Origin: Pseudomonadota bacterium
GTDB lineage: Bacteria > Pseudomonadota > Gammaproteobacteria > Acidiferrobacterales > Acidiferrobacteraceae
Assembly (NCBI GenBank): GCA_021841585.1
Contig: JAKBUS010000006.1
Span: 1-64,000, forward strand
Direction of reading: 5' to 3'
DNA length: 64,000 nucleotides
Shown here: in pieces, positions 1 through 64,000 of the stretch
Layout: every line of letters begins with the position of its first letter
Numbering within the stretch: position 1 is the first letter of the stretch
Notes under the pieces: generated by a model
Databases searched by the model: none
The model's input: only the letters and a program-made list of their open reading frames with translations
Told to the model about the DNA's origin: nothing
Made by a program: the position numbers and the translations under genes

Positions 1-77
1 ATGTACATGCATGCGGTCTTGTCTTGACCCTTGCAGCCATCGCATTTATCGGTGCGAACAAACGTTGGCATGGTTGA
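1..77 (+). CDS. C-terminal end of an unidentified membrane protein (partial)
   Basis: A reading frame is open from the left window edge to a TGA at 75-77. It encodes about 25 residues: a hydrophobic stretch (GLVLTLAAIAFIGA) followed by a basic end (NKRWHG). This looks like the last transmembrane helix and cytoplasmic tail of a membrane protein whose body lies outside the window. It is convergent with sat. The fragment is too short to name, and chance openness cannot be excluded. Confidence 0.25.
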   Translation, partial: VHACGLVLTLAAIAFIGANKRWHG

Positions 78-131
78 CTCCGCTTCTAGGAAAGTGATGT
101 GACGACACGTCCGGGCAAGGCTCGCCCACGG

Positions 132-1349
132 CTATTTTGCCGAATGACCGCTGAGCTTGACCTCCACCTTTTCGTCGTCCTTGAGGTTCGCGTAATAATC
201 CCGCAGGATCGCCAAGACCTCCGGGCGGCTGAATTCCGCCGGGACATCCTGGCCTTCCGACAAGGCTTTACGCAGTTTCGTGCCTGACAGGAGCAGGCGA
301 TCCTTTTCGTTGTGAGGGCATGTCCGGGTCGAAGCCATGCCGCCACACTTGTAACACCAGAATGTCCAATCGATCTTCAAGGGTTTGGTCTCGAGCGCCC
401 CGGCTGGAATCTCGTCGAAGATCTTGTGGGCATCGAACGGCCCATAGTAATCGCCAACCCCCGCGTGATCGCGCCCGACGATGAGATGGGAGCAACCATA
501 GTTTTGACGAAACAGGGCATGTAATAGCGCCTCTCGCGGTCCCGCGTAGCGCATGTCGAGGGGGTAGCCGGACTGGACGACGGTGTCCTTGACGAAGGCC
601 ACCTCGATCAGTTTCGCGATCGCCTTCGACCGCACTTCCGCCGGTATGTCACCGGGCTTCAGTTTGCCGAGCAGCGAGTGGATCATGACCCCGTCGCAGA
701 TCTCAACGGCGATTTTCGCCAGATATTCATGCGAGCGGTGCATGGGATTGCGGGTCTGGAAGGCTGCTACCGTGGACCAGCCCTTGCTTTCGAACAGGGC
801 GCGGGTTTCGGCCGGCGTCATGTACGTTCCCGCGTATTTTGTGGGGAACTCCCCTTGCGAGAGCACCTTGACCGGGCCGGCGATGTTCACCGCCTTTTGT
901 TCCATGACCATCTTCACGCCCGGATGCGCGATATCGGTGGTCTTGAACACCGTCTGGCACTCGTGGGCCTTGTCGATGGTGTACTTTTCGGTCACCTTCA
1001 TGGTGGCCATGATCTCGCCGGACTCGCTGTCCACGAGTGCCACGTCCGAGCCGATCGCAAGCTTGGCGGCGGCGGACTCGTCGGCGGACAGGGTGATCGG
1101 AATCGGCCAGAATACGCCGGTGGATAGGCGCATGTCGTCGCATACACCGCGCCAGTCGGCCTGATTCATGAACCCGTCCAAGGGTGTGAATCCGCCGATG
1201 CCTAGCATGATGACGTCCCCGGTCTCGCGGGAACTCAGGGGGAGGGCGGGGAGGCCTTTGGCCCGTTCTTTTTCGGCTGCCGCCGCCGTCCCGGTCAGGA
1301 GGAGGGGTTTCAGTGCCGCGCTACCGTGGGGTCTCACCAATCTCGACAT
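132..1349 (-). CDS. sat: Sulfate adenylyltransferase (ATP sulfurylase), homo-oligomeric type
   Basis: ATP sulfurylase interconverts sulfate plus ATP with APS plus pyrophosphate. In sulfur oxidisers it runs towards ATP, after APS reductase. The 405-residue protein carries the nucleotide-binding [13 protein letters not shown] motif and the VGRDHAGVG motif, plus a C-terminal zinc-type region (CYKCGG...TCPH). It has no APS-kinase domain, so it is the stand-alone Sat type rather than CysDN. The ATG at 1349 is preceded by a GAGGAAAA ribosome site and by an AT-rich leader with two inverted repeats. A dissimilatory role is inferred from the autotrophic context; aprAB is not in view. Confidence 0.95.
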
Positions 1350-1707
1350 TAACGATTTTCCTCGGTTATAAGGCGGATACCGGGCGCACCCGGTCGGCGA
1401 GACTCTATAGCCTTACGGTTTGTAAAACTAATCAAGTTTTACGGAAAACCGATAAACCCGCTTTATAAAAGAAATAACTAAATTACAGAATGCTACTATA
1501 TCTTTGCCGATCGGACGCCCAGTGTGCGACGTCCTTCCAGTCTTGGCAAGGCGCAGGCGACCGTTGGCGCGTGGGCGCGTGGTGATAAGGGGTGGTGGCG
1601 CCTATCCCGAAAGATATACGATCCGTTCCGGGCAGCCCGCCCCCGGGGAAGGGCGCGCCCCGCAGCTGAGGGCCTGGCCTCTACGGGTCCGTGGCCACCG
1701 GCGCGAT
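1350..1707. other. Intergenic region upstream of sat
   Basis: No convincing gene is seen here. The part nearest sat (about 1400-1500) is AT-rich and probably holds the sat promoter and the inverted repeat listed separately. From about 1500 to 1707 the DNA is GC-rich, and long open frames run through it on both strands. Their translations are Arg/Pro/Gly-rich and look like shadows. Confidence 0.5.
1422..1442. promoter_or_regulatory. Inverted repeat upstream of sat, possible operator
   Basis: GTAAAACT and AGTTTTAC form a perfect 8-bp inverted repeat with a 5-nt spacer, 73 to 93 bp upstream of the sat start. It lies in DNA far more AT-rich than its surroundings. A second short repeat (ACCGGG-CGCA-CCCGGT, 1379-1394) sits between it and sat. 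The position suits a transcription-factor site, but no regulator can be named. Confidence 0.35.
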
Positions 1708-2118
1708 CTATCGTGTCCCCAAGTCATGACGCAGCACGGCGATATCCACGCTGACGGTATGGAGGGCATGGGTCCGCCAGTGCGCCAGCGCCGGGTCGCG
1801 GGGCACGCGCGTGGCATGGAGCGCATGCAAGGTGGCCTCGTAGCGGCGCAGGCGCGCCCGCAGGTGATCGTGCGCGACGGCCGCGGGGCGCGCAACCTCA
1901 TGCCCCCGGGGCCGTGGGGCCTCATGGGGCCGTGGGGTGCGGGCCAAGGAGAGGATGGTCGCGGGTCCCTGGCAGCCCGCCGGCGGGCGGGCGGCATAGA
2001 TCCAGTGTCCATTCCCGGACCGGCACTTGAAGATGGCGCCCACGGCGCGCGCCGCGGCACCCATGCCCGCGAGCAGGGCCAGGGCCAGCACGGGCGTGAT
2101 CAGGAGCGGTCTCGTCAT
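1708..2118 (-). CDS. Small exported protein with a DUF4124-like N-terminal region
   Basis: The 136-residue product starts with a signal peptide (residues 1-25: TRP, then a Leu/Ala-rich core ending near ARA). It is followed by AIFKCRSGNGHWIYAARPPAGC, which resembles the short Cys-containing repeat of DUF4124 periplasmic proteins (one Cys pair). The rest is Arg/His-rich and low in recognisable motifs. The start at 2118 is divergent from the permease gene starting at 2155, so 36 bp must hold both 5' signals. Function is unknown. The similarity is short, so the family call is tentative. Confidence 0.5.
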   Translation of the reverse strand: MTRPLLITPVLALALLAGMGAAARAVGAIFKCRSGNGHWIYAARPPAGCQGPATILSLARTPRPHEAPRPRGHEVARPAAVAHDHLRARLRRYEATLHALHATRVPRDPALAHWRTHALHTVSVDIAVLRHDLGTR

Positions 2119-2154
2119 AACTTACAATTAAGGCGCAGGATTGCGGGAAGTCAA

Positions 2155-2904
2155 ATGGTAAGTCGGCCTTTACTTTTGGTGGGCGTGGCCTTTCTGGCAA
2201 ACGCCTTCGCGGCTACCGCCGGGGGCGGCGTGGGCCTCATTCAATTGCCCCTGTTGCTGTTCTTGGGGCTCCCCTACCCGCAGGCCCTGGCTACCCATAA
2301 GGTGGCGAGCGTGGCCCTGGGCGTGGGCGCCGGGGGCCGCTATCGGCGCAGCGGGCTATTCAGCCGCCCGCTCGTGCTGCTGGTGCTGGCGTCGGGGTTA
2401 CCGGGCGTGCTCCTGGGGGCGCTCGTGGTGCTGGCCCTCCCGCAGGCGCTCATACGCGTGGTCCTGGGGGTGCTGACCGTGGGCCTCGGGCTTTATTCGT
2501 GGCGCCGTCATGACCTCGGGCAGGTGGCCGTCGCCCGCCACCGCGATCCGTGGGGTCTGGCCCTGGGCGGCCTCGGCCTCTTTGTTATCGGTGTCTTGAA
2601 CGGGTCCGTGACCTCGGGGACCGGGCTCTTTTGCACCTTGTGGTTGGTGCGCTGGTTCGGGCTCGATTATAAGTCGGCGGTGGCCTATACCCTGACCCTA
2701 GTGGGGCTCGTTTGGAACGCCGCCGGCGCCGCGACCCTCGGGTCGTTCGGGCAGATCCGCTGGTCCTGGCTCCCCTGGCTCCTGGCGGGGGCGCTTACCG
2801 GCAGCTACGCCGGGGCCCATATTGCCGTCGGCTCCTCCAACCGGTGGATCAAGCGGGCCTTTGAAATACTGACCATTGGCGTGGGCCTGCGCCTTTTGGT
2901 TTAG
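2155..2904 (+). CDS. Sulfite exporter TauE/SafE family (TSUP) permease
   Basis: The 249-residue protein is almost entirely hydrophobic, with about eight predicted membrane helices. It has the family's two half-repeats, opening with FLANAFAATAGGGVGLIQLP and, in the second half, LNGSVTSGTGLFCTLWLV. TSUP members move sulfite, sulfoacetate or related anions. Here it stands between sat and pyrE, and export of a sulfur oxyanion is a reasonable inference given sat nearby. The frame is open far upstream, but the ATG at 2155 gives the normal family N-terminus, and the upstream translation is Arg/Pro-rich noise. Confidence 0.85.
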   Translation: MVSRPLLLVGVAFLANAFAATAGGGVGLIQLPLLLFLGLPYPQALATHKVASVALGVGAGGRYRRSGLFSRPLVLLVLASGLPGVLLGALVVLALPQALIRVVLGVLTVGLGLYSWRRHDLGQVAVARHRDPWGLALGGLGLFVIGVLNGSVTSGTGLFCTLWLVRWFGLDYKSAVAYTLTLVGLVWNAAGAATLGSFGQIRWSWLPWLLAGALTGSYAGAHIAVGSSNRWIKRAFEILTIGVGLRLLV

Positions 2905-2939
2905 CGGGCCGATCCTGGAAGGGTGCCGCGGCCCCGCAT

Positions 2940-3593
2940 TCAGTCCGCGGCGTTCGTGCCGTACTGGGCCCGGTACCGGGCGATGGCCTCGCGATGTTGC
3001 TCGAGGCCTTGGCGCCGGCCGAGGTAGGCGAGCAGCCCAGATAGCCGCCCGAGGCTCACGACCGGGACGTGGTGACGGGCCGCGACCTCGGAGGCCGCCG
3101 ATTGTGCGCCACGGCCGCGCTCCTCGCGATCCAGCGCAATCACGACGCCGGCGAGCGTGGCGCCGGCGTCGGCGATGATGTGCGCCGATTCCGCGATCGA
3201 GGTGCCCGCCGATATGACATCGTCGATGACCAGCACCTGGCCGCGCAAGGGTGCGCCCACGGTGATCCCGCCCTCGCCATGATCCTTGGCCTCCTTGCGG
3301 TTGAAGCAGTAGGGGATGTCGCGACCATATTCGAGGGCAAGCCCCGAGGCCAGCGCCACCGCAAGCGGGATGCCTTTGTAGGCCGGTCCGAATATCACGT
3401 CATAGTTGAGCCCGGCGGCCTCGACGGCGCGCGCGTACAGGCGCCCGAGTTCCGTAAGCGCGCGTCCCGAGGCGAACGCCGCGGCGTTGAAGAAGTACGG
3501 GCTCTGGCGCCCCGATTTGAGGGTGAAGGCGCCGAAGCGTAGCGCGCCGCAAGAGACCGCGAGGTCGAAGAAGGCGTCTTGTGTATCGCTCAC
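2940..3593 (-). CDS. pyrE: Orotate phosphoribosyltransferase
   Basis: PyrE joins orotate to PRPP to form OMP in de novo UMP synthesis in the cytoplasm. The 217-residue product has the PRPP-binding motif VLVIDDVISAGTS (about residues 121-133), the FGPAYKGIPL loop and the FNRKEAKDHGEGG flexible catalytic loop, all typical of the enterobacterial-type enzyme. Its ATG overlaps the stop of the upstream pilin accessory gene by 4 bp, so the two are translationally coupled. The other pyrimidine genes here (pyrR, pyrB, pyrX) are 13 kb away. Confidence 0.96.
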   Translation of the reverse strand: MSDTQDAFFDLAVSCGALRFGAFTLKSGRQSPYFFNAAAFASGRALTELGRLYARAVEAAGLNYDVIFGPAYKGIPLAVALASGLALEYGRDIPYCFNRKEAKDHGEGGITVGAPLRGQVLVIDDVISAGTSIAESAHIIADAGATLAGVVIALDREERGRGAQSAASEVAARHHVPVVSLGRLSGLLAYLGRRQGLEQHREAIARYRAQYGTNAAD

Positions 3594-4345
3594 GCGGGGG
3601 GGTTCCCGAGGCCCGGATTGAAGGGTAACGTGGCGACGATCTGGCCATCTCCCCGGTCGAGGGCCAGCATCACGCTCGTGTAGGTCCCGCGCAGCGGCAC
3701 GAACACATAATGGTCAAGCGGCCGGTGGCCCTTGCGGAAGCGGCTGATGGCGGCGGCGGCCACAGGATTGGTGCGCGCCAAGGTCACGAGCGGGTAGCCA
3801 TCGGTGAGGGCCATTTTCCGCTCCGCCGCGGTATAGGGGCGATAGCGCCAGCCGCGCAGAAATACCGGCGGCTCGCCCTGCAGTGTGCGGATCTCGACCC
3901 CGAGCATGGCCTTCTTGCTATGCGGCAGCTCCACATAGACATAGGCGGGGCGCTCCGGCATGGTGCGCAGCAGGGCGCGGCCCTTGGCGCCGATGAGGGC
4001 GATGTGGGCGCCATCCAGGGCATGAAACGCCCCCTGGGAGTAGACGACCATCTGGATGCGGCGGGTATAGAGCAGGTGTACGCCAAACGCGAGCGCAATG
4101 ACCTGGGCGATGACGATGAGCGCGAGATCCGAGCGCAGCCCCTTTTTGCCGGCGCGGAACACCACGAGCGTAAGCACCGGCCCGAGTATCAGGCCTACCC
4201 CCACCACAAGCCCATAGGCCTGCCAGGCCCCGTCGGCGGTAAACAGCGGGTGCGGATACCAAAGCGTTCGCGCGACCGCGAAAATGGCGGCGAGCACCCC
4301 GACGGTGAGCGCGAGATGCCAGGCGGCGGCCTTCAAGCGTGACAT
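3590..4345 (-). CDS. TfpX/TfpZ-like type IV pilin accessory protein
   Basis: The 251-residue protein has four N-terminal hydrophobic helices, the first about residues 5-25. A soluble C-terminal domain follows, containing SQGAFHALDGAHIALIG and a long predicted extracytoplasmic part. This arrangement and wording match the TfpX/TfpZ/FimB family, which assists assembly or stability of particular type IV pilins. The start at 4345 (MSRLKAAAW) is chosen because the 15 upstream codons are not membrane-like. Type IV pilus genes elsewhere in the window (pilT, pilU, pilGHIJ-chpA) support the call. No pilin gene is adjacent, which is unusual for the family. Confidence 0.65.
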   Translation of the reverse strand: MSRLKAAAWHLALTVGVLAAIFAVARTLWYPHPLFTADGAWQAYGLVVGVGLILGPVLTLVVFRAGKKGLRSDLALIVIAQVIALAFGVHLLYTRRIQMVVYSQGAFHALDGAHIALIGAKGRALLRTMPERPAYVYVELPHSKKAMLGVEIRTLQGEPPVFLRGWRYRPYTAAERKMALTDGYPLVTLARTNPVAAAAISRFRKGHRPLDHYVFVPLRGTYTSVMLALDRGDGQIVATLPFNPGLGNPPA

Positions 4346-4390
4346 ATTCTGATCCTCGAGGCGATGTCCAGGCGCAAGGCCCGGCGGCAA

Positions 4391-5167
4391 TTAGAAATCA
4401 TAGTCGATAATGAGCGGCGCGTGGTCGCTGAAGCGCTGCTCCTTGTAGACCTGCGCCTTGCGGGCACGCGCGGCCACCCCGGGTGTGGCGATCTGGTAGT
4501 CGATCCGCCATCCGACATTTTTGGCATAGGCCTGTCCGCGGTTACTCCACCACGTATAGCATCCTTCGCCTTCCGAGGGACACAGGGCGCGGTGCACATC
4601 CACGAACGCCAATTCGTCGAAGACGCGCGTGAGCCACGCCCGTTCCTCGGGCAAAAAGCCGCTATTGTTGCGGTTGCCGCGCCAGTTCTTCAGGTCGATC
4701 TCCTGGTGCGCGATGTTGAAGTCCCCGCACAGCACGACCTCGCGTCCGCACTGGGCGAGCGTGGCGAGTTGCGGAAAGAAGTGGTCCATGAAGGCAAATT
4801 TCGCGGCCTGCCGCGCGGGCCCGCTGGAACCCGATGGGAGGTACACCGATACCACCGAGAGCGCGCCGAATATGAGCTCGAGATAACGCCCCTCGGCATC
4901 GATGTCCGGCCGCCCAATACCCACCACCACGCGGTCCGGGGGCCGTTTCGCATAGATGCCGACGCCGCTGTAGCCGCGCTTGTCGGCGTAATGAAAATAG
5001 CCCTGGTAGCCGGATGGCGCGCGCATCTCCGGTGTCAGGTCCGCCTCCTGGGCCCGCAGTTCCTGCAGGCATATGACATCGGCGTCCTGCTTGGCGAGCC
5101 AGGCGAGAAAGCCCTTGGCGCACGCCGAGCGTATGCCGTTGAGATTGATGGTCACGATGCGCAGCAT
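4391..5167 (-). CDS. xthA: Exodeoxyribonuclease III
   Basis: This is a 258-residue Mg-dependent exonuclease III/AP endonuclease for base-excision repair. Visible motifs are the N-terminal TINLNGIRSA, CLQELRAQEADL (metal-binding Glu), GVGIYAK, VLCGDFNIAHQEIDL (catalytic Asp/Asn) and the terminal SDHAPLIIDYDF (catalytic Asp-His). Length is normal for the family. It is followed at 45 bp by the pilin accessory gene on the same strand. Confidence 0.95.
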   Translation of the reverse strand: MLRIVTINLNGIRSACAKGFLAWLAKQDADVICLQELRAQEADLTPEMRAPSGYQGYFHYADKRGYSGVGIYAKRPPDRVVVGIGRPDIDAEGRYLELIFGALSVVSVYLPSGSSGPARQAAKFAFMDHFFPQLATLAQCGREVVLCGDFNIAHQEIDLKNWRGNRNNSGFLPEERAWLTRVFDELAFVDVHRALCPSEGEGCYTWWSNRGQAYAKNVGWRIDYQIATPGVAARARKAQVYKEQRFSDHAPLIIDYDF

Positions 5168-5213
5168 ATCTTCAAGGTCCAGGCGGTTGTGGCCACATGA
5201 TCGTCGCGGGCCA

Positions 5214-6680
5214 TCAGGCCGGCGGTGGCGCGGACTCGGCGGGCATGGCCGCGAGCATGCGCCCGGCCGCCGGCAATAGCAGGTAGGCCGGGAATGCCAG
5301 AAAGAAGGTCAGCAGGAAATAGAGGGCGTAGCCGAGGTCCTGCGCGCCGAAGCCGCTTGCAAAGCCGGCCAGGCGCAGGCTCACCGCGAACAAAGACGAG
5401 AGCAGGGCGTACTCGGTGGCGGCGCGCTCCTTGCGCACGATGGCCATGAGGAACGCGAGAAAGGCCGCGGTGCCAAGCCCGGCGGCGAAGGATTCCAGGG
5501 CGCTCACGGAGTATAGGAGGATTTCATGGGCGAGCGGGATCGGCGTCCCGAGGGGGGCGCGCGGCAGGACGCGCGCGCACGCCGCATAGCCGAGATTGGG
5601 CAACACCTGGACCAAGCCCAGCACCCAGAGCGACCGGTAGATGCCGATGCGATCGGTGATATAGCCGCCCACCAGGCCGCCTAGGATCGACAGCCCGATG
5701 CCGGCGATGACCGATACCGCGCCGATCTGCGCGGCGCTGAAGCCGTGATCCACCCAGAATGGCTTCACCATGAAGCCGATGGCGCTGTCGCCGAGCTTGT
5801 AGAGGACGATGAAGACAAACACCGCCGGCATCCCGGGACGCCCGGTCATCTCCAGCAGGGCGCCGAATAGCGGGCCGTCGGAGGCTGGCGGGGCCTGCGG
5901 ATCCCGGCGCCCAAGGCTCGTGGCCCAGACGAGGGCGGCCGCCACCGTGACGTAGATGAAGAGGTGCGGGATCGTGCGTGACCAGTGCAGCGCGTCGTTG
6001 GCAAGCCACACGGCACCAAGCAGCAAGGCTAGCACCAGGGCCAGGGCCTTGGGGCGGCGGCTCAAGGACGCGAGCTCCTGGCCAAGGGACTGGCGGTCGA
6101 CGGCCTTGCGCGCCCGTTCCCGGGGGGCCGCCAGGCACGCAAGCCCGTCTGCGATCACGAGGCCGGCCGCCAGGATATAGGCATAACGCCAGCCAATGTA
6201 AGTGCTTGCAATCAGCACGAGGCCTGCGGCCAGCATGCCCGCGCGATAGAATCCGATGCGCAGGCCGTTGCCGATCCCCATCTCCCCGACCTCGAGAAGC
6301 TCGAGGCTATAGCCGTCTATGGCGATGTCGTTGGTCGACGATAGCAGCGTGAAAACCCCGATCGTGACGAGTGCCGCCGGTCCTATCCCGCGGTCCCACG
6401 CCAGGTGTCCCAGGGCGAGCGCCATGAACAGGTCCGCGCCGAGCATCCACAGCCGGTGATGACGGAAGTGATCGATTGCGGGCGCCCAGAGAAACTTGAG
6501 TGTCCATGGCAGCCCCAGCAGGCTTATGACCCCGATCTCCGAGAGCGGCGCGTGGTTCTCGCGGAATGCGACCGGGAATACGTCGCTGAAAAGACCGAAC
6601 GGCAGGCCTTCGGCCACGTACAGTACGGCGATCCAGAAGAGGCGCACGCGGACATCGCGACGCTTAAGATAATCTCGCAC
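5214..6680 (-). CDS. AmpG-like MFS permease
   Basis: The 488-residue protein has about 12-14 membrane helices. Its N-terminus (VRLFWIAVLYVAEGLPFGLF) is characteristic of the AmpG/muropeptide permease branch of the major facilitator superfamily. Members import anhydro-muropeptides for wall recycling, but the substrate here is not proven. The GTG at 6680 is chosen because the 32 upstream codons are Ser/Arg-rich and unlike the family. It overlaps the end of metW by 17 bp, so it is probably co-transcribed with metX-metW. Confidence 0.75.
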   Translation of the reverse strand: MRDYLKRRDVRVRLFWIAVLYVAEGLPFGLFSDVFPVAFRENHAPLSEIGVISLLGLPWTLKFLWAPAIDHFRHHRLWMLGADLFMALALGHLAWDRGIGPAALVTIGVFTLLSSTNDIAIDGYSLELLEVGEMGIGNGLRIGFYRAGMLAAGLVLIASTYIGWRYAYILAAGLVIADGLACLAAPRERARKAVDRQSLGQELASLSRRPKALALVLALLLGAVWLANDALHWSRTIPHLFIYVTVAAALVWATSLGRRDPQAPPASDGPLFGALLEMTGRPGMPAVFVFIVLYKLGDSAIGFMVKPFWVDHGFSAAQIGAVSVIAGIGLSILGGLVGGYITDRIGIYRSLWVLGLVQVLPNLGYAACARVLPRAPLGTPIPLAHEILLYSVSALESFAAGLGTAAFLAFLMAIVRKERAATEYALLSSLFAVSLRLAGFASGFGAQDLGYALYFLLTFFLAFPAYLLLPAAGRMLAAMPAESAPPPA

Positions 6681-7275
6681 GCCGGAACCTGTAGAGGGCG
6701 ATCTCCCCGAAGAGGTTAGGGAGCAGCCGTTGCGCCAGCCGCTGCCTGTGGGCGTGATCGACGACCTGCGACTCAAGGACCTCTATTTGCTCGCGCTCGC
6801 ACAAGCGCGCGAAATCCCGCAGCGTACAGAGGTGGATGTTGGGTGTGTTGTACCATTCGTGAGGGAGCGCCGTGGACACCGGCATGCGCCCCAGGACCCC
6901 AAGCTGCCAGCGCGTGCGCCAGTGTCCGAAATTCGGAAAGGTGACGATACCCTCGGTACCCACGCGCAGCATCTCGCGCAGCAGCCGGTCTGGGTAGCGC
7001 ACCGCCTGCAGGGTGAGCGATAGCACGACGTAATCGAACGAGCGCTCATCGAATTCAGAGAGGCCCGCATCCAGGTCGGTCTGGATCACGTTCACGCCGC
7101 GCCGTACGCATTCTTCGACATGGGTTTCGTCGATCTCGAGCCCGTAACCGCTCGCCCCCTTGCTCTCGGCCAGGTAGGCGAGCAGTGAGCCGTCGCCGCA
7201 GCCAAGATCCAGCACGCGGCTTCCCGGCTGGATCCAGTCACCGATGATGCGAAAGTCGATGCGTGCCGGGATCAT
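6664..7275 (-). CDS. metW: Methionine biosynthesis protein MetW
   Basis: MetW is a class I methyltransferase-fold protein that partners MetX in homoserine acylation. The 203-residue product shows the SAM-binding loop [15 protein letters not shown] (residues 20-34) and the MetW-specific segments [20 protein letters not shown] and [12 protein letters not shown]. Its ATG overlaps the metX stop by 4 bp (7272-7275), the standard metX-metW arrangement of proteobacteria. Confidence 0.95.
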
Positions 7276-8417
7276 GACGACCGTCCCGCGAACACACGAT
7301 CCATATAGGCTGTAAAGATATCGACGTAGCGCGGGATGCGCATGAGAAAGGCATCGTGGCCGTGGGAGGCATTGATCTCCGCGTAGCTTACATTCAGGTC
7401 GTTGTCATGAAGCGCCTTGACGATCTCCCGCGAGCGCGCCGGGGCAAACCGCCAGTCGCTGGTAAAGGCGATCACCAGGGTGTCGGCCTTGACCGGCGCG
7501 AGCGCCTTGGCGAGATCCCCGTCGGTAAGGCCCGCCGGATCGAAATAATCGAGCGCCTTGGTCATGAGCAGGTAGGTGTTGGCGTCGAAGCGGCCGACGA
7601 AGCTATCGGCCTGGTGACGGAGGTAGCTCTCGACCTCGAAGGCCACCTGATAGTCGAAGTTCAGTTTCCCGCCGCGCAGGCCGCGACCGAATTTCTCGCG
7701 CATGATGTCGTCGGAGAGATAGGTTATATGTCCGAGCATGCGCGCGATGCGCAGTCCCCTGCGCGGCTCGGTGGCGTGATCGTAGAACCGCCCCTCGTAA
7801 AAGTCCGGGTCGGTCAATATCGCCTGGCGCGCCACTTCGTTGAAAGCGATGTTCTGGGCGGTCAGCTTGGGCGCGGCGGCAATGATGACTGTGTGCGCCA
7901 CCCGGTCGGGGTAGTCGATCGCCCACTGCAGGGCCTGCATGCCACCGAGGCTGCCACCCACCACCGCCGCCCATTTCCGGATCCCTAGCCGATCAGCAAG
8001 GCGCGCCTGGCTTGCGACCCAGTCGCCGACCGTCACCATGGGAAATTCCGGCCCAAAGGCGCGCCCGCTCGCGGGATTGATGGATGCCGGACCGGTGGAA
8101 CCGAAACAGCTGCCGAGATTATTGCAGGCGACCACGAAAAACTTGCGGGTATCCAGACTCTTGCCGGGGCCTACATGGTGTTCCCACCAGCCCGGCCTCT
8201 TGTCGTCGGCGCTATGGTAGCCCGCGACGTGGTGGCTGCCGCTCAAGGCGTGGCAGACGAGCACGGCATTGCTGGCCTCGGCGTTCAGTGTCCCGTAGGT
8301 CTCGTAAACGAGCTCGTAATCCGCCAGGACGCCGCCGCTTGCCAGCGCCAGCGGTTCCGCGAATCGCAACCGGGCTGGGGTTACCAGTCCCACGGAGTCT
8401 GGGGGAATGGGCTTCAC
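7272..8417 (-). CDS. metX: Homoserine O-acyltransferase (MetX)
   Basis: This alpha/beta-hydrolase-fold enzyme activates homoserine with acetyl- or succinyl-CoA for methionine synthesis. It has 381 residues. The nucleophile elbow [14 protein letters not shown] carries the catalytic Ser, the family signature [13 protein letters not shown] is present, and HGHDAFL near the C-terminus carries the catalytic His. The acyl donor (acetyl versus succinyl) cannot be decided with certainty from the sequence; many proteobacterial MetX proteins linked to metW use succinyl-CoA. No riboswitch fits in the 60 bp upstream. Confidence 0.93.
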
Positions 8418-8478
8418 GAATCCACGGGATCACGCAAAGCCCGCAGTGTACTGACTCAAGGATGGGCCCGCAATGCCC

Positions 8479-8895
8479 TTAATGGTGATGGTGGTCTTCG
8501 TCGCCGTGGTCGTGGCCGCAACACCCGTGATCGTGCTCGGCCTCCTCGGCTACCTCGCGGCGCACGGCGTCCATGTCCACCGCGCGTACCTGAGCTATGA
8601 CCTCTTCCAGGGCCTTTTTCGGCAGACTGCCGGGTTGCGCGAACAGGATGATCTGGTCGCGGAAGATCATCAGGGTCGGGATGGAGCGGACCTGGAAATG
8701 GGCGGCAAGCTCGGTCTCGGCCTCGGTGTTGACCTTGGCGAAGACGATGTCCTTATGTTGCTCGGAGGCCTCCTCGAAGATCGGACCGAACGCCCGGCAG
8801 GGCGCGCACCACGGGGCCCAGAAGTCGACGATGACGAACGGATTGTCATCCACCAGCTGTTCAAAATTTTCCTTCGTTGCCTCGACTGTAGCCAT
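8479..8895 (-). CDS. Thioredoxin with a His/Cys-rich C-terminal tail
   Basis: Residues 1-107 form a complete thioredoxin fold with VDFWAPWCAPCRAFGPIFEE (CAPC at residues 30-33, not the usual CGPC), the cis-proline IPTLMIF and a normal length. After it comes an acidic helix-like linker and an 18-residue tail with eight His and two Cys (HDHGCCGHDHGDEDHHHH). The tail suggests metal binding, for example zinc, nickel or copper, and has no role in the standard thioredoxin cycle. The ATG at 8895 has an upstream GAGGG. It lies in the same orientation as metX but is separated from it by 61 bp. Confidence 0.9.
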   Translation of the reverse strand: MATVEATKENFEQLVDDNPFVIVDFWAPWCAPCRAFGPIFEEASEQHKDIVFAKVNTEAETELAAHFQVRSIPTLMIFRDQIILFAQPGSLPKKALEEVIAQVRAVDMDAVRREVAEEAEHDHGCCGHDHGDEDHHHH

Positions 8896-8918
8896 GGATA
8901 TCCCTCGAAAAGTAGCCC

Positions 8919-8924
8919 ATTATA
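8919..8924 (-). promoter_or_regulatory. Probable -10 element for the thioredoxin gene
   Basis: Read on the minus strand, this is a perfect TATAAT, 24-29 bp upstream of the thioredoxin ATG, in a short AT-rich patch. No good -35 box is visible 16-18 bp further up, so the promoter may need an activator or may be weak. Confidence 0.4.
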
Positions 8925-9007
8925 CAATAAGGAGCGGGCCCTGGTCGCGTATAACGATAGAAAAAGCATGGCACGTGACTTGCTAGGCGTGCCCCTGGGG
9001 AGGGGGT

Positions 9008-9187
9008 GTGTATCCGAAACTGCTTTACGAGACTCTGCCGGTCCTTTACGCGGTGGCGGCCTGGGTGTGCATAAAGGCCTTGCCCAGGCCTTATGCGTTG
9101 CTGCCCACGGCGGCCTTCGCGCTTGCCGCGGTGTTGGTGGTCATTCAGCGCTGGTATTACCGGCGACAGCTCCAGCGTCCAGAGTAG
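9008..9187 (+). CDS. Small two-helix membrane protein (59 residues)
   Basis: A GTG-started frame of 59 codons encodes a basic, aromatic-rich small protein with two hydrophobic helices: LYETLPVLYAVAAWVCIKAL, then ALLPTAAFALAAVLVVIQ. It ends WYYRRQLQRPE. A strong purine run (GGGGAGGGGG, 8997-9006) lies directly before the start. It is divergent from the thioredoxin gene and convergent with the TlpA-like gene, ending 5 bp before the latter's stop, so it fills the gap neatly. Clean helix/loop pattern and high third-position GC support a real gene. Function is unknown. Confidence 0.6.
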   Translation: MYPKLLYETLPVLYAVAAWVCIKALPRPYALLPTAAFALAAVLVVIQRWYYRRQLQRPE

Positions 9188-9192
9188 CGGGC

Positions 9193-9678
9193 CTAGAGGT
9201 GGAGGCGCGCCAGCCATAGGCGCGTGAGCAGGCCGGCCTCGGTCATGTAGCCGGCGGCCACGAAGCGGATGCGGCCGCGTGGCCCAAGGATGAACGCCAT
9301 CGGCACCACGTGGACCCCGTAGCGCTGGGCGATGCGCCCATGGCGGTCGAGGACCACGGGGGTATGCCAGTGATGGGCCGTGGCGAACGCCCGCACCGCC
9401 GCCACCGGGGATTGGGTGGCCACGACCACCACCGGGGCATGCCGCGCCACGGCCTGGATCGCGCCCTGATCGGCGCGGCACACCGGACACCAGGTCGCAA
9501 AGAAATCGATGAGCAGGGCGTGTCCGGCCACGATCGGCCTGCCGCGCCCGTTCAGGCTTGCGCGCGGCAGGGGCGGGGCGCGCCCTTCAGCGGCGTGGCG
9601 CGTGAGATAGGCGTTGCCGGCCAGGATCAGCGCCGCCGCCACCACAAGCTCGAGGGCGCCTCGACCCGCGCGATTCAT
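9193..9678 (-). CDS. TlpA-like membrane-anchored thioredoxin-fold protein
   Basis: The 161-residue product has an N-terminal membrane anchor (about residues 5-25) followed by a periplasmic thioredoxin fold. The active site is FFATWCPVCRADQ (CPVC) and the cis-Pro region is VVPMAFILGPRGRI. It resembles the protein-disulfide reductases of the TlpA/ScsD branch, which act on periplasmic disulfides. The ATG at 9678 (MNRAGRG) is preferred over one 12 codons upstream because it places the anchor at the N-terminus. Confidence 0.8.
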   Translation of the reverse strand: MNRAGRGALELVVAAALILAGNAYLTRHAAEGRAPPLPRASLNGRGRPIVAGHALLIDFFATWCPVCRADQGAIQAVARHAPVVVVATQSPVAAVRAFATAHHWHTPVVLDRHGRIAQRYGVHVVPMAFILGPRGRIRFVAAGYMTEAGLLTRLWLARLHL

Positions 9679-9736
9679 CCACGCCCCCGCGCGAAGCCCC
9701 GCGCTCCACGGCAAAGGCGAATACGGGTGGGCATCG

Positions 9737-9931
9737 CTAGGTGCGGCATTTGGCTAAGCGGCTCATGCGATTACAGAATCCGGATGAACATTTCGTGGCG
9801 GCCCGATCAAAACCGGCGCCGTCTGCGGTGCGCGTTTCTCGTGTCCGCGCGTGGAGGGCCGCAAGGCCCCCCGCACCGAAGGCATCGATCGTGTCCGTCT
9901 GGACCATCCCGGGCGCGAGGGCGTCGGTCAA
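9737..9931 (-). CDS. Short open frame after yggT, uncertain
   Basis: A 64-codon frame starts with an ATG that overlaps the yggT stop by 4 bp (9928-9931), a coupling seen between real genes throughout this run. The translation (MTDALAPGMVQTDTIDAFG...) has no recognised domain and becomes Arg/Cys-rich towards its end. In related bacteria a DUF167 (YggU) gene often follows yggT, but this product does not resemble it. It could be a small gene or a decayed relic. Confidence 0.25.
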   Translation of the reverse strand: MTDALAPGMVQTDTIDAFGAGGLAALHARTRETRTADGAGFDRAATKCSSGFCNRMSRLAKCRT

Positions 9932-10500
9932 GTCAGGAGCGTGAGTCCGAGGTGGTGCAGCGGCTGCACGACCAGTATGGCGACGAGTTCGAGACCTATG
10001 ACCACCAGGACCGGTGAGAGGTCGATCCCGGAGATCAGGGGCAGAAGCCGCCGGGCCGGACGCATGAACGGCTCGGTCAGATGGGTGGCGAGATCGGTAA
10101 ATGGGTGCTCACCATAGGGGCTCACCCAGCCCATGAGCACGCGCACGAAGATCGCCGCGATCAGGACATAGAGCGTAAGCTGGATCAGATCCGCGAAGCT
10201 CAGGATCAGGATGCCCGCAAAGCGCGGCGCCACGCGCTCGACGAGCGCCATCAGCGTGATCTTCAGGGCCTCTAGCATGATGAGCAGGACCGCGGACGCG
10301 AAGTCGATCCCAAAGAAGCCCGGTATCAGGCGCCGTAAGGGCAGAAGCGGGCCGTTTGTCACGCGCACGATAAATTGGCTGAAGGGGTTGTAGAAGTCGG
10401 CATGGGTGAGCTGCAGCAAAAAGCGCAGCAGCACTAGGATGACATACATCCCAAACAGGGTGTCGATGAGAAAGGCCAGGGCCTGGCTTAGATAACTCAT
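9928..10500 (-). CDS. YggT family membrane protein
   Basis: The 190-residue protein has two copies of the YggT domain, each with a hydrophobic hairpin and the motif SQFIVRVTNGPLLPLRRLIP or ATHLTEPFMRPARRLLP. Family members are inner-membrane proteins linked to osmotic or potassium stress and, in some lineages, cell-division-site organisation. The start overlaps the proC stop by 4 bp, giving the usual proC-yggT pair. The yggS gene that normally precedes proC is absent, and pilT follows divergently. Confidence 0.88.
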   Translation of the reverse strand: MSYLSQALAFLIDTLFGMYVILVLLRFLLQLTHADFYNPFSQFIVRVTNGPLLPLRRLIPGFFGIDFASAVLLIMLEALKITLMALVERVAPRFAGILILSFADLIQLTLYVLIAAIFVRVLMGWVSPYGEHPFTDLATHLTEPFMRPARRLLPLISGIDLSPVLVVIGLELVAILVVQPLHHLGLTLLT

Positions 10501-11318
10501 GCGGCCCCCAGTTGTTCGCCCAGCTCGCGCGAGCGATCACGGGCCGCAAGCGCCGCGCGCCCGAACATCTCCATGAAGCCCTCGCCCAGGAGGCTCTTTA
10601 TGGCGCGCTCGGTGGTACCTCCCGGGGATGTGACCCGCGCGCGCAGGAGCGCGGCCTCTGCGGGATGATCGTGGACCATGCGTCCGGCGCCGGCCGCCGT
10701 GCCCGCGGCCAGCGCCGCGCTCAGATCCTGTGGGAGCCCCAGCGCCACGCCGGCCACGGTAAGCGCCTCGACCATCAGGAAGAAGTAGGCAGGTCCGCTC
10801 CCGGAGATTGCGGTGGCGGCGTCCATGAGGGCCTCGTCTGTGAGCCAAAAAACCTCGGATACCGCGCCCAATACGGTCGCTGCCGCCTGGCGTTGCGCCG
10901 CGGTGGCCTGGTCATTGGCCCACAGCACGCTGACCCCGGCGTTGATCAAAGCCGGGGTGTTGGGCATGGCGCGAATGACGGCCGGCGCGCCGCCCAGCCA
11001 GCGGGCGATGTCCGCCCCGCGGATGCCGGCCGCCACCGAGATTACGAGCACCTGGCGATCCCGCACTGTGGGCGCGATGGCGGTACACAGGCCGCGCACG
11101 GCCTGAGGCTTTACCGCCAGCACCAGGAGATCGGCGCGCGCGACCACGGAATCATTGTCGGCCAAGGCGCTGATACCGAGATCGCTCACGCGCTGCCGTT
11201 TGTCGGGATGCGGATCGGAGACCGCAATGCGGCCCGGCGCCATGCGCAATGCCAAGCCGGAGGCCAGCGCCAGACCCATGTTGCCCGCGCCAATGATGCC
11301 TATCGAGAAGTTTTGCAT
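10497..11318 (-). CDS. proC: Pyrroline-5-carboxylate reductase
   Basis: This enzyme catalyses NAD(P)H-dependent reduction of pyrroline-5-carboxylate to proline, the last step of proline synthesis. The 273-residue product has the N-terminal dinucleotide fold IGIIGAGNMGLALASGL, the conserved RAMPNTPALINAGV and the C-terminal signature TSPGGTTERAIKSL. It is the first gene of a minus-strand run with yggT and is divergent from pilT. Confidence 0.96.
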   Translation of the reverse strand: MQNFSIGIIGAGNMGLALASGLALRMAPGRIAVSDPHPDKRQRVSDLGISALADNDSVVARADLLVLAVKPQAVRGLCTAIAPTVRDRQVLVISVAAGIRGADIARWLGGAPAVIRAMPNTPALINAGVSVLWANDQATAAQRQAAATVLGAVSEVFWLTDEALMDAATAISGSGPAYFFLMVEALTVAGVALGLPQDLSAALAAGTAAGAGRMVHDHPAEAALLRARVTSPGGTTERAIKSLLGEGFMEMFGRAALAARDRSRELGEQLGAA

Positions 11319-11360
11319 GAGGTGAGTGTAAGGGGACTCTTCCTCCAGGGAAAGACCGCC

Positions 11361-11388
11361 TTGTCTCCACGCTTGCGCCCGTTATACT
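11361..11388 (+). promoter_or_regulatory. Probable promoter of pilT
   Basis: TTGTCT and TATACT are separated by 16 bp and end 33 bp before the pilT ATG. That implies a leader of roughly 25 nt. It fits a sigma-70 type promoter, and it is the only such pair seen between proC and pilT. Confidence 0.5.
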
Positions 11389-11421
11389 TCAACATACCTC
11401 CACCCTGGTAGCCCACACCTC

Positions 11422-12495
11422 ATGGATATCGCGGAACTCCTGGCTTTTTCCTACAAACAGAACGCGTCAGATCTGCATTTGTCGGCAGGTTTGCCGCCCC
11501 TTATCCGTGTCGATGGCGACGTCAAGCGCATCAATGTAGACCCATTGGATGAGCGCGCCGTGCACAATATGGTCTACGATATCATGAACGACAAGCAGCA
11601 AAAGGAGTACGAAGAACGCCTGGAGTGCGATTTCTCGTTCGAGCTGCCGAACATCGCGCGTTTTCGCGTCAATGCCTTCAACCAGAATCGTGGCCCAGGC
11701 GCCGTCTTCCGCACCATCCCCTCGAAGGTGCTGACCCTGGAGCAATTGAACGCCCCCGGAATCTTCAAGCAGATCGCCGACCAGCCGCGCGGCATCGTAC
11801 TGGTCACGGGCCCCACGGGGTCCGGCAAATCCACCACCCTTGCGGCGATGATAGACCACGTCAACGAGAGCCGGCGCGAGCACATACTGACCATAGAAGA
11901 CCCGATCGAGTTCGTGCATATGAGCAAAAACTGCCTCATCAATCAGCGCGAAGTGCATCGGGACACCTTGGGGTTCGAGAACGCCTTGCGCTCGGCCTTA
12001 CGTGAAGACCCGGACGTGATCCTGGTCGGCGAGTTGCGCGATCTGGAGACGATCCGTCTGGCGCTTACCGCAGCCGAGACCGGCCATCTGGTGTTCGCCA
12101 CCCTGCATACGAGTTCCGCGGCCAAGACCATAGACCGCGTGGTGGACGTGTTTCCGGCGGCGGAGAAGGAGATGGTGCGCTCCATGCTCTCGGAGTCGTT
12201 GCGCGCGGTGATCTCCCAGACGCTGTTGAAGAAGGTCGGCGGCGGGCGTATCGCCGCCCACGAAATCATGATCGGTACGCCGGCCATCCGTAACCTGATT
12301 CGTGAAAACAAGATTGCGCAGATGTATTCGGCCATTCAAACCAGCCAGTCCGCGGGCATGCAGACCCTCGATCAGTGTCTCTTGGAGCTCGTGCGGTCGC
12401 GTCAGATATCGCCCGAGGAGGCGCGCGGCAAGGCGGCGAACAAGGAAGCGTTCACGAACAACAACAATGGGGCGGCTACCGCCGCGCGGAGGTAG
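11422..12495 (+). CDS. pilT: Type IV pilus retraction ATPase PilT
   Basis: The 357-residue hexameric ATPase powers pilus disassembly for twitching motility and DNA uptake. It has the N-terminal ASDLHLSAGLPPLIRVDG region, Walker A VTGPTGSGKSTT, the aspartate box TIEDPIEFVH, Walker B VILVGELRD, the His box TGHLVFATLHTSSAAKTIDR and the retraction motif AIRNLIRENK near the C-terminus. AIRNLIRE is diagnostic for PilT. pilU follows immediately. Confidence 0.97.
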   Translation: MDIAELLAFSYKQNASDLHLSAGLPPLIRVDGDVKRINVDPLDERAVHNMVYDIMNDKQQKEYEERLECDFSFELPNIARFRVNAFNQNRGPGAVFRTIPSKVLTLEQLNAPGIFKQIADQPRGIVLVTGPTGSGKSTTLAAMIDHVNESRREHILTIEDPIEFVHMSKNCLINQREVHRDTLGFENALRSALREDPDVILVGELRDLETIRLALTAAETGHLVFATLHTSSAAKTIDRVVDVFPAAEKEMVRSMLSESLRAVISQTLLKKVGGGRIAAHEIMIGTPAIRNLIRENKIAQMYSAIQTSQSAGMQTLDQCLLELVRSRQISPEEARGKAANKEAFTNNNNGAATAARR

Positions 12496-12496
12496 G

Positions 12497-13609
12497 ATGG
12501 GCTTCCTCGATCTCTTGCGACTCATGGTCGAAAAGCGTGCCTCGGACCTGTATATCACCGCCGGGGTGGCGCCCAGCCTGCGCGTGGACGGCAAGCTCGC
12601 GCCGGTGACGCGCCAGGCGCTTACCGCCGACCAGGCTCGGCAGTTCGTGTACAGCATCATGAGCGAGGAGCAGCGTAGCGAGTTCGAGGAAACGAACGAG
12701 TGCAATTTCGCTATCAACCCGCAAGGCGTTGGGCGGTTTCGTGTCAATGTTTTCCGGCAGCAGCAGCGGGTTGGCATGGTGTTGCGCAAGATCGAGACCC
12801 GCATTCCGCATTTCGAGGAATTGAATCTTCCGCCTGTACTGAAAGAGATTGCCCTTACAAAGCGTGGTCTCGTGATCTTCGTGGGTGCCACGGGTTCCGG
12901 AAAGTCAACCTCGCTTGCCGCCATGGTGGGCTACCGCAATCAGTATTCGAACGGGCACATCATCACCATAGAGGACCCGATCGAATTCGTGCATGAACAC
13001 AATAACTGCATAATCACCCAGCGCGAGGTGGGTGTCGACACGGATTCGTTCGATACGGCCCTGAAGAACACCCTGCGCCAGGCGCCGGACGTGATCCTCA
13101 TAGGCGAGGTGCGCGCGCGCGAGACGATGGACTACGCCATCGCGTTCGCCGAGACCGGTCACCTGTGCCTCACCACGCTCCATGCCAACAGCGCGAACCA
13201 GGCCCTCGATCGCATCATCAACTTCTTCCCGGAAGATCGCCGCGCGCAGCTGCTGATGGATCTCTCCTTGAACCTGAAGGCCGTGATCTCGCAGCGCCTC
13301 ATCCCGAAAAAGGATGGTACCGGACGCGTGGCGGCAATCGAGATCATGATCAACAGCCCCTTGATCGCCGACCTCATCCTGAAGGGCGAGGTCCATGGGA
13401 TCAAGGAACTCATGGCCAAGTCCGAGGAGGCGGGCATGCAGACCTTCGATCAGGCCTTGTTCGGTCTGTATGAGGCGGGCCTCATAGATTACGACGAGGC
13501 CATGCGCAACGCCGATTCACAAAACGACCTGCGGCTGCGTATCAAGCTGCACAGCAAGGACGCGAAGGAGGGGGCGCTCGGCGACTCCCTGCGCAACATC
13601 ACCTTCTAG
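12497..13609 (+). CDS. pilU: PilT-like accessory retraction ATPase PilU
   Basis: The 370-residue paralogue of PilT assists PilT-dependent retraction under load. It has Walker A VGATGSGKSTS, TIEDPIEFVHEHNNCI, VILIGEVRARETMDYAI and TGHLCLTTLHANSANQALDR. The C-terminal region (SPLIADLILKGEVHGIKELM) is the PilU form, not AIRNLIRE. The ATG at 12497, one base after the pilT stop and preceded by GGAGGTAGG, gives the family N-terminus MGFLDLLRLMVEKRASDLY. It is clearly in one operon with pilT. Confidence 0.96.
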   Translation: MGFLDLLRLMVEKRASDLYITAGVAPSLRVDGKLAPVTRQALTADQARQFVYSIMSEEQRSEFEETNECNFAINPQGVGRFRVNVFRQQQRVGMVLRKIETRIPHFEELNLPPVLKEIALTKRGLVIFVGATGSGKSTSLAAMVGYRNQYSNGHIITIEDPIEFVHEHNNCIITQREVGVDTDSFDTALKNTLRQAPDVILIGEVRARETMDYAIAFAETGHLCLTTLHANSANQALDRIINFFPEDRRAQLLMDLSLNLKAVISQRLIPKKDGTGRVAAIEIMINSPLIADLILKGEVHGIKELMAKSEEAGMQTFDQALFGLYEAGLIDYDEAMRNADSQNDLRLRIKLHSKDAKEGALGDSLRNITF

Positions 13610-13728
13610 GCGCAAGGCGCGCTTTGCGCTGCATTTGCGCGCCGTAACTGGTAAGATGCCGGCGTGTCGATCCCTGTCTCATGTTGCCAAGTACGCGCAT
13701 TGCCCGTGGCGCGGCGGGTGGTGTTCGC

Positions 13729-14529
13729 GTGAATCGCGACCGGCCCATAGGGGTGTTTGATTCGGGTATCGGCGGCCTCACCGTCGCGCACGCCTTGATG
13801 TCGGCGCTGCCAAACGAGCGTATCGTCTATTTCGGCGATACCGCGCGGCTCCCCTACGGAACGAAGTCGTCGGCGACGGTGGCGGGGTATGCCGCGCAGA
13901 TCACCGATTTTCTCCTAAAGCGTGACGTCAAGATGCTGGTCGTCGCCTGCAATACCATGGCCGCCGTTGCGCTTTCGGTGGTAACGAGCCTATCCCCGGT
14001 GCCGGTGGTCGATGTCCTCGATGCCGGGGCGCGGGCGGCCGTGGAGTCGAGCCGCTCGGGCCGCATCGGCGTGCTCGCCACCTTGACCACGGTAAGCTCG
14101 CAGGCCTACGAGCGTGCCATCCGCGCGCACGCCCGCGATGCGCGCATCGTGTCGCAGGCCTGCCCGCTATTCGCGCCGCTCGTGGAGGAGGGCTGGCTGG
14201 ATCACCCGGTGACCGAGCTCACCGCCCGCGAGTACCTGCAGCCGGTGCTTGCCGAAAAGGTCGATACCCTGGTGCTCGGCTGCACGCATTATCCCTTATT
14301 GAAACCCCTGCTTGCGCGGCTCGTGGGGCCCGCGACCAGGCTTGTCGATTCCGCCGAGACGACCGCGGCGCGGGTGGCGGACCTACTTGCCGCGCGCGAC
14401 CTTTGCCGCACCGCCCCGGAGGAACCAATGCATGAATACTATGTGACCGATCTCCCGCAACGGTTCCGAGCGGTGGGCGCCCTGTGCCTGGGACGCCCGC
14501 TCCCGGAGGTTCAGCTGGTGCATTGGTAG
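13729..14529 (+). CDS. murI: Glutamate racemase
   Basis: MurI makes D-glutamate for peptidoglycan. The product is about 266 residues, with IGVFDSGIGGLTVAHAL near the N-terminus and both catalytic cysteines in VVACNTMAAVAL and LVLGCTHYPLL. The GTG at 13729 gives the usual MNRDRPIGVFDSG start. An in-frame ATG 48 bp upstream (13681) is possible, but neither start has a strong ribosome site. The last codons run into the next gene, suggesting co-transcription. Confidence 0.93.
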   Translation: MNRDRPIGVFDSGIGGLTVAHALMSALPNERIVYFGDTARLPYGTKSSATVAGYAAQITDFLLKRDVKMLVVACNTMAAVALSVVTSLSPVPVVDVLDAGARAAVESSRSGRIGVLATLTTVSSQAYERAIRAHARDARIVSQACPLFAPLVEEGWLDHPVTELTAREYLQPVLAEKVDTLVLGCTHYPLLKPLLARLVGPATRLVDSAETTAARVADLLAARDLCRTAPEEPMHEYYVTDLPQRFRAVGALCLGRPLPEVQLVHW

Positions 14530-14534
14530 AGGCG

Positions 14535-15620
14535 ATGGGCGACACGCCTTTATTGCGCTTTGCGCAGTGGTACTGGCCGGGCAAGCCACCGCTCGCAAAG
14601 GCCTGCTGGGTCGTCGCGACGGTCGCCCGCGCGCGCGCCGCGAGAGAACTGCTCGCCGCGCTCGAGGAGGCCCGCCAGGGGCCGCTCGCGCTCCTCTTGC
14701 TAGACGAGGGCGATTACGGCGGGCCGTTGCCCTGGGCGCGCATGCCCACGCTCGCGCCCGCGCGCATCCTCTCCCGGCTCCAGCCGCGTATCCTTTTGTG
14801 TCTCGACGATGATCCGCGCTCCCGGGCGCTCGCGGCCGCCGCCTCCTGTCCGGTCGCCTGGGTGAACGGTCGTGCGTCGGAGCTCCTCTCGCTTGGCGTG
14901 GTGGCGGTGGCAAGCGAGGCGGTGGCCGAGCGCATCGGCGGGGGCGTGGTTACCGGGGATCCATTGGTGGCGTGGCCCGCGGCGCCGGACGCGCCGGCCG
15001 GCGCGTGGTCTTGCGAGCGCTTCCAGGCGGTGCGCAAGGCGGGCCGCTGGATCGTCTATTTTGCCGGCACCGAGCCCGGCGAAGAGGCGCTCGCCTACAC
15101 GACCTTTTTAGCCCTGTCGGCGGGTAGCGGTGGCCTATTGGCGCTTGCGCCCGCTGATCCCGGGCGTCACGAGGAGGTCTACCGGGAGTCCATAAAGTAC
15201 CACCTGACAACCGTGCGCCAGTCACGGCTCATGACCTCCGAGGTGCCGCCCAAGACTCGCGTGTATTACATCGAGAGCCCCGAGGCGCGCCGCGCCATGC
15301 ATGATTGTGCGGATCTCGTCGTGGCCGGCGGGACGCTTGTCGCCGGCGCACCCTTGCCGGCCGAGCTGCCAGCTGGTGGGGCGGCGATCCTGGCCGGTCC
15401 TTACCCACGCAACCCCTTGCTGGCGGCCGCAGTCGATGCCGAGGTCGTCTTGTCGTGCGCGGCCGCAGCGGACCTCGGGCACGCCGCCGGCGCATGGCTT
15501 GCCGATGCCCCCGGGCGCACGCGTATGGCGCAGGCCTTCGGGCGCTGGACGGCCTCGCAGCCCGAGGCCCGGGCGCGTTTCCTGGCATGGTTTGCCGAGC
15601 TTTCGCGGCGCGCGGTGTAG
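14535..15620 (+). CDS. Divergent Kdo-transferase (WaaA/KdtA)-like protein
   Basis: The 361-residue product aligns by pattern with the C-terminal half of WaaA, which adds Kdo to lipid A. Matching segments are VVTGDPLVAW (WaaA: VxGNxKF), WIVYFAGTEPGEE (WaaA: WIAGSTHxGEE), VYYIESPEARRAMHDCADLV (WaaA: GDTMGEL...YAAADV) and VAGGTLVAGAPLPAELP followed by AILAGPY. The key WaaA glycines and the GGHN motif are altered, and the N-terminal half is poorly conserved. It may be a diverged glycosyltransferase with a new acceptor, or a degenerating copy. It starts 5 bp after murI. An upstream TTG overlapping murI is an alternative start. Confidence 0.5.
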   Translation: MGDTPLLRFAQWYWPGKPPLAKACWVVATVARARAARELLAALEEARQGPLALLLLDEGDYGGPLPWARMPTLAPARILSRLQPRILLCLDDDPRSRALAAAASCPVAWVNGRASELLSLGVVAVASEAVAERIGGGVVTGDPLVAWPAAPDAPAGAWSCERFQAVRKAGRWIVYFAGTEPGEEALAYTTFLALSAGSGGLLALAPADPGRHEEVYRESIKYHLTTVRQSRLMTSEVPPKTRVYYIESPEARRAMHDCADLVVAGGTLVAGAPLPAELPAGGAAILAGPYPRNPLLAAAVDAEVVLSCAAAADLGHAAGAWLADAPGRTRMAQAFGRWTASQPEARARFLAWFAELSRRAV

Positions 15621-15902
15621 CCCCCGTGCATCGCCGCTTAAGGTCGATGCGAAGCATCGCCAAGAGCGCTTATTGCGTGATGGCAGCGGTCGTCGGTTTC
15701 GAGAGTGAGGGGCGCGGGTACAGGCCCGGAAACCGCGTGCCATCGAAATGAATCACACGGTTAAGTCAGAAAACCCTCACTGCCGCCTCGGGTAAGATTG
15801 TCACTTTCACCCGTTTTGACCTCTCCCTCGCCCTCAGCCTACGGCTGCCGATCTCAAGATCGGGAGGCCTGAACGGCGGGGTTTTCCGCGCATCCCGATA
15901 AG
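15621..15902. other. Gene-poor stretch left of the TnpB relic
   Basis: Between the end of the Kdo-transferase-like gene and the TnpB remnant no gene is supported. A short palindrome (CGATGC-GAA-GCATCG) follows the stop codon by about 25 bp without a T-run. The base texture, more AT-rich with many stops in all frames, differs from the surroundings. It is probably the eroded body or flank of an insertion element. Confidence 0.4.
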
Positions 15903-16160
15903 GCTGTCACGGTCGCTAAGTCGTGCATCAGCTTCAACCCTTATCAGGGCTTGCGGGAATGCGTCCTCTGTGGGCGCATCCGCCCTCACAAGCGGATCTC
16001 GCAACTTGCGTTCGTCTGCTAGGCCTGCGGGCATCACGACCATGCCGACCACGACGCCGCGCGCATCATCGTTCAACGCGGTGTGCCATGGCGGCCCTCC
16101 GGCGGCTGCGCGCCGACGAAGGCCAAGCCGCTGCGGACTATTTCGGCAGAAAGCCAATAA
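15903..16160 (+). pseudogene. TnpB C-terminal zinc-ribbon remnant (IS200/IS605 family)
   Basis: In one frame the translation reads CVLCGRIRPHKRISQLAFVC, then a TAG at 16020-16022, then ACGHHDHADHDAARIIVQRG. This is the TnpB/Fanzor-type zinc ribbon (CxxC, about 16 residues, CxxC) followed by the H-A-D-x-D/N-A-A-R end motif, with the second CxxC split by the stop. The frame continues about 45 codons to a TAA at 16158-16160. No RuvC-like DED core is found upstream, so only the 3' end survives. It marks an old insertion between waaA-like and pyrX. Confidence 0.7.
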
Positions 16161-16404
16161 GGGAATAAGGCCGGTGCGGTCCGAATCCCCGCCTGCGGAG
16201 TCCATTGTCAGGCGTGTGGCCGGAAACGCACGGACGCGGGGGGCGGCGGAACCCCCTCGACCCGAGGCAAGGAAGAAAGCCCATGGCGTGCCCCAGGTCG
16301 CGCACGTGTCACGGTACGGACTGGCGGGTGATAGCCGGTGACGCCGTCTACTCCCGATAATGGCGAGCGTTGCCGCCAAAGCCCGGACCGCGGGCCGCTC
16401 GGCG
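16161..16404. other. Flank right of the TnpB relic
   Basis: No gene is supported. The stretch contains GC-rich hairpin-prone DNA (16225-16290), as expected for the right end of an IS605-like element, where the guide RNA and subterminal hairpins lie. Exact ends and target sites cannot be fixed by eye. A minus-strand open frame spanning 15834-16427 is rejected as a shadow. Confidence 0.35.
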
Positions 16405-17691
16405 CTATCGGGGCGCGGTCCGCTCATAGGCGATGCGCCCGCCGTGGATGGTAACCACGACTTGACCGCGCATGGATGTCCCGTAGAACGGGCTGTTGCC
16501 TCCTCGACTGCGGACCGAGGAGGCAGTCGGCGTCCAGACGGTCTCGGGGTCGTAGAGGCAGATATCGGCGCATGCGCCGATGCCGAGCGTCCCGCCCGCG
16601 ACCCCCAGGAGCGCCGCCGGGCGACAGGTCACCGCCGCCAGCGCGTCTTTCAGGGTCAGCACGTTCAATTCTACGAGGCGTAGGGTCAATGGCAGGAGCG
16701 TCTCGAGCCCCGCGATCCCGGGCTCGGCATCGCTGAACGGCCGTTCCTTGGCATCGACCTCATGCGGCTGATGGTCGGAGCACAGCGCGTCGATCACGCC
16801 CGCCGCCAGCGCGGCACGCAAGGCATCGCGGTCGGCCAAGGTGCGTGCCGGCGGGCGCAGACGATAGTTGGTGTCGAAGATGCCGACATCGTCTTCCGTC
16901 ACATACAGCTGATGGATGGGTGTATCGGCGGTGATCGCAAGCCCCCGCCTCTTACCCTCGGCGATCAGGGCCGCACCGCGCGCAGACGAGATCCCGCAAA
17001 AATGCGCGCGCACCCCGACCTCCTCGATGAGCATGAGGGCGCGCGCGATCTCTATGGTCTCGGCGCTCTCCGGGACCCCCGCAAGCCCCAGGCGGGTCGC
17101 TATCCGGCCCTCGTGCATGACGCCGGGCGCCGATAGCCACGGGTCCTCAGGCGTCAGGAATACGAGTAGCCCGATGCCCGCGGCATACTCTAGGGCGTGG
17201 CGCAGGACAGCGGTGTCCTTGATGGGCACGAGGGCGTTGCCGACCCCCACGCAGCCGGCCTGACGCAAGGCATGCATGTCCGCGAGGTGTGTCCCGTGCA
17301 AGGCCCGCGTCAAGGCGCCAATCGGCCGCACGCGCGCCCCCCCGGCGGATCGCGCCCGGTCGGCCAGCCATTGTGCGGTGACCGGGGTGTCAATGACGGG
17401 ATCGGTATCGGGCGGACAGCAGAGCTGCGTGATGCCGCCGGCCAACGCCGCGCGCGTCTCGCTCTCCACCGTCCCCTTGTGTTCGAGTCCGGGTTCGCGC
17501 AGCCGGGCGCGCAGATCGATGAGGCCTGGGCATACCACGAGGCCCCGGGCGTCTATCGTACGCTCGGCCACAAACCCCGCAGGCGCGGCGCCGAGGCCCG
17601 CGATCACCCCGTCTTGCACGAACACCGAGGCGCTGGCGTCGATGTCGTGCGCGGGATCGAATACGCGACCGCCGATTATGGCGATATTCAT
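16405..17691 (-). CDS. pyrX: Dihydroorotase-like protein, non-catalytic type (PyrX/PyrC')
   Basis: The 428-residue protein has the type I dihydroorotase fold. The metal-binding HxH that should follow Asp59 is replaced by Arg-Ala-Arg ([10 protein letters not shown]). A His expected at the second metal site is also missing: GISSARG stands where active enzymes have HVST or similar. TDHAPH appears as SDHQPH. These losses match the inactive dihydroorotase-like subunit that holds aspartate transcarbamoylase together in Pseudomonas. It overlaps the pyrB stop by 4 bp. A genuine dihydroorotase should be encoded elsewhere. Confidence 0.85.
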
Positions 17692-18659
17692 GAGGCGCGG
17701 CCCTCCCCGGCGGAGGCCCCGGCAAGGCGCGCAAGGATGGCCATGCGCACAGCGATGCCGTTGGTGACCTGCGGCAGGATCACCGACTGCGGACCGTCGG
17801 CCACGTCCGAGGCAATCTCGAGGCCACGGTTCATGGGTCCGGGATGCATCACGATGGCATCCTTGTCGGCAAGCGCCAGGCGCTCGCGAGTCAGGCCGTA
17901 GAGGTCGAAATATTCGTGGGCGCTCGGGATCAAGGCCCCGCTCATGCGCTCGAACTGGAGTCGCAGCATGATGATCACGTCGGCGCCCGACAGGCCCGTT
18001 GCCATGTCGGTGTGGGCACGGACTCCCAGAGTCTCGACCGCGGCTGGTAACAGCGAGCGCGGGCCCACGACGCGCACTTCCTTGGTACCGAGCGCCGTCA
18101 GCGCGTGGATCTGCGAGCGCGCCACCCGCGAGTGCAGGACATCGCCCACGATCGCCACCGTCAGTTGCCGGAAGTCGCCCTTGTAGCGGCGGATGGTAAA
18201 CATGTCGAGCAGGCCCTGGGTGGGGTGCGCGTGGCGCCCATCGCCGGCGTTGACGACATGCACGTGCGGGGGCACCGAACGAGCAACGAGGTCGGCGGCC
18301 CCGCTCAGCGGGTGACGGATCACGAACAGGTCGGTGTGCATGGCCTCGAGATTGCGCACGGTATCAAGCAGGCTCTCGCCCTTTTGCGTGGCGGATACGC
18401 TGGTATTGATGTTGATGATGTCGGCAGACAGGCGCTTGCCGGCGATCTCGAAGGTGGTGCGCGTGCGGGTGCTGGACTCGAAAAACAGGTTGACGATGGT
18501 CTTGCCGCGCAACAGCGGCACCTTCTTGATCTCGCGTTCGCCGACGCTGATAAATGATTCGGCCGTGTCCAGGATCTCGCCAATGGCCCCCCCGCTCAGG
18601 TCCTCGGTCGTGAGGAAGTGCCGGAGGCGGTGGGCACTGCCAGATTGTGCCGCCATCAT
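17688..18659 (-). CDS. pyrB: Aspartate carbamoyltransferase catalytic subunit
   Basis: This enzyme forms carbamoyl-aspartate, the first committed step of pyrimidine synthesis. It is 323 residues from the ATG at 18659, which overlaps the pyrR stop as ATGA. Carbamoyl-phosphate-binding [13 protein letters not shown] and [12 protein letters not shown] are intact. No pyrI regulatory gene is present. The neighbouring pyrX suggests a PyrB-PyrX dodecamer of the Pseudomonas type. Confidence 0.96.
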
Positions 18660-19144
18660 TCGCCCTTCTCCGTGATGCGGATACCCAGGGGGTCGGGTCC
18701 CGTCAGCTTGACGTGTTGCCACGGCTTCAGGGATATCGTCGCGCCGGCGATGTCGGGTTGTACCGGCAGCTCGCGTCCATCGCGCACGATCAGGACCGCG
18801 AGCGCAATGGATGCCGGGCGCGCAAAATCGAATATCTCGTTCATGGCTGCCCTTATAGTGCGCCCGGTATGCAGTACGTCATCGACGAGGATGATGTGGC
18901 GCCCGTCGAGGGGGACCGGAAGGTGCGAGGTCTTGACCTGTGGGTGTATGCCGACCCGGCTGAAGTCGTCGCGATAAAACGAGATGTCGAGGGTCCCGAG
19001 CGGTTCATCGAGGCCCAGACCCTCATGGACGCGCTCGGCCACCCATACCCCACCCGTATGGATGCCGATCAAGAGCGGCTTGCGTTCGCCAAAGGCCCGT
19101 GCGCCGTCGATTACGCGTGCCAGCGCTTCTTCCACGTCGATCAC
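18656..19144 (-). CDS. pyrR: PyrR: pyrimidine regulator / uracil phosphoribosyltransferase
   Basis: The 162-residue protein has the phosphoribosyltransferase fold and the PRPP loop [18 protein letters not shown]. PyrR proteins bind pyr mRNA attenuators in Gram-positives. In the proteobacterial pyrR-pyrB-pyrX arrangement the regulatory role is less certain, and no obvious attenuator stem with a T-run is seen before it; only 15 bp separate it from ruvX. It may act mainly as a uracil salvage enzyme. Confidence 0.92.
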
Positions 19145-19159
19145 GGATGCCCCTTCCCT

Positions 19160-19615
19160 TTATTCCGCTCCGCCCTGTTCCCGCCAGCGCGTGCGCTGCT
19201 GTGGTTCGTCAAAGAACGCCTGAAGGATCGCCACTGCCGCCAAGGTGTCGAGCATGGCCTTGCGCCGGGTCTTGCGCGCCCCGGTGTCCCTGACGTGCTC
19301 GCGCACCGCGACCGTGGTCAGCCGTTCGTCGACCCAGTATACCGGGAGATGATAGCGGCCGTCCAAGCGCCTCCCGAAACGCAGGCTTAGGGCCGTCATG
19401 GCATTATCGGTGCCATCCATATTGCGCGGCAGCCCGACGACCAGTCCCTGCGGTTGCCAGAGATCCACGAGCCGGGCGATGGCGGCCCAGTCCGGCCCGC
19501 TCTTCAGTCCGGCCACGCATCCGGCGCCCTCGGCGCGCGCGCTCGGGAGGCGTCCCACGGCCACGCCTATGCTCTTCGTCCCGTAATCAAACCCCAAGTA
19601 AGTCTGCGCGCTCAC
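19160..19615 (-). CDS. ruvX: Holliday junction resolvase-like / pre-16S rRNA nuclease
   Basis: YqgF/RuvX is a 151-residue RNase H-fold nuclease. It shows the first catalytic Asp in YLGFDYGTKSIGVAVG, the LVVGLPRNMDGTDN motif and VYWVDERLTTV. In E. coli it processes the 5' end of 16S rRNA. Its start overlaps the yqgE stop by 4 bp, a very widely conserved pair. Confidence 0.94.
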   Translation of the reverse strand: MSAQTYLGFDYGTKSIGVAVGRLPSARAEGAGCVAGLKSGPDWAAIARLVDLWQPQGLVVGLPRNMDGTDNAMTALSLRFGRRLDGRYHLPVYWVDERLTTVAVREHVRDTGARKTRRKAMLDTLAAVAILQAFFDEPQQRTRWREQGGAE

Positions 19616-20175
19616 GCGTGGCCCGCGTCCCCGCAGAGTTGCGCCATGTCAACACCGAGCAGGTGGGCGGCGGCCGACCAGCGCGTCTCGGAAGGCGCCT
19701 GAAACAGGATCTCAGAGCTTGCCGGCACGCTCAGCCATGCGTTATCGGCCATCTCTTTCTCGAGTTGCCCAGGGCCCCACCCGGCGTAGCCGAGCGCAAG
19801 CAGAAAGCGTGCCGGACCCTCGTGGTTGGCGATCGCCGTCAGAATATCGCGGGAGGTCGACACGCCCAGCGTCTCGCTCACCGCCAAGGTCGATTCGTAG
19901 GCCCCCAGGGGTTCATGGAGGACGAAGCCGCGGTTGTTCTGGATGGGGCCGCCGAGATATACCGTCTGTCCGGCCGTGCGCGGGTCGGGGTTGGCGATAT
20001 CGAGCTGCTGAAAGACGTCGCCCAGGGTCAGTTCGACGGGACGGTTGATGATGATGCCCATGGCCCCTTCCGTGCTATGTTCGCAGATCAAAGTCACGGT
20101 GCGAAAGAAGTTGGGATCACCAAGCCCCGGCATGGCGATGAGAAATTGATTGGCGAGCGGTGTGGTCATATTCAT
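19612..20175 (-). CDS. YqgE/AlgH family protein
   Basis: The 187-residue product has the UPF0301 signatures LANQFLIAMPGLGDPNFFRT, GIIINRPVELTLGDVFQQL, VYLGGPIQNNRGFVLH and LALGYAGWGPGQLEKEM. The molecular role is unknown; AlgH has been tied to alginate regulation in Pseudomonas. It begins the translationally coupled yqgE-ruvX pair, 184 bp downstream of the TonB-like gene. A GCGAGGG ribosome site precedes the ATG. Confidence 0.93.
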   Translation of the reverse strand: MNMTTPLANQFLIAMPGLGDPNFFRTVTLICEHSTEGAMGIIINRPVELTLGDVFQQLDIANPDPRTAGQTVYLGGPIQNNRGFVLHEPLGAYESTLAVSETLGVSTSRDILTAIANHEGPARFLLALGYAGWGPGQLEKEMADNAWLSVPASSEILFQAPSETRWSAAAHLLGVDMAQLCGDAGHA

Positions 20176-20359
20176 GGGGCCCTCGCAGCGAAGTGGTGAA
20201 TGTGTGGCCTCGCGCAGCCGACGCCCCTTGAGCGCCGCTTACCCGCGCGGGATGCTTGGCGGCTTGCCCTTTCGCCGGTGTCCTCTCGCCGGGACGTGCC
20301 GTTTTTAAGGTCAACCTAGTATCCGGCATGCCCGCGGGTCTTTCAAGGGAAGTCCGGGT

Positions 20360-21229
20360 TTAAGGGGTAGCGTTTGTCGAGGGTGCACTCCCAGTCATAT
20401 GCCCACCGCGAAATCGCCATGTTTCGATGATTGGCAGGACTCGAAGCCCGGCCCCGCGCACCGCCGGAAGGGGTGCGAACGGAGCGGCGTTGCGAACCAT
20501 AACAATCGCCGCATGGTCGAGCGCGAGATAGGGCGATCGCCGCAGGATCTTCACGCTTTGCAGGGCGCCATTCTTAAGAATCTTGACCTCGAGCACGAGC
20601 GCCCCGTTCAGGTCATGCCCGGCGAACATGCGCCGGTATTGCCGGCTCCCGAGGCGCTCCATGCGCCGAACCCAGCGCATGATATAGGCGGCGTAGGCCA
20701 AGCGGCGCACGGAGACACCGCCACGGCCACGGCCGGAGGCCCGCGCGACACGCCAGTCACGGCGGATTTCGGCCTTGAGGCGCGCCTCCTCGCCGGCCAG
20801 CTGTCGGGCGATACCGAGTTGCTCGGCGATCGCGGCATGCAATTGCCAGACAGGCTTGGCAAAGGTAAGGCGCAGCGGGCCTTGGCGAGTATGTAGCAAC
20901 CGGAGGTGATCGACCGGTGAGCGGCGCGCGCGCCGGTTGTGCTGCTGTCGCGGTGCCCCGCCATCACGGGTGGTGGCGACGAACGGTGTATGGGCCGCGC
21001 GTTTCTTGTGTGTGCCGCCCCCGCCGCGCATGTTGACCTGCGCAAGCCGCCGCGCATGGCGCGGCCTGGAATGGCTTGCCGCCTGAACGAGCGTGACATC
21101 GAGGGCGCGCCCTGGTGAACCGTGGGGCATGTCGAAGCGCACGCCGAGGATCAGCACGAGATGCAAAAGCCCGGCAAGGAAGAGCGCGATGCCGAGGCGA
21201 TCGGCGGGCTTCATGCGGACCGGCGTCAT
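20360..21229 (-). CDS. TonB-like energy transducer, C-terminal TonB box type
   Basis: The 289-residue protein has one N-terminal membrane helix (about residues 12-30), a long basic periplasmic linker and a C-terminal TonB fold (LNGALVLEVKILKNGALQSV...SPYLALDHAAIVMVRNAAPF). The linker is Arg/His-rich instead of Pro/Lys-rich. The start overlaps the gshB stop by 4 bp. Pseudomonas carries a TonB paralogue (TonB3, implicated in twitching motility) at the same place beside gshB and the pil-chp genes, so a pilus-related role is plausible by synteny. Confidence 0.8.
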   Translation of the reverse strand: MTPVRMKPADRLGIALFLAGLLHLVLILGVRFDMPHGSPGRALDVTLVQAASHSRPRHARRLAQVNMRGGGGTHKKRAAHTPFVATTRDGGAPRQQHNRRARRSPVDHLRLLHTRQGPLRLTFAKPVWQLHAAIAEQLGIARQLAGEEARLKAEIRRDWRVARASGRGRGGVSVRRLAYAAYIMRWVRRMERLGSRQYRRMFAGHDLNGALVLEVKILKNGALQSVKILRRSPYLALDHAAIVMVRNAAPFAPLPAVRGAGLRVLPIIETWRFRGGHMTGSAPSTNATP

Positions 21230-22191
21230 GGCACGCTGGCGGTCTTGGTCATCTTACGCTCCAGGACATCGAAAAAGTCGCCGGCAATGTTGAGATCAAA
21301 GAGCCGGTCGAGTTCGCGCAGGCCGGTGGGACTCGTGACGTTGATTTCAGTCAGTGATTCGCCGATGACGTCGAGTCCGACGAACAGAAGGCCGCGCGCG
21401 CGCAGCGTCGGGCCCACGCGTTCACAGATGCGCCGGTCCGAGGGACTGAGCGGCTGGCCGACTCCGGTGCCTCCAGCGGCGAGATTGCCGCGTGTTTCGC
21501 CTGGCGCCGGCACGCGCGCCAGGGCAAACGGCACTGGCTCCCCATCTATCATGAGGATGCGCTTGTCGCCCGAGGTGATGGCCGGCAGGTAGCGTTGCGC
21601 CATAGTCGGGTGCTGCTCGTTGCCGGTCATGGTCTCGAAGATGACGTTGACGTTCGGGTCGCCCGTTGCCACGCGAAAGACCGAGCTCCCGCCCATGCCA
21701 TCCAGCGGTTTGACAACGATGTCCCCGTGCTCGCGCAGGAACGCGTGCAGGGCATCCTTGCGGCTGGTCACGAGCGTGGGAGGCATGCAATCGGGGAACC
21801 AGGTGGCGAACAGTTTCTCGTTGGCGTTGCGCAGGCTCGCCGGATCGTTGACCACGAGCGCCCCGGCCGCTTGCGCGTGCTCGAGCAGATAGGTCGCATA
21901 GATGTAGTCCATATTGAAGGGCGGGTCCTTGCGCATCAATATGACGTCGGCGTCCCCAAGGGCGAGTTCGCGTGTCTCGCCGAGTTCACACCAGTCCTTG
22001 TCCGAGTCGCGTACCACCATGCTCCGCACCCGCGCCACGGGACGATTGGCGGAAAGTGCTAGGTCGCGCGCCTCGAGGAAGTCTATGCGGTAGCCGCGCC
22101 GGCCGGCCTCGCGCAGCAGCCCCACGGTCGTGTCCTTGTAGGCCTTGATGTGATCGACCGGATCCATGACCACTACGAGGTGCCGCGTCAT
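21226..22191 (-). CDS. gshB: Glutathione synthetase
   Basis: This ATP-grasp ligase adds glycine to gamma-glutamylcysteine. The 321-residue product shows LMRKDPPFNMDYIYATYLLE, VVKPLDGMGGSSVFRV, GDKRILMIDGEPVPFALAR, LAAGGTGVGQPLS and FVGLDVIGESLTEINVTSPTG, the full set of GshB signatures. It is coupled by 4-bp overlaps to gshA upstream and the TonB-like gene downstream. Confidence 0.97.
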   Translation of the reverse strand: MTRHLVVVMDPVDHIKAYKDTTVGLLREAGRRGYRIDFLEARDLALSANRPVARVRSMVVRDSDKDWCELGETRELALGDADVILMRKDPPFNMDYIYATYLLEHAQAAGALVVNDPASLRNANEKLFATWFPDCMPPTLVTSRKDALHAFLREHGDIVVKPLDGMGGSSVFRVATGDPNVNVIFETMTGNEQHPTMAQRYLPAITSGDKRILMIDGEPVPFALARVPAPGETRGNLAAGGTGVGQPLSPSDRRICERVGPTLRARGLLFVGLDVIGESLTEINVTSPTGLRELDRLFDLNIAGDFFDVLERKMTKTASVP

Positions 22192-23498
22192 TTTGCACCC
22201 CCGGGCGCCTCCTGGAGTTCGCGGGCGGCTGCGAGCAGCGCCAGGCGCGCCACGACTCCGTAGGCGTAAAAGCGATTAGGCCCTGAGTCTGGGGCCAATG
22301 TCCCATCGGGGTTCGTGCAGCACTCGGCGAAGGCCAGTGACTGGAATTGCATGCCGGGCGCGTTCAGGTTTTCATCGATGCCACGCGCCCCATGAAGGCG
22401 ATAAAAGCCGCCCACCACGAAGCGGTCCACCATATAAACCACCGGTTCCGCCACGGCCTGTTCGGGTCCGAGCGTCTCGAACGTGTAGACGCCTTCCTGC
22501 ACCATCACCTCCTGGACCGTCTGGCCTTCCTTGATCACCGCCATCTTGTTACGTTGCCGGCGGTTCAGTTGACGCACCTCGTCGGCGTGGTGCACGGTCA
22601 TGATGCCCATGCCATAGGTCCCGGCATCGGCCTTGACGATCACGAAGGGGTCCTGGGTGATACCATATTCCTGGTACTTCTCGCCGACCAGGCGCAACAC
22701 CTCCTCGACGTTATGGGCAAGACAGTCCTCGCCCTCGCGTTTTTGGAAATCGATGCGTCCGCAGCGGCGGAAGATCGGGTCTATGAGCCAGGGGTCGATG
22801 TCGTTTAGTGCCCCGAACTCGATGGCGAGCGCCCGATATTGGGTAAAATGGTCGGATTTGAGGCGATTCCACCAGCCAAGCGACAGCGGCGGCATGACCG
22901 GCTGGGTGAGGCCCTGCAGGATCGCCGGGGGACCCGCGGACAAGTCATTGTTCAAAAGCACGAGACAGGGGTTGAAGTCCGGGATGCCGACGCGGTCCCC
23001 GGTGCGGGTGACCGGTGCCACCGGGATCGCACGCCCGCTCGCCAGCGTTATGTGCGTGGGCACCGCATCGCCCGTCAGCAGCGATCCGACGCGGACCTCG
23101 TAGCCGGCGCGCTCCAGGAGCATGACGAGCGCGCCGATGTTTTCCCAATAGAAGGTGTTGCGGGTATGGTTCTCCGGTATCAGCAGCACGCGCGCCGCGC
23201 GCGGGCACAGGCGTTCGACGGCGGCCTGCAGGGCCTGCACGCACAGCGGGTGGAAGGCCGGATTGAGGTTGTTGAATCCGGCCGGGAACAGGTTAGTATC
23301 CACGGGGGCGAGCTTGAAGCCGGCATTGCGCAGGTCGACCGACGTGTAGAAGGGGACCGGCGTTGTGAGCCATCTCTCATGAAACCACTGCTCGATCCGC
23401 GTTTCACGTTCCAAAAACCGCTCCTCGAGGGCCAATAAGGGGCCGGTCAGGGCGGTTGTGAGGTGGGGGACGGGCTGATGTATGGGCGCACAGCTCAT
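22188..23498 (-). CDS. gshA: Glutamate-cysteine ligase, Acidithiobacillus/proteobacterial short type
   Basis: The 436-residue product belongs to the third gshA type, known from A. ferrooxidans and some proteobacteria, rather than the E. coli or plant types. Recognisable stretches are FYTSVDLRNAGFKLAPVDTN, FPAGFNNLN, LLIPENHTRNTFYWEN, VIVKADAGTYGMGIM and QEGVYTFE. It makes gamma-glutamylcysteine, passed on to GshB, whose gene overlaps by 4 bp. The ATG at 23498 is chosen over a TTG five codons upstream. It is divergent from pilG. Confidence 0.93.
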   Translation of the reverse strand: MSCAPIHQPVPHLTTALTGPLLALEERFLERETRIEQWFHERWLTTPVPFYTSVDLRNAGFKLAPVDTNLFPAGFNNLNPAFHPLCVQALQAAVERLCPRAARVLLIPENHTRNTFYWENIGALVMLLERAGYEVRVGSLLTGDAVPTHITLASGRAIPVAPVTRTGDRVGIPDFNPCLVLLNNDLSAGPPAILQGLTQPVMPPLSLGWWNRLKSDHFTQYRALAIEFGALNDIDPWLIDPIFRRCGRIDFQKREGEDCLAHNVEEVLRLVGEKYQEYGITQDPFVIVKADAGTYGMGIMTVHHADEVRQLNRRQRNKMAVIKEGQTVQEVMVQEGVYTFETLGPEQAVAEPVVYMVDRFVVGGFYRLHGARGIDENLNAPGMQFQSLAFAECCTNPDGTLAPDSGPNRFYAYGVVARLALLAAARELQEAPGGAK

Positions 23499-23731
23499 GA
23501 GCGGACCTCGCAACGTGAAAGAAGGCGAATAGTGACACCATGCGTTAACGAAAGGAAAGGCGTGGGCGTCGTTTTCCAGGGCCGGGGTGCCAGGCGGCCT
23601 GCAGGCTGGAAATTTTATAGACCCCTTAAATGGATTTCGCGGCTCGCGTATGCTAGTAAATCAGGAGGGTGCAGAAAGAGACGCAGGAGCGGCTCAAAAC
23701 GGCCGTCCGAAACGTAGCGGCGAGGATTCCC

Positions 23732-24097
23732 GTGAGTATCAAGGTTATGATAATCGATGACAGCAATACGATACGGCGGACGGCGGAGGCCCTTTTAAAG
23801 AAGGCGGGCTACGACGTCTACACGGCAGGGGATGGCTTCGAGGCCATGTCAGTCATCACCGACCGCCGGCCAGACATCATCTTCGTGGACATCATGATGC
23901 CCAGGCTAGATGGTTACCAGACCTGCCTTTTGATAAAGAATAATAAGAATTTCAAGCATATACCTGTCATCATGCTCTCCAGTAAGGATGGCTTGTTCGA
24001 TAAGGCACGCGGACGGATCGCCGGATCCGAGGAGCATGTCAACAAACCCTTCACCCAGGAAGAGCTGGTGGAAGTCATTGCCCGGCATGTGCACTAG
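23732..24097 (+). CDS. pilG: Twitching-motility response regulator PilG
   Basis: A single receiver domain (about 121 residues) without an output domain. It has VMIIDDSNTIRRTAEALLKK, the phospho-acceptor Asp in IIFVDIMMPRLDGYQT, and HVNKPFTQEEL with the conserved Lys. The wording is very close to PilG, which promotes pilus extension under ChpA control. The GTG at 23732 with GAGG upstream gives the normal length. A GTG at 23669 sits directly against an AGGAGG, leaving no spacing, so it is judged less likely. Confidence 0.92.
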   Translation: MSIKVMIIDDSNTIRRTAEALLKKAGYDVYTAGDGFEAMSVITDRRPDIIFVDIMMPRLDGYQTCLLIKNNKNFKHIPVIMLSSKDGLFDKARGRIAGSEEHVNKPFTQEELVEVIARHVH

Positions 24098-24160
24098 CTG
24101 GTCCGCAGTCGCAACGTCCTGCGATTTTGCATATTTAAGATAGAAAGGAGAGAAGCAATA

Positions 24161-24523
24161 ATGGCGATTAAGAGTATTTTGGTGGTGGACGATTCGCCAA
24201 CCGAGCTGCACCTCCTGCAGGAGATGCTGGGGCGGAACGGGTTCACGATCTCGACTGCGAGAAGCGGCGAGGAATGCCTGGAGAAGCTAAAAACCATGCG
24301 CCCAGACCTCATCCTCATGGATGTGGTGATGCCTGGCATGAGCGGATTCGAGGCGACGCGGACGATATCGAAAGGCCCGGCTACTGCCGGCATCCCGATC
24401 ATCATCTGCACGACCAAGGGGCAGGAGACCGATAAGGCCTGGGGCCTGCGTCAGGGCGCGAAGGATTACATCGTGAAGCCGGTGGTGGAAAGCGTGCTGC
24501 TCGACAAGATTCGGGCGCTGTGA
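24161..24523 (+). CDS. pilH: Twitching-motility response regulator PilH
   Basis: A 120-residue stand-alone receiver: ILVVDDSPTELHLLQEML, LILMDVVMPGMSGFEATR (phospho-Asp), and IPIIICTTKGQETDKAWGLRQGA followed by YIVKP. It matches PilH, which opposes PilG by favouring retraction or draining phosphate from ChpA. A good GAAAGGAGAG site precedes the ATG. It overlaps pilI by 4 bp. Confidence 0.93.
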   Translation: MAIKSILVVDDSPTELHLLQEMLGRNGFTISTARSGEECLEKLKTMRPDLILMDVVMPGMSGFEATRTISKGPATAGIPIIICTTKGQETDKAWGLRQGAKDYIVKPVVESVLLDKIRAL

Positions 24524-25065
24524 GCGATATCGCCCAGGATAGCGCCTTCGCGCTGCTCCTGCGGATGCAGGGCGAGGCGCGGGCGCATGCCCCGGGCCTG
24601 CCGGAACAGACCCAGGCCGCACCCTTGTGGAGCGGGCTTGGGTTCCGGCTCGCTAGCCTATCGTTGCTCGCATCACTTGACCAGGTCGCCGAGGTGCTGG
24701 TGCGGCCGGACGTCACGCGCGTGCCCGGCACGAAGCGTTGGGTGAAGGGTGTTGCCAACGTGCGCGGCTCGCTCCTCACGATCATCGATCTTGCGGAATA
24801 TTTCGGGAAGGCGCCCGTGCCCATGGACGACAAGGCGCGCCTGCTCGTGATGCATGTCGGCGATTTTAGTACGGCACTTGTGGTTAACGAGGTTTTGGGG
24901 TTAAAGCATTTCGATGCCGAGCGGGATCGGCGCGACATCGCGGGGCTCGATAACGCTGTCCTCATGCATGTGCAGACCGCATATGCCCAGGACGATACGT
25001 TATGGGGCGTCTTTGATCTGCGTTCGCTTACGGAAAGCCTGACTTTTAAGCACGTGGCGGCTTGA
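24520..25065 (+). CDS. pilI: CheW-like adaptor PilI
   Basis: The 181-residue CheW-domain protein couples the receptor PilJ to the kinase ChpA. It starts at a GTG overlapping pilH (GTGA). The CheW core is recognisable in GVANVRGSLLTIIDLAEYFG (the hallmark G-x-x-N-x-R-G) and in LLVMHVGDFSTALVVNEVLGLKHF, read as separate strands. Length is normal. Confidence 0.92.
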   Translation: MSDIAQDSAFALLLRMQGEARAHAPGLPEQTQAAPLWSGLGFRLASLSLLASLDQVAEVLVRPDVTRVPGTKRWVKGVANVRGSLLTIIDLAEYFGKAPVPMDDKARLLVMHVGDFSTALVVNEVLGLKHFDAERDRRDIAGLDNAVLMHVQTAYAQDDTLWGVFDLRSLTESLTFKHVAA

Positions 25066-25121
25066 TGTCGTCGCGACAAGCGATCGGCTGCATATAAGAA
25101 CGTTAACGAGGAACATCGATT

Positions 25122-27251
25122 ATGGTGGCGAGACTATCCAAAAAGAAGGGGGTCGTTTTGGATCAGCCGACCGAAGAGCTGGCGTCCATGGGCGGCGGGC
25201 AAGGCGAACGGTTCGTCGAGGTGCAGCCGACACCCAAAAAACGCGTCAAGGCCGAGCGTGGCAAGAAGGGGCCGCTTGCCGGCCGCAGCATGACCGGCGT
25301 CTCGGTCCTGCTTTTGATGATGGTCGTGTCGCTCATAGGCGTGGCGATCCTGTTCGGTTCGGAGGCACAGCAGGCCAATCGCGACTCGAAGTATATCGAG
25401 CAGTCCGACCAGTTGCTCATGTTGTCGCAGCGTATCGCCAAGGATGCGGCGGCGGCGACGCTCGGCGAGGAGAGCGCGTTTAGTGACCTCAAACGCTCGC
25501 GCGCCGACTACCAGAACATCATCGACAGCCTGAAGAACGGCAGCACGGCCCTCGGCATACCGCCCACCCCGATGATGGTTCGGCCGGCACTCATGGCGCT
25601 CGATACCACCTGGCATGGCGTGCGTCATCACGTCGATCAGATCATAAAGCAGGAAGAGCCGGCGCTCATGATGCACGACTATGTGGCGACGGTGAACCAG
25701 ACCGCGCCCATGCTGCTTGCGTTGTGGGACGAGATCGTGACGCGCGGCATGCGCGCCCATATGTCGCCTCGCCTGATCTATCTCGGGGCGCGTCAAGGCA
25801 TGCTGAGCCAGCGCATCACGATGGAGGTGAATTTGTTTGCCGAAGGCGGCAGCGCGGCAGCGGTGGCGGCAGCGGAGTTCGGCGAGGACACGAAGCTCTT
25901 CAAGCAGACGCAGGCGCAATTGGCGTCGCAGCTTCCGGCGGTCACGCACGCCAAGTTCGTGCGCGCCGAGCACACCTTCGCGGCCATGGATGAGAGCGTG
26001 CAGGGCATTCTGGCCGACGCCGCGCCATTGTTCGTCGCGCAGCGCGCGGGCGCCGTGATCTTCCATACCAGTAACAAGCTGCTCGCGCAAAGCCGTGCCC
26101 TCGTGGGCGGCTATGTCGCACTTTCGCATAAGCGCCAGTTCGAGAAGTACGCCGGTTACGCCTTGGCGGGATTGTCGCTCGTGTTCCTATTGCTGCTCGG
26201 GCGCAAGCTCGTCGGCGACGAGCGGGTGCGCGCGCGCCAAAGCGCCAACCAGAACCGCGAGACGCAGGACGCGATCCTGAAGCTGCTAGACGAGATGGGC
26301 GACCTTGCCGATGGCGACCTGACGATTCAACCGCAGGTGACGGAGCAGATCACGGGCGCCATCGCCGACTCCATCAACTACGCCGTGAAGGAGATGCGCA
26401 ACGTCGTGTATCGCATCAATACCACGGCGCAGGAGGTGGCGAGCGCCTCGAACCGCAGCCGCCGGACGGCGGCCGAACTGAACGACGCCGCCACGCGCCA
26501 GGCCGCGCAGATCCTGGCGACCACCGAGCGCATCCGAACCATGGCAAAGTCCATGGATGACATGTCGCAGAGCGCCGGACGGTCTGCGGAGGTGGCACAG
26601 GGCTCGGTGTTGACGGCCAAGCGCGGCGCCGAAGCGGTGCAGAACACCATCAAGGGCATGGATGAGATGCGCGAGCAGATCCAGGAGACCGCCAAGCGCA
26701 TCAAGCGGCTCGGCGAGAGCTCGCAGCAGATCGGTGAAATCGTGGAGCTCATCAACGACATTGCCGAGCAGACCAACATCCTGTCGCTGAACGCCGCCAT
26801 CCAGGCGGCCATGGCCGGAGACGCGGGACGCGGTTTCGCGGTGGTCGCGGATGAAGTGCAAAGGCTTGCGGAGCGCTCGGGGGCTGCGACCAAGCAGATC
26901 GCGGATCTCGTGAAGACCATTCAGGCCGACACCAACGAGGCCGTGAGCTCCATGGAGAAGGCCACGAACGGCGTGGTAGAGGGTACGCGCCTTGCGGACG
27001 CCGCGGGTCAGGCGCTCGGCCAGATCGAGTCGGTGTCCGAGCAGCTGTCCGGACTTATCGTGCGTATCGCCAAAGACGCGCGCGCGCAGTCCGAGGCTGC
27101 GACGACCGTCTCGACCAGCATGAGCGAGATCCAGGAGGCGACGGCGACCACGTCTGCGGGAACTCAGCAGACCGCCGAGTCCATCGCCAAGCTCTCCGAT
27201 CTCGTGGGCGAACTGCAGGCATCGGTTGCGGGCTTCAAGCTGCCGGCTTGA
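25122..27251 (+). CDS. pilJ: Type IV pilus chemoreceptor PilJ
   Basis: A 709-residue methyl-accepting protein. The first membrane helix is at about residues 58-79 and the second at about 343-362. A PilJ-type periplasmic region with two repeats ([29 protein letters not shown]) lies between them. A HAMP-like linker follows, then a long coiled-coil signalling domain with the conserved hairpin tip [20 protein letters not shown]. The N-terminal cytoplasmic extension of about 57 basic residues is longer than usual. No methyltransferase gene (pilK) follows; chpA comes next. Confidence 0.95.
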
Positions 27252-27277
27252 GGGCTGGCGTGCCGGCCGGGGGTAAG

Positions 27278-30200
27278 ATGGTCACCGAAAGCAGTATCGA
27301 TCTCGGGACGCTGGGATGGGTCAAGGATGAGATAGACGAGACCCTAAAGCAGGCGCGGCTTGCGCTCGAGTCCTTCGTAGAGCATCGCTCCGACGAGGCC
27401 AAGCTCAGGCTCTGCGCGAGCTACCTCCATCAGGTCAGCGGGACCCTGAAGATGGTCGAGGTCGATGCCCTTGCGGATCTCATGGGCGAGGCCGAGGCCT
27501 CGGTGCAGGCCCTGCTTGCCACGACCGAACCTCCCCGCGAGGAGGCCCTGGAGCCGCTCGTGCGCGCCCTGCTGTTATTCCCGGATATTCTGGATCGAGT
27601 GCAAACCCGCGGCCTCGGCAACGGTCTTGACCTGCTGGAGCTCGCAAACGAACTGCGGGCCGTGCGCGGCGCCGAGCCTTTGCCCCCACAGGCCTTTTTC
27701 CGAGTGGACCTTTCACCACGACCGCCAGGGGTGGCGGCAGCCGACGATGCGGGATTCGTCGAGGCCTTTCGCCAACAGCGCTCGTTGTTTCAGGCGGCGC
27801 TGGTCCAGTGGCTGAAGGGCGTTGCCAGTAATGAGCAGCGGCGCAGCCTGCCGGACCTCGTGCACGGCTGGCGCGCACGGGCCGCGTTTGCGCCTCTCGC
27901 CCAGTGCCTGTGGGTGGCCGAGGCGTTTCTGCACCTTTTGATTGACGAAACCAACCCGCGTGTCGAGGACAAGAAGCTTATCTCGCGGTTAGACCAACTG
28001 CTCAAGCGGTTTGCCGATGGCCAGGACCGGGGCGGCAATCGGAGCGCCTGTGAGCGGTTGACGCGTGACATGCTGTTCGTACTACGCGAGGGTGTATCGT
28101 CCGATCCCGCGATCATGGCCGTCCGCGAGGCCTTCGATCTCGCGGCGCCAGCCAGTGACGAGCCCGCCGAGGCCTCCGTGGCCGCGCTGCGGTCGATTGC
28201 AAGCGCGCTCAGTCAGGAGATTGCGCAGGCCCAGTCGCTGCTGTCCCGTTGCTTCGATCCGCGGGACACGGCCGACGGCGCCGGTGACCATTTGGTACTG
28301 CTGCTCGACAAGATGGCCAAGACCTTCGCGACCCTCGAGGTCGCCCCGTTGGGCGGGCTTGCCTCGGCGATCGCCGAGGCCTGCCGGGCGCTTGCCGACG
28401 GACGCCTGCAAAAGTCGGGGGCCGTGGCCATGGCGCTCGCCCAGGGTCTCTTGCAGATCGAGAGCGCGGCGCGCGAAATTCCCTATGGTGCCTCCGGCTG
28501 GCGGGTGGGCATCGAGGAGCAGACCCGGGCGGTGGCGAACCTCGCATCGGTACCGGATACGAGTGGCATGGAGGTCTCCGAGGCGCCGCTGTCGGCGCAG
28601 GATAGGCGGCAACTGGTGGGGGCGGTATCCACCGAGATCCGCGCCAACCTCACGCGCATCGAGGAGGCATTTCTGGCGTTTGCCGCCTCCCCGCGGGATC
28701 GTGAAGGACTGGCGGAGGTACCGAGCCTGGCAGCGCAGATCGAGGCGGCCTTCCAGTTGCTGGAGGAGGGGCCCGCCGCCGACCTGGCAGGCGCCCTCCA
28801 TGGCGCACTGAATCACTTGGCGCAGGGTGTGGTGACCCCCGCGGGGGCGTTCGCCGAGGCCCTGGCCGCCGCGGTCGCCGGTCTCGAGGCGCATGTCAAC
28901 GGACTGGAGCGCGGTCGCCCCCTGCGCCCAGCCGAGCTTGCCGACCTGGCGCGGCCCTTGAACGATATCTTGCGCGAAGAGGCCCCTCACGAGGCCGCGC
29001 CGCCTGTGGCCGATAGGGGGCGGGCGCCGGTGGTGACGGCGCCGAGTCTCGCCATCGACCCCGAGATTCTGCCGGTATTTCTTGAGGATGCCCATCAGGC
29101 GGTGGCGCAGCTTGATGAGGCGATGGCGGCGTGGCGCGCCGACCCATCCGACGAAAATGCCGTGACCGTCACGCGTCGCGCGTTTCATACCCTGAAAGGC
29201 AGCGGACGCATGGTGGAGGCCGGCGAGATCGCCGAGCTCTCCTATGATGCCGAGATGCTTTTGAACAAGATCCGCGCCCGCGAGCGCACCGCCACCCCGG
29301 CCGCGCTTACATGGGTGGCGCGCGCCCATGAGGTAGTGCGGGACTGGGTGGTGGCCGTGGAGCAGGGGCACGGGCTTCCGGAGATGGCAATCGTGCGTAA
29401 TGCCCTCCAGGCCCTGGCAGCGGGACGAGAGCCATCCGAGCTCGCGCCGGCACCGGCACCGGCACCCGTGTCCAACATGGCCGCCGAGGCCGTCACCTCG
29501 TTTGTGGAAAGCGAGGGGGTCATGGTGTTGTCCAGCGAGGATACCGCCGGCGCAGACGAGGCCCTGGCTTTTGGTGATGATGGGCCTGCGGGCGCCGCGC
29601 ACGCCACCACGTCGCAACACGTATCTGCGCTTTTTGCCGATTCCTTGCTCCGCGACATCTTCGTCGCCGAGACGCGCGATCACCTGCGTGTGCTTACGGC
29701 CGCGCTTGCCGATGGCCCTGATTGCCCCGTGTCAGCCGACCTGTTGCGCGCCGTGCATACGATGCAGGGAAGCGCGCGCTCGGTGGCGCTCCTGGCCATG
29801 GCCGACTCATGCGCCGGCCTGGAGCGTTATCTTCAGGCCCGCGAAATCGATCAAAAACCTCTCGGCACCGAGGCCGCCGCCCTCTTGGGGCGTCTGGCCG
29901 TCGCGATCGAGGGCGTGCTTGCCGCCCTTGGCGACAACACCGATCCGGACGCGCCGCTTGCGGCCCTTGCGGAACATCTGGACGCGCTTACCCGCGAGGG
30001 CCCGCCGTCTCCTGGACTGACCTGGTGGCAAAAGAATTTGGCGTTGCAAGAGGGGGTGCGCGAGGCCGCTGAGCACGACGGGCAGGGCGTGCGCGAGGAG
30101 CCGGCCATGGGCGCGTCACCCGAGGAGCGGGCCAGTGATCCGGTCGAGCCCCTGGAGCCCATGGAGCCCGCGGTGCTTGCGGCAGCGGATGCACCACGCG

Positions 30201-32509
30201 AGTCGATCGACCCCGAGCTGCGCGCCATCTTCCGCGACGAGGCGCGCGATCTCCTGGATGGGCTCGAGGCGGCGCTCGTCCAATGGCGGGAGCACCGCGA
30301 CCGCGACGACCTGCTCGATTCGCTAAAGCGGGTCCTGCACACCCTGAAGGGCGGCGCACGCATGTGCGGGGCCGAGCGCATGGGCAATGTAGCGCATGCG
30401 ACGGAAGACCTCCTGCGCCGAGTCGAGGATGGCCAGCAGCCGCGCGACGAGCGGCTGTTCGCGTTGCTGGATTCGGCGGCCGAGCATCTGGGCTTGCTTT
30501 ATAGCGTCTTCGTATCGGGTCATGCCGGTTCCGGCAACGACGCCACGCAGGCCTTGGTGGCGAGCTTGTCGGATGAAAATCCGCGCGAGGAGGGGTTTGT
30601 CGCGCCGCCGCCGATTCCCGTGCCGGTGGCATCGCCCGCCGTCACGACCGTGGAGCAGCCGGCGCAAAACGACCCTGCCGAGGATCTTTTCAAGGCCGAG
30701 GCCGCAAGCCAAGTGCGCGTGCGGACCGCGCTTCTCGACCGGCTGGTGGCCTACGCCGGGGAAGTCAGTATCGCGCGGGCACGCATGGAGCAGCAGATCT
30801 TCAGTTTGAGGACGCATCTGGCGGAGCTAAACGGCAACGTCAAGCGCTTCCGGGATCAGGTCCGTGAACTCGAGATCCAGGCCGAGTCCCAGATCGTCTC
30901 GCGCGCCCGCATCGATGAGGGCAATGTCGCCCAGGATTTTGATCCCCTGGAGTTCGATCGCTACTCGCGGCTCCAGCATCTGTCGCGAGGCCTGACCGAG
31001 AACCTGCATGACTTGATCACCGTGCACGGCACGCTCGATACCGTGGTGAGTCAGGCGGAGACTGTCCTCCAGCAGCAGGCGCGGGTGAACACCGAGCTGC
31101 AAGAGGGCCTGATGCGCACGCGCATGGTGCGATTCGCCACCCAGGCCCACAGATTGCGACAGATCGTCCGGCAAACCGCCCGCGAGCTCAATAAGCGCGT
31201 CGAGCTTGTCCTGGCTGCCGCCGATGTCGAACTCGACCGCCATCTGCTGGAGCGCATGATCGGCCCGTTCGAGCACATGATCCGCAACGCCATCGATCAC
31301 GGGCTGGAGACGACAGCCGAACGCGAGCGTCTTGGAAAGCGTCCGGTGGGTACTATTACCATACAGGCCGCCCAGGAGAGCGGGGAGATCGTGATTCGGG
31401 TGTCCGATGACGGCGCCGGGCTCAATGTCGAACGGATACGCGCCAAGGCCATCGAGCGCAAGCTCGTGCCGACGGCGGCGATGGTCAGTGATGAGCAGGT
31501 CATGCAGTTCATTCTGCTGCCCGGTTTCTCGACCGCCGCCCAGATCACCCACGTGTCGGGCCGTGGCGTCGGCATGGATGTCGTGCATAGCGAGGTCAAG
31601 AAGCTGGGGGGCGCGATCAGCGTCGATACTCAGGCGGGCCGCGGAACGACCTTCATCATACGATTGCCGCTCACTCTATCGATCGCCCAAGCGCTGTTGG
31701 TGGGGTGCAGTGATCAGATGTTTGCGATCCCGCTTACCGCGATCGTCAACATCGTGGAGGCGCCGGCGGGGGCCGTCATGGAGGCGCTGGCGAGTGACCA
31801 CCCGAATCTGCGCTATGGAGGCCGGGACTATCCCTTCATGGATCTGGGGGCGCGCCTCGGTATCCTCCGCGGCGGCGGATTGCCGCGCAAGCTACCGGTC
31901 CTGCTCTTGCGGCTCGATACGCGAGAGGTCGCGGTCGGGGTGGACAGCCTGTTCGGGACCCGTGAGGTCGTGGTCAAGTCCCTCGGCCCGCAATTGGGCG
32001 AGATCCGCGGGCTTTTCGGGGCGACCATCATGGGCGATGGGCGCGTGCTGCTGATCCTGGACATCCCGGCACTGTGGAACGAGAGCGAGGGCCTGCGCGT
32101 GACCGCGATGCCCGCCGAGGCGCCGGTCATGGAGCGGCCGTATGTCATGGTGGTCGATGATTCGTTGACCGTGCGCAAGGTCACTACCCGCTTCCTGCAA
32201 AAGCAGGGTTACGATGCCGTGACCGCGAAGGACGGGATCGAGGCCCTGGAGCAGCTGCGCGATCGCATTCCGGACGTCATGCTCGTGGACATCGAAATGC
32301 CGCGCATGGACGGCTACGAACTCACCGCGCGGGTGCGCGCCGATGCGCGTCTGCGTCACGTCCCCATCGTCATGATCACGTCGCGCTCGGGGCACAAGCA
32401 CCGTGAGCGCGCCATGTCGCTCGGGGTCGACGTCTATCTCGGCAAGCCCTATCAGGAGGAGGATCTGCGCCGGGAGATCGAGGTATTGCTGCGGCGGGGC
32501 CACTCATGA
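27278..32509 (+). CDS. chpA: Hybrid chemosensory histidine kinase ChpA/PilL
   Basis: The 1743-residue CheA-type kinase runs the Pil-Chp system. Candidate Hpt histidines are at residue 51 (HQVSGTLKM, degenerate), 637 (HTLKGSGRM), 827 (HTMQGSARS, Lys replaced) and 1021 (HTLKGGARM). A coiled region and dimerisation helices follow from about 1140. The ATPase N box is at about 1333 (HMIRNAIDHG), with G boxes SDDGAGL and GRGVGMDVV. Then come a CheW domain and a C-terminal receiver with phospho-Asp 1671 (LVDIEMPRMDGYE). The ATG at 27278 has GGGGGTAAG upstream. An upstream TTG overlapping pilJ is possible. Fewer Hpt modules are visible than in P. aeruginosa ChpA. Confidence 0.94.
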   Translation: MVTESSIDLGTLGWVKDEIDETLKQARLALESFVEHRSDEAKLRLCASYLHQVSGTLKMVEVDALADLMGEAEASVQALLATTEPPREEALEPLVRALLLFPDILDRVQTRGLGNGLDLLELANELRAVRGAEPLPPQAFFRVDLSPRPPGVAAADDAGFVEAFRQQRSLFQAALVQWLKGVASNEQRRSLPDLVHGWRARAAFAPLAQCLWVAEAFLHLLIDETNPRVEDKKLISRLDQLLKRFADGQDRGGNRSACERLTRDMLFVLREGVSSDPAIMAVREAFDLAAPASDEPAEASVAALRSIASALSQEIAQAQSLLSRCFDPRDTADGAGDHLVLLLDKMAKTFATLEVAPLGGLASAIAEACRALADGRLQKSGAVAMALAQGLLQIESAAREIPYGASGWRVGIEEQTRAVANLASVPDTSGMEVSEAPLSAQDRRQLVGAVSTEIRANLTRIEEAFLAFAASPRDREGLAEVPSLAAQIEAAFQLLEEGPAADLAGALHGALNHLAQGVVTPAGAFAEALAAAVAGLEAHVNGLERGRPLRPAELADLARPLNDILREEAPHEAAPPVADRGRAPVVTAPSLAIDPEILPVFLEDAHQAVAQLDEAMAAWRADPSDENAVTVTRRAFHTLKGSGRMVEAGEIAELSYDAEMLLNKIRARERTATPAALTWVARAHEVVRDWVVAVEQGHGLPEMAIVRNALQALAAGREPSELAPAPAPAPVSNMAAEAVTSFVESEGVMVLSSEDTAGADEALAFGDDGPAGAAHATTSQHVSALFADSLLRDIFVAETRDHLRVLTAALADGPDCPVSADLLRAVHTMQGSARSVALLAMADSCAGLERYLQAREIDQKPLGTEAAALLGRLAVAIEGVLAALGDNTDPDAPLAALAEHLDALTREGPPSPGLTWWQKNLALQEGVREAAEHDGQGVREEPAMGASPEERASDPVEPLEPMEPAVLAAADAPRESIDPELRAIFRDEARDLLDGLEAALVQWREHRDRDDLLDSLKRVLHTLKGGARMCGAERMGNVAHATEDLLRRVEDGQQPRDERLFALLDSAAEHLGLLYSVFVSGHAGSGNDATQALVASLSDENPREEGFVAPPPIPVPVASPAVTTVEQPAQNDPAEDLFKAEAASQVRVRTALLDRLVAYAGEVSIARARMEQQIFSLRTHLAELNGNVKRFRDQVRELEIQAESQIVSRARIDEGNVAQDFDPLEFDRYSRLQHLSRGLTENLHDLITVHGTLDTVVSQAETVLQQQARVNTELQEGLMRTRMVRFATQAHRLRQIVRQTARELNKRVELVLAAADVELDRHLLERMIGPFEHMIRNAIDHGLETTAERERLGKRPVGTITIQAAQESGEIVIRVSDDGAGLNVERIRAKAIERKLVPTAAMVSDEQVMQFILLPGFSTAAQITHVSGRGVGMDVVHSEVKKLGGAISVDTQAGRGTTFIIRLPLTLSIAQALLVGCSDQMFAIPLTAIVNIVEAPAGAVMEALASDHPNLRYGGRDYPFMDLGARLGILRGGGLPRKLPVLLLRLDTREVAVGVDSLFGTREVVVKSLGPQLGEIRGLFGATIMGDGRVLLILDIPALWNESEGLRVTAMPAEAPVMERPYVMVVDDSLTVRKVTTRFLQKQGYDAVTAKDGIEALEQLRDRIPDVMLVDIEMPRMDGYELTARVRADARLRHVPIVMITSRSGHKHRERAMSLGVDVYLGKPYQEEDLRREIEVLLRRGHS

Positions 32510-32958
32510 CCGACCTGCGCCATTATCTGGAACTGCAGTTTGCCGGCCAGGTCTTCCTTATGCCCAACTTCCCGGACATCGTCATTGAGCCGCGCGAGAA
32601 CATGCAGGTCGAGCGCAAGGGCCGGGCCGCGGCGTTGTTCATCGTTCAAGGCGCATCGTGGCCCGCCTATGCCCTGGGACCAGACTGGTCGCCGATCCCT
32701 GAAAGCCGCTGGACGCGGGCGGTATTCCTTGGGACCAGCGCGGCCCGGCCGGTCGGTCTGCTGGTGGACGGGCTGCGTCTCTTGCCAGCCGGTGATTTGC
32801 GCATCATGCCTTTCACGCCGCTTGGGCCGGCGCCGGTTCCAGGGCGACATCTATTCCCGGGGGCGGCGGTGGGCCGGAGCGGTCTGACGCTGGTATTGGC
32901 GATTGACGGTGTGGCGTCCTATCTGCGCGCATTGGAGGGTGACCATGGCCTTGGCTAG
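32506..32958 (+). CDS. Unidentified Pil-Chp cluster protein, possibly CheW-like
   Basis: The 150-residue soluble protein starts in a 4-bp overlap with chpA and overlaps the next CheW-like gene by 14 bp, so it belongs to the operon. Its strand pattern (LELQFAGQVFLMPNFPDIVI; TRAVFLGTSAARPVGLLVDGL; LTLVLAIDGVASYL) resembles a CheW fold: receptor/kinase adaptor strands with a central 'VGLLVDG' where CheW has 'VGLVVDxV'. The usual NxRG is absent. An adaptor or decoy role towards ChpA is inferred from position only. Confidence 0.6.
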   Translation: MTDLRHYLELQFAGQVFLMPNFPDIVIEPRENMQVERKGRAAALFIVQGASWPAYALGPDWSPIPESRWTRAVFLGTSAARPVGLLVDGLRLLPAGDLRIMPFTPLGPAPVPGRHLFPGAAVGRSGLTLVLAIDGVASYLRALEGDHGLG

Positions 32959-33412
32959 TAATCGTGTCCACGCCCTGTTGTTGCCCGTTTGCGACCGTTA
33001 CCTGCTGGTGCCAAGCGCACTGGTCGCGGAGGTCGGGGTGGTCGAGACGCTGACGTCGCTCCCCTTGAGTCCGCCATGGGTGCTGGGCGTGATGAGCTGG
33101 CGCTCACAGCCCATTGTGGTGTGTGATCTGGGCCGCTTCTGGGGTCCCCCCGCCACGCTCGGACCCAAGTCGCGGGTGGCGGTCTTTTATCCGCTCCCGG
33201 GCCGCGCGCCGACGGAATTTTTTGCCATCCTGACCAATGCCGAGCCGCAGTCGCGGACGATCGAGACCCCCTCCGTGCTGCTTACCGATGAGGACGCCGT
33301 GCATCCTTACCTTGCGGTGTCGCTCGACATCGACGGGAAGCGCGCCGGTATCCCGGATCTGGCCGGGCTGAAGGAGCTTTTCTACGATCCGGTGGCAGCC
33401 AAGGCCCCTTGA
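32945..33412 (+). CDS. CheW-like protein of the Pil-Chp cluster (ChpC-like)
   Basis: The 155-residue product has a CheW-type pattern: LLLPVCDRYLLVPSALVAEV, then LPLSPPWVLGVMSWRSQPIVV (CheW: PxWxxGxxNxRGxxxPV) and DLGRFWG. The Asn is replaced by Ser-Trp. It resembles ChpC, an adaptor for additional receptors in the P. aeruginosa system. The ATG at 32945 is preceded by GGAGGGTGA within the preceding gene. It ends the cluster. No ChpB methylesterase is found. Confidence 0.75.
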   Translation: MALASNRVHALLLPVCDRYLLVPSALVAEVGVVETLTSLPLSPPWVLGVMSWRSQPIVVCDLGRFWGPPATLGPKSRVAVFYPLPGRAPTEFFAILTNAEPQSRTIETPSVLLTDEDAVHPYLAVSLDIDGKRAGIPDLAGLKELFYDPVAAKAP

Positions 33413-33419
33413 GCGCCGT

Positions 33420-33644
33420 CCGGGCATCGGCGGCGCGGCAATCGCTAGACCATCATCGATCCGTAGCCCGAGTAAATAAGCTCGCGCCAGGCCTGGCTTG
33501 ACGCAAGCTTCGTGCTTCAGTGTGGCGAAATCCGCCCCGGACAGCCCCATCCGCGCCCCGCCGTACAAAGTCGTGGCGCTGCCGGGCGGTCTGGGCGCGC
33601 GGCTGGGTGACGCGCCAAATGGCCTTGCGCGTGGCCCCGTTCAT
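33420..33644 (-). pseudogene. Possible TnpB-like remnant, frameshifted
   Basis: On the minus strand one frame reads RKAIWRVTQPRAQTARQRHD followed by FVRR, which resembles the RKA-x-x-RVARxHARIAxQRxDF helix of IS200/IS605 TnpB. A second frame continues with FATLKHEACVKPGLARAYLL, which could match the following EDL...V-K-G...LARA segment. The join needs a frameshift and the second half is weak. The rest of the 33413-33762 gap shows nothing else. This could be an old insertion scar, or coincidence. Confidence 0.3.
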
Positions 33645-33762
33645 CCTATCCGGCCGCCCGGAAGACTGCCCTGCGACTTATGCCTTACCTCAAGTATAGA
33701 CAGCGGTCGATCAAGGTGTGCCATAATGCAGCCCCCACGGCATGCCAGTTTGACGAGGCGCT

Positions 33763-34317
33763 ATGGTCAGTACAGAAACCCCAGTGTGCGACTTCGGGCG
33801 GCCCGCCCCCGATTTTGCGCTGCCGGCCACCGACGGCCGCATCCTTAGTCTCGCCGATGTACGCGGTGAACGCGGCCTGCTCGTGATGTTCATCTGCAAT
33901 CATTGTCCTTACGTGAAGGCGATCCGCGATCGCCTCATCCGTGACGCCGCGGCCTTGCGCGCGGAGGGCATCGAAAGCTGCGCCATCATGTCCAACGATC
34001 CGACGGATTACCCGGAGGACTCGTTTGCCAACATGCGGCGCATCGCGCAGGAATATCATTTCCCGTTCCCCTATCTGTACGACGAGACCCAGGAGGTGGC
34101 GCGCCGTTTCGGGGCGGTGTGCACGCCGGATTTTTTTGGCTATGGGGCCGATCTCACGCTGCAATACCGCGGCCGGCTCGATGCGAGCCGCAAGGAGGCG
34201 GTCGCCGACGCGCGCCGCGAGCTCTTCGAGGCCATGGTACAGGTGGCGCGCACCGGCCACGGCCCGCGTGAGCAGACCCCGAGCATCGGCTGCTCCATCA
34301 AATGGAAAGAGGCCTGA
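33763..34317 (+). CDS. Thioredoxin-fold (AhpC/TSA-like) protein
   Basis: The 184-residue product opens with FGRPAPDFALPATDGRILSL and carries the active-site-like segment VMFICNHCPYVKAIRDRLI, in which the resolving position of a CxxC is missing (CNHC is present, spaced C-N-H-C). It also has SNDPTDYPEDSFANMRRIA and VCTPDFFGYGADLTLQYRGR. This is the widespread 'thioredoxin family protein' with a CNHCPYV signature; its substrate is unknown. It stands just upstream of an inositol-phosphatase-family gene (4 bp apart), so the two are probably co-transcribed. Confidence 0.85.
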   Translation: MVSTETPVCDFGRPAPDFALPATDGRILSLADVRGERGLLVMFICNHCPYVKAIRDRLIRDAAALRAEGIESCAIMSNDPTDYPEDSFANMRRIAQEYHFPFPYLYDETQEVARRFGAVCTPDFFGYGADLTLQYRGRLDASRKEAVADARRELFEAMVQVARTGHGPREQTPSIGCSIKWKEA

Positions 34318-34321
34318 ACCT

Positions 34322-35152
34322 TTGACCGTCGACCAGGACCTCGATCCTCGCACCCATTCCGCGCTCGAGGTCCTGGAGGGTCTCGTTCAAGAGGTCGCGC
34401 AGCGGGAGGTCATGCCGTTGTTTGGCGTAAGCTCTCCGCGGCTCAAGGAGGACGGCAGCCTTGTGACCGCCGCCGATACCGCGGTCCAGGCATGGCTTGC
34501 CAAGGAGCTGCGCATCCGCTGGCCGCAGTTCGCCATGCTGGGCGAGGAGATGCCGGAGGCCGAACAGCGCGTCGCGCTGCAGTCGGCGCACGGCGCATGG
34601 TGCCTCGATCCGCTCGATGGGACGACGAATTTCGTGAACCGGCTGCCGTTTTTTGCCGTGTCGCTCGCGTTGCTGCAGGACGGCGGGCCGGCTTTGGGCG
34701 TGGTTTATGACCCGGTGCGCAAGGAGTGTTTCAAGGCGTTGCGCGGCCAGGGCGCTTGGTTGAACGGTGAGCGCCTACACCCGATGAGCTGGTCGCCGGC
34801 ATTGCGACGGTGCGTGGCGCTGGTGGATTTCAAGCGGCTAAAGCCCCACCTCGCGGGGCGGTTGGGCATCGACCCGCCGTACGGATCGCAACGTAATTGG
34901 GGCTCATGCGCCCTGGAGTGGTGCTGGCTCGCAGCCGGGCGCGCCCAGCTGTCCGTGCATGGAGGCCAGAAATTGTGGGATTACGCGGCCGGCAGCCTGA
35001 TCCTTAAGGAGGCGGGCGGGATCGCCACGACGCTCGATGGCCACCCGTTGCCCTATGACGATCTCGTGCCGTCATCGACGCTTGTGGCGCGTTCCATGGA
35101 CCTGTATGAGGCATGGCGGGCCTGGATCAATCATAATGCCGGATGGCGTTAG
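34322..35152 (+). CDS. Inositol monophosphatase family protein
   Basis: The 276-residue Mg-dependent phosphatase fold has DGSLVTAADTAVQAWL, the metal site LGEEMPEAEQ, the hallmark CLDPLDGTTNFVNRLPFFAV and the late LWDYAAGSLILKEAGG. The start is taken as the TTG at 34322 (LTVDQDL), preceded by GAGG. No ATG gives a full-length N-terminus. Family members act on inositol phosphate, fructose-1,6-bisphosphate or PAP/PAPS. Because of sat and the Calvin genes nearby, a PAP- or FBP-directed activity is possible but not shown. Confidence 0.85.
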   Translation: MTVDQDLDPRTHSALEVLEGLVQEVAQREVMPLFGVSSPRLKEDGSLVTAADTAVQAWLAKELRIRWPQFAMLGEEMPEAEQRVALQSAHGAWCLDPLDGTTNFVNRLPFFAVSLALLQDGGPALGVVYDPVRKECFKALRGQGAWLNGERLHPMSWSPALRRCVALVDFKRLKPHLAGRLGIDPPYGSQRNWGSCALEWCWLAAGRAQLSVHGGQKLWDYAAGSLILKEAGGIATTLDGHPLPYDDLVPSSTLVARSMDLYEAWRAWINHNAGWR

Positions 35153-35402
35153 GGGTGCGACTATTGCCGAACAGGGGCAAGGTGAGGGAAAATACGCGGC
35201 TCTTGACCGCGGTTCGGTTCGTTGGACCGGCCCGGGCGGCAAATCGCATCCCTTTGGTGGGAGATTGGACCGCCAAGGGGATTTTTGTTGTTGGTGGGCG
35301 GAATGCTCGGGTAGCGCGACTAAAAAGCACATTCATTCATGGGTGGGGCGTGCGGTAAGGCAGGATCTGCCAAGCCGTTATGCCTGATCGAGGAGCAGTG
35401 AG

Positions 35403-36326
35403 ATGCAAAAGAGACCGATCCTACTGGGGATCGTCGGTGATTCGGCGGCCGGAAAGACCACTATTACGAGCGGCATCGCAAAGGTTATCGGACAGGACCG
35501 CTGCACGATCATCTGCACCGATGACTATCACAAGTATAACCGCGTCCAGCGTGCCGAGAAGGGGCTGACGGCCCTGCATCCCGACTGCAATTATATGGAC
35601 ATCATCGAGCAGCACCTGAACCTGCTCAAGGATGGCAAGGCCATCTTGAAGCCGCATTATAACCATGCCACTGGTGATTTCGATCCGCCGTCTTATATCG
35701 AGGCCAAGGATTTTATCATCGTCGAGGGCCTGCTCGGGTTCTCGACCAAGGCAATGCGCGACGCGTATGATGTGAAGCTTTATCTTGCCCCGCCCGAAGA
35801 GCTGCGCTTCCAATGGAAGATGCGGCGCGACACGCAAAAGCGCGGGCACACGGCCGAGGCCGTGGCGAAGGAGATGAAGTTGCGCGAGCCGGATTCCGAG
35901 GCATTCATCCGGCCTCAGCGGAAGTGGGCGGACATGGTCATCTGTTTCTGGCCCCCCGAGAGCGACAAGGGGGAGACGGGAAGCCATCTGAACGCCTCCT
36001 TGGTTTTGCGCCCCACCTTGCCTCACCCCGATCTTTCCGATGTCCTGGAGCAGGGCGGCAATGGTATCCACATGGACCTCGACCGCGACATGGGCTTGCC
36101 GGTGGACCGGCTCGAGATCGACGGCAACATCTCCGACGAGAAGGCCAAGCGTCTGGAGGACCTGTTGTGGCGTCATATTCCGGGTGAACATCATCACCTG
36201 CGGCATGAGAGTATCGGCGATATCACGGGCACGACTGGCGAGAAGTTGCGGTCGCACCCGCTCGCGCTGACACAGCTCTTGATCGCTTACCACCTGCTGA
36301 AGGCCGCATCCGGTCATTACCAGTAA
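35403..36326 (+). CDS. prk: Phosphoribulokinase
   Basis: Prk makes ribulose-1,5-bisphosphate, the Calvin-cycle CO2 acceptor, so its presence is strong evidence for autotrophy. The 307-residue product has the P-loop GIVGDSAAGKTTITSGI, TDDYHKYNRVQRAEKG, CNYMDIIEQHL, VEGLLGF and RPTLPHPDLSD. It begins the prk-tkt-gap-pgk-pyk-fba run. The 250 bp before it hold no gene or clear promoter. A CbbR-type regulator is not in the window. Confidence 0.96.
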   Translation: MQKRPILLGIVGDSAAGKTTITSGIAKVIGQDRCTIICTDDYHKYNRVQRAEKGLTALHPDCNYMDIIEQHLNLLKDGKAILKPHYNHATGDFDPPSYIEAKDFIIVEGLLGFSTKAMRDAYDVKLYLAPPEELRFQWKMRRDTQKRGHTAEAVAKEMKLREPDSEAFIRPQRKWADMVICFWPPESDKGETGSHLNASLVLRPTLPHPDLSDVLEQGGNGIHMDLDRDMGLPVDRLEIDGNISDEKAKRLEDLLWRHIPGEHHHLRHESIGDITGTTGEKLRSHPLALTQLLIAYHLLKAASGHYQ

Positions 36327-36354
36327 GGATTACTGTTCTTTTTGAGGATTAATC

Positions 36355-38400
36355 ATGTCTGTGAAGCCCGAAAGCCGCTCGAAAGGGGCGGGTCAGGTCG
36401 ACCCCCGCCGCCGTGAACTCGCCAATGCCGTGCGCGCCCTCAGCATGGATGCCGTGCAAAAGGCCAATTCTGGCCACCCGGGCGCGCCCATGGGCATGGC
36501 GGACATCGCCGAGGTCCTCTGGAACGATTACCTGAAGCACAACCCGGCCAATCCGGCGTGGGTCGATCGTGACCGCTTCGTGTTGTCGAATGGCCACGGT
36601 TCCATGCTGCTCTACAGCCTGCTGCACCTCACGGGCTACGCCCTGCCGATGGAGGAGCTGAAGCGCTTCCGCCAGATGGGGTCCATGACCCCCGGGCATC
36701 CGGAGTATGGCTATACGCCGGGCGTCGAGACCACCACCGGTCCCTTGGGCCAGGGTCTTGCCAACGCCGTGGGCATGGCGATTGCCGAGCGCGCGCTCGC
36801 AGCCGAGTTCAATAAGCCCGGGCATGAGGTCGTCAACCATCACACCTATGTGTTTCTCGGCGATGGATGCCTGATGGAAGGTATCTCCCACGAGGCCTGT
36901 TCGCTTGCCGGACACCTGGGCCTTGGCAAGCTGATTGGCTTTTATGACGACAACGGCATCTCCATCGACGGTGAGGTGCACGGTTGGTTTACCGACGATA
37001 CCCCGAAGCGCTTCGAGGCTTATGGATGGCACGTCGTGCCACGTGTCGACGGCCATGACGCGCAGGCGGTGAAGGCGGCGATCGAGGCGGCTCGCAAGGT
37101 CACCGACAAGCCGTCGCTCATCTGTTGTCAGACGGTGATCGGCTTTGGGTCGCCCAACAAGGAAGGCAAGGAAGAGAGTCACGGGTCGGCCCTTGGCGAG
37201 AAAGAGGTTGCCGCCACCCGCGAGCGTCTCGGCTGGAAGTATGGGCCCTTCGAGATCCCGGATGCCATCTATAAGGGCTGGGATGCCAAGACCCGCGGCG
37301 ATAAGGCCGAGGCCGATTGGCGCAAGGGCTTCGATGCCTACCGTGCCGCGCACCCGGAGCTCGCCGCGGAATTTCTGCGACGCATGCAGGGCGATCTGCC
37401 CAAGGATTTCCGCGCGCATACCGATGCCTATATCGCCGAGGTCAATGCCAAGGCAGCGACCATCGCCTCGCGCAACGCCTCCCAGAACACCTTGAACGCC
37501 CTGGGGCCGAAGTTGCCCGAACTCATGGGCGGGTCGGCGGATCTCGCGGGCTCGAACCTCACCTTGTGGGCCGGTTGCCGCGGCGTGTCGGCGGAAAATC
37601 CCGGCGGCAACTACATTTATTATGGCGTGCGCGAATTCGGCATGTCGGCCATCATGAACGGCATTGCCCTGCACAAGGGTTTCGTGCCCTATGGCGCCAC
37701 CTTCCTGATGTTCTCGGAATACGCGCGCAATGCCCTGCGCATGGCCGCCCTCATGAAACAACGCGTGGTGTTCGTCTACACCCACGATTCCATCGGTCTG
37801 GGCGAGGATGGTCCGACGCATCAGCCGATCGAGCAGATCGCCACGCTGCGCATGATCCCGAATATGTCAGTCTGGCGTCCGTGCGATGCTGTCGAGTCGG
37901 CGGTGGCCTGGAAGGAGGCCTTGTATCGCGTCGATGGCCCCAACTCTCTCGTGTTCTCGCGGCAAAAGCTTACCCATCAGCCACGTTCGGCCGAGACCAT
38001 AAAGCAGATCAGCCGGGGAGGCTATGTCCTGGCCGACGCAAAGGGAGGCGCCCCCGAGGCCATTATCATCGCCACCGGTTCCGAGGTTGGAATCGCGATG
38101 GAGGCCTGCAAGAAGCTTACCGAGGCGGGCCGCCGGGTGCGGCTCGTGTCCATGCCCAATACCGGGGTCTTCGATGCGCAGGATGAGGCCTACCGCGAGT
38201 CGGTTTTGCCAAAGGCCGTGACCCGGCGGGTGGCGGTCGAGGCTGGTGTTACAGGCTTTTGGCGCAAGTACGTCGGACTCGACGGCGCCGTGGTGGGCAT
38301 CGACCGGTTCGGGGAATCCGCGCCAGCGGAGGCGTTGTTCGAGCATTTCGGCTTCACGGCGGCGCACGTCACCGAGACCGTCTTGTCTCTGCTGAAATAA
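36355..38400 (+). CDS. tkt: Transketolase
   Basis: This thiamine-diphosphate enzyme moves two-carbon units in the Calvin and pentose phosphate cycles. It has 681 residues. Key stretches are [20 protein letters not shown], the ThDP/Mg site [18 protein letters not shown] followed by DDNGIS, and the pyrimidine-site motif [16 protein letters not shown]. It sits 28 bp after prk, and a GAGG precedes the ATG. It is likely cbbT in this operon. Confidence 0.97.
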
Positions 38401-38485
38401 TTCGCGGGGCCGGGGGCGGCGGACAAGCTTGGAGCCGCCGCCCCGGACCCCCTTTCCGGATACTCATTCAATGGGAGATGGTGGT

Positions 38486-39499
38486 ATGGCAATCAGAGTC
38501 GCGATCAACGGCTACGGGCGCATTGGGCGGAACGTATTGCGCGCCCTTTATGAGTCGAAGCGGAACAAGGAGATCGAAATCGTAGCGATCAACGATCTCG
38601 GGAACGCCGAGACCAATGCGCACCTTACGCAGTACGATACCGTCCACGGCCGGTTCGGCGGCACGGTTTCGGTCGATGGCGAATATATGATCGTGAACGG
38701 CGACAAGATCCGTGTCGTGTCGAATCGTGACCCGGCCCAGCTTCCCTGGAAGGATCTCGGGGTCGATGTCGTGCATGAGTGCACGGGCTTTTTCACCACC
38801 AAGGAGAAGGCCTCCGCGCATTTGAAGGCGGGCGCGAAGAAGGTCATCATCTCGGCCCCCGGCGGAAAGGATGTGGACGCCACTATCGTCTATGGCGTGA
38901 ATCACGGCTCGCTCAAGGCCTCCGACACCGTGATCTCGAATGCCTCATGCACCACCAACTGTCTGGCGCCGCTCGTGAAGCCCTTGCACGACAAGATTGG
39001 CATCAAGCATGGCCTCATGACCACCGTGCACTCCTACACCAACGACCAGGTCCTGACCGACGTCTATCACAGCGACCTGCGCCGCGCGCGTTCGGCGACG
39101 CACTCGATGATCCCCACCAAGACCGGGGCGGCCGCGGCCGTGGGTCTTGTGTTGCCGGACCTGAATGGCAAGCTCGACGGCTTCGCGGTGCGCGTGCCGA
39201 CGATCAACGTCTCGCTCGTGGATCTTACGTTTACCGCTGCGCGCAGCACGACCAAAGACGAAATCCACGCCATCATGAGGGCGGCGGCCGACGGGGAGCT
39301 GAAGGGCATCCTGAACTACAACGACAAGCCGCTCGTGTCGATCGATTTCAATCATGACCCCGCCTCGTCCACCTATGAGGCGACGCTCACGAAGGTCATG
39401 GAGGGGAATCTCGTCAAGGTCCTGGCCTGGTACGACAACGAGTGGGGATTCTCGAACCGCATGCTGGACACCACCGTAGCCTTGATGAAGGCGCGTTAA
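38486..39499 (+). CDS. gap: Glyceraldehyde-3-phosphate dehydrogenase
   Basis: The 337-residue product has the NAD(P)-binding [18 protein letters not shown], the catalytic Cys in [15 protein letters not shown] and the C-terminal [15 protein letters not shown]. In the Calvin direction it reduces 1,3-bisphosphoglycerate. The ATG at 38486 follows a GGGAGATGG; earlier in-frame codons are not family-like. A coenzyme preference for NADP cannot be told from the sequence alone. Confidence 0.96.
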
Positions 39500-39518
39500 G
39501 AGGCCTCGGGAGACCGAT

Positions 39519-40700
39519 ATGACGATACGCAAGATGGCGGATCTCGACCTTGCCGGTAAGCGGGTCCTGATTCGTGAGGATTTGAACGTTCCGCTTGCGG
39601 ACGGCAAGGTGGCCGATGACACGCGTATCCGCGCGAGTCTTCCGACGATCACCGAGGCGTGCGCCAAGGGCGGCCGGGTCATGCTCATGTCGCACCTCGG
39701 TCGCCCCGAGGAAGGCGTGGCGGATGCGAAGTACTCGCTCGCGCCGGTGGCAGAGCACCTAAGCGGTCTGCTCGGCAAGCCGGTACGGCTGGTTGCCAAC
39801 TGGCTGGACGGGGTGCCGGGACTGAAGGACGGGGACGTGGTGTTATGCGAAAACGTCCGTTTCAACAAGGGTGAAAAGAAGAACAACGAGGACCTGGCCC
39901 GCAAGATGGCGGCCTTGTGTGACGTGTTCGTGATGGACGCCTTTGGCACCGCGCATCGCGCCCAGGCCTCGACCCATGGGGTCGCGAAGTACGCGCCTGT
40001 CGCGTGCGCGGGCCCCTTGCTCGCCGCCGAGCTCGACGCCCTTGGGAAGGCCCTTCATAGTCCCAAGCGACCGATGGTCGCGATCGTCGGGGGCTCTAAG
40101 GTTTCGACCAAGCTCGTGGTCCTGGAGAGCCTCGCAAAGCGCGTGGATCAGTTGATCGTGGGCGGCGGCATCGCCAACACCTTCATGGCCGCCGCCGGCC
40201 TGCCGATCGGCAAGTCGCTGTCCGAGCCGGATCTGGTGGATACGGCCAAGCGCTTGATACAAGAGATGAATGCGCGCGGCGCCTCGATTCCGATCCCGGT
40301 GGATGTAGTGTGCGGCAAGGAGTTCGCGCCCGATGCCAAGGCGACGTTGAAGAACGCCAAGGACGTCGGTCCCGACGACATGATTTTTGACGTGGGACCC
40401 AAAACCGTGGGGCTGTTCGCCGACATCCTGCGCAAGGCCGGCACGATCGTCTGGAACGGGCCGGTCGGGGTCTTTGAGTTCGACCAATTCGGCGGTGGTA
40501 CACGCGCGTCGGCGCAGGCAATAGCAGAGAGCGATGCGTTTTCGATTGCGGGTGGCGGGGACACCCTCGCGGCGGTTGCCAAATATGGCGTAGCGGACAA
40601 GATTAGCTACATATCGACCGGTGGCGGGGCGTTTCTTGAGTTTCTCGAGGGCCGGACGCTTCCGGCGGTGGCCATACTGGAAGAGCGGGGCGCCACTTGA
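39519..40700 (+). CDS. pgk: Phosphoglycerate kinase
   Basis: The 393-residue product carries [60 protein letters not shown] and the nucleotide-site [16 protein letters not shown]. It phosphorylates 3-phosphoglycerate in carbon fixation. It is 19 bp after gap, within the same operon. Confidence 0.97.
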
Positions 40701-40772
40701 AACGGCGACCCGGGCGGGCGGCGGTAGGCGGGTGAGTGGAGTAAGGGAGATTATGGGCAAGTATGGCAGGAT

Positions 40773-40794
40773 GGCGACGGTAGATACCGTCGCC
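40773..40794. promoter_or_regulatory. Perfect 10-bp palindrome before pyk
   Basis: GGCGACGGTA and TACCGTCGCC flank a 2-nt centre, a flawless inverted repeat ending 11 bp before the pyk ATG. No T-run follows, so it is not an intrinsic terminator. The dyad suits a dimeric regulator or, in RNA, a hairpin that could hide the pyk ribosome site. It lies inside a possible 16-codon leader frame beginning at an ATG at 40753 after a purine-rich site, which gives a second possible mechanism. Confidence 0.5.
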
Positions 40795-40805
40795 AAGTGG
40801 TAATC

Positions 40806-42248
40806 ATGCAGCGGCGAACGAAGATCGTGGCAACCCTTGGTCCAGCCACGGATGATCCCAAGGTCCTCGATAAGCTGATCGAGGCCGGGGTGGATGTAGT
40901 GCGTCTCAATTTCTCCCATGACTTGGCCGAGGTCCACAAGCAGCGCGCAGAGTTAGTGCGCGATCGCGCGCAGGCCCACGGGCGGCAGATCGGCGTTATT
41001 GCCGACATGCAAGGCCCTAAGATCCGCATCGGGCGCTTCAAGGGCAAGCGCGTGCGGCTCGAGGAGGGACAGAGGTTTGTCATTGACGCGGAGCTGCCGT
41101 TGGATGCCGGCGATGTGACGCGCGTGGGGTTGACCTATAAGGCGCTGCCGAAGGATGTCGCGCGCGGCGCCACGCTTTTGCTGGATGATGGGCGCATCGT
41201 TCTGTGGGTCGATGAGGTGAGCGGCGCCGAGATCGTGTGCCGCGTCGTGGTCGGCGGCGAGCTGTCCGACAACAAGGGAGTGAATCGCCAGGGCGGCGGC
41301 TTGTCCGCGCATGCCTTGACCGACAAGGACAGGGAGGATATCAAGTCGGCGGCACAGATTCAGGCCGACTACGTGGCCATATCGTTCCCACGCAATGCGA
41401 AGGATATCGAGGAGGCGCGTACCCTGCTGCGCGCCGCTGGTGGTACCGGCGGAATCGTCGCCAAGATCGAGCGCGCCGAGGCCGTGGAGGCGATCGAGGA
41501 GATCATCCGCGTGTCCGATGCCATCATGCTCGCGCGTGGTGACCTGGGCGTGGAGATCGGGGACGCGGCCTTGCCGCCCGTTCAGAAGCGCATCATTCGC
41601 CTGGCGCGCAAGATGAATCGAGTGGTGATCACGGCGACCCAGATGATGGAGTCGATGATCGAGAACGCGATTCCCACGCGCGCCGAAGTGTCCGATGTGG
41701 CCAATGCGGTCCTAGATGGGACGGATGCCGTCATGTTGTCGGCGGAGACGGCCACCGGCAAGCACCCGGTGGCGGCGGTCGCGGCCATGGATCGGGTTTG
41801 TCGCGAGGCGGAGAAGGAGGACGAGGCGGTGTTTTCCATGCACCGCATGTCGAATCATTTCGAGCGCGTCGATGAGGCGATCGCGATGGCGGTCATGTAC
41901 AGCGCCAACCATCTGCCCGTACGCGCCATAGCCTCTCTGACGGAATCCGGATCCACGCCGCTTTGGATGTCGCGCATCAGCTCGGCGGTGCCGATCTATG
42001 CCTTGACGCCGCATGTGGAAACCCGTAGAAAGGTGACACTCTACCGTGGCGTTTATCCCGTGGGGTTTTCCCTGACCTCCACGGATCCCGAGCGTATCAT
42101 GACCGAAGCCATCGACGAGCTGCGGCGACGTGGCGCCGTTCGGGACGGTGATCTCGTCATTCTCAGTATCGGGGAGCCGTTGGCCAAGCCCGGTGGCACG
42201 AATACGATGAAGATCGTGCGCGCCGGTGACTTCGCGGCCATCGGCTGA
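40806..42248 (+). CDS. pyk: Pyruvate kinase
   Basis: The 480-residue product has [15 protein letters not shown], the Mg/K site and signature [19 protein letters not shown], and [20 protein letters not shown]. It converts PEP to pyruvate. Its place inside the Calvin operon, between pgk and fba, links CO2 fixation to central biosynthesis; cbb operons with pyk are known in several chemolithoautotrophs. The ATG at 40806 is used; a GTG three codons earlier is the alternative. The palindrome just upstream may control it separately. Confidence 0.96.
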
Positions 42249-42282
42249 ATTCGTTTCACTAGGAATCTTTAAGGAGAAGACA

Positions 42283-43347
42283 ATGTCCCTGGTATCTCTG
42301 CGCCAACTACTGGATCATGCCGCCGAGCACGGCTACGGCGTGCCCGCCTTCAATGTGAACAACATGGAGCAAATACAGTCGATCATGCAGGCCGCGCAGG
42401 AGGTCGACAGCCCGGTGATCGTGCAGGCGTCCGCTGGGGCGCGAAGCTACGCCGGCGAGCCGTTTTTGCGCCATCTCATCCTGGCGGCTATCGAGCAGTA
42501 CCCGCATATTCCGATCGTCATGCACCAGGACCACGGCGCAAGCCCGGCGGTATGCCAGCGCTCGATACGTTCGGGATTTAGCTCGGTGATGATGGATGGT
42601 TCCTTGAAGGACGACATGAAGACGCCTTCGAGCTACGAATACAATGTCGATGTCACGAGCCGCGTGGTGGACATGGCGCATGCCGTCGGCGTGTCGGTGG
42701 AAGGAGAGCTTGGCTGCCTGGGCTCGCTTGAGTCTGGCATGGCGGGCGAGGAAGATGGTTCGGGCGCCGAGGGCAAATTGTCGCACGACCAGCTCCTTAC
42801 CGATCCCGAGCAGGCGGCGGATTTCGTGAAGAAGACCAAGGTGGACGCGCTTGCCATCGCTATTGGCACGAGTCACGGGGCGTACAAGTTCTCGCGGCCG
42901 CCGACGGGCGACATTCTCGCCATCGAGCGCATCAAGGAGATTCATAAGCGCATCCCCGACACCCATCTCGTCATGCATGGCTCGTCGTCGGTGCCGCAGG
43001 ATTGGCTGAAGATCATCCACGAGTTCGGTGGGGATATCGGCGAGACCTACGGCGTGCCGGTGGAGGAGATTCAGGAAGGAATCAAGTACGGTGTGCGCAA
43101 GGTCAATATCGATACCGACTTGCGGCTTGCGATCACCGGCGCGATCCGCCGCAGTCTCGCCAAGAATCCGAAGAATTTCGATCCGCGGAAATTCCTCAAG
43201 GATTCGGTGCAGGCCGGCAAGGATATTTGCAAGGCGCGTTACGAGGCCTTCGGTTCGGCGGGCAAGGCCTCCAAGATCCGCGTCATTGATCTGGAAGACA
43301 TGACCAAGCGCTATGCCAAGGGTGAACTGAACCCGCGCGTGAATTAG
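42283..43347 (+). CDS. fba: Class II fructose-1,6-bisphosphate aldolase, Calvin-cycle type
   Basis: The 354-residue zinc aldolase shows [18 protein letters not shown], zinc-ligand [37 protein letters not shown] and [11 protein letters not shown], as in CbbA-type enzymes. It may also make sedoheptulose-1,7-bisphosphate. A good AAGGAGAAG site precedes the ATG. It ends the operon and is followed by a strong terminator. Confidence 0.96.
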
Positions 43348-43365
43348 TAGATCGCGCCGCCAGCC

Positions 43366-43402
43366 AAAGCCCCGCGGGTCCAACGGCCCGCGGGGCTTTT
43401 TT
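43366..43402 (+). terminator. Rho-independent terminator after fba
   Basis: AAAGCCCCGCGGG and CCCGCGGGGCTTT form a perfect GC-rich stem of 13 bp with an 8-nt loop, followed directly by a T-run. It closes the prk-to-fba operon, 19 bp after the fba stop. Confidence 0.9.
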
Positions 43403-43523
43403 ATCGGTGCGCCCGACCGCTCGATCGCGCGTATCGTTGCGCTTTCGGCGGGGCGCCTCGCCCCTGTCAATGCGTGGCCTTTTCATGGCATACTCGGACC
43501 ATATGGTCAGATAGGGAGATGTC

Positions 43524-43952
43524 GTGACCTTTGACCCCCAAAGCTACGTTCCGATCAGAACCCTGTCCAAAACGATCGACGCGGCCTGCTACAATCGCAT
43601 ATCGTTGGCGCTGGCGCGGCTGGGCGATTCCCTGAGTGTCGAGATCAGTCCGCTACGCATGGTCATGCGCGTGGAACGCCGGTTCTGGGTGGCGCGCTCG
43701 CTCGTCAATGAAATCCCGCTTATAGCGTGGGTGAATTTTCGGGTCGGCGGCCGTGGCCTGCACGAACCGGTGCCATGTCAGGTGCGTCTTTATCATTTCC
43801 ATGCGAGCCTTTTGATGGGCCATGCCCCGCAACTGCTCGCCAACAATCTCGATGAGCGATTGGAGCGATATACCAGCCGCCTTCGCGGGCGGTCGCCGGC
43901 GGTGACGCCCTTAATGCGGGGCGAGGGTCCGAGCCCGCGCCGTGGCGCCTAA
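43524..43952 (+). CDS. Uncharacterised small protein
   Basis: The 142-residue soluble protein starts at a GTG preceded by AGGGAGAT. It has a predicted mixed alpha/beta fold with LAWVNF-like strands: RRFWVARSLVNEIPLIAWVN and PVPCQVRLYHFHASLLMG. It ends in an Arg/Pro-rich tail. No known domain is recognised. It sits between the fba terminator and a DUF302 gene, so it has its own promoter. GC3-rich codon use supports it as real. Confidence 0.65.
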   Translation: MTFDPQSYVPIRTLSKTIDAACYNRISLALARLGDSLSVEISPLRMVMRVERRFWVARSLVNEIPLIAWVNFRVGGRGLHEPVPCQVRLYHFHASLLMGHAPQLLANNLDERLERYTSRLRGRSPAVTPLMRGEGPSPRRGA

Positions 43953-43993
43953 GGCGCCGACTTGCAGAGATGTGACTACAGGAGGTGAGATTC

Positions 43994-44413
43994 ATGATAG
44001 ACAATGGGCAGGTGGCTTACGGGTTCGATGTCGAGGTGGCGGGGGACTTCGAGGCGGTGCGGGGGCGGGTGGTGGAGGCGCTCAAGGGGCAGGGTTTCGG
44101 GGTCCTGACGGAGATCGACGTCAGCGCCACGATGAAGGCCAAACTCGGCCGGGACATGCCGCGCTACAACATACTCGGGGCGTGCAATCCCGTGCTGGCT
44201 GACAAGGCGATCTCCGCGGAACCCGATATCGGCCTGTTGCTTCCCTGCAATGTGGTCGTGAGCGAGACCCCAAAGCAGGGGACGACGAAGGTATCGTTCA
44301 TGGACCCGGTGTCGGTTTTGGCGATCGTCAACAATGCGCGCGTCACCGAACTGGGGTGGGAGGTGCGCGCCAAGCTCGAGGCGGTGCGCGACGCGCTGGG
44401 ATCGGCCTCCTAA
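43994..44413 (+). CDS. DUF302 domain protein
   Basis: The 139-residue product matches DUF302: an N-terminal GFDVEVAGDFEAVRGRVVEA, LKGQGFGVLTEIDVSATM, then the hallmark YNILGACNPVLADKAISAEP (the invariant Cys, residue 61), LLLPCNVVV, and DPVSVLAI near the end. DUF302 proteins are small and of unknown function, often near sulfur or energy genes. The ATG at 43994 is set by the AGGAGGTGA at 43980-43988, six bases upstream; a GTG inside that site is rejected. Confidence 0.88.
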   Translation: MIDNGQVAYGFDVEVAGDFEAVRGRVVEALKGQGFGVLTEIDVSATMKAKLGRDMPRYNILGACNPVLADKAISAEPDIGLLLPCNVVVSETPKQGTTKVSFMDPVSVLAIVNNARVTELGWEVRAKLEAVRDALGSAS

Positions 44414-44423
44414 CGCTCGCGGC

Positions 44424-44806
44424 TCATGGCGCGCGCCGCCCGCGCGCACGGCCTCCTCGGCAGTCCTTGAATTCGGTGCGCGTCACGCGCCCGTCGCGCA
44501 AGACGTCGCATCGCCGGAAATGGCGGGACAGGGTCGGACTGTAATGCTTGGCCTGGGCGCGGGTGATGGAGCGGCGCCCATGGGCGATGGCATTGAAGCA
44601 CGCCCCGCTTGCCCCACCCGCGCCGCTTAAGCCCCGATCGGCTGTTCGTGGTCCGCGCAAGCGGGCTTGGGCCCATCATGGCGCCGCTGTCGGGGGTCGC
44701 GGACGACGCTTTGTTCGGCGACCCATGCACATTTCCGGACTGCGCCAGGGTCCCCATGGGGGGCGCCCGCCAGAGCCAGCAAGGCTACGACGATAAATCC
44801 TTTCGT
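44424..44806 (-). pseudogene. Decayed gene for a secreted EF-hand protein
   Basis: On the minus strand an ACG codon at 44806-44804, eight bases after a GGAG, opens a frame that reads as a signal peptide (KGFIVVALLALAGAPMGTLA). A TGA precedes it, and no ATG/GTG/TTG is available. Further on, a different frame reads ACFNAIAHGRRSITRAQAKH and then CDVLRDGRVTRTEFKDC, a single EF-hand-like loop (D-x-L-x-D-G-x-V-T-x-x-E), ending at a TGA at 44424. Start loss and a frameshift near 44600-44680 would explain both. Convergent with the DUF302 gene. Confidence 0.4.
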
Positions 44807-44893
44807 GGGGTGGTCTCCGAGTCATGTTGCCGGGGGTTGCGCACCAGCCCTCCGTGAAGGGTTTGGGCAGCAGACCTTAACCTAGATCGCCGC

Positions 44894-46237
44894 CTACGCG
44901 TCACCACTCAAGGTCGGAGAAATGATGGCGGTGAGATCGTGAATGTCTGTCGCGACGATGCGGCAATCCACGAGGTCTCCCGGTCGGGCGTTCCCCGCGG
45001 CGATATGGATCACGCCATCGATCTCGGGGGCCTCGGCATAGCTGCGGCCGATGAGGCCGTCTGCGGTCCGTTCATCGATCAATACTCGGCAGCTCTGGCC
45101 GATGCGCGCCCTCAGGCGTTCGGCGCTCAAGGCCTCCTGGCGGGCCATGAGCCGTTCGAGACGCTCGCGCTTGATCTTCTCCGGGACGGGGTTCGGCAAG
45201 GCATTGGCCGCCGCCCCCTCCACCGCGGAATAAGCGAATGCCCCAAGGCGGTCGATGCCGGCCTCTTCCACGAACGCCAGCAAGGTGTCGAATTCGGCCT
45301 CGGTCTCGCCGGGAAAGCCTACGATAACGGTGCTTCGCAAGACGAGGTCAGGGCGCGATGCGCGCCATGCCTTGACGCAGGCGCTCGGATGAGCGCGCCC
45401 CGCCGGCCGGCGCATGGCGGCCAGTACCCGCGGGTGCGCATGTTGGAACGGGACATCGAGGTAGGGCAGCACTCCGTCGATATCGAGGAGCGGAAGGATC
45501 TCCTCCACGCTCTTGTAGGGATAGACGTAGTGTAGCCGCACCCATATCCCGAGCCTCGCAAGTTCCGCGACCAGCCCCGGGAACGACATCTTGACCGGGC
45601 GACCGCCCGCAAACCCCACGCGATGCCGCAGATCGGTGCCATAGGCGCTGGTGTCCTGCGAGACGATCAAGAGCTCCTTGACACCGGCCTCCACCAGGCG
45701 CTCGGCCTCGGCGACGATATCACCCACTGGACGACTGACCAGGTCGCCACGCAAGGAGGGGATGATGCAAAACCTGCAGCTGTGGTTGCAGCCTTCTGAT
45801 ATCTTCAGGTAGGCGTAGTGGCGCGGCGTCAGCTTGATGCCTTGCGGGGGGACGAGATCGACGAACGGGTCGTGAGGTCTCGGCAGATGCGCGTGCACGG
45901 CGGCCATGACCGCCGGCTCATCGTGCGGTCCGGTGACCGCCAGGACCTCGGGGTAGCGTTCGCGGATGAGGTCGGCCTTCGCGCCCAGACAGCCCGTGAC
46001 GATTACGCGCCCGTTGTCGCTTATGGCCTCGCCTATCGCGTCGAGGGATTCCGCGACGGCGGTGTCGATGAACCCGCAGGTGTTGATGATGACGAGGTCG
46101 GCATCATCGTAGGAGCTGGCGGTGTCGTAGCCCTCGCTCTTTAACCGCGTCAGTATCTGTTCCGAGTCGACCAAGGCCTTGGGGCAGCCGAGGCTTACAA
46201 AACCGACCCTGGGGGTCGGGGAGGACGGACGCGGCAT
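44894..46237 (-). CDS. rimO: Ribosomal protein S12 methylthiotransferase RimO
   Basis: The 447-residue radical-SAM enzyme adds a methylthio group to an aspartate of ribosomal protein S12. It has N-terminal UPF0004 cysteines ([27 protein letters not shown]), the radical-SAM cluster [27 protein letters not shown] and a C-terminal TRAM domain ([20 protein letters not shown]). Length and motifs fit RimO rather than MiaB. Confidence 0.96.
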
Positions 46238-46283
46238 GGGAGAGGTCTCGGAAAGGGCCTTATTCTACAAAACCAGGGCGCGT

Positions 46284-46733
46284 TCAGTGGGCGCCGACGA
46301 GGGCCACGAAGATCGTGACCAGTCCAAGCCCCATGTTGATCCCGACCAATCGGCGGATCTGCGCGAGGGCATGCCCAGCCTTTACAAAATCGCCGTTCTC
46401 GACACCCTGGCGCAGGCGCCGGTAGGGGGCGAAATAGACGTGCAAGTACAACAAGATCATGAGGATCCCGAGCACCTGCATGATGTTCACGAATGGAGGT
46501 AGCGTCGCCATGCCCCCGAAGCTGGTGATGGCCAGGTAGTAGCCGCTCGCGGGCAACACGGCGACCGCGGCCCATACCCATGGGAAAAAGCGGCCGAACG
46601 TTCGTGACCACAGGGCAAGCCTGTGGGGCGTCTCGAGCGGTTGCGCGGCGGGCCGCAGGATCACGTACGCAAAGAACATGCCTCCCACCCATAGCATGGC
46701 AAGTAGTCCATGGATCGCGATCAGATAAGACAT
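46284..46733 (-). CDS. CopD-like four-helix membrane protein
   Basis: The 149-residue protein has four hydrophobic helices. The first holds HGLLAMLWVGGMFFAYVILR with a His and Trp as in CopD/YtfL-type haem or copper membrane proteins, and the third is INIMQVLGILMILLYLHVYF-like. It belongs with the broad 'CopD family' small membrane proteins. A role in copper uptake or haem binding is only inferred. The ATG at 46733 is used. It is divergent from exbB across about 180 bp. Confidence 0.65.
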   Translation of the reverse strand: MSYLIAIHGLLAMLWVGGMFFAYVILRPAAQPLETPHRLALWSRTFGRFFPWVWAAVAVLPASGYYLAITSFGGMATLPPFVNIMQVLGILMILLYLHVYFAPYRRLRQGVENGDFVKAGHALAQIRRLVGINMGLGLVTIFVALVGAH

Positions 46734-46912
46734 ATGGCGCACCCTCGGCTAAAATCCCCCCTCATACGCAAGTCCGCCGTGGCTGTCAATCACAAGCGCC
46801 CCGCGCGGTCCGGCTATCGGCCTTTGCCGGTCGTTGTCACCAAATTGTCATCTCCACGCCAAACGCAGGTCATACTGGGACGTCATCGTGGCACCTTTAC
46901 GGAGGACTGGCG

Positions 46913-47605
46913 ATGACTCTTCAGTATTTGATCCATCTCGCGAACTATTCGGATGGCGTGCTCTACCTCATGGTCGTGATTCTCACGATCGCGCTCGCGG
47001 TCATCATTGATCGCTCGTGGTATCTGCGGCGCACGCTGCTCGTGGGCAACAGTCTCGTCGAGCGGCTCGGCGCCCACAAGGAGATGACGCGTGCGCAGTT
47101 GGCGGCGCTGGCGGCCACCGCCCCCGGCCTTCCAGAGGCCGTCCTGCTCGATGTGGCGGCCCGCCACATGGGGGTCACGAGCGGCGAGCAGCTCGCCAAT
47201 CGGCTCGATGAGGCGACCCTCCGCCTGGCCCCGGCCCTCGACAAGCGTTTGTGGGTCCTCGATACCGTCGTGACCCTGGCGCCGCTCCTGGGGCTATTTG
47301 GGACCATCGTGGGCATGTTCCACGCGTTCTCCGTGCTGTCGGCGCCTGGACATGCCCCCACGGCCGTGACCGGCGGCATCGCCGATGCCCTAGTGGCCAC
47401 CGCCTCGGGGCTGTTCGTGGCGATGACCGGTCTGCTCGCCTTCAACGGCCTCAATAACAAGGTGCGCGTGGTCTTGCATCAGCTCGATATCGTCAAGACC
47501 ATGCTCTTGAATCGCATGGACGGCGCCCCGGTCAACATCGCCTCCGATGGCGAGCCCGCGGTCGACCACGGCACGTCCCGCGCGCGCATGGCGAAATCCT
47601 CATGA
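46913..47605 (+). CDS. exbB: ExbB/TolQ/MotA-family proton channel
   Basis: The 230-residue inner-membrane protein has three helices (about residues 15-35, 113-135 and 160-185). The channel segment is LGLFGTIVGMFHAFSVLSAP and the last helix is IADALVATASGLFVAMTGLL, typical of ExbB. The ATG at 46913 follows a GGAGG. It forms an exbB-exbD-tonB operon; exbD starts 4 bp before its end. Confidence 0.9.
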   Translation: MTLQYLIHLANYSDGVLYLMVVILTIALAVIIDRSWYLRRTLLVGNSLVERLGAHKEMTRAQLAALAATAPGLPEAVLLDVAARHMGVTSGEQLANRLDEATLRLAPALDKRLWVLDTVVTLAPLLGLFGTIVGMFHAFSVLSAPGHAPTAVTGGIADALVATASGLFVAMTGLLAFNGLNNKVRVVLHQLDIVKTMLLNRMDGAPVNIASDGEPAVDHGTSRARMAKSS

Positions 47606-48000
47606 GAATGCGGTATTTCGAGACCAAGAAAGGTCGCATCGAGCTGATCCCCATGATCGATGTGATGTTTTTCCTGTTGGTCTTTTTCATGATCCTGACC
47701 CTGCGCATGATCCCTGATCACGGTCTCGGGCTTGCCCTGCCACAGGCCAGCACCGCCAAGGTGCTCCCTCGGCCGCAGATCCTGATCAGTTTGACGGCGA
47801 ATGGGGTGGTGCATGTCCAGGGCCATGTCGTTGCGCGCTCCGCCTTGAAGAGCCTGCTGTCGCGGCGCGTGGGTGGACGGCGCGCGGATGTCACCATAGC
47901 GGCCGCCAAGAACGTGCCCTTTCAGGATTTCGTGGCGGTCATGAGCGCGGCACGCAAGGCCGGCGTGGCCAGCATCGGCATTGCCGCGCATCAGCGTTGA
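47602..48000 (+). CDS. exbD: ExbD/TolR-family protein
   Basis: The 132-residue protein has a single N-terminal helix with the essential Asp in IELIPMIDVMFFLLVFFMI (proton-coupling Asp in the DVMFFLL motif). A periplasmic alpha/beta domain with TIAAAKNVPFQDFVAVMSAAR follows. It pairs with ExbB to power TonB. Overlaps exbB by 4 bp. Confidence 0.92.
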   Translation: MRMRYFETKKGRIELIPMIDVMFFLLVFFMILTLRMIPDHGLGLALPQASTAKVLPRPQILISLTANGVVHVQGHVVARSALKSLLSRRVGGRRADVTIAAAKNVPFQDFVAVMSAARKAGVASIGIAAHQR

Positions 48001-48019
48001 TACGGACGGGAAGGGTCTC

Positions 48020-48724
48020 ATGAGTGCTTCATCGCTGCCTATCGTCTCGCCCATGCCCGAAAAGCGATTTTCGTTCCTGCGGGCGACGCTCTTGGCGGTG
48101 GCCCTCGAGGGGCTCTTGTTCGCAGGTCTCCTGGTCGTGGCGCATCCGCGGCCCAAGACCGTGGGCTTGCGCCGCAAACCCATGGCCGTGCACTTTGTCA
48201 CCCTGCCCAAGCCGCCTCCGCCGCACGTCCAGCCCAAGCCGCCTCCGCCGCGTCCGGTGGTCCGGCCGAAGCCCCAACCCACGCCGCCCAAGCCCCGACC
48301 GGTCGTGCATCATCGCCCGGTCCCGTTGCCGAGGCCCGTGAAGAAGATGCCGCCACCGAAGCCCAAGGTCGCGCCGCGTCCTACTCCGCCTCCACCCCCA
48401 CCGCCCTCCAAGGCGGTCGTGGCGCAGGCCGTCGATCGTTACGCGGTAATGCTGCGCGCGCGCATCCAGCAGGGGCTCGTGGTGCCGACGCGCGTGGCGG
48501 CGCTGCGATTGTCCGGTAAGGCCGTGGTGGCCTTCGAATTGACCCCCGCGGGCCAGCTGTTGTGGGCGCGCATCATGCGGTCGAGCGGCATCGGCGCGAT
48601 CAACCGGGCGGCTTTGGCGGCGGTACGGGATCGCAGCTACCCGGCGTTTACAAAGAGCATGCCCCACCGTCCGACGGTGTTTCGCGTGCGCGTGGGCTTA
48701 AACGACGGGCGGGATCGCTACTAG
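48020..48724 (+). CDS. tonB: TonB, proline-rich
   Basis: The 234-residue protein has a short cytoplasmic N-terminus, one membrane helix (about residues 19-40: LRATLLAVALEGLLFAGLLV) and a very Pro/Lys-rich linker (about 60-137) with PPP and PKP repeats. The TonB C-terminal domain follows (VDRYAVMLRARIQQGLVVPT...GKAVVAFELTPAGQLLWARI). It transduces exbBD energy to outer-membrane receptors; no receptor gene is adjacent. Its end overlaps the convergent pgl end by 4 bp. Confidence 0.9.
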   Translation: MSASSLPIVSPMPEKRFSFLRATLLAVALEGLLFAGLLVVAHPRPKTVGLRRKPMAVHFVTLPKPPPPHVQPKPPPPRPVVRPKPQPTPPKPRPVVHHRPVPLPRPVKKMPPPKPKVAPRPTPPPPPPPSKAVVAQAVDRYAVMLRARIQQGLVVPTRVAALRLSGKAVVAFELTPAGQLLWARIMRSSGIGAINRAALAAVRDRSYPAFTKSMPHRPTVFRVRVGLNDGRDRY

Positions 48725-49428
48725 GGAGTGGTGTTCGCGCACAGCGCCTGCCCGGCGGCGCGGTCCAGCCAAAACTCGACGGGCGCCTGAGCGATGAGCC
48801 GCGCAAGCGGGGTCTCGGCGCCGGGCGTCAGGCTCGCGCGCAAGGCATCCGCCTTGGCCGATCCGCACGCCAGGACGATGCGCCGCCGCGCTGCCGCCAA
48901 GGCCGGCAGGGTCAGGGTGACGCGGGCGATGCGATCCGCGGTCGCGGGCACCGCCTCGGCGATACGGGTGGTGACAAGCGGCATCCCGGGAAACAGTGAG
49001 GCGATATGGCCGTCCGGCCCGAAACCCAACAATACGATGTCGAGGGCCCGCCCCCCCGCCGCTGCGCGTCTCAGGAGGTCGTCGTACGCGTCCGCCGCCG
49101 CTTGCGCGCCTAGCTCGCCTTGGATGCGATGGATGAGCGCCCCAGGCGGGGCCTTTGCGAGCCACGGGAGATGGGCGAGACGATAGTTGCTGGCCGGGTC
49201 TTTCGGATCGACCGCACGCTCATCGCTGAAAAAGATCTCGAGGGCCTGCCAGGGGAGTGTGTCCGCGCGGCGCCCCAACTCCTCATACAGGCCGCGCGGG
49301 GTGGACCCGCCGGCGAGCGCCATGCGTAATGGCCGGGCATGGGCCCAGGCGGCCTGGATCTCGACCTCGAGTCGATCGGCGAGGGCGCGCGCCAGGGCCC
49401 GGTCGTCGTCGGCGATGGTAAAGATCAT
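48721..49428 (-). CDS. pgl: 6-phosphogluconolactonase
   Basis: This enzyme hydrolyses 6-phosphogluconolactone in the oxidative pentose phosphate pathway. It is 235 residues, with [38 protein letters not shown] and [19 protein letters not shown]. The ATG at 49428 overlaps the zwf stop as ATGA; an upstream ATG inside zwf is not needed. Confidence 0.94.
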
Positions 49429-50942
49429 GATGATGGCACCGGCGGGTCGAGGGGGTGCCATGCGCGGCCGTCGGCGCGTATGAGCGCATCGGCCTCTTCA
49501 GGCCCGTCGCTGCCAGCCGCATAGTTCGGAAAGGCAGGGGCCGGATCTTGCGCCCAGGCATCGAGGATCGGGGTCACGAAGCGCCACGCCTCTTCGACCG
49601 AGTCGCGGCGCGCGAACAGCGCCGCGTATCCGCGCATGACGTCGGTCAGAAGCCGTTCATAGGCGAGCGGCATCTCCCCATCGTAATGATTGCCGTAAGT
49701 AAAACGCATGCGTGCATGGTCGACATGGGCCTCATTGCCGGGGGCCTTGATGCCAAAACCGAGGCTGATGCCCTCGTGGGGCTGAATGCGCAGTACCAGC
49801 CGGTTGGGCTCTATGCGCGAGCACACCTGGTCCTGCCCGAAGAGGCAAAACGGGATCTGACGGAACTGGATCACCACCTCTGTCGAGGAGTGCCGCAAGC
49901 CCTTGCCGGTGCGGATATAGAAGGGCACACCCTGCCAGCGCCAGTTGTCGACGAATACCCGCAGCGCCACATAGGTCGGGACCGAGGATTGGGGATCTAC
50001 CCCGGGCTCGGCCCGATAGGCCTTCAGCGCCCCATCCGTGCTCTCTCCATACTGGCCGCGCGCGGTGGCGGCGGCGACGTCCTCGCGACCGGTGAAACGC
50101 CGTAGGGCACGGAACACCTCGGTCTTTTTGTCGCGCACCGCGTCGGCATCGAAGGATAGGGGGGGCTCCATCGCCACCAGGCTCAAGACCTGCAGCAGAT
50201 GGTTTTGCACCATGTCGCGCAGGACACCGGTCTCTTCGTAGTAACCCCCGCGCCCCTCGATGCCCAAGGTCTCCGCGGCCGTGATCTGGACGTGGTCGAT
50301 GTGGATGCGGTTCCAGAGGGGCTCGAATATGGCGTTCGCGAACCGGAACACCAGGATGTTCTGGACGGTCTCCTTGCCGAGATAGTGATCGATCCGATAG
50401 ACCTGATCCTCGCGGAACACGCTGGCGATCTCATCGTTCAGGGCAATCGCACTGTCGAGGTCGCGGCCGAAGGGTTTTTCGACTATGAGGCGCGTAAACG
50501 GGTTGTCGTCGACCTTATTGATCATCTCCGCCCCCTGAAGCTGACGGACGAGTAGCGGATAGCTGCTCGGCAAGGTCGCGAGGTAGAAGACGCGGTTTCC
50601 CTGGGTGTCGTGGCGGTGGTCGATTTCGCGCAAGGACATGTTCAGCCGCTGGAACAAGGTCTGGTCGGTGAAATGCCCGGCCTCGTAATAGAGGCGCTCG
50701 GCGAAGCGCCGCCATTGTTCGTCATCCGGGGGGCTTGCGCAAAACGTGGTGCAGGCCTCGCGCATGAGTGTCCGGAACTGGTCGTGCGACAAGGGTCTTC
50801 GGCTCGCGCCCAGGATCGCGAAGCCCTTGGGGAGCAGGCCCTTGGCGTGGAGCCGAAAGAGCGCCGGCACGAGTTTGCGCCGGGCGAGATCGCCGGTGGC
50901 TCCGAATATGAGGAGTACGCAGGATTGTGGGACTTCTGTCAT
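49425..50942 (-). CDS. zwf: Glucose-6-phosphate 1-dehydrogenase
   Basis: The 505-residue product has the NADP fold [20 protein letters not shown], the catalytic [13 protein letters not shown] and the family C-terminal [17 protein letters not shown]. The ATG at 50942 is taken; the preceding in-frame codons are Arg/Pro-rich noise. With pgl it supplies NADPH and pentoses. gnd is not seen. It is divergent from rpe across 290 bp that contain a large hairpin. Confidence 0.96.
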
Positions 50943-51054
50943 GGCTTGACCTCTGCCTTGGACGCCAGGGGGCGTCTGCCAGGACGCCGCATCCGGGTTC
51001 TCGTCATTGTGAACGGTCGGGCGTCGCGCGCGGCCCGCCGGCTGGGCGTATCGC

Positions 51055-51085
51055 CGCCCCGTCGGGCGGCTCGCCCGACGGGGCG
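51055..51085. repeat. Long perfect inverted repeat between zwf and rpe
   Basis: GCCCCGTCGGGCG and CGCCCGACGGGGC are perfect complements around a 3-nt loop, with one further closing pair (14 bp total). It lies about 113 bp upstream of zwf and 148 bp upstream of rpe. There is no T-run, so it is not an ordinary terminator. It could be a regulatory hairpin in one leader, an operator, or a short repeat unit found elsewhere in the genome. Confidence 0.6.
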
Positions 51086-51232
51086 CCAATGGGCCTCGGC
51101 CCGCACCGCCGGCCGGAACGCTTCCCTACCGGAACCATAGAGCAGCCTCGCGCCCACGTCGAGGGCTTGGCGCGGGTGCTGCAAATCGGCGCGCTATCGG
51201 GTACATTGCCGACTTTAGCTTTGGGGCCATGC

Positions 51233-51901
51233 ATGCGCGACTTCAAGATTGCACCTTCGATTCTTTCAGCCGACTTCGCCCGTCTCGGCGAGGAGGTCCA
51301 TTCCGTGCTGGCGGCGGGCGCGGACATCGTCCACTTCGATGTCATGGACAACCATTATGTGCCCAACCTGACGATAGGCCCACTGGTGTGCGAGGCCCTG
51401 CGCAAGAACGGGGTCAAGGCCGACATCGATGTGCATCTCATGGTCAAGCCCGTCGACCGCCTCATCCCGGATTTCGTGAAGGCCGGGGCGACCTACATCA
51501 CCTTCCATCCGGAGGCGAGCGAGCATATAGACCGCTCCTTGAGCCTCATCAAGGATAGCGGCTGCCGGTGTGGTCTCGTATTCAACCCCGCGACGCCCCT
51601 TTCCTATCTGGATTATGTCATGGACAAGGTCGATATGATCCTGATTATGTCGGTCAATCCCGGTTTCGGAGGCCAAAGTTTCATCCGTTCCTCGCTCGAC
51701 AAGCTGCGCGCGGTGCGCGCGCGTATCGATGCCAGCGGGCGTCCGATACGGCTCGAGATAGACGGCGGCGTGAAGATCGACAACATACGTGAGATCGCGG
51801 CCGCCGGCGCCGATACCTTCGTGGCCGGTTCTGCGATCTTCGGCACGCCCGACTATCGGGCCACCATTAACAAGATGCGTGAGGAGCTTGCGAAGGCATG
51901 A
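51233..51901 (+). CDS. rpe: Ribulose-phosphate 3-epimerase
   Basis: The 222-residue TIM-barrel metal enzyme has [55 protein letters not shown] and [12 protein letters not shown]. It links pentose phosphates to ribulose-5-phosphate for Prk. It overlaps gph by 4 bp. An in-frame ATG one codon block upstream (51229) is out of frame, so 51233 is used. Confidence 0.96.
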
Positions 51902-52605
51902 CCACCTTCCCGCTGGCGGCGCTCCTGTTTGATCTGGACGGTACTTTGGTCGATACCGCCCCCGATCTTGCCGATGCCGCCAATCACATGCTGACAAGGC
52001 TCGGGCGTCCACCGCGCGACGAGGCGACCGTGAGCGGGTGGATCGGGGATGGGGTGCCGCGGCTCATCAAGAGGGCCTTGACGGGCGAGCGCCTCGGCGA
52101 GCCTGATGCGGCGCTCTTCGAGGAGGCGCAGGCCCTCTATGACGCCTATTACGAGACCCATGTCGCTGATCGCAGCCGCCTGTATCCGGGCGTCGCTCGG
52201 ACCCTGGCGGACCTGCGCGCCGAGGGGTTCCGCATGGCCTGCGTCACTAACAAGGCCGGGCGTTTCGCGCGCCCCTTGTTGCAGGCCGTGGGTATCGCGG
52301 ACTATTTCGATGCCGTGCTTTGCGGCGATGAGCTTGCGCGCACGAAGCCCGACCCCCTGCCGCTCGTGACGGCCTGCGAGCGCCTGGGCGTCGCTTGTGA
52401 CGGCGCGGCGTTGGTGGGGGATTCCGGAAACGATATGCGCGCGGCGAAGGCCGCCGGCATGCCGGCACTGGCGGTCGCTTACGGTTATCACCACGGCGTC
52501 GACCTCTTGGGGCTTGGCGCCGCGGCCGTGGTCCCGACGTTCGACGGCGTCCGGAATTTCCTTCGCTTCGAGGGGCGCTTCTTGCGCGCGAAGGCCCTGC
52601 CATGA
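51898..52605 (+). CDS. gph: Phosphoglycolate phosphatase
   Basis: The 235-residue HAD phosphatase has the nucleophile motif [31 protein letters not shown] and [14 protein letters not shown]. It removes 2-phosphoglycolate, the oxygenase by-product of RuBisCO, as well as that from DNA repair. rpe-gph followed by trpE is a common proteobacterial order. Confidence 0.92.
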
Positions 52606-52674
52606 CAGGCCTCGGCCGTCGATGGCGCCTTAAGGGAACGATGACCATCCCGTACCCCTTGAGGAATCACTATC

Positions 52675-54209
52675 ATGCCAGAAAAGAGCCGTTTGAGATT
52701 TGATGCCGTGGGCGGCCGTTTCGCCCCCGTCATTCGCGAGGTACCCGCCGACCTTGATACCCCGTTGAGTTGTTACCTGAAGCTCGCGCAGGGCCGGTAT
52801 TCTTATTTGCTCGAGTCCGTCCATGGTGGCGAGAAGTGGGGCCGATATTCCCTGATCGGCCTGCCCGCGCGGATCTGCCTGCGCGTGTTCGGGCGCGAGG
52901 CGACCGTCGAGCGTGACGGGGTCGCGATCGAGCGGGGGCGGACCGAGGACATCCTGGCCACGGTGCGGGCCTTCAAGGCGCGTTTCGAGGTGTTGCCGGA
53001 TGCGGCCCTCCCGAAGTTTCATGGGGGACTGGTCGGGTATTTCGGATACGAGACGATTCGCCACATCGAGCCGACCTTAGGCGAAAACCCGAAGCCCGAC
53101 GAGATCGGTGGCCCCGATACCTTGTTCCTGGTGAGCGAGGAGGTGGTCATTTTCGATAACCTGCGCGGCACCTTGTCCTTGGTCGTGCACGTCGATATCG
53201 CCGAAGGCGAGGCCGGCCGCTCGCGCGCCGAGCGGCGCCTCGATGAGCTCGAGAGGGCCCTGCACGAGCCCATCGCCACGCCGATGCCCCACCCCGGATC
53301 GTTGCGGGCCGTGCGCGAGGAGGACTTTGTTTCGGGGTTCACGCAGGCGGGTTTCGAGGCGGCGGTCGAGCGTTCGCGTGAATATATCGCCGCCGGCGAT
53401 ATCATGCAGGTGGCGCTGTCGCAGAGGCTTTCGGTGCCGGCGGCCTTCACTCCGCTCGATCTGTATCGGGCGTTGCGCCGCATCAATCCCTCGCCCTACA
53501 TGTACCTGTTCGATCTCGGCGAATTTCATGTCGTCGGCTCATCGCCCGAGATCTTGGCCAAACTCGAAGGCCGCGAGGTGGCGGTGCGGCCGATCGCCGG
53601 CACCCGTCCACGCAGCCAGGACGCGCAGAAGGATGCGGCGTTGGCCGCCGAGCTCCTGGCGGACCCCAAGGAGAGGGCCGAGCATGTCATGCTCGTCGAT
53701 CTGGGGCGCAACGACGTCGGGCGCGTGGCTGAAACCGGGAGCGTGGCGGTGAGTGATTGCATGACCATAGAGCGCTATTCGCACGTCATGCACCTCGTCT
53801 CGCACGTCACCGGGCGCTTGCGCCCAGGTCTCGACGCCTTCGATGTCCTGCGCGCGACGTTCCCGGCGGGGACCTTGACCGGCGCCCCCAAGGTGCGCGC
53901 CATGGAGATCATAGACGAGCTGGAGCCGGTGCGGCGCGGGCTTTATGCCGGGGCCGTCGGCTACATCGGTTGGAACGGCAATATGGACATGGCCATCGCC
54001 ATTCGCACCGCGGTGGTGCGCAACGGCCGGTTGTTCCTGCAGGTCGGTGCCGGGATCGTGGCGGACTCGGTCCCCGAGCGTGAGTGGGAGGAGACCATGA
54101 ACAAGGCGCGGGCCATGATCAAGGCCGCTGAACTCGCTGCATCGGGCTTTGGATCGCGCGACAAGACCCATGATGAGAAGGTCGCGGCATCGCCCAAGGC
54201 AGGTAACCC

Positions 54210-54213
<4 letters not shown>
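52675..54213 (+). CDS. trpE: Anthranilate synthase component I
   Basis: The 512-residue chorismate-utilising enzyme has [40 protein letters not shown], the active-site stretch [33 protein letters not shown] and [20 protein letters not shown]. The first step of tryptophan synthesis is made with TrpG. No leader-peptide attenuator with Trp codons is seen in the 69 bp upstream. It overlaps trpG by 4 bp. Confidence 0.96.
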
Positions 54214-54781
<568 letters not shown>

Positions 54782-54785
<4 letters not shown>

Positions 54786-55810
54786 GCGCCCTGACGAGCG
54801 CCATAGCGCGGCTGGCCGCCGGGGATGACCTCCATGCCGCGGAAATGAAGGAGGCCTTGTCGGTAGTCATGAGCGGGGAGGGGACGCCGGCGCAGATCGG
54901 CGCCCTGCTCATGGGCTTGCGCATGAAGGGCGAGACGGTCGAGGAGATCGTGGCCGCGGCTGAGGTGCTGCGCGATCTGTCCACCCCGGTGACGGTTGCC
55001 GACACCGGCCACCTGATCGATACCTGCGGGACCGGGGGCGATGGGGCGTCGACGTTCAATATCTCGACTGCCACCGCGCTCGTGTGCGCGTGCGCGGGCG
55101 CTAAGGTCGCCAAGCACGGCAATCGATCCGTGTCGAGCCGATCCGGTAGCGCCGATGTACTCGAGGCCGCGGGTGCTGTGCTCACCCTCACCCCGGCACA
55201 GGTGGCGCTGTGCATCGAGCGTGTCGGCGTAGGCTTTCTGTTTGCCCCACGTCACCACGAGGCGATGCGTCATGCCGCCGGCCCGCGCCGCGAGCTCGGC
55301 ATACGCACCCTCTTCAATATGCTCGGGCCGCTCACCAATCCGGCGCGTGCCCCGCGCCAGCTCGTCGGGGTGTTCTCCAGCAAGCTGCTCGAACCGTTCG
55401 CATGCGCGCTTGCCGCGCTTGGCGGCCGTCATGCCTTGGTGGTGCACTCCGATGATGGTTTGGATGAGATCAGTCCGGCGGCGGCCACCGAGGTGTGCGA
55501 GATGAGAGACGGGGTGCTGAGCCGTTATCGGATCGCGCCCGCCGATTTTGGGTTGCCGGCCGCAGGACTCGATGCCCTCAAGGTAGATTCGGCGGCGGCG
55601 AGCCTCGATGTGCTAAGGCGGGTGCTCTCGGGGCGCGACCACGGGCCGGCCACCGTGGCTGTCATCATGAACGCTGGGGCGGCCCTGTATGTAGCCGGCT
55701 TGGCCGCCGATATCGCATCCGGCGTGGCGGGCGCGCGGGCCTTGTTGCAAGACGCGCGACCGGCCGCCAAGCTCGACGAATTCGTGGCCTTTACACAGGG
55801 CCTCGCGTGA
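54782..55810 (+). CDS. trpD: Anthranilate phosphoribosyltransferase
   Basis: The 342-residue product has the PRPP motif [50 protein letters not shown] and [14 protein letters not shown]. It starts at a GTG in the trpG stop overlap. It adds ribose-phosphate to anthranilate. Confidence 0.95.
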
Positions 55811-56619
55811 ACGGGGTGTTGGCACGAATCCTGGCCGACAAGCGCGCCGAGGTAGCAGCCGCGCGTGCGCGCGTAGGTCTTGCCGAGCTCGAGGCGCGCA
55901 TCGCGAGCGGCGCGCCCGCGCGCGGCTTCGTGGCCTCGCTCATGCGCACCGTGGCGCGCGGCCGGCCGGCGGTGATCGCGGAGATGAAGCGCGCCTCGCC
56001 CAGCCGCGGCCTGCTGCGCCGGGATCTGGATCCCGCCGCCGTGGCGCGCGCCTATGAACGCGCCGGCGCCTCGGCGCTTTCGGTGCTGACCGATGCGGGC
56101 CATTTTGGGGCGCATGCCGACGACCTTAGGTGCGCCCGCGAGGCCTGCGCGCTGCCGGTGTTGCGCAAGGATTTCATGGTGGATCGCTATCAGATCGCCG
56201 AATCGCGGGCGATGGGCGCCGATTGCGTGCTGCTGATCGTGGCGGCCTTACCCCCGGGGGAGCTCGAGGAACTGTATGCCGCCTCCCAGACTTACGGCCT
56301 GGATGCCCTGATCGAGGTCCATGACGCCGACGAGCTCGAGCGTGCCTTGGCGTTGCCGGGCGGCCTTCTTGGCATCAACAACCGCGATCTGCGCACCTTT
56401 GTCACGACCATAGATCGGACACTGGAGCTGGTAGGGTTTGTGCCGCCCGAGCGTCTTGTCATAACGGAGAGCGGGATTCTCGGGCGCGACGAGGTCAGGC
56501 GTCTCAAGGCTGCCGGGTTGCGCGGTTTTTTGGTGGGCGAGGCCTTCATGGTGGCCGCGGATCCGGGTGCGCGGCTTGCGGAATTGTTTGAGGAGCGGGT
56601 TGATGAAAGCAGTCGTTGA
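55807..56619 (+). CDS. trpC: Indole-3-glycerol phosphate synthase
   Basis: The 270-residue TIM barrel has LARILADKRAEVAAAR, VIAEMKRASPSRGLLR, ALSVLTDAGHFGAHADDL, VLRKDFMVDRYQI and LVITESGILGRDEV. It is monofunctional, without a TrpF half. The GTG at 55807 overlaps the trpD stop; an earlier start in that frame would run through trpD. The end overlaps the OsmC-like gene by 17 bp. Confidence 0.95.
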   Translation: MNGVLARILADKRAEVAAARARVGLAELEARIASGAPARGFVASLMRTVARGRPAVIAEMKRASPSRGLLRRDLDPAAVARAYERAGASALSVLTDAGHFGAHADDLRCAREACALPVLRKDFMVDRYQIAESRAMGADCVLLIVAALPPGELEELYAASQTYGLDALIEVHDADELERALALPGGLLGINNRDLRTFVTTIDRTLELVGFVPPERLVITESGILGRDEVRRLKAAGLRGFLVGEAFMVAADPGARLAELFEERVDESSR

Positions 56620-57022
56620 GTGGGATGGGGGGGCCGCATTCACGGCCACCACCGAGAGCGGCCACCGGATCGCGATGGACGGGCCGCCGGATCACGGGGG
56701 ACGCAATCTGGGACCCAGGCCGACGGAGCTCGTGTTGGCGGGCATGGGCGGCTGCACATCTTTTGATGTCGTCCACATTCTGCGCAAGGGGCGCGCCGAC
56801 GTGCGCGCCTGCAGCGCCCGCATCGAGGCCGAGCGCGCTGGAGAGGACCCCAAGGTGTTTACACGCATGCATGTGCACTTCGTGGTGAGCGGCCGGGAAT
56901 TGAAGGAGGCGGCCGTGGAGCGGGCGATCCGCCTGTCGGCCGAGAAATATTGCTCGGTGTCGATCATGCTCGGCAAGACCGCCGAGATCAGCCATTCCTT
57001 CGAGATCGTGGATGTCGAATAG
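56603..57022 (+). CDS. OsmC-family protein
   Basis: The 139-residue peroxidase-fold protein has the first family Cys in LAGMGGCTSFDVVHIL and the second in LSAEKYCSVSIMLGKTA, spaced as in OsmC/YhfA. It probably detoxifies organic hydroperoxides or uses another thiol substrate. It starts within the last codons of trpC and overlaps the VOC gene by 11 bp. Pseudomonas has a similar gene near trpC, with vfr between; no crp/vfr is seen here. Confidence 0.88.
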   Translation: MKAVVEWDGGAAFTATTESGHRIAMDGPPDHGGRNLGPRPTELVLAGMGGCTSFDVVHILRKGRADVRACSARIEAERAGEDPKVFTRMHVHFVVSGRELKEAAVERAIRLSAEKYCSVSIMLGKTAEISHSFEIVDVE

Positions 57023-57419
57023 CGGCGCGCCGCAGCGCCCAGCCGTGCGCTTGAACCACGTAGCGCTCGTGTGCGCGGATCTCGAGGCCTGCGAGGCCTT
57101 CTATGTCCGGGTCCTCGGGCTTAGCGTGGTATGGCGGCCAGATCCCGACAATGTCTATCTCTCCTCGGGTTCTGACAACCTCGCCCTGCATCGTGGCGCC
57201 CCGCAACCGGGAGGCGCCCTTGATCACATCGGATTCTCGGTAGCGGGCGCGGAGGACGTGGACGTCTGGCACGAACGGCTGCGCGCGGCACAAGTGCCGA
57301 TCACGGCCGCCCCGCGCACGCATCGGGATGGGTCCCGCAGCCTCTATTGCAGGGATCCCGAGGGTACGCTCGTGCAGCTGATCTTCCTACCCCCGCAGGC
57401 CCTGAATCCGGCGCTCTAA
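57012..57419 (+). CDS. VOC-superfamily (glyoxalase-like) protein
   Basis: The 135-residue metal-dependent fold has LNHVALVCADLEACEAFYVR (metal His), ALDHIGFSVAGAEDVDVWHE and LYCRDPEGTLVQLIFL, the paired beta-alpha-beta modules of glyoxalase/dioxygenase/fosfomycin-resistance proteins. The substrate is unknown. It ends the trp-osmC run and is convergent with coq7 14 bp away. Confidence 0.85.
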   Translation: MSNSGAPQRPAVRLNHVALVCADLEACEAFYVRVLGLSVVWRPDPDNVYLSSGSDNLALHRGAPQPGGALDHIGFSVAGAEDVDVWHERLRAAQVPITAAPRTHRDGSRSLYCRDPEGTLVQLIFLPPQALNPAL

Positions 57420-57433
57420 ATAGGTCAAGGCCC

Positions 57434-58069
57434 CTAAATCCAGAACGCGGTCTTGGTCATGACGCGCGCCGCCAGCCGCATCGCGAGCGGTGCCGGCCAC
57501 GGCAGGGGGCGCCCCCCGGCCTCCATGGCCGAGGCCGCGTGCCGCGCCTCGTCGGCGGCCATGTGTTCTATGATCGCCCGGGTCTTTTGGTCGGTGGCCG
57601 GAAGCTTGGCGAGGTGGCCTTGCAGATGGGTGATGACCTGCCGCTCGGTCTCGGCCACAAAGCCCAGGCTGACCGTGTCGCCGAATAGCGCCGTGGTCGC
57701 CCCTATGGCGAAGGACCCCAGATACCAGACGGGCGTGAGATAGCTCTTGTGCGTCTTCAGTTCCTTGATGCGCGCCCCCGTCCAGTGGAGGTGTTGAAGC
57801 TCGTCACGACCGGCCGCGCGCAGGGTGTCGTAGGCATGCGCATCCCGGGCGCACAAGGCGTGCCCTTGGTAGAGCGCTTGCGCTGCGATCTCGCCCGCGT
57901 GGTTCACGCGCATGAGCCGCCCCCCAAGCACGCGTTCTTCGGGCGACAGCCCCTCTTGTTCCCGCGGCACGGTCTCGGGGTAGGGGTCTGCCGGGGGCGG
58001 CATGAGCACCGACCTCAGGCCCTGATCAAGCTGGTCGATGATGCGGTCGAGGCGGCTCAATGTTCTCAT
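57434..58069 (-). CDS. coq7: Coq7-type demethoxyubiquinone hydroxylase
   Basis: The 211-residue di-iron monooxygenase hydroxylates the ubiquinone ring. Di-iron ligands are seen in VNHAGEIAAQALYQGH, DELQHLHW and DEARHAASAME, with a membrane-associated hydrophobic stretch (SFAIGATTALFGDTVSLGFV). It marks ubiquinone as the respiratory quinone. The ATG at 58069 is chosen over one six codons upstream. Confidence 0.92.
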   Translation of the reverse strand: MRTLSRLDRIIDQLDQGLRSVLMPPPADPYPETVPREQEGLSPEERVLGGRLMRVNHAGEIAAQALYQGHALCARDAHAYDTLRAAGRDELQHLHWTGARIKELKTHKSYLTPVWYLGSFAIGATTALFGDTVSLGFVAETERQVITHLQGHLAKLPATDQKTRAIIEHMAADEARHAASAMEAGGRPLPWPAPLAMRLAARVMTKTAFWI

Positions 58070-58080
58070 GGCCTGACACT

Positions 58081-59322
58081 TTAGCACGGGTCATCAAGTG
58101 GTGGGAGTTGCTGGGCCACTACCAAGAGCGGATGCCAGACCGGAATATTCACCCCTTGCCGGGTGAGCGCCGCGGACAGATGCAGGGCGCAGCCGATGTT
58201 GGCGGACACCACGATATCGGCCCCGGCCGCGGCGCGGGTCTTGGCGTCGGCCAGGGCCTGCGCCCGCGCCGGTTCACGCAGAAAGTAGTCTCCGGCGGCC
58301 CCGCAGCAGGCGTCGTTACCAGGCAATTCCATTACGCGCGCCCCCGGGATACGCGCAAGCAGCTCGTAGACGAAGCGCGTGCCCCCGAGGGAGTTGCGCA
58401 GCGAGCAGGGGTCGTGCACGGCGATGGTTTGCGCGAGCGGCGAGAGCGCCAGGCGATCGATCTCGGTCCGTTCCACCAAATAGCGATGGATATCGTAGAC
58501 CTCCGGGAACCCACTTTCCGCCTCCCGGCCGTGGCGGTGAAGTTCGGCGGCGCAGCCCGAGGCTATGGCTACGAGCGCCGGGGCGCGGCCCGCGAAGGCC
58601 TGGCGATTGCGTTGCCGCTGGCGAAAGCTGATATCGGCGAACCCGGCGTGGGCGGCGAGCGCCCCGCAACAACCCTGGGCGCGGGGCACATGAACACGCA
58701 CACCGAGGGCATGCAGGATGCGCTGGGCGGCATTCAGGACTGGGCGGTCGAGGTCGGCTGTGCATCCCCGGAATAGCGCGACATCGGCTAAGCCCGCGTC
58801 GCCGCGATCGGCGCGCGCCGGGCGTGGCCGCGCGGGCAGGCCGCGCACGGCCCCTTTAAGGCCCATGGGCACGGTTTGTGGCCCGGACAAAGACCCGAGG
58901 GCGCGCGCCAGGCCGTACGCGCCGGCCACGGCCCCGGGAAGGTCGACGGCCCGGGTCAGGGCGCGGCGCCATGACCGACGCCAGGTCCACGGGCCCTTTG
59001 CGGTCAGCAAGGCGCGGCCGTTTTCGAGGAGCGCCCCGTAGGGGACGCGGCTTGGACAGACCTTTTCGCAGGCTAGACAGCCGAGACAATGGTCGATATG
59101 CGCGATGAGCGCCGGCGTGACCGGCAAAACGCCATCGGCGGCGGCGCGTAGCAGATGGATACGTCCGCGTGGGGACTCGTTTTCGTTTAGACTATCCCCA
59201 TAAGTCGGGCAGTGCGGCAGGCACAGGCCGCACGCCACACAGCGGTCGCTGGCCTCGCGTATGGCGGCTAGAGCCTCGGGTGACGGGTCGTCGCTCGGTT
59301 TTTGGCAATGAAAAAGTGGCAT
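58081..59322 (-). CDS. Glycolate oxidase iron-sulfur subunit (GlcF)-like protein
   Basis: The 413-residue product carries two [4Fe-4S] sites (CVACGLCLPHCPTYGD at about residues 29-44 and CLGCLACEKVCPSRVP at about 82-97) and two CCG domains (QGCCGALAAHAG; GNDACCGAAGDYF). This is the GlcF/HdrD-like architecture, which passes electrons from a flavin subunit to quinone or a disulfide. No GlcD/GlcE partner is next to it, so glycolate oxidation is only inferred; with prk and gph nearby it would fit photorespiration-like salvage. The start overlaps the divergent ferredoxin gene. Confidence 0.8.
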   Translation of the reverse strand: MPLFHCQKPSDDPSPEALAAIREASDRCVACGLCLPHCPTYGDSLNENESPRGRIHLLRAAADGVLPVTPALIAHIDHCLGCLACEKVCPSRVPYGALLENGRALLTAKGPWTWRRSWRRALTRAVDLPGAVAGAYGLARALGSLSGPQTVPMGLKGAVRGLPARPRPARADRGDAGLADVALFRGCTADLDRPVLNAAQRILHALGVRVHVPRAQGCCGALAAHAGFADISFRQRQRNRQAFAGRAPALVAIASGCAAELHRHGREAESGFPEVYDIHRYLVERTEIDRLALSPLAQTIAVHDPCSLRNSLGGTRFVYELLARIPGARVMELPGNDACCGAAGDYFLREPARAQALADAKTRAAAGADIVVSANIGCALHLSAALTRQGVNIPVWHPLLVVAQQLPPLDDPC

Positions 59323-59646
59323 GGGGGCCTCTTGTACTATAGACAGCATGTCTTTTTCTGCACAAACGAACGCACCGACGGGCGGCGGTGTTGCCAGCAA
59401 CAGGATGCGCGTGCCTTGCGGGATTATGCCAAGCAGCGGATCAAGGCGTTGGGGCTTGCCGGCCGGGATGGTGTGCGTATCAATACGGCTGGGTGCATGG
59501 ACCGTTGCGAGGAAGGACCGGTCCTTGTCATTTATCCAGAAGGCATATGGTACACCTACGTCGACCGCGAGGACATCGACGAGATCCTGGAACAGCATGT
59601 CATGGGCGGACGGCCCGTCGAGCGGCTGCGTCTGGATCCGGGTTAA
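59308..59646 (+). CDS. Thioredoxin-like [2Fe-2S] ferredoxin
   Basis: The 112-residue product has cysteines in VFFCTNERTDGRRCCQQQ and GCMDRCEEGPVLVIYPEG, matching the thioredoxin-like [2Fe-2S] ferredoxins. It may donate electrons to or from the divergent Fe-S oxidoreductase. The ATG at 59308 lies inside the first codons of the divergent gene (15-bp overlap of starts). No ribosome site is obvious, so a start a few codons downstream is possible. Confidence 0.85.
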   Translation: MKKWHGGLLYYRQHVFFCTNERTDGRRCCQQQDARALRDYAKQRIKALGLAGRDGVRINTAGCMDRCEEGPVLVIYPEGIWYTYVDREDIDEILEQHVMGGRPVERLRLDPG

Positions 59647-59647
59647 A

Positions 59648-59678
59648 AAAGGGGAGGCCGGGAACCGGCCACCCCTTT
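59648..59678 (+). terminator. Probable terminator after the ferredoxin gene
   Basis: GGGGAGGCCGG pairs with CCGGCCACCCC across a short loop with one mismatch, preceded by an A-run and followed by TTT. The A-run on one side and T's on the other would suit either strand. It separates the ferredoxin transcript from the small-RNA promoter 34 bp on. Confidence 0.6.
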
Positions 59679-59711
59679 CATGGTCATACGAAGTAAGGAT
59701 CTTGATGCCCC

Positions 59712-59740
59712 TTGACAGCAAGGGTCTTATATTAGATAAT
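59712..59740 (+). promoter_or_regulatory. Strong sigma-70-type promoter for the small RNA
   Basis: A perfect TTGACA (59712-59717) and GATAAT (59735-59740) are separated by 17 bp inside AT-rich DNA. This is the best consensus promoter seen in the window. It predicts a start near 59747. Confidence 0.75.
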
Positions 59741-59746
59741 TATTAT

Positions 59747-59848
59747 ATGCTTTCAGCGGATCGGACCAATAAGCCCGGTCCGCATACCGGCTCCTCCATC
59801 CTCCTAGTGGTGGTTCAAGGCGTGGTTTAACCCACGCCTTCTTTTTTT
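59747..59848 (+). ncRNA. Candidate small regulatory RNA, about 100 nt
   Basis: Between a consensus promoter and a strong intrinsic terminator lies a stretch without a plausible ORF. It begins with a hairpin (CGGACC at 59762-59767 with GGTCCG at 59777-59782, 9-nt loop). A single-stranded C/U-rich region with two anti-Shine-Dalgarno motifs follows (CCTCC at 59793-59797 and CCTCCT at 59800-59805). A terminator hairpin with seven T's closes it. This is the typical architecture of a trans-acting small RNA that pairs with ribosome-binding sites. No known family is recognised. An alternative, a separate leader for rplM, is unlikely because the terminator lies between. Confidence 0.65.
59817..59848 (+). 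terminator. Rho-independent terminator of the small RNA
   Basis: AAGGCGTGG and CCACGCCTT form a perfect 9-bp stem around a 6-nt loop, followed by C and seven T's. It stops transcription before the rplM promoter. Confidence 0.88.
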
Positions 59849-59904
59849 CTCCGCTCTATATATCACAATGCGCGTAGGGGTCAACTGTTATCGCATGGAA
59901 GCCG

Positions 59905-59933
59905 TTGACAGGGCGGCTACTCCTCCGTACCAT
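59905..59933 (+). promoter_or_regulatory. Probable rplM-rpsI promoter
   Basis: TTGACA and TACCAT are 17 bp apart, 38 bp upstream of the rplM ATG. The spacing and the perfect -35 support a housekeeping promoter. The predicted leader is about 30 nt, too short for a large regulatory structure. Confidence 0.65.
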
Positions 59934-59970
59934 GCGGCGCTTCGTACTCTTTGCCTCGGAACAGATTTCC

Positions 59971-60408
59971 ATGACGACCTTCACGGCTAAGTCAGAGACA
60001 GTAAGGCGCGACTGGTTTGTCGTCGATGCCACGGATCATGTGTTGGGCCGGCTTGCCACCGAGCTCGCGCGCCGGCTGCGGGGCAAGCATAAGCCCGAGT
60101 TCACGCCGCATGTGGATACCGGCGATTACATCGTCGTGGTGAACGCGGAAAAGGTCCAGGTGACCGGCCGCAAGGCCCAGAACAAGCTCTACCACAGCTA
60201 CTCGGGATACCAGAGCGGGTTGAAGACCCATACCTTCACCGAGATGAAGGCGCGCGCGCCCGAAGAGGTGATCGAGGCGGCGGTGCGCGGGATGTTGCCC
60301 AAGGGCCCCCTCGGCCGACAGATGTTGCGCAAACTGAAGGTCTTCGCGGGCGGCGACCATAAGCATGCGGCACAGCAGCCCAAGCCGCTCGAATTGAGAA
60401 AGGGATAA
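59971..60408 (+). CDS. rplM: Ribosomal protein L13
   Basis: The 145-residue 50S protein matches L13 throughout: [59 protein letters not shown] and the signature [20 protein letters not shown]. The ATG at 59971 gives the family N-terminus. It is in the standard pair with rpsI, 9 bp on. Confidence 0.97.
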
Positions 60409-60417
60409 GGAACCGAC

Positions 60418-60810
60418 ATGGCTGAAGCCAAGCATTACGGGACGGGGCGGCGCAAGTCCGCCAATGCGCGCGTGTATTTGAGTCGCGGGAAGGGCGCGTT
60501 TCTGGTCAACAACCGGCCGGTCGATGAGTATTTCGGACGCGAGACCTCGCGGACGCTCGTGCGCCAGCCGTTTGCGGTGACCGAGACCCTGAACCATTTT
60601 GACGTCAAGGTGAACGTCCGCGGCGGTGGTCCGAGCGGCCAGGCCGGCGCCGTGCTGCACGGCATCGCGCGCGCCTTGCTCGCCTATGATGAAACCCTGC
60701 GCCTGGCGCTGCGGCGCGCGGGATTCCTGACGCGCGATGCGCGCGAGGTGGAGCGCAAGAAGGTCGGCCTCCACAAGGCCCGTAAGCGGCCCCAGTACTC
60801 CAAGCGCTAA
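60418..60810 (+). CDS. rpsI: Ribosomal protein S9
   Basis: The 130-residue 30S protein has [40 protein letters not shown] and the basic C-terminal tail [11 protein letters not shown] that reaches the decoding centre. A GATAAGGAA site precedes the ATG. Confidence 0.97.
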
Positions 60811-60822
60811 GGCGCCCCTCTT

Positions 60823-60896
60823 TGGGGGATCGTCTAGTGGTAGGACAGCGGACTCTGACTCCGTTAACCGAGGTTCGAATCCTCGTCCCCCAGCCA
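60823..60896 (+). tRNA. tRNA-Gln (anticodon CTG)
   Basis: The 5' arm TGGGGGA pairs with TCCCCCA at the 3' end, followed by a discriminator G and an encoded CCA. The D arm (CTAGTGGTAGG), the anticodon stem-loop (GCGGA-CTCTGAC-TCCGT, anticodon CTG) and the T arm (GAGGTTCGAATCCTC) are all in place. It reads CAG codons. It starts 13 bp after the rpsI stop, so it may be processed from that transcript. Confidence 0.95.
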
Positions 60897-61334
60897 ATAA
60901 CGCCAAGGGCCTGGGCGCGCGCCTAGGCCCCGTGTCGGCGGCCGTAGGCCGCGCCACCGGCATGGTCGACATGGCCTATCGGTGGCGGTTTAGCGTCTCC
61001 GATGCGGGCCTGTTCGGTTACCCTCATCGCGTTCAGCGCCTGAGACGGTTTCTCGAAGCGATGGGGCGCGCAAAACCGCCCGCGCGATCGCCGCAATTCC
61101 TCGCCACCAAAAGATCTGTGCCGCCATTTTTGACTTTGGTAAGCGGCTTCTGTCGCCGCGTGGCAAGTCGCCACCCCCCGATGTGAGGCGCGCCGCGTTG
61201 GACTTTGTCGCCTGCGCGGGGCGTGGCCATAGGCGCTCGCACCACTCTCAGCAAGGTGAGGCGCCTTACGAACCGCTCGTGGCGCGGGGAGGGGTGCGGA
61301 TGCGCCCTGGTCCCATGAGGTCGCGGACGCGCCA
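60897..61334. other. Gene-poor stretch after tRNA-Gln
   Basis: A GC-rich imperfect hairpin (about 60907-60932) follows the tRNA but lacks a T-run. The rest has no supported gene. Minus-strand open frames give Arg/Pro/Gly-rich translations without domains. As tRNA ends are common integration points I looked for a direct repeat of the tRNA 3' end further on and found none by eye. Confidence 0.4.
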
Positions 61335-62270
61335 TCACTGCGCGGCTTGAAAGTCCTCGAATCGCCGCGCGAGCCGCTCGCGATCGGGCCGGTCGCGGTC
61401 GCGCGCAGGGAGGTGAATAGTCCCACCGTTCAGGCGCTTCAAGGCCTCCAGCATCGGCCCATCCCGCTGAATCAGCAGCTTCTCGGAGACGTGCAGCCGG
61501 TAGTCGGGGTCGATGCCGATCAAATGCGCATCGAAGGCGGCATGATGGATCTTGGAGAGCGGTATGCCGTTGGGTACGACGGGTTGTCCATAGAAGGCAT
61601 TACCGTCGGCCATGATATGGGCGGCGTCCAGGAGCCGCGCCTCGGGGAGTCCCGACAGGGCGCAGCGCCGCTCATAGGCCATGAGGACCGCCTCACGGAA
61701 CGTGTTTTGGTGGAGACGCCGCTTGACGATGTCGAGGGCATAGCGGCGCTCGGGCGCGGTCGCGGGCAAGGACAACCCCGCTTCATCAGGGAGCCCGAAG
61801 GCGATGCGCGCGACAAGGCGTGTCGCGTCCCAATCGGCGATGAACGCCGGAATGATGGCCTGATAGAGGCCTGGCGCGAATCCAAAGAAATAGATGAGTG
61901 GTACTTGATCCAGGAACGCCGCGCGCAGCCACTGGTTCTCGGCGGCCTTGGGGTTCTCGCCCATGAAGGCGTAATCCACGGTCTCGTGAGCCGCAAAGAC
62001 CTTGCGGTGCGCCTCGCGCTGGTCGTCATACCAGATACGCGCGCCGCTTCTCGGGAATACCGTTCGGATGGATAGGCAGGACCGCATTGGCCGTGGCTTG
62101 AAGATGCCGCGCTGCGGGTTGACGAGGGGCATGCGCTCGCCGCCAAACATAAAGCCCGCGCGGATCTGCGCGGCACTCAGGTGGCCATACAGGCTTTGCA
62201 GCCGCTGCACATGGTGGAAGGCCGCCTGGCGGAGGAGTGAATCATCGGCTGGCGCGGGTACGGTCTTCAT
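61335..62270 (-). CDS. HNH endonuclease domain protein (putative restriction nuclease family)
   Basis: The 311-residue protein has a C-terminal HNH module: RRCALSGLPEARLLDAAHIM, VVPNGIPLSKIHHAAFDAHL and IGIDPDYRLHVSEKL (the family's His, Asn and His). The N-terminal two thirds, with WYDDQREAHRKVFAAHETVD and IYFFGFAPGLYQ, is like the N-terminal part of 'putative restriction endonuclease' proteins found singly in many bacteria. No methyltransferase is next to it, so a true restriction system is not shown. Defence against foreign DNA is possible. Confidence 0.78.
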   Translation of the reverse strand: MKTVPAPADDSLLRQAAFHHVQRLQSLYGHLSAAQIRAGFMFGGERMPLVNPQRGIFKPRPMRSCLSIRTVFPRSGARIWYDDQREAHRKVFAAHETVDYAFMGENPKAAENQWLRAAFLDQVPLIYFFGFAPGLYQAIIPAFIADWDATRLVARIAFGLPDEAGLSLPATAPERRYALDIVKRRLHQNTFREAVLMAYERRCALSGLPEARLLDAAHIMADGNAFYGQPVVPNGIPLSKIHHAAFDAHLIGIDPDYRLHVSEKLLIQRDGPMLEALKRLNGGTIHLPARDRDRPDRERLARRFEDFQAAQ

Positions 62271-62350
62271 GACCGGCGGTCCTCGTGTTTTCCGCCAAGC
62301 GCGGGGCGGATTGTTCTTTGATGGCCGATGTCAGGCCGTGTGGCCATCCT

Positions 62351-62828
62351 TTAATGCATCCCAGCCATGGACGCGTCGGCGGGGACGGCACTTCCCATGC
62401 GGCTTGCCGCATCTCTTGCATACAAGTGACGGCCGTTTTTCGAGAGCAAGGGGCGCGCGACCCCGGCCCGGGCCTGAGGCGGGTGGACCGCGAAATGGTG
62501 CACCCGATAGGTATGAGCGCCAGTGAGGTGATAGCGATAGGTGTCGACGATCACCGTGGCGCCTCGTCGTATCGGCAGGCGGCGCGGTCGCCACCACTGT
62601 GGGTCCATGGGCGAGCTTGATCGTTATCATCTCCCGCGGCGGTCCATAGGCCGATGTCGCGTCCATGGCGATATTCGTGACTGTGCCGCGGCTAGCTGCT
62701 ATCGGCCCCTCCCGGTAGTCGCTGATCTCAAAGAAAAAAGACGTTCCCACGCTGACGGCCAGCGTGAGCATATGGGCTATCACCTCTCCGGCCGCGACGT
62801 CCGGACGCTTCTTGAGATCGGCGCGCAT
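62351..62828 (-). pseudogene. Frame-broken gene of unknown function
   Basis: From an ATG at 62828 the frame reads MRADLKKRPDVAAGEVIAHM and continues with GC-rich third positions to LAHGPTVVATAPPADTTRR near 62560. There that frame loses coding character, and another takes over (ATVIVDTYRYHLTGAHTYRV, then HHFAVHPPQARAGVA) to a TAA at 62351. The two halves make one sensible protein of about 158 residues if a single-base shift near 62555-62570 is undone. It could be a real pseudogene, a sequencing error or a programmed frameshift. No domain is recognised. Confidence 0.45.
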
Positions 62829-62894
62829 GTCGCAAGTGTAGCGGCTTTGGCGGGGCCTGTAGCGACGTGGTCTGGCGGCTGGCGGCATCGCGGT

Positions 62895-64000
62895 CTAGGG
62901 GCCGGTCGCGGCGCGATGCGGTCCCGCGAGGGTGCGTAGGAGCAGGGTGTCGAGTTCGTCTTCGGCGGCTTGGAGTTGCGTGAAGGTAGAGACGTGCGCG
63001 GGCGCGCCGTCGGCATGCTCGCGCATGGCCTTCATCATGAGGTGATGGAGGCGGGCGTGGAGCGTCTCGAGCGGGCTCGGCGCGAGGGCCTGTAGGGGCT
63101 TGTGGAGCGGGCAGGCATCGATCGCGAATGCGGCCGCGGGGATCGGTGGCCGCATAAGCCGCAGGGTCTCGACCACGGTCTTTAGCTGCTTCTTGTGCGT
63201 GGCGCGCGCAAGCCATGGCGTGACCTCCATGCCGATCGGTCGGTGCTTGGCGATCCAGAGATCGGGGGGCTGCCAGCTATGCATCCAGGGGGCCACGGCC
63301 TCCAGGGGGAGGGGTTTGCTGATGGCGTAACCCTGGCCGTATTCACAGCCGAGATCGCGCAGAAGCAGGCCCTGTTCCGGCTCCTCTATCCCTTCGGCGA
63401 CGGTGGTCAGATGCAGGACGCGCGCCGCGGTCAGGATGCCGCTCACGATCGCGAAGTCCCGCGGGTCTTCGCCCATATCACTCACGAAATTCTTGTCGAT
63501 CTTCAGGATGTCGCACGGTAGTTTCTGGAGATAGTTGAGTGAGGCATAGCCAGTACCGAAGTCGTCGAGGGCGATGGCAAGGCCCAGCACCCGGCACTCG
63601 CTCAGTATCTCGCCGGCCAGTGTAAGGTCGAAAAGCTCGCTCGTTTCGGTGATCTCGATCTCAAGATAGCGACCGATGTCGGTGTCATTTTTCAAAAGGG
63701 ACCGGATATCCTTGAGAAAGTCCGGGTGCAGGAGGTGGCGGCTGTGGATGTTGACGGCGATCGGGACCCGTATCTCCTCGTGGGCCAGATGACGGATCGC
63801 CGCGCACGCTTGGTTGAGCACATAGAGATCGAGCCGGCGCATGAGATCGGTGTCCTGTTCGATCGCCGGAAAATATTCCCTTGGGGCCCAGATCCTGCCG
63901 TCGCCGCGCGGCCAGCGCAGTAGCGCCTCGAGGCTGCGCAGGCGCCCGGTGGCGATCTCGACTTGCGGCTGGAAGTACAGGACGAGGGCGCGTTCGCGCA
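62895..64000 (-). CDS. EAL-domain cyclic-di-GMP phosphodiesterase with C-terminal CZB-like domain (partial)
   Basis: The gene runs off the right window edge; 368 C-terminal residues are visible. The EAL domain starts LVLYFQPQVEIATGRLRSLE, continues ALLRW, and keeps the catalytic set: the EAL Glu, NIHSRHL, EITETSE, LDDFGTGYASLNYLQKLP and KIDKNFVSDM. It should therefore hydrolyse c-di-GMP. After about 225 residues comes a tail with THKKQLK, ACPLHKPLQ and LHARLHHLMMKAM, which matches the His/Cys/His/His pattern of CZB zinc-binding domains. The upstream part (a GGDEF or sensor domain) is outside the window. Confidence 0.85.
   Translation of the reverse strand, partial: RERALVLYFQPQVEIATGRLRSLEALLRWPRGDGRIWAPREYFPAIEQDTDLMRRLDLYVLNQACAAIRHLAHEEIRVPIAVNIHSRHLLHPDFLKDIRSLLKNDTDIGRYLEIEITETSELFDLTLAGEILSECRVLGLAIALDDFGTGYASLNYLQKLPCDILKIDKNFVSDMGEDPRDFAIVSGILTAARVLHLTTVAEGIEEPEQGLLLRDLGCEYGQGYAISKPLPLEAVAPWMHSWQPPDLWIAKHRPIGMEVTPWLARATHKKQLKTVVETLRLMRPPIPAAAFAIDACPLHKPLQALAPSPLETLHARLHHLMMKAMREHADGAPAHVSTFTQLQAAEDELDTLLLRTLAGPHRAATGP

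Follow-up and report, generated by a model that had tools for sequence, protein, structure and literature searches.

A real, deeply conserved small RNA (sRNA) gene lies upstream of rplM in an Acidiferrobacteraceae genome, and it is a gammaproteobacterial relative of the Betaproteobacteria toxic sRNA (RF02278), S17 of Bordetella pertussis and NcS27 of Burkholderia cenocepacia. It was found in the 64,000-nucleotide stretch of DNA analysed here (the window). The family is known in kind; what is new is that it occurs, at a fixed position, in Gammaproteobacteria other than Burkholderiales, together with a sub-threshold variant structure and a shared promoter motif. By analogy with the published members, the RNA very probably acts in trans as their gammaproteobacterial positional orthologue and blocks Shine-Dalgarno (SD) regions with Hfq.

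Results

Anatomy of the locus

The earlier note had described a promoter, a 5' hairpin, CCTCC elements and a terminator with seven T's at 59712-59848, and all of them were found again on re-reading the sequence (Table 1). The promoter matches 11 of the 12 consensus letters of the -35 and -10 elements, and the terminator stem (AAGGCGTGG/CCACGCCTT) has nine perfect pairs and a 6-nt loop. CCTCC and CCTCCT had both been taken as single-stranded; this holds for the second element (CCUCCUA), which lies in a loop, but the first CCUCC is partly paired (CCUCCA with UGGUGG). For the 102-nt transcript starting at 59747 the folding energy is -38.7 kcal/mol, whereas its shuffled versions average -24.7 (z = -4.8). 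When the intergenic region was shuffled 20,000 times with dinucleotides preserved, an equally good promoter arose in 27 shuffles and an equally good terminator in one, and the two in correct order in none.

The gene order in the window is osmC (56567), a glyoxalase-like gene, coq7 (57434), a GlcF-like gene, a [2Fe-2S] ferredoxin gene, the sRNA gene, rplM and rpsI. The upstream ferredoxin named in the earlier note does match a thioredoxin-like [2Fe-2S] ferredoxin, but only below the Pfam cut-off (19.5 vs 24.8 bits). At the 3' end of this gene a strong inverted repeat, GGGGAGGCCGG-GAACC-GGCCACCCC (59650-59680), recurs in variant form in members of the genus and is probably the gene's terminator. 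Because rplM has its own promoter-like site, the sRNA gene is most likely a separate unit. A tRNA gene (60823-60893) lies downstream of rplM-rpsI, and a tRNA gene is found near rpsI in several relatives too.

Table 1. Features of the sRNA locus in window coordinates
Feature	Position	Strand	Remarks
-35 element TTGACA	59712-59717	+	TTGAC(A) kept across most of the order
Near-palindromic motif ATATTAGATAATTATTATAT around -10, candidate operator	59729-59748	+	Near-invariant in 57 homologue promoters
-10 element GATAAT	59735-59740	+	17-nt spacer after -35
sRNA gene, ~102 nt	59747-59848	+	RF02278 match at 59788-59847; 5' end predicted ~7 nt after -10
5' hairpin	59756-59783	+	Sequence drifts, fold retained in 15 family members
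Anti-SD element 1 CUCCUCC	59791-59797	+	Invariant in the order, near-invariant class-wide; equivalent of S17 Site 1
Short hairpin CCUCCA/UGGUGG	59793-59813	+	7-nt loop displays anti-SD element 2
Anti-SD element 2 CCUCCUA	59800-59806	+	In short-hairpin loop; equivalent of S17 Site 2
Intrinsic terminator	59817-59848	+	Stem 59817-59840, then C, T run 59842-59848 (seven T's)
rplM promoter TTGACA-17-TACCAT	59905-59933	+	Downstream of sRNA terminator; conserved in genus

Conservation across the order and the class

Across 22 members of Acidiferrobacterales the core CUCCUCCAUCCUCCUAGUG does not vary, while its flanks drift; every base of CTCCTCCATCCTCCTAGTG is identical in the 22, followed by RTGGTTC. 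A scan of named genome contigs found the exact 19-nt core in 35 of them; those with informative names are mostly Acidiferrobacterales, Muproteobacteria or Sulfuricaulis, the rest bearing generic MAG labels and one being named Nitrospira. The RNA is 99-105 nt long within the family and 128-187 nt elsewhere in the order because its 5' part is longer there. Although the sequence of this 5' segment varies, each of the 15 family members still forms a hairpin there (shuffle z -0.6 to -4.2).

A model built from the order's sequences was run on 276 genomes sampled from the whole class and matched 113 of them (E<=0.01). A few weak matches from other classes came up when the whole phylum was scanned. 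No similar DNA was found in E. coli genomes. In a class-wide alignment of 55 distinct sequences, compensatory changes occur in all 8 main pairs of the terminator stem, with 70 double-change cells against 17.4 in shuffled data, a value reached in 0 of 500 shuffles and with low slid controls, though the fitting of the alignment to the structure of the model somewhat favours this result. The comparative alignment suggested in the earlier note yielded a CCTCC core invariant within the order and compensatory changes in the terminator, but no covariation support for the short hairpin; the sequence of this hairpin is itself conserved, so covariation can speak neither for it nor against it. Loss of the hairpin and terminator in relatives, which would have spoken against the gene, did not occur. 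The description as a stand-alone sRNA with anti-SD elements stands, given that promoter, core and terminator are conserved throughout the order and that the published homologues are free and Hfq-dependent.

The genome of the window holds a second, weak match to the order's model (G000:C18:4151-4200, 21.4 bits), which could be a degenerate paralogue or a chance match. Two or three sRNA copies stand in tandem arrays at L108 1368-1559, L126 1129-1338, G306:C3:141779-142059 and G287:C3:217943-218301. At another locus, an unlinked sRNA copy with an osmC-like gene upstream is followed after about 130 bp by a tandem glycine riboswitch (L077 1689-1870).

Relation to the toxic sRNA family

No family had been recognised in the earlier note, and here the Rfam search leads to a different statement: the RNA is a sub-threshold relative of RF02278. 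This family gave the sole significant match, over model positions 1-64 of 64 (E 9e-5), at 30.7 bits against a gathering threshold of 50 bits, so that the cut-off is not reached. Of 60 relatives, 46 have a match, in every case below the cut-off. Only two genomes in the class sample exceed it, both of one family: L098/G252, with a 16S 97.5% identical to Comamonas, and L099/G146. In 20 loci, RF02278 apart, no Rfam family reached gathering score over the homologous RNA; mmgR/suhB, ncS16 and PrrF scored at chance level only.

RF02278 includes NcS27, NcS03, NcS05 and NcS62, the 'double-hairpin RNAs' of B. cenocepacia. The window RNA shares with it the CUCCUCCA 5' element, the two-hairpin layout (an anti-SD loop hairpin after the CUCCUCC stretch, then an intrinsic terminator hairpin), a CUCCU-bearing loop closed by a UGG-containing arm, the UUCA linker and the neighbourhood of accepted members, namely osmC and coq7, with rplM in many Burkholderiales. 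On the other hand, its short hairpin is less extensively paired than the 8-pair first stem of RF02278, its score is some 20 bits below gathering, its genome holds one clear copy whereas Burkholderia has 3-5, its promoter motif differs from that of rplM-linked Burkholderiales copies, and its host is gammaproteobacterial and lies outside the Burkholderiales clade. According to earlier descriptions the toxic sRNA family does not extend beyond Betaproteobacteria (PMC7011215), apart from a single strain-level mention in Aeromonas (PMC8780938).

The surroundings of the gene are shared as well. Of the 26 strong class matches outside the order, most are directly followed by rplM-rpsI, and almost every one has one gene or more of the osmC/coq7/ferredoxin/rplM-rpsI set within 1.5 kb. 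In both genomes above the RF02278 cut-off osmC and coq7 lie beside the RNA, rplM adjoins it in 11 of 25 loci examined in Burkholderiales (the order of the Comamonas-like genome), and S17 of B. pertussis adjoins coq7 (PMC11722255). The class matches were placed by an RplM/RpsI tree plus family labels: Burkholderiales form one clade (support 1.0) apart from the other carriers, and the families sampled from Burkholderiales do not overlap those of the class scan except for one shared by construction. With core, architecture and position all shared, orthology is the simplest reading; that a single tiny gene was transferred to that spot many times over is unlikely. The window sRNA is thus most likely the positional orthologue of S17 and NcS27.

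A promoter motif shared with sulfur and redox genes

In an alignment of 57 motif-bearing homologue promoters, conservation extends well beyond the -10 element (ATATTAGANAATNNTNATAT) and tends to the palindrome ATATTAG-N6-CTAATAT. With two mismatches allowed, three genomes of one sister family carry 15-18 copies, compared with 1-4 of the reversed pattern used as control, an excess that may partly reflect composition in AT-rich promoters. The genome of the window has two copies, one in the sRNA promoter and one at G000:C99:11706-11725 (L204 1207-1226), upstream of a 4Fe-4S protein gene adjoining a dsrE2-like gene, where the site is conserved in three relatives. Among copies chosen by hand for inspection in related genomes, further ones lie upstream of genes for Rieske protein, DsrC, rhodanese, DUF302, C_GCAxxG_C_C, Rrf2 and pyrophosphatase. 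Many rplM-linked Burkholderiales copies of the sRNA and some gammaproteobacterial ones are without the motif. Burkholderiales copies away from rplM (L137-L139, L141-L144, L161) have a AATATTAGATAATTCTAATAAC-type promoter motif, and several of these carry the perfect inverted repeat TATTAGA-TAAT-TCTAATA.

These occurrences suggest a putative sulfur- or redox-linked regulator of the sRNA promoter, which we offer as a lead and not as a result; the overlap of the motif with the -10 element would suit repression. A Fur/PerR box had been considered for GATAAT-N-ATTAT from likeness by eye, and the class-wide ATATTAG-N6-CTAATAT fits better. A literature search with the motif sequence returned nothing relevant, and a look at known SoxR and BigR operators gave no sequence for comparison.

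Discussion

The best-studied homologue is S17, which has a sigma-70-type promoter and is made as a 190-nt RNA that RNase E cuts just before the C/U-rich core; S17 is Hfq-dependent and its short form binds Hfq (PMC11722255). About 92 genes were raised without S17, and 70 of them show complementarity, at the ribosome-binding site (RBS) or close to it, to the single-stranded sites of S17 (PMC11722255). In B. cenocepacia, overexpression of NcS27 attenuates growth and its silencing raises it (PMC5688073), and its predicted targets belong to transport and catabolism (PMC5688073, PMC10987360). The window RNA resembles S17 in its coq7 neighbour and in its two anti-SD elements, which correspond to Sites 1 and 2, and has, like the S17 long form, the conserved core at the 3' end before the terminator. 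It differs in length (~102 against 190 nt for the S17 precursor), and the window gives no sign that expression follows a virulence regulator. AbcR RNAs of alpha-rhizobia (PMC8844928) and other anti-SD sRNAs also direct a CU-rich seed against the RBS; the likeness to AbcR comes from a literature match for CUCCUCC plus sRNA and concerns the mode of action.

The same two sites, a variable 5' part, a U-tailed terminator and an hfq gene in the genome (G000:C10:5415-5603, E 3.7e-29) lead us to propose Hfq-assisted occlusion of the RBS. RNA polymerase would start at about 59747 and stop at the terminator near 59848, and RNase E may trim the RNA ahead of the core as in S17. CUCCUCC, at the short hairpin's 5' side, and the loop sequence CCUCCUA would then pair with the SD regions of many mRNAs, with Hfq assisting, and keep ribosomes from loading. 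The likely outcome would be that transport and catabolic genes are broadly turned down when conditions are limiting. A search of the genome with 15 nt of the complement of the core gave no convincing extended targets; it found four near-matches elsewhere in the genome, one of them just upstream of a plausible start. Duplex energies over crude gene calls in the window were uninformative. The role in growth or redox control suggested in the earlier note is indirectly favoured by the growth effect of NcS27 overexpression and by the promoter motif upstream of sulfur and redox genes, and that interpretation as a whole is partly supported.

We regard it as unlikely that the RNA is instead a ribosome effector or sponge, with CCUCC elements that resemble the 16S rRNA 3' end and titrate either some factor or SD-rich RNAs on a bulk scale, rather than repressing chosen mRNAs. 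CCUCCU also occurs in the anti-SD of 16S rRNA, which counts for such a role, and the core is conserved far beyond the need of pairing with drifting targets. Homologues are also toxic in E. coli (PMC4603805); S17 is not (PMC11722255), so effects differ between members. Against titration in bulk, S17 has one directly proven target, repressed in a translational reporter, and the genes it affects are a subset (PMC11722255).

A 5' leader or attenuator of rplM, with a conditional terminator through which the RNA controls read-through into the L13-S9 operon, would suit the position of the sRNA just upstream of rplM and in the same direction at most loci, but it is very unlikely. The rplM gene has its own conserved promoter after the sRNA terminator, linkage is not constant because copies with the same core occur without rplM nearby (e.g. 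L078, L089, L137-L139, L141-L144), the folds show no sign of an alternative anti-terminator, and published homologues are free sRNAs on Northern blots. That promoter-like and terminator-like DNA came together by chance and yields no product has a negligible probability in view of the shuffling result and the order- and class-wide conservation.

In Gammaproteobacteria the toxic sRNA family appears here as an old gene in a fixed position, its core better conserved than its flanks. The gammaproteobacterial RNA falls below the Rfam threshold and is therefore not annotated; a rebuilt RF02278 model would make the range of the family testable at once. It also offers a non-pathogenic host for asking what the toxic sRNA family does, and the shared promoter motif is a lead to its regulator. 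As a tentative proposal, with the chances rather against it, the sRNA may already have stood beside coq7, osmC and rplM before Burkholderiales and other Gammaproteobacteria split, its anti-SD core staying nearly unchanged and a sulfur or redox regulator acting on ATATTAG-N6-CTAATAT in many lineages. If this is true, the sRNA would be a broad translational brake wired to sulfur-based energy metabolism.
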